Positions 1-12,204 of a stretch of 12,204 bases of DNA are shown here, piece after piece. The stretch is from the NCBI GenBank assembly GCA_016209155.1, contig JACQWU010000064.1, forward strand, positions 1 to 12,204. The letters run 5' to 3'. Positions within the stretch are counted from its first letter, which is position 1, and each line of letters starts with the position of its first letter. This DNA is from Candidatus Desantisiibacteriota bacterium (GTDB lineage Bacteria > JACRDZ01). The notes under the pieces were generated by a model that worked only from the letters and a program-made list of their open reading frames with translations, was not told the DNA's origin and ran no database searches. The translations under genes were made by a program, and so were the position numbers.

Positions 1-857
1 CGTACAGGGCGGTAAATAATACCTGCCTGACACAATCTGCATCCTCGCGAACATCCTCTTGATATCTCAAGTATTGCCCTGTCATGGACTATTGAAATGT
101 ATGGGACTATATATCTATCAGGATAAAATTCCCTGTCCAGATAAGCAAATATTCTTTTATCAATAATAGAAGGGATGAGATTATTTTTAGGCAGAAAATT
201 ACAGAAAGAACCGTCTCCATTATATTTAATATCATAAAAATCCGGAATGTAAATACCTTTTATTTTTGCGAGTGCGCGTAAAACCTCCTGTCTGTCAGCA
301 AATTTATCACGCCAGTTTTTGCAAGTTTCAGCAATTTCAATAACAACATCTTCCCCGTCCCCGATAACAAAAGCATCAAAAAAGTCAGCCATTGGTTCAG
401 GATTAAAAACACAAGGCCCGCCTGCAATTATAAGAGGGTGTTTTTTTTCTCTTTCACACGAAAGGATAGGAATATTGCCAAGATCCAGCATATTTAATAC
501 ATTTGTATACGAAGTTTCATTTTGCAGAGTAAAACCGATTATATCAAATTTATAAAGCGGAGTTCCTGATTCCAGACTTAAAAGAGGAATTTTTTGGCTG
601 CGCAGAATTGCTTCCATATCAGGAGCGGGCGCGTATACTCTTTCGGCAGACACATCATGAAGATTGTTCAAAACATGATATAATATTCTCTGCCCCAGAT
701 TAGACATCCCGATTTCATACATGTCCGGAAAAGCCAGAGCAATTTTTAATTTTGGAGAAATAGAATTAGTATGTAATGAATTCCACTCCTTATTTATATA
801 TTGAGCCGGTCTTTCAACTGATAATATTTGATCTTGAATAATTTTACGGAATTCCAT
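1..857 (-). CDS. TIGR03960-type B12-binding radical SAM protein, N-terminal part (runs off left edge)
   Basis: Read on the minus strand from the ATG at 857, this frame stays open to the window edge (285 codons) although no complete ORF is present, because the C-terminal half lies outside. The start MEFRKIIQDQILSVERPAQY and the following KLKIALAFPDMYEIGMSNLG are typical of the cobalamin-binding-like N-terminal domain of the TIGR03960 family. PLIIAGGPCVFNPEPMADFF and FVIGDGEDVV are the usual second half of that domain. The radical SAM cluster motif CX3CX2C is visible at residues 269, 273 and 276 (RGCSRGCRLC), close to the edge. Members are [4Fe-4S]/SAM enzymes, often encoded next to a TIGR03936 partner and RNase G; their substrate is unsettled. 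A GAGGG ribosome site lies about 10 bases before the ATG. Family recognition is from memory of conserved motifs; the truncation is only a window effect. Confidence 0.9.
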   Translation of the reverse strand, partial: MEFRKIIQDQILSVERPAQYINKEWNSLHTNSISPKLKIALAFPDMYEIGMSNLGQRILYHVLNNLHDVSAERVYAPAPDMEAILRSQKIPLLSLESGTPLYKFDIIGFTLQNETSYTNVLNMLDLGNIPILSCEREKKHPLIIAGGPCVFNPEPMADFFDAFVIGDGEDVVIEIAETCKNWRDKFADRQEVLRALAKIKGIYIPDFYDIKYNGDGSFCNFLPKNNLIPSIIDKRIFAYLDREFYPDRYIVPYISIVHDRAILEISRGCSRGCRLCQAGIIYRPV

Positions 858-933
858 TTTAGTTAATCCCTCTTTAAAAAATAATGATTTTATGCCGGAA
901 AATATAAAAAGATAAACAGGCAGACAAATAAAT

Positions 934-962
934 ATTATATCATACTATGGTATAAATTATAA
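934..962 (-). promoter_or_regulatory. Candidate extended -10 promoter for the radical SAM gene
   Basis: On the minus strand a perfect TATAAT (934-939) is preceded by TGA (940-942), giving an extended -10 TGnTATAAT. A weak -35, TTATAA, lies at 957-962 with 17-bp spacing. Transcription would start near 927 and leave a leader of about 70 nt. The site lies between the HD-GYP stop codon and the radical SAM start, so the two minus-strand genes can be transcribed separately. Confidence 0.45.
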
Positions 963-973
963 GGAGGAATTGT

Positions 974-2224
974 TTAAAAGCTAAATAGATCATATCTGTT
1001 TTTTGCGGATGCTTGAGAAGTGCTGCGGATATGATTAATTTCATCAAAATTATTTGCAAGCACATTTACAATATTAGTATCCAGAGCCTGTTTTTTAGCC
1101 ATATCATTTAATACTTTTAATGAGGAATCCCTGGGCATTCCATTTCTGTATGGACGGTCTTCAGTAATGGCAGTGAATACATCAGCAACTGACATTATTC
1201 TTGATCCAATAGAAAGATTATCCCCTTCGTGATGAAACGGATACCCGTATCCATTCAGCCGTTCATGATGAAAAGAAGCCCATTCATTTATTTCTTCAAG
1301 ACCCGGAACAGTTTTTAGTATTTGATATGTATAGTACGTATGGCATTTAATAATATTAAATTCAAAATTTGTTAACCTGTCCTGTTTTTCCAGTATTTCC
1401 TTTGGTACTGCAAGCTTGCCGAGGTCATGAAGATAACCCGCAATTTTCATCATATAACATTCATTTTCCGATAAACCGCAGAATTTAGCCAGCGCTTCGG
1501 CACTGGAAGCTATACCGCATGAATGTGTTGCAGTAAACCTACTTCTAAAGTCAATAACATGGCTTATCATTATTACAAAATCAAAAAATTCTTTCAATGT
1601 CAATTTTTTATCTATATCAGAAATTTTGTCTTTTATGATTGAGCTTAATAATGGAGAAACGCAATTAAACCAGAAACATTCTTTATTCGCAATATGTTTA
1701 AAGACTTTGACCAATTGTGCGGAGAATTTCTTTTCTGAATTCTCTTCAATTATTTTTATGATATCATTAATCTGATTTATTATATATTCCTGTTTATTTA
1801 TAAGGACGGCGATTCTGTCAGCCAGATGCAGAATATGACTTCCAAAAGGAATTTTTTCCGATAAATCAGATGAATTTGCTTCATTCCATGAGGTATGATG
1901 GTATTTAATGATTTGGGCGGATTTGGAAAGAGGTTCAAATATTTTTAAAAGAGCGCTTCCCGTTTCAGCATGATTCTGCGATTCAATTTCAAATTTGAGT
2001 GTACTCATTCTTTCCTTAAGAGATAGAGCGCCGATATCATGCAGCAGTGCCGCTAAAACAATATTATTTTGTTCCTCTTCTGACAGTTCTAATTCGGATG
2101 TTATCTCAAGCGTAATATAAGCAACCAGTTTATGGTGATTAACTAAAGACGGATTTATTAAATCCGTTGCACTGGATAAGCACATAATCAAATCCAGAAG
2201 ATTGATTTGATGTTCCCTGATCAT
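974..2224 (-). CDS. Tandem HD / HD-GYP domain phosphohydrolase (416 aa)
   Basis: A soluble protein with two HD-type metal-dependent phosphohydrolase domains. The C-terminal one (about 205-400) is a canonical HD-GYP domain: H234, HDLGK at 266-270, H295, HHERLNGYGYP at 319-329 and D348 in SVADVF. This family hydrolyses cyclic di-GMP. The N-terminal half (about 20-140) repeats the fold with HH30-31, HD62-63 (HDIGA in place of HDIGK), H85, HH109-110 and D136 in HLADR, but has no GYP, so it may be a second active or a divergent regulatory HD domain. No transmembrane segment or sensor domain is apparent. Start choice: two purine-rich sites (AAGGAG and GAGGAG, 2227-2238) sit 2 and 8 bases before the ATG. 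Activity on cyclic di-GMP follows from the family, not from the sequence alone. The first 28 bp upstream are followed at once by a palindromic repeat element, so its promoter may have been displaced or supplied by that element. Confidence 0.9.
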   Translation of the reverse strand: MIREHQINLLDLIMCLSSATDLINPSLVNHHKLVAYITLEITSELELSEEEQNNIVLAALLHDIGALSLKERMSTLKFEIESQNHAETGSALLKIFEPLSKSAQIIKYHHTSWNEANSSDLSEKIPFGSHILHLADRIAVLINKQEYIINQINDIIKIIEENSEKKFSAQLVKVFKHIANKECFWFNCVSPLLSSIIKDKISDIDKKLTLKEFFDFVIMISHVIDFRSRFTATHSCGIASSAEALAKFCGLSENECYMMKIAGYLHDLGKLAVPKEILEKQDRLTNFEFNIIKCHTYYTYQILKTVPGLEEINEWASFHHERLNGYGYPFHHEGDNLSIGSRIMSVADVFTAITEDRPYRNGMPRDSSLKVLNDMAKKQALDTNIVNVLANNFDEINHIRSTSQASAKNRYDLFSF

Positions 2225-2251
2225 TTCTCCTTCTCCTCATTAATGATATAA

Positions 2252-2431
2252 TACCTGAATCTTGCATAGCAAGATTCAGAAATCGCCAATACATCCCGAA
2301 ATCCCGCGTCTTCGGCGATTTTGCTCCTCACCGTACTGGTTAAGTACGGTTGCGTCATAAAATCGCCTGCCAGACTTGTCTTTCGGGCGTCTTGGCGATT
2401 TTACCTGAATCTGAAGAGCAAGATTCAGGTA
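2252..2431. repeat. 180-bp nested-palindrome, MITE-like element
   Basis: Perfect 14-bp terminal inverted repeats (TACCTGAATCTTGC at 2252-2265; its reverse complement at 2418-2431) enclose further matched arms: 2280-2289 with 2392-2401 (AAATCGCCAA/TTGGCGATTT), 2295-2301 with 2381-2387 (CCCGAAA/TTTCGGG), 2314-2322 with 2359-2367 (GGCGATTTT/AAAATCGCC), and a central ACCGTACT-GGTTA-AGTACGGT hairpin at 2330-2350. Each terminal repeat also forms its own local hairpin (2255-2279 and 2403-2430). It encodes no protein. Size, terminal repeats and self-complementarity fit a miniature non-autonomous transposable element or a REP/BIME-like element. No convincing target-site duplication is visible at the AT-rich flanks. 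The rest of the 2225-2536 intergenic region is the short HD-GYP leader (2225-2251) and an AT-rich recQ leader (2432-2536) in which I see no clear promoter. Confidence 0.75.
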
Positions 2432-2536
2432 ATAATAATTTTAATCCTTTTATGGACAAAGTCAAGTATCTATTTTAGTGCATTAATTAATTGGAAATAT
2501 TTTGAAAAAAAAGCATTTTATGTTACCATAACATCC

Positions 2537-4228
2537 ATGAAAAATTCTGCGCTTATGGTATTATCAAAATATTGGGGATATAAGACTTTCCTCCCGTTTC
2601 AGGAAGAAGCAATATTATCCATATTGGATTCTAAAGACACTCTTACTGTGCTTCCCACAGGAGGCGGGAAATCCGTATGTTTTCAAGTTCCCGCAATAAT
2701 AAGTGAGGGGATGGCGGTAATAATTTCACCTTTAATAGCACTTATGAAAGATCAGGTGGATTATCTTAAAGATATAGGGATAGAAGCAGAATGTCTCAAT
2801 TCCAGTCTTGATCAAAATACTCAAAGAAATATTATAAATAAAATTCTAAATGGCAGTTTGAAACTCTTGTATATCTCTCCCGAAAGGTTAATGTTTAAAC
2901 ATGAAAGAGAGCTTTTGAAAAGAGTAAAACTTTCATTTTTTGTAATTGATGAGGCACATTGTATAAGTCACTGGGGGCATAATTTCAGAGTTGATTCTCC
3001 GCATATATATACAGGTAATATTGACAGACCAAACCTTACCTATCGCCTGCTTCATCGCTCAGGAAATGTTATAAGTCAAATTGTTGATGTTATAAAAAAG
3101 CATCACAACGAAGCAGGTATAATTTATTGTCTCAGGAGAACAGATGTTGATGAAATTTCGTTGAAATTGAATAATCTCGGATACAGAAACTTGCCTTACC
3201 ATGCGGGGCTTTCGGATAATATCCGTAAAAAAAATCAGGATGAATTTTCGCTGGAAAAAATTCCCATTATTGTTGCCACAATTGCATTTGGGATGGGAAT
3301 AGACAGGTCAAATATACGTTATGTTATTCATGCCGCAATGCCAAAATCGATAGAACATTATCAGCAGGAAACGGGAAGAGCAGGGCGTGACGGATTGCCG
3401 TCAGACTGCTATATGTTTTATTCCGGACATGATTACAAAATATGGGAATATATGCTGAGTGATTCGTCCTGCCGGGAAGTTATGCTTTCAAAGCTGAAAA
3501 TTTTATATAATTTTTGCACAAGACCTGAATGCAGACATAGATATCTCGTTAATTATTTCGGACAGCAATATTATAGAGCAAACTGCGGTTCATGTGATTA
3601 CTGCCTTGGTGAAGTAGAAACAGTTTCAGACGCTCTTATTATAGGGCAGAAAATATTGTCATGCGTGGTACGGGTAAATGAAAAATTTGGAGCTGATCAT
3701 GTATCGAATATATTAAAAGGTAATTTAACGGAAAATATTTCAAGATGGGGACATGAAAAGCTTTCCACATTTGCGCTTTTGTCCGGTGAATCAAAAGTAT
3801 TTATAAGATTCATGATAGAACAACTCTTAGGGCAGGGATTTCTTATAAGAGACAAGGAATTTTTGACCCTGTCTGTGACGGAATCGGGCAGAAGACTTTT
3901 AAAAGGCGAGATCGTCCCTGTGCTTGCAAAGCCGGTCGCAGGCAGTAAGAAGAAAGAAATAGAAAAAAAGCATAAAACAAAGCATGAGAAAGAATGGACA
4001 GGTATAGATGAAACTCTTTTCGAACTCCTGCGCGCAAAACGCGCAGATCTTGCAAGAGAAAAAAGTATCCCCGCATATATTGTTTTCAGCGACAAAACCC
4101 TGCGCGATATGGCAGAAATAAAACCTGTATCCGCTGACCAGCTACGAGGAGTATTCGGCGTAGGAGAAGTAAAACTCCGCCAGTATGGTGATATATTCCT
4201 GAAATTAATAAAAGAATATATTGGTTAG
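2537..4228 (+). CDS. recQ: RecQ-family ATP-dependent DNA helicase lacking the motif III segment (563 aa)
   Basis: A 3'-5' SF2 DNA helicase of the RecQ family. In order: the Q-motif region YWGYKTFLPFQEEAI; Walker A (TGGGKS, about residues 41-46); LISPERL-type motif (LLYISPERL); DEAH at 138-141 followed by the aromatic-rich loop HCISHWGHNFR; motif IV (GIIYCLRRTDVDEIS); motifs V/VI (VATIAFGMGIDRSNIRYVIH, QQETGRAGRDG); the zinc-binding cysteines (ECRHRYL... NCGSCDYC); a winged-helix RQC domain; and a complete C-terminal HRDC domain. Odd: after HNFR (about residue 151) the sequence jumps straight to VDSPHIYTGNIDRPNL. Compared with E. coli RecQ as I recall it, about 38-40 residues are missing, including motif III (ALTATA). 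The frame is kept. Start: the frame is open from 2321, but that extension is translated repeat element and matches nothing in RecQ; the ATG at 2537 gives a normal RecQ N terminus, though with no clear ribosome site. Confidence 0.9.
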   Translation: MKNSALMVLSKYWGYKTFLPFQEEAILSILDSKDTLTVLPTGGGKSVCFQVPAIISEGMAVIISPLIALMKDQVDYLKDIGIEAECLNSSLDQNTQRNIINKILNGSLKLLYISPERLMFKHERELLKRVKLSFFVIDEAHCISHWGHNFRVDSPHIYTGNIDRPNLTYRLLHRSGNVISQIVDVIKKHHNEAGIIYCLRRTDVDEISLKLNNLGYRNLPYHAGLSDNIRKKNQDEFSLEKIPIIVATIAFGMGIDRSNIRYVIHAAMPKSIEHYQQETGRAGRDGLPSDCYMFYSGHDYKIWEYMLSDSSCREVMLSKLKILYNFCTRPECRHRYLVNYFGQQYYRANCGSCDYCLGEVETVSDALIIGQKILSCVVRVNEKFGADHVSNILKGNLTENISRWGHEKLSTFALLSGESKVFIRFMIEQLLGQGFLIRDKEFLTLSVTESGRRLLKGEIVPVLAKPVAGSKKKEIEKKHKTKHEKEWTGIDETLFELLRAKRADLAREKSIPAYIVFSDKTLRDMAEIKPVSADQLRGVFGVGEVKLRQYGDIFLKLIKEYIG

Positions 4229-4230
4229 CA

Positions 4231-4259
4231 TTTATTCAAAAGAATATTTGTGCTATAAT
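4231..4259 (+). promoter_or_regulatory. Candidate extended -10 promoter for the cytochrome/DUF362 pair
   Basis: TGCTATAAT at 4251-4259 is a perfect extended -10 element. The -35 position with 17-bp spacing (TTTATT, 4231-4236) is weak, as is usual for extended -10 promoters. It falls directly after the recQ stop codon and about 45 bp before the cytochrome start. Confidence 0.5.
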
Positions 4260-4290
4260 TTAATTAGAAATCCAGGTGTATAGACTGAAG

Positions 4291-4298
4291 GGAGAAGG
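4291..4298 (+). promoter_or_regulatory. Ribosome-binding site that favours the GTG start of the cytochrome gene
   Basis: GGAGAAGG lies 6 bases before GTG 4305, whereas the downstream ATG at 4347 has no comparable site. The strong spacing supports GTG 4305, although the ATG would give a more typical signal peptide (MRKKIILLLL). Confidence 0.5.
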
Positions 4299-4304
4299 TT
4301 ATTA

Positions 4305-5594
4305 GTGTGTGATTACACAAAACTAAAGTGTACATTACAAACATTTATGAGAAAAAAAATCATTCTACTTTTATTAATTATTATAATGAATATAAATCCG
4401 TATATATTCGGAAAGCAGGATATATCTTTTCAATTCGACTCTAATTCCATTGTTAATTCTAAAAATAATTTGTCCGAAGAAAAAATTATAGTTTATGAGC
4501 CAAATAGGAATAACATTCTGGTTAAAAGAGATTCCATCATAATTGCAGGACAGCGGAAAGAAAGCAGCATTAATGATATAAAAATTAAGAATAATTCAAT
4601 GGAAAAAAAAGAACAGTTAAAAGATATATTTCATTTGACCATTAAATTATTTCCCGGTGAAAATGATATTAAAATAAGCAGTAAAGAAGATATGATTTTT
4701 AATATGAAAGTATATTATCAAAAAGAGGGAGATTCTTCTCCTGTTGCTAATAAATATGAAAGTTATGTGTTTCATGCGGAGAAGGTTAATGAATTCTGTG
4801 AAAAATGTCATATTGTTGATGCAAATAAAGGCAAAAAAAATAATTGTTATATTCAATGTCATAACGATATGGTAAAGCAGGATGTGATAAAACCGCACGG
4901 ACCTATAGGAGAAGGGGCATGTCTGGCATGCCATGATCCTGACGGAGTTGCTTCGGGGTATGCGCCTTTTTTAGAAGGAGGAGAAATTTGCTATACCTGT
5001 CATGAAAAATTTACTTCCGGTAAATACATTCACACAGCTACTGAAATGGGAGATTGCATGGTATGTCATGATCCTCATGGGAGCCAGTATCCTTTTTTTA
5101 TCAGAGAACCTGAAAATAAAATATGTTTTAAATGTCATGCAAATATGACTGAGCGGCAAGAAAATATATATGATTCTACAGGTGAAAATATTTTAAGAAC
5201 AGAAGTCCGTACTGTAAAATACCAGCATGCTCCGGTGAAAGAAGGATTATGTTTAAAATGCCATGATCCCCATTTTTCGGACTATAGCAAAGCAAATTTG
5301 AGAAAAAGGATAACAGCTTTGTGTAAGGATAGAGATTGTCATGTGGCTATTTTAGAGAAATTGGATAAACATTTTCATGCGTATGATATATTTATTAAAC
5401 TAGGATCTTCTGTTATTTTGCCAAAAGATCTAAGAAAAGATGAGTATAATAAAATAGTCTGTTATAGTTGCCATGATCCTCATGGAAGCAATAACGAAAA
5501 GCTTTTAAGGAAACCTTCTGAAATATTATGTCCATGGTGTCATGTAAATATGCCAAAAAAATCTGAAAATGAGGAAAAAGATAAAATAGAATAA
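4305..5594 (+). CDS. Exported multiheme c-type cytochrome with doubled CXXCH domains (up to 10 hemes)
   Basis: A probable periplasmic or surface electron carrier. An N-terminal signal sequence is clear (MRKKIILLLLIIIMNINPYI, from residue 15 if the GTG start is used). Residues of about 45-150 have no cysteine motif; a stretch ending FHLTIKLFPGENDIKI resembles the repeat pattern of bacterial Ig-like beta-sandwich domains. From residue 165 onward come the heme sites: CEKCH, CYIQCH, CLACH, CYTCH, CMVCH, CFKCH, CLKCH, CKDRDCH, CYSCH and CPWCH (409-413). That is eight canonical CXXCH plus one CX3CH and one CX4CH. Pairs such as CLACHDPDG...CYTCH and CYSCHDPHGS...CPWCH are the doubled-CXXCH (PF09699) pattern. 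The heme count of ten assumes the two unusual sites are used. It lies 13 bp before the DUF362 ferredoxin gene, so the two are probably cotranscribed. Redox partner and physiological role cannot be read from the sequence. Confidence 0.9.
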   Translation: MCDYTKLKCTLQTFMRKKIILLLLIIIMNINPYIFGKQDISFQFDSNSIVNSKNNLSEEKIIVYEPNRNNILVKRDSIIIAGQRKESSINDIKIKNNSMEKKEQLKDIFHLTIKLFPGENDIKISSKEDMIFNMKVYYQKEGDSSPVANKYESYVFHAEKVNEFCEKCHIVDANKGKKNNCYIQCHNDMVKQDVIKPHGPIGEGACLACHDPDGVASGYAPFLEGGEICYTCHEKFTSGKYIHTATEMGDCMVCHDPHGSQYPFFIREPENKICFKCHANMTERQENIYDSTGENILRTEVRTVKYQHAPVKEGLCLKCHDPHFSDYSKANLRKRITALCKDRDCHVAILEKLDKHFHAYDIFIKLGSSVILPKDLRKDEYNKIVCYSCHDPHGSNNEKLLRKPSEILCPWCHVNMPKKSENEEKDKIE

Positions 5595-5607
5595 TAGAAT
5601 TGCCTAA

Positions 5608-6747
5608 ATGAAAACAAAAATCAGTATTATCCCATGCTCTCATTATGAACAAATAGATATAGATAAATCCATAGAGGAATGCCTTAAAAGGTTTGGCGGC
5701 ATTGAGCAGTTTGTTTCTGCCGGGAAAAAGGTTCTGATCAAACCCAATATCTTAATGGAAAAAAAGCCTGAAGAATGTGTCACTACGCATCCTTCTATTA
5801 TCCGTTCAGTGATAAAACAGGTGAAAAAAGCAGGAGGGATTCCTTTTGTCGGCGACAGTCCTGGGGGTGCTGTTTCCGGGATTGATAAGGTACTCAATAT
5901 TGCCGGGATTAAAGAAGCGGTTTTATCCGAAGGCGGGGAAATTATTAATTTTGAAACAGAAGGAATAGATAAAATTGATACGGATTTTAATTTCCTTCCT
6001 CATTATTATATTTCACATATAGTTAAAGAAGTTGATGTAATAATAAATCTTCCGAAATTAAAAACACACGGTCTTACCAAATACACCGGAGCAATAAAAA
6101 ATATGTTCGGGATTGTTCCCGGTATGCATAAACCTAATGTTCATCGTTATGCTCCCGGAATACGGGATTTTTCAGAAGCTATTGTGGATATATTTGGAAG
6201 AGCAATACCTGTTTTAAATATTATGGATGCTGTTTACGGGATGGAGGGAAACGGACCATCAGCGGGAATTCCGAGGTTTATTGGTTATATAATAGCAGGT
6301 ACTGATGCTGTTGCTATAGATGCCGTATGTTCTTATATAATAGGTTACAAGGTTGACGAAATATTGACTACGGTAATAGCTCATAAGCGTAATTTAGGAG
6401 AGATGGATTTAAATAATATTGATATTGAAGGAAAAAATTTAAACTCTTTGCGTATTCCCGATTTTATCAAACCTGAAACCTCTCTTAGTATGATTCTTCC
6501 TCCAAAATTACTTCAATTTATTTATTCGAAAATTAAAATTAAACCCGCAATCAACCCGTCAAAATGCGTGAAGTGCCTGGTTTGTGTGAAAAAATGTCCT
6601 GTATCAGCAATAAATTTTTTAAATAATAAGTTTATTTTTGACTATAATGTCTGTATTGAATGTTTATGCTGTCATGAATTATGTAAAGAAAAAGCCATTG
6701 TACTTAAAAAAAGCCTGCTTGCAAAACTTTTCCTTGGCAGGAGATAA
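5608..6747 (+). CDS. DUF362 protein with C-terminal 2[4Fe-4S] ferredoxin domain (379 aa)
   Basis: The first ~300 residues form a DUF362 domain (VLIKPNILMEKKPEECVTTHP, VIINLPKLKTHGLTKYTGAI KNMFG, GTDAVAIDAVC), a family of unsettled function found mainly in anaerobes. The C terminus carries two 4Fe-4S motifs: CVKCLVCVKKCP starting at residue 320 and CIECLCCHELCKEKAI starting at 349. The second lacks the usual Pro after the last Cys (CK instead of CP), which is common in this family. The total length is normal. No signal peptide or membrane segment is seen, so it is probably cytoplasmic, while the neighbouring cytochrome is exported; a direct electron path between them is therefore not implied. 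The ATG at 5608 has no clear Shine-Dalgarno site and follows the cytochrome stop by 13 bp, which suggests translation coupled to the upstream gene. Confidence 0.9.
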   Translation: MKTKISIIPCSHYEQIDIDKSIEECLKRFGGIEQFVSAGKKVLIKPNILMEKKPEECVTTHPSIIRSVIKQVKKAGGIPFVGDSPGGAVSGIDKVLNIAGIKEAVLSEGGEIINFETEGIDKIDTDFNFLPHYYISHIVKEVDVIINLPKLKTHGLTKYTGAIKNMFGIVPGMHKPNVHRYAPGIRDFSEAIVDIFGRAIPVLNIMDAVYGMEGNGPSAGIPRFIGYIIAGTDAVAIDAVCSYIIGYKVDEILTTVIAHKRNLGEMDLNNIDIEGKNLNSLRIPDFIKPETSLSMILPPKLLQFIYSKIKIKPAINPSKCVKCLVCVKKCPVSAINFLNNKFIFDYNVCIECLCCHELCKEKAIVLKKSLLAKLFLGRR

Positions 6748-6789
6748 TCGTAATGGTTCAGTTATTGGTGGAAATTATTGCAGCTAATA

Positions 6790-6831
6790 TAGAGACGCAA
6801 AATTTTGGAGACGCAAGATTTTGCGTCTCTA
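6790..6831. repeat. Intergenic hairpin repeat (TAGAGACGCAAAAT arms)
   Basis: A perfect 14-bp inverted repeat (6790-6803 with 6818-6831) has a 14-nt loop that contains a third copy of GAGACGCAA (6808-6816). This can pair with TTGCGTCTC (6821-6829) to form an alternative hairpin. Outside it, GGTGG (near 6770) and CCACT (near 6846) plus scattered matches form a weak larger palindrome. There is no T-tract after the stem, so it is unlikely to be an intrinsic terminator. The rest of the 6748-6957 gap contains only the promoter candidate upstream of the next gene. Confidence 0.65.
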
Positions 6832-6885
6832 CAAAATATCGATTACCACTAAGAACGAGCTATTACAGATGATTTTAAAATTTTC

Positions 6886-6914
6886 TTGCTTTTTATTTGT
6901 TATATGGTTAGAAT
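6886..6914 (+). promoter_or_regulatory. Candidate sigma70-like promoter for the response regulator pair
   Basis: TTGCTT (6886-6891) and TAGAAT (6909-6914) are separated by 17 bp, about 43 bp before the start codon. The -10 matches the consensus in five of six positions; the -35 is weak. Confidence 0.35.
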
Positions 6915-6957
6915 ATAAATGTTAAAATCAGATAATAGATAATCAGGAAAAATAAAA

Positions 6958-7341
6958 ATGGCAGAAAATCTAAAAAAAATTTTAATAATTGATGATCAGG
7001 AAGATATTCTGGATTTTACAAGTCTTGTACTGAAGGAATATGGACATTTTGAGGTGATATGCGCAAACAGCGGTATGGATGGTATAGATAAAGCAGCTAA
7101 ATATCTGCCTGATTTGATCCTTCTTGATACATGGATGCCGGATATTGATGGTCATGAAATATGCCATAAATTAAAAAACAGCAAAAAAACCAGTCATATA
7201 AAAATAGCGATGTTCACGGCCGCGGTAACTGAAAAAGAAAAGAAAAAATCTTTAGAAAATTTAGCCGATGCTTTTATTGAAAAACCTTTTGCCCCTGATG
7301 AATTAATAAAAAAAATAAATGAAATTTTAAAAATGATCTAA
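6958..7341 (+). CDS. Stand-alone response-regulator receiver protein (CheY-like, 127 aa)
   Basis: A single REC domain with every expected residue: the acidic pair D12-D13 (LIIDDQED), the phosphoacceptor D57 (LILLDTWMPDIDG), the switch threonine T87 (MFTAA) and lysine K109 (IEKPF). There is no output domain, so it must act by protein contact or as a phosphorelay intermediate. No histidine kinase gene is in the window. The upstream AGGA (in TCAGGAAAA) is the likely ribosome site. It is followed 29 bp later by a small membrane protein gene in the same direction and without an obvious terminator between, so the two may be cotranscribed. The partner kinase and the process controlled are unknown. 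Confidence 0.92.
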   Translation: MAENLKKILIIDDQEDILDFTSLVLKEYGHFEVICANSGMDGIDKAAKYLPDLILLDTWMPDIDGHEICHKLKNSKKTSHIKIAMFTAAVTEKEKKKSLENLADAFIEKPFAPDELIKKINEILKMI

Positions 7342-7370
7342 TAAAGTAATTTATATGTAACGGTGCTATA

Positions 7371-7805
7371 ATGAATTTACTTGAAAAAACAAGTATTGCC
7401 GCAATTATTGTGTTGTCCACTTCCATTGTATTTATTTTATTTACTTCCTCAAAAAATACCGGCTCAATAGAGCAGGCTGAAAAAGAATTATCCTCTTTAA
7501 TATCTGATAGCACTCTCATCAAACGTATGGCAGCAGAAAAGCATCTTACCAGCGGAAGAAAATATAAAAAGAGCGAAGAATTTATTGAAGCTATTGATGA
7601 ATATTATAAAGCGGGAAAACTTCATCCTGATTATATGGACGCAAGCAGTAAAGATTTTCTCGGTGATGAGCTAAAAGAGGTTATAAAATTTTCCATTGTA
7701 AAATTAAACCAGAAACTCAAGATGAATCCGGACGACAAAAATATCATTTCACGGCTTAAAATCATATACAAAATGGAAAAACGTTTTGGGCAGGGGTGTG
7801 AATAG
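7371..7805 (+). CDS. Small membrane-anchored TPR-like protein (144 aa), function unknown
   Basis: I do not recognise a named family. Residues of about 6-26 form one hydrophobic N-terminal helix (TSIAAIIVLSTSIVFILFTS) preceded by a short charged start, so the rest is probably outside the membrane anchor on the periplasmic side. Residues of about 48-95 look like a tetratricopeptide-type helical hairpin (AEKHLTSGRKYKKSEEFIEA IDEYYKAGKLHPDYMDA), and a second partial repeat follows near NPDDKNIISRLKIIYKME. Such small TPR proteins usually serve as protein-interaction scaffolds. It is 29 bp downstream of the CheY-like gene, which hints at a shared function, but this is inference. The ribosome site is weak (GGTGC). 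Confidence 0.7.
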   Translation: MNLLEKTSIAAIIVLSTSIVFILFTSSKNTGSIEQAEKELSSLISDSTLIKRMAAEKHLTSGRKYKKSEEFIEAIDEYYKAGKLHPDYMDASSKDFLGDELKEVIKFSIVKLNQKLKMNPDDKNIISRLKIIYKMEKRFGQGCE

Positions 7806-7880
7806 GTAATTACAACAAACTTGAAATATCAAACATTATATTTGACTTTTCAATGTAAAAAAGTTTATTGGAAGAAAAAA

Positions 7881-7985
7881 AGAGTATCTCACAGAGCGCA
7901 CAGAGATCACGGAGAAAAAAGTAAAATAAAATCTCTGTGACCTCCGTGAACTCTGTGAGAAATAATATATCCTCCGTGAGAAATA
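7881..7985 (+). repeat. Structured direct repeat, copy A (upstream of GxxExxY gene)
   Basis: Copy A of a ~105-bp repeat. Stem arms CTCACAGAG (7888-7896) and CTCTGTGAG (7951-7959) are perfect complements, and the inner CACGGAG (7908-7914) pairs with CTCCGTG (7942-7948). The loop is A-rich (GTAAAATAAAA, shared with copy B). A third, unpaired CTCCGTGAG follows at the end. The copy stops about 14 bases before the GxxExxY start codon; AAGGAA at 7988-7993 serves as its ribosome site. Confidence 0.75.
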
Positions 7986-7998
7986 AAAAGGAAATCAG

Positions 7999-8379
7999 AT
8001 GACTGAAAATGAAATCGGCACAATTGTAATCGAGACATGTATCCATATTCATAAAGAACTTGGCCCGGGATTACTGGAATCTGTTTATGAGTCAATTCTT
8101 TTTCATGAATTGAATAAAAAAGGATTAAAAACTCAAAAGCAAGTACCTGTTCCTATTATTTTTGAAGAAATTGAATTCGAAGAAGGATTCCGTGCCGATT
8201 TAATTATTGAAAACAAGGTAATCATTGAATTAAAATCTATTGAAATGATCAACAATGTGCATAAAAAGCAACTATTAACTTATTTAAAATTATCACACTT
8301 GAAACTTGGGTATCTTATTAATTTCAATGAAGAATTATTAAAAAACGGTATTACAAGGATAATCAATGGCAAGCTGTAA
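7999..8379 (+). CDS. GxxExxY-family protein (PD-(D/E)XK-like nuclease fold, 126 aa)
   Basis: The family signature G-x-x-E-x-x-Y is at residues 24-30 (GLLESVY) in LGPGLLESVYE. The later part has a PD-(D/E)XK-like catalytic pattern: D67 (FRADLIIE), E77-x-K79 (IIELKS) and Q91 in the next helix (KKQLLTYLKL). The full length is normal for the family (TIGR04256 / PF13366). Biochemical function is not established; a nuclease fold is inferred. It is commonly found as multiple scattered copies in environmental genomes, next to CACAGAG-type repeats (recalled, not checked here). Here it sits exactly between two direct copies of such a repeat, as if the repeat and gene formed one insertion unit of about 530 bp. 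The start is fixed by AAGGAA five bases upstream of the ATG. It shares no operon-like spacing with the upstream TPR gene (193 bp). Confidence 0.9.
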   Translation: MTENEIGTIVIETCIHIHKELGPGLLESVYESILFHELNKKGLKTQKQVPVPIIFEEIEFEEGFRADLIIENKVIIELKSIEMINNVHKKQLLTYLKLSHLKLGYLINFNEELLKNGITRIINGKL

Positions 8380-8410
8380 ATGATTATAACCCTGTGAGAA
8401 ACAAGAAAAG

Positions 8411-8516
8411 AGAGTGTCTCACTGAGCACACTGAGAACACGGAGAAAAAAAAGTAAAATAAAACCTCTGTGAACTCTGTGTCCTCAGTGAGAAAAATATG
8501 TCCACCGTGAGGAAAA
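8411..8516 (+). repeat. Structured direct repeat, copy B (upstream of radC)
   Basis: Same orientation as copy A, 530 bp downstream, with 29 of the first 34 bases identical by eye. The outer stem is CTCACTGAG (8418-8426) with CTCAGTGAG (8483-8491); relative to copy A, the sixth base of the left arm changed A to T and its partner T to A, so pairing is kept. The inner CACGGAG (8438-8444) pairs with CTCTGTG (8474-8480) through one G-U pair. The final block (CACCGTGAGG) ends next to the radC start. Confidence 0.75.
8507..8512 (+). promoter_or_regulatory. radC: Ribosome-binding site of radC supplied by the repeat
   Basis: GTGAGG, the last part of repeat copy B, lies 7 bases before the radC ATG at 8520 and is the only Shine-Dalgarno-like sequence there. 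If used, the repeat has provided the translation signal of a chromosomal-type gene. Confidence 0.4.
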
Positions 8517-8519
8517 ATC

Positions 8520-9179
8520 ATGAAAAAAATTAAAGATCTACCCACAAAAGAACGCCCCCGCGAGAAACTTCTTGAAAAGGGCGCCGAAGCGCTTTCAGAT
8601 CAGGAATTGCTGGCAATTATTTTAGGAAAAGGTTCGAAAAAAAATGATGTGCTGTCTCTTTCAAATCTGTTGATTAAAGCTATCGATGAAAAAGGGATAA
8701 AATTGCAGGCTAAGGATATCCTTGATATTGACGGGATTGGCGAAGCCAAAGCAACAGCAATTGCCGCGGCTTTTGAATTTGTAAGAAGACGAATAAAGCC
8801 GGAAGGGTTAAAGATTAAATTCCCTGTGGATGTATTGCCTTTAATCCAGCACTATGGCGACCGCAAGCAGGAGCATTTTTTATGTATATCCATCAACGGC
8901 GCCAATGAAGTCATGAATATCCGGGTGGTAACCATCGGCCTGATTAATAAAAGCCAGGTTCACCCCAGAGAAGTATTCGCCGATGTAATAGCAGAAAGAG
9001 CCTCCGCAGTAATAGTCGCGCATAATCACCCCAATGGCGATTTAAATCCAAGCAACGAAGATATAACTATAACCAAAAGGCTTAAAGAAGCCGCCAACCT
9101 ATTGGGCATAAGCCTGTTAGACCACATAATATTCAATAATAAGGGATACTATTCCTTTGTTGAAAATAATTCATTGTAA
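8520..9179 (+). CDS. radC: RadC family (JAMM/MPN+ domain) protein, complete (219 aa)
   Basis: The N-terminal part starts IKDLPTKERPREKLLEKGAE and has the usual UPF0758/RadC helices, then a helix-hairpin-helix (ILDIDGIGEAKATAI, about 67-81). The C-terminal JAMM metalloprotease-like domain is intact: E118 (QEHF), then HNHPNGDLNPSNED with H168, H170, P171, S178 and D181 matching H-x-H-P-x-G-x(3)-P-S-x(2)-D. The protein ends normally (GYYSFVENNSL). Despite the name, RadC has no proven DNA-repair role; homologues are frequent in mobile elements and defence islands. In this window it is bounded on the left by a structured repeat and on the right, after about 24 bp, by the remains of a GajA-like nuclease, so it may mark the edge of an inserted or deleted segment. 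Confidence 0.95.
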   Translation: MKKIKDLPTKERPREKLLEKGAEALSDQELLAIILGKGSKKNDVLSLSNLLIKAIDEKGIKLQAKDILDIDGIGEAKATAIAAAFEFVRRRIKPEGLKIKFPVDVLPLIQHYGDRKQEHFLCISINGANEVMNIRVVTIGLINKSQVHPREVFADVIAERASAVIVAHNHPNGDLNPSNEDITITKRLKEAANLLGISLLDHIIFNNKGYYSFVENNSL

Positions 9180-9202
9180 AGAACCGCTATCGGGACAGAG
9201 CT

Positions 9203-9929
9203 GAGGGAATCATGGTGTTCTTGAGCAATTATATCGATATTAGCCGAAAAGAGCAATAAAGATTTAGAAGATAATCATATCACAGTTATAAATATTGGAG
9301 GGCGATATTTTGATCATTTTTTGAAAATGTTTGATAGTTATGAAAAAAACACAATAAATAAGAAAATTGCTTGTGTGACTGATTTAGATCCACAAAGGAA
9401 AGATAAAACTACGGGGAAATATAATAAGTGTTACCCTTTTGAACTGGATGTTGATATGGAAAAATATGAGTATCAAAGCAGCTCCAATCCATTGGTAGAT
9501 AAGTATAGTAAAGTTAAAAATCATCCAAACATTAGATGTTTTAGTCAACCATCTGGTATTGGGAAAACCTTTGAATATGAGTTGATTTTATACAACTCTG
9601 ACAATGAGATTCTTTTGACTGATAGCATGTCAAATTTGGAAGAAATAAAGAACTTAATGGAAGCATGTAAAGATAAAAATCCAATTGATGAAATGTTAAC
9701 CATACTAAGAGATGGGAATGAAGAAAATGAGAGAATAAAAAAATCAATTGTATCAAATGCTGAATGGGATGAAGACAAAAAAAGAAAACATATTGTAGCT
9801 GCGCGTTATTTAAACTCTGTAGGTAAAGGTGTAAATGCGCTTGAAATATCTCAAAAGCTAGAAAAAGTCGAAAGTAACATTGTAGTTCCGGACTATATTA
9901 AGGAAGCGGTTGAGTGGATATGCCAGTAA
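9203..9929 (+). pseudogene. gajA: 5'-truncated GajA-like OLD-family nuclease (TOPRIM part only)
   Basis: The open frame begins after a TGA at 9222-9224 and runs to 9929. In-frame residues read AIISILAEKSNKDLEDNHIT then VINIGGRYFDHFLKMF, and IACVTDLDPQRKD carries the TOPRIM D-x-D pair; this is the C-terminal half of an overcoming-lysogenization-defect (OLD) nuclease. The conserved TOPRIM Glu-Gly seems to be present as AEGI at 9200-9211 but in another frame, so one or more small indels separate it from the rest. The whole N-terminal ABC-type ATPase domain is missing: radC ends only 24 bp earlier. Possible translated starts for what remains are TTG 9321 and ATG 9327, with GGAGGG at 9297-9302 too far from them; the fragment would be about 200 aa. 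With the overlapping UvrD-like helicase downstream, this is the layout of a Gabija operon (GajA-GajB) whose nuclease gene has been cut. Confidence 0.75.
9901..9906 (+). promoter_or_regulatory. gajB: Ribosome-binding site inside the gajA remnant, for gajB
   Basis: AGGAAG lies 7 bases before GTG 9914 and 13 before ATG 9920, so it favours the GTG start and a 16-base overlap with the upstream frame, typical of translational coupling. Confidence 0.45.
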
Positions 9930-11650
9930 AACCAATATTACTAAAAAATTCTGATGAGATACTTAAAAATATTGAACACCATTTTAAGGTCGTAGCTGGC
10001 CCAGGAGCTGGGAAAACAAGATGGTTAAGTAATCACATAAAAAATGTGATGGGGAAATCAGAGCGGCTAAGTAAGTGTCGGAAAATAGCGTGCATTACTT
10101 ATACAAATGTTGGCGCTGATACAATTATAAAGAGGCTAGGCGATTCAATCGATAAGGTTGAGGTAAGCACTATTCACAGTTTTTTATATAAGCATGTTAT
10201 TAAACCATATATTTTTCTGATTAAAGATGAGTTTGGGCTTGATCCTGCAAAGATTGACGGCCATGATGAATTAATTCCTTCAAGTGGGATTATTCAACAA
10301 TGGAAGAAAAAAACAAGTCAACAATATTTAAGTGATATTAAAGCGGTGATAAAAGCATTATGTGATTTATGTTGGAAATTCTCCGATAATAAAGAAGAAA
10401 TAGAATTAAAATTCACATATATATGGTCTGGTAAGGTAGCCTCATATAACATAAAGGGGAATTCCTTAATTGAATATAAAAAAATATTTTGGGAACGAAA
10501 TCAGTTACACCATGATGACGTATTGTATTTCAGTTATACATTGCTTAGGAGATTTCCTGATATTTTACGAATTATGAGATCTAAGTTCCCATACTTTTTT
10601 GTTGATGAATTTCAGGACACAAATCCTATTCAGACAGAAATTATTAAGATGCTTGCAAAAAAGGAGATTATAGTCGGAGTAATTGGAGATAAAGCACAGT
10701 CAATTTATGCGTTTCAAGGAGCAGATGTTAAACAGTTTGAGGAATTTGAATTACCGGATATGCTTACATATAAAATAGAAAATAATCATAGAAGTACGGA
10801 AGAAATATTATCAGTTTTGAATTTTATCCGCAAGGATATTGCGCAGCATAGTCCCGATAATAAGCACGGACAAAAACCATCCATACTTATTGGGGCAGCA
10901 TTAAACTCTTTTAAAAAGGTGAAAGAAATTGTCGGTTCTGATAATGTATGCACATTAAGCTATGCAAATGTAACCTCATGTGAAATGAAAAATGAATATG
11001 CTGGAGCTGGTGGGGCGGATCTCTTAGTTGAGCTGTTGTCTGTTGATACATCTGAAAGAGGGAAAATAGTAGCATCTCTTATCAAAGGAATTGAATACGC
11101 TAGACAGAATAAATTTAAGGATGCAATTAAACAAGTTTCGCGAAATTTCAAAGAAGCAGATGAATTTAAAGGGCACAAGACAGCATTAAAACTTCTTCAC
11201 GCAATGTTAGCTAGGTATAACAGTTATTCTAATGGCAACTTATTTGACTTTTATACAACTTTAAGAGCTGTAGAGCTTATAGAGATTGCTAAAATTAGTA
11301 TATCGAAAAAAACAGCTATAAATACATTTTACGAGAAAACAACTTATAAAGAAATAATTATGTGGGTTAAATATAATGATGATGACAGCTTGCATAGAAC
11401 CATTCATAAAGCAAAAGGCGATGAATTTGCAAATGTATTAGTGATTATTAAAGATAAAAATAATCAGGAGTTTAATGAGGAAAAAGAATTGAGCTTTTTA
11501 TTAACCCCAGATTTAGAGAAAGAAGAACAGAGGGTGTTTTATGTCGCTCTCAGTAGAGCCAAAGAAAGATTGTTTGTTAATATTCCTGTCTTATCAGATG
11601 AAAATAGAATAAAATTAGAAGAAATGGGTTTTAATGTTGAAATATTATAA
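9914..11650 (+). CDS. gajB: GajB-like UvrD/Rep-family helicase (Gabija system, 578 aa)
   Basis: A complete SF1A helicase: Walker A GPGAGKT at 29-35; motif Ia ITYTNVGADTI; STIHSF; DEFQDT from 231 (motif II); GDKAQSIYAFQGAD from about 258 (motif III); ENNHRS (motif IV); TIHKAKGDEF around 496-505 (motif V); FYVALSRAKE around 542-551 (motif VI). It overlaps the end of an OLD-family TOPRIM remnant, which is the gene order of Gabija, where GajA is the ATP-gated nuclease and GajB the helicase that senses or processes DNA ends. At 578 residues it is somewhat longer than the ~494-residue Bacillus cereus GajB, but that length is usual in class 2 OLD-associated helicases. All catalytic motifs are intact even though the nuclease gene is broken. 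Start GTG 9914 (or ATG 9920). A generic UvrD-family helicase without defence role cannot be fully excluded. Confidence 0.82.
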   Translation: MDMPVKPILLKNSDEILKNIEHHFKVVAGPGAGKTRWLSNHIKNVMGKSERLSKCRKIACITYTNVGADTIIKRLGDSIDKVEVSTIHSFLYKHVIKPYIFLIKDEFGLDPAKIDGHDELIPSSGIIQQWKKKTSQQYLSDIKAVIKALCDLCWKFSDNKEEIELKFTYIWSGKVASYNIKGNSLIEYKKIFWERNQLHHDDVLYFSYTLLRRFPDILRIMRSKFPYFFVDEFQDTNPIQTEIIKMLAKKEIIVGVIGDKAQSIYAFQGADVKQFEEFELPDMLTYKIENNHRSTEEILSVLNFIRKDIAQHSPDNKHGQKPSILIGAALNSFKKVKEIVGSDNVCTLSYANVTSCEMKNEYAGAGGADLLVELLSVDTSERGKIVASLIKGIEYARQNKFKDAIKQVSRNFKEADEFKGHKTALKLLHAMLARYNSYSNGNLFDFYTTLRAVELIEIAKISISKKTAINTFYEKTTYKEIIMWVKYNDDDSLHRTIHKAKGDEFANVLVIIKDKNNQEFNEEKELSFLLTPDLEKEEQRVFYVALSRAKERLFVNIPVLSDENRIKLEEMGFNVEIL

Positions 11651-11787
11651 AGCGGAATCTGAGGGTTAATCCAGATAAATCGTGGTCAATGACGCGTCGT
11701 GGGGTTAGAAAATATTTTTTTATTGCGTAATTATAGCTTTTTATCAATAATTATCATTTTACCAAATTAATATATTATATTTTTTGT

Positions 11788-11816
11788 TTGACATTTTTGA
11801 TTTTTGTTGCTATCTT
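11788..11816 (+). promoter_or_regulatory. Strong sigma70-like promoter for a short RNA
   Basis: A perfect -35 TTGACA (11788-11793), a 17-bp spacer, and -10 TATCTT (11811-11816) preceded by TGC, giving an extended -10. It is the best promoter match I see in the window. It points right, toward a hairpin and T-run only 60 bp away and not toward any plus-strand gene. Confidence 0.6.
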
Positions 11817-11822
11817 ATATAT

Positions 11823-11880
11823 AGAATCACGATGGGGGGCTATCCAAAAGGTTTCGTCCTGCGGTAATGCCTCCTTTTTT
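11823..11880 (+). ncRNA. Predicted ~58-nt small RNA convergent with the NYN gene
   Basis: From the promoter above, transcription should start near 11823 and end in the T-run 11875-11880. The RNA would hold one bulged helix: GGGGGGC (11834-11840) with GCCTCC (11869-11874) including one G-U pair, extended by TA-CC with GG-TA after a bulge, and a loop containing a possible AGG/CCT mini-stem. No open reading frame of use is inside. Its 3' end coincides with the stop codon of the minus-strand NYN-domain gene. No known RNA family is recognised; existence is predicted only from promoter plus terminator. Confidence 0.4.
11834..11880 (+). terminator. Intrinsic terminator of the short transcript
   Basis: A GC-rich stem (GGGGGGC with GCCTCC) is followed directly by six T residues (11875-11880). 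The loop is long (28 nt, partly paired). On the minus strand there is no T-run after the stem, so it is directional and would not end the NYN transcript. Confidence 0.5.
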
Positions 11881-12204
11881 ATTTGCTTTTCCTGTATCCT
11901 ATTTTATCTCTTAAATTATTCATAAAAATAATATGTGACATTAGTTTTCTAAAAAAACAAGAAAAACTTTTTTTGTTTGGTATCATTAATTTTAATAATT
12001 TATTATGCTTACGTAAATAATCTACAAGACAATAAAAATCACCATCACCAGTAACAATTAAAGCTTTATCAAAATTATTATACTCAACCATTGTATGTAA
12101 AACTAATTCAGCATCTACATTCCCTTTAACTTTTCCATTTGGTAAAGTTAAAGTTGGTTTGAAAATTAAAATATATCCTTCCTTTTGTAAGTTAACATAT
12201 AAAT
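11879..12204 (-). CDS. NYN-domain (LabA/DUF88-like) protein, C-terminal part (runs off right edge)
   Basis: On the minus strand the frame is open from the window edge to TAA at 11879-11881, giving 107 visible residues; the ATG at 12091 is internal, not the start. The sequence YILIFKPTLTLPNGKVKGNV followed by DAELVLH and then ALIVTGDGDFYCLVDYLRKH is a clear C-terminal part of a NYN domain, the PIN-like RNase fold; the aspartates in NVDAE and GDGDF are the expected metal ligands. The last ~35 residues (NKLLKLMIPNKKSF... LRDKIGY) end the family normally. LabA/DUF88-type proteins are thought to be RNases, but substrates are mostly unknown. The N-terminal part is outside the window. A short RNA gene is predicted to run toward it and to end on its stop codon. 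Confidence 0.85.
   Translation of the reverse strand, partial: LYVNLQKEGYILIFKPTLTLPNGKVKGNVDAELVLHTMVEYNNFDKALIVTGDGDFYCLVDYLRKHNKLLKLMIPNKKSFSCFFRKLMSHIIFMNNLRDKIGYRKSK

Follow-up and report, generated by a model that had tools for sequence, protein, structure and literature searches.

A GxxExxY gene borne by its own hairpin arms: a probable RAYT/REP-like unit with a predicted PD-(D/E)XK nuclease

The GxxExxY gene in the window, the 12,204-nt stretch of DNA analyzed here, lies between two structured repeats, and its relatives in many bacterial phyla lie between arms that pair with each other. It is fairly probable that the unit is a nuclease gene borne by its own hairpin arms, similar in kind to the RAYT/REP-REPIN systems with an unrelated enzyme, and presumably mobile and selfish. 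Annotations of many genomes include GxxExxY genes but assign them no function. No published description of the GxxExxY-hairpin unit was found in the open-access literature by family name or by the repeat sequences. The original prediction was that the repeats and the gene may together constitute a mobile or domesticated unit, new to the literature, whose protein recognizes the hairpin. The unit is supported by the linkage of arms and gene, by arm covariation, by the co-division of arms and protein and by a shared site, whereas recognition of the cognate arms is something that we infer because protein and arms co-divide.

Repeats and hairpins in the window

A repeat search and the list of open reading frames confirmed that two repeats of about 105 nt in the same orientation enclose the GxxExxY gene alone (Table 1), and no other ORF of at least 80 aa lies wholly between them on either strand. 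The direct copies at positions 7875-7962 and 8407-8494 are 72% identical. Each contains a long hairpin with an A-rich loop, as had been proposed, formed by inverted repeats that are 83% complementary in the left copy (7887-7915/7932-7960) and 82% complementary in the right copy (8417-8444/8465-8492). RNA folding of the left and right hairpins gave -38.4 and -36.2 kcal/mol (z -6.7 and -6.2), with none of 200 shuffles as good, and DNA folding gave -18.5 and -19.0 (z -5.5 and -6.0), better than all 200 shuffles. These fold energies rule out that the window hairpins arose by chance. No Rfam 15 family matched positions 7800-8600 at gathering score.

Table 1. Features of the GxxExxY unit in the window.
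Feature	Positions	Strand	Description or basis
Left repeat, ~105 nt	7881-7985	+	Hairpin plus 3' half-arm; stem 7887-7960, A-rich loop 7916-7931
Left hairpin	7887-7960		TCTC end type; partnered arms, three 9-nt units TCTCACAGAG-CGCACAGAG-ATCACGGAG
Extra 3' half-arm TCCTCCGTGAGA, after left hairpin	7970-7981	+	Sequence
GxxExxY gene, 126 aa, predicted PD-(D/E)XK nuclease	7999-8379	+	Profiles, conserved residues, fold model
Isolated half-arm CCCTGTGAGA, 3' of the GxxExxY stop codon	8390-8399	+	Sequence
Right repeat, ~105 nt: hairpin, then 3' half-arm TCCACCGTGAGG (8501-8512)	8410-8516	+	
Right hairpin	8417-8492		Outer stem CTCACTGAG/CTCAGTGAG, paired change relative to left copy

Each window arm consists of three iterated 9-nt units, and the TCTC-type unit is located between a small ORF and radC in a hairpin-gene-hairpin form. 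The paired change in the outer stem, from CTCACAGAG/CTCTGTGAG to CTCACTGAG/CTCAGTGAG, is present in the window sequence. It had been taken to suggest that the hairpin itself is maintained; the two window copies alone are insufficient for this claim, but it gains support from the arm covariation at other loci. Just downstream of radC, at positions 9321-11650, the window also contains a C-terminal fragment of GajA (profile positions 480-685 of 687) followed by a full-length GajB, apparently a truncated Gabija anti-phage system.

A predicted PD-(D/E)XK nuclease

The ORF between the repeats is a member of the families TIGR04256 (143.9 bits, cut-off 35, E 2.5e-42) and PF13366 (139 bits, cut-off 22, E 1.2e-40), the latter (PDDEXK_3) being the sole Pfam domain recovered in a Pfam scan of the protein. 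The window protein contains the motifs E27, D67, E77-x-K79 and Q91xxxY95. Among 77 sequences, E27, D67, E77 and K79 are invariant, while Q91 and Y95 are nearly so. Since the catalytic residues are invariant in this sample, selection probably acts on the nuclease activity of GxxExxY.

The AF2 model of the protein has a pLDDT of 94.5. The best Foldseek matches were Cas4 SSO0001 (4ic1, E 2e-3), lambda exonuclease and AddAB, with E-values from 2e-3 to 2e-2, and VIA-align gave a Z of 9.8 over 100 residues for Cas4 and of 6.6 for Hjc. The protein is thus predicted to be a PD-(D/E)XK nuclease with a conserved active site and with Cas4 as the closest in fold. The match to Cas4 is moderate, and a common fold demonstrates no function. 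Searching solved structures by sequence gave nothing useful for GxxExxY. Pfam and TIGR04256 profile searches of the ORF recovered none of the DDE, HUH, serine or tyrosine recombinase domains. Membership of an anti-phage defense family was also considered and rejected, as PADLOC gave no match.

Iterated arms accompany GxxExxY genes across bacteria

We sampled 80 GxxExxY loci in named genomes from many phyla, of which 74 were usable for arm pairing. Inverted arms with a score of at least 14 bracket the gene at 48 of the 74 loci, as compared to 0.9% of 1600 control positions. The arms are built from iterated 8-10-nt units with the consensus CRCNRAG, or CRCNRAT in a divergent branch. The density of the two-unit motif within 200 nt of the gene is 6.4/kb upstream and 7.3/kb downstream, and falls to 0.02-0.08/kb at a distance of 3-6 kb; two-unit arms are present at 130 of 159 GxxExxY genes. 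The association of repeat and gene proposed for the window therefore extends across phyla. Usually, the gene occupies the loop between two inverted arms. Arm-gene-inverted arm is the commonest layout, found exactly so with strict units in 16 of 72 loci, and the hairpin-gene-hairpin layout of the window is a minority variant. In Prevotella nigrescens (L174), a divergent GxxExxY gene is flanked by short-unit repeats of the ACAAAT/ATTTGT type, possibly another arm code; such repeats recur at ten positions of this record.

The hairpin pattern is far above its reversed control in some of 290 genomes, with a maximum of 642 matches versus 1. PF13366 is carried by 31 of the 40 hairpin-rich genomes, as compared to 39 of the 250 others; no PF13366 gene was detected in the remaining 9 of the 40. 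The presence of GxxExxY is patchy (70/290 genomes), and gene-less hairpins or arms often far outnumber the gene. Plasmid records contain only six GxxExxY genes, and none was found in phage records. One genome (G011) has 108 matches to the hairpin pattern and 15 PF05635 genes with no detectable GxxExxY. Another, complete genome of 2.2 Mb contains 10 GxxExxY genes or fragments, most of them within about 40 kb (G143:C1:786477-827837).

Arm type follows the protein clade

Two types of arm ends were distinguished, TCTC, usually with 8-nt units, and TTAACC, usually with 9-nt units. In a tree of 77 proteins, 61 of them labeled (seven by hand from the flanking arms), the end type changes once, compared to a mean of 18 for shuffled labels. 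When the labels were assigned automatically (45 TCTC, 33 AACC), a tree of 159 proteins likewise had a single change, compared to a shuffled mean of 25.3 and minimum of 20. The support for the branch separating the end types is only moderate (85-87), and the trees were built on about 120 columns. The clade labels were taken from the flanks of each gene itself; assignment by the nearest labeled row was uninformative. Whether the unit ends with AG or AT changes 5 times on the tree, versus 23.4 times after shuffling. Genes from Flavobacterium are present in both end-type clades, so that host ancestry does not explain the split.

The window protein falls in the TCTC clade, and the arms of its gene are likewise of the TCTC type. 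In 16 genomes with enough solo arms for a comparison, the majority solo type equals the arm type of the resident gene in 15 (p 0.0014), the single exception being the genome of the window itself. This genome (3.08 Mb, 79% complete) has 25 matches to the hairpin pattern versus 0 for the reversed control, and one GxxExxY gene was found in it. About 20 further hairpins of related sequence are of the TTAACC end type and begin TTAACCACAGAG..., unlike the window arms, which begin TCTCAC... The genome is thus discordant, with TTAACC solo hairpins and a TCTC arm type for the only GxxExxY gene found in the 79% complete assembly. Because their end type is the other one, the window copy is not supported as the source of these hairpins.

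It might be argued that other machinery makes and moves the hairpins, and that GxxExxY is a tolerated or captured passenger at such hot spots and does not act on them. Hairpin-rich genomes without the gene would fit this explanation, as would arms that ride in a MITE-like insertion (see below) and the occurrence of a second, unrelated gene family, PF05635, between iterated arms. We consider it very unlikely, given that both the arm ends and the unit sequence are clade-specific and that the solo type tracks the resident type in 15/16 genomes.

Pairing is maintained between the two arms of a unit

Left arms pair with their own right arm and not with the right arms of other elements. The mean score of own left-right pairs is 16.95, as compared to a permuted mean of 10.22 (sd 0.34) and a maximum of 11.7 among 5000 permutations. 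In orthologous units from Flavobacterium, arms located more than 400 nt apart retain 91.5% of 29 pairs, and 5 pairs have changed on both sides, versus a shuffled mean of 1.7. The covariation in these orthologs is 0.071 versus 0.034, a value reached in 0 of 500 permutations; arm covariation was judged by permutation and pair-count tests. The covariation fits selection on the stem, whether as DNA or as RNA, and palindrome-directed conversion could contribute to it.

Occupied, unit-free and gene-less sites

In Sphingomonas parapaucimobilis, the unit is located between fabD and fabG, and in Bacteroides finegoldii between radA and a gene for an FAD protein; relatives of both species have the two neighboring genes without the unit. 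The exact insertion ends at these sites are not recoverable because the sequences have diverged. Some Flavobacterium species have arm-gene-arm at an intergenic site next to a gene that we take to be hemW, and others have a hairpin of about 80 nt without the gene. At three loci of the same site (L210, L214, L223), about 1 kb with a different gene was found, and hairpin arms accompany it in L214 and L223. Inserts of several kinds are attracted to this site.

A single cyanobacterial site, in the genus of Dolichospermum circinale, has four different occupants in different species: unit A, unit B, an inverted unit C and a 64-nt remnant hairpin. The protein identity is 66-70% for unit B and 67-69% for unit C, whereas the flanks are 89-98% identical; where the flanks match best (96-98% identical), the proteins still differ by 30%. 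The four occupants indicate that the unit is exchanged as a whole and in either orientation, and that loss of the gene leaves a hairpin. The exchange may be either by transposition or by recombination between arms. In two Flavobacterium species, solo hairpins have turned over at several syntenic intergenic sites, without clean insertion ends. No target-site duplication was recognized at the fabD and radA, hemW-side or Dolichospermum sites, where the junction flanks have diverged, and no exact insertion product was found at the sites compared.

The gain of a solo arm in Dolichospermum circinale was considered as an insertion in its own right and rejected, as the arm proved to be inside an insertion of about 110 bp with GGCGTTGCTGA-type ends that is missing from close relatives (L320:7200-7330). 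Here, the arms hitchhike in a MITE-like element.

These sites bear on the possibility that the hairpin system is domesticated, with a nuclease that maintains, trims or controls hairpins that serve the host in termination, mRNA stability or structure, and that is now inherited vertically. Many Flavobacterium species stably retain the orthologous unit on the hemW side, the active site is conserved, and the gene was not found in phage records and only six times in plasmid records, all of which speaks for such a role. Against it, diverged and inverted units replace one another between flanks that are up to 98% identical, presence is patchy in the 290 genomes, and hairpin-only states occur at the same Flavobacterium and Dolichospermum-genus sites. 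We consider domestication distinctly unlikely.

Alternatively, the unit could be an IVS-like element that works as RNA. Its arms would then pair after transcription, the stem would be a substrate for RNase III or some other enzyme, GxxExxY would be either a passenger or active on RNA, and recombination rather than the nuclease would spread the unit. In our view, this is unlikely. It draws on the location of units directly 3' of stop codons within gene strings, on PF05635 genes with the same gene-in-a-stem layout and on Coxiella, where RNase III cuts the 28-bp stem that carries the S23p ORF in its loop (PMC4990558). GxxExxY is also co-directional with agreeing neighbors in 45 of 50 cases, but this is no different from ordinary genes (204/232), and strand-biased insertion in operons was rejected for the same reason. 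In addition, the gene has the opposite orientation at one site, its fold neighbors are DNA nucleases, and an RNA passenger would not predict that protein clades and arm ends co-divide with a single change.

A model for the spread of arms and gene

In the preferred model, a nuclease gene borne by its own arms, the predicted Cas4/lambda-exonuclease-like PD-(D/E)XK protein would bind arms that are extruded as hairpins, either as single-stranded DNA at replication or as cruciforms, perhaps as several protomers lined up on the iterated units. Cleavage by the protein would take place at the arm ends, of the TCTC or TTAACC type, and thereby release or copy the unit and, in trans, gene-less hairpins, whereupon host repair would complete the insertion next to genes. 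We infer the cutting and dissemination from the fold, the copy numbers and the turnover at sites.

A more far-reaching reading, to which we give somewhat less than even credence, is that the GxxExxY family provides the first stand-alone enzymes of the PD-(D/E)XK class to mobilize hairpins. The elements would constitute a pan-bacterial selfish class that does without DDE, HUH or tyrosine/serine recombinases. Each nuclease clade would recognize an iterated arm code specific to it and would spread gene-less hairpins as well as its own gene. The genes for PF05635 four-helix bundles, likewise placed in a stem, would form a second class in parallel to this one.

The co-division with arms supplies the GxxExxY family with a testable function, and the unit would explain a common class of hairpins between genes, the CTCTGTG, CTTTGCG and CTCTGCG repeats of environmental bacteria, Bacteroidota and cyanobacteria. 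Should the hairpins be moved by the nuclease, then REP-like systems have had at least two origins, with enzymes that are not related to each other, and there is a small nuclease to study that has an apparent iterated recognition code.

Comparison with known systems

Like MITEs and classical IS elements, the unit has inverted ends, an internal gene and gene-less derivatives. It differs from them in that the GxxExxY ORF contains no known transposase domain. No target-site duplication was seen at the junctions, whose flanks have diverged.

The nuclease domains of Cas4, lambda exonuclease and AddB are the closest in fold and share the D, ExK and QxxxY motifs. Unlike Cas4, GxxExxY is only 126 aa long and has no Cas1/Cas2 or helicase partner within the unit, and a known Cas4 function is not implied. 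None of the ten window ORFs scanned is a cas gene, and the consensus of the GxxExxY family contains no conserved cysteines of the kind that characterize the Fe-S cluster of Cas4.

In the intervening sequences (IVS) of 23S rRNA, terminal inverted arms form a stem of about 28 bp with an ORF in its loop (PMC4990558), and both systems thus place an ORF in a loop made by arms. The IVS protein belongs to S23p/PF05635 and the insertion is in 23S rRNA, whereas the window unit is located between protein-coding ORFs and contains PF13366 only; the other GxxExxY flanks examined are also between protein-coding genes. Inverted arms of iterated units were observed at PF05635 loci as well (L142-L171, e.g., L152, L162, L166 and L169), with a score of at least 14 in 16 of 29. 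The unit sequence varies between the PF05635 loci sampled, whereas it is conserved in the GxxExxY family.

The closest resemblance is to RAYT/REP-REPIN systems. Inverted REPs flank the RAYT gene in every case and co-evolve with it (PMC2817692), and hairpin doublets of REPs are miniature mobile units (PMC3116915). Shared features are a small chromosomal nuclease gene, inverted palindromic flanks, the co-divergence of enzyme and repeat, and dispersed gene-less hairpins (PMC2817692, PMC3116915). Inverted flanking repeats that co-diverge with the enzyme are found for GxxExxY at the family level, the window representing the hairpin-gene-hairpin variant. RAYTs are HUH-type Y1 transposases (IS200/IS605-like), whereas the Pfam scan of the window protein recovered PDDEXK_3 only and its enzyme is of the PD-(D/E)XK class (PF13366/TIGR04256). 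As the enzyme class is different, the GxxExxY unit is not a RAYT. Also, REPs are single short palindromes with a GT(A/G)G head, whereas the GxxExxY arms are built by iteration of 8-10-nt units and have ends of the TCTC or TTAACC type, and the GxxExxY unit, unlike RAYT, is spread across many phyla.
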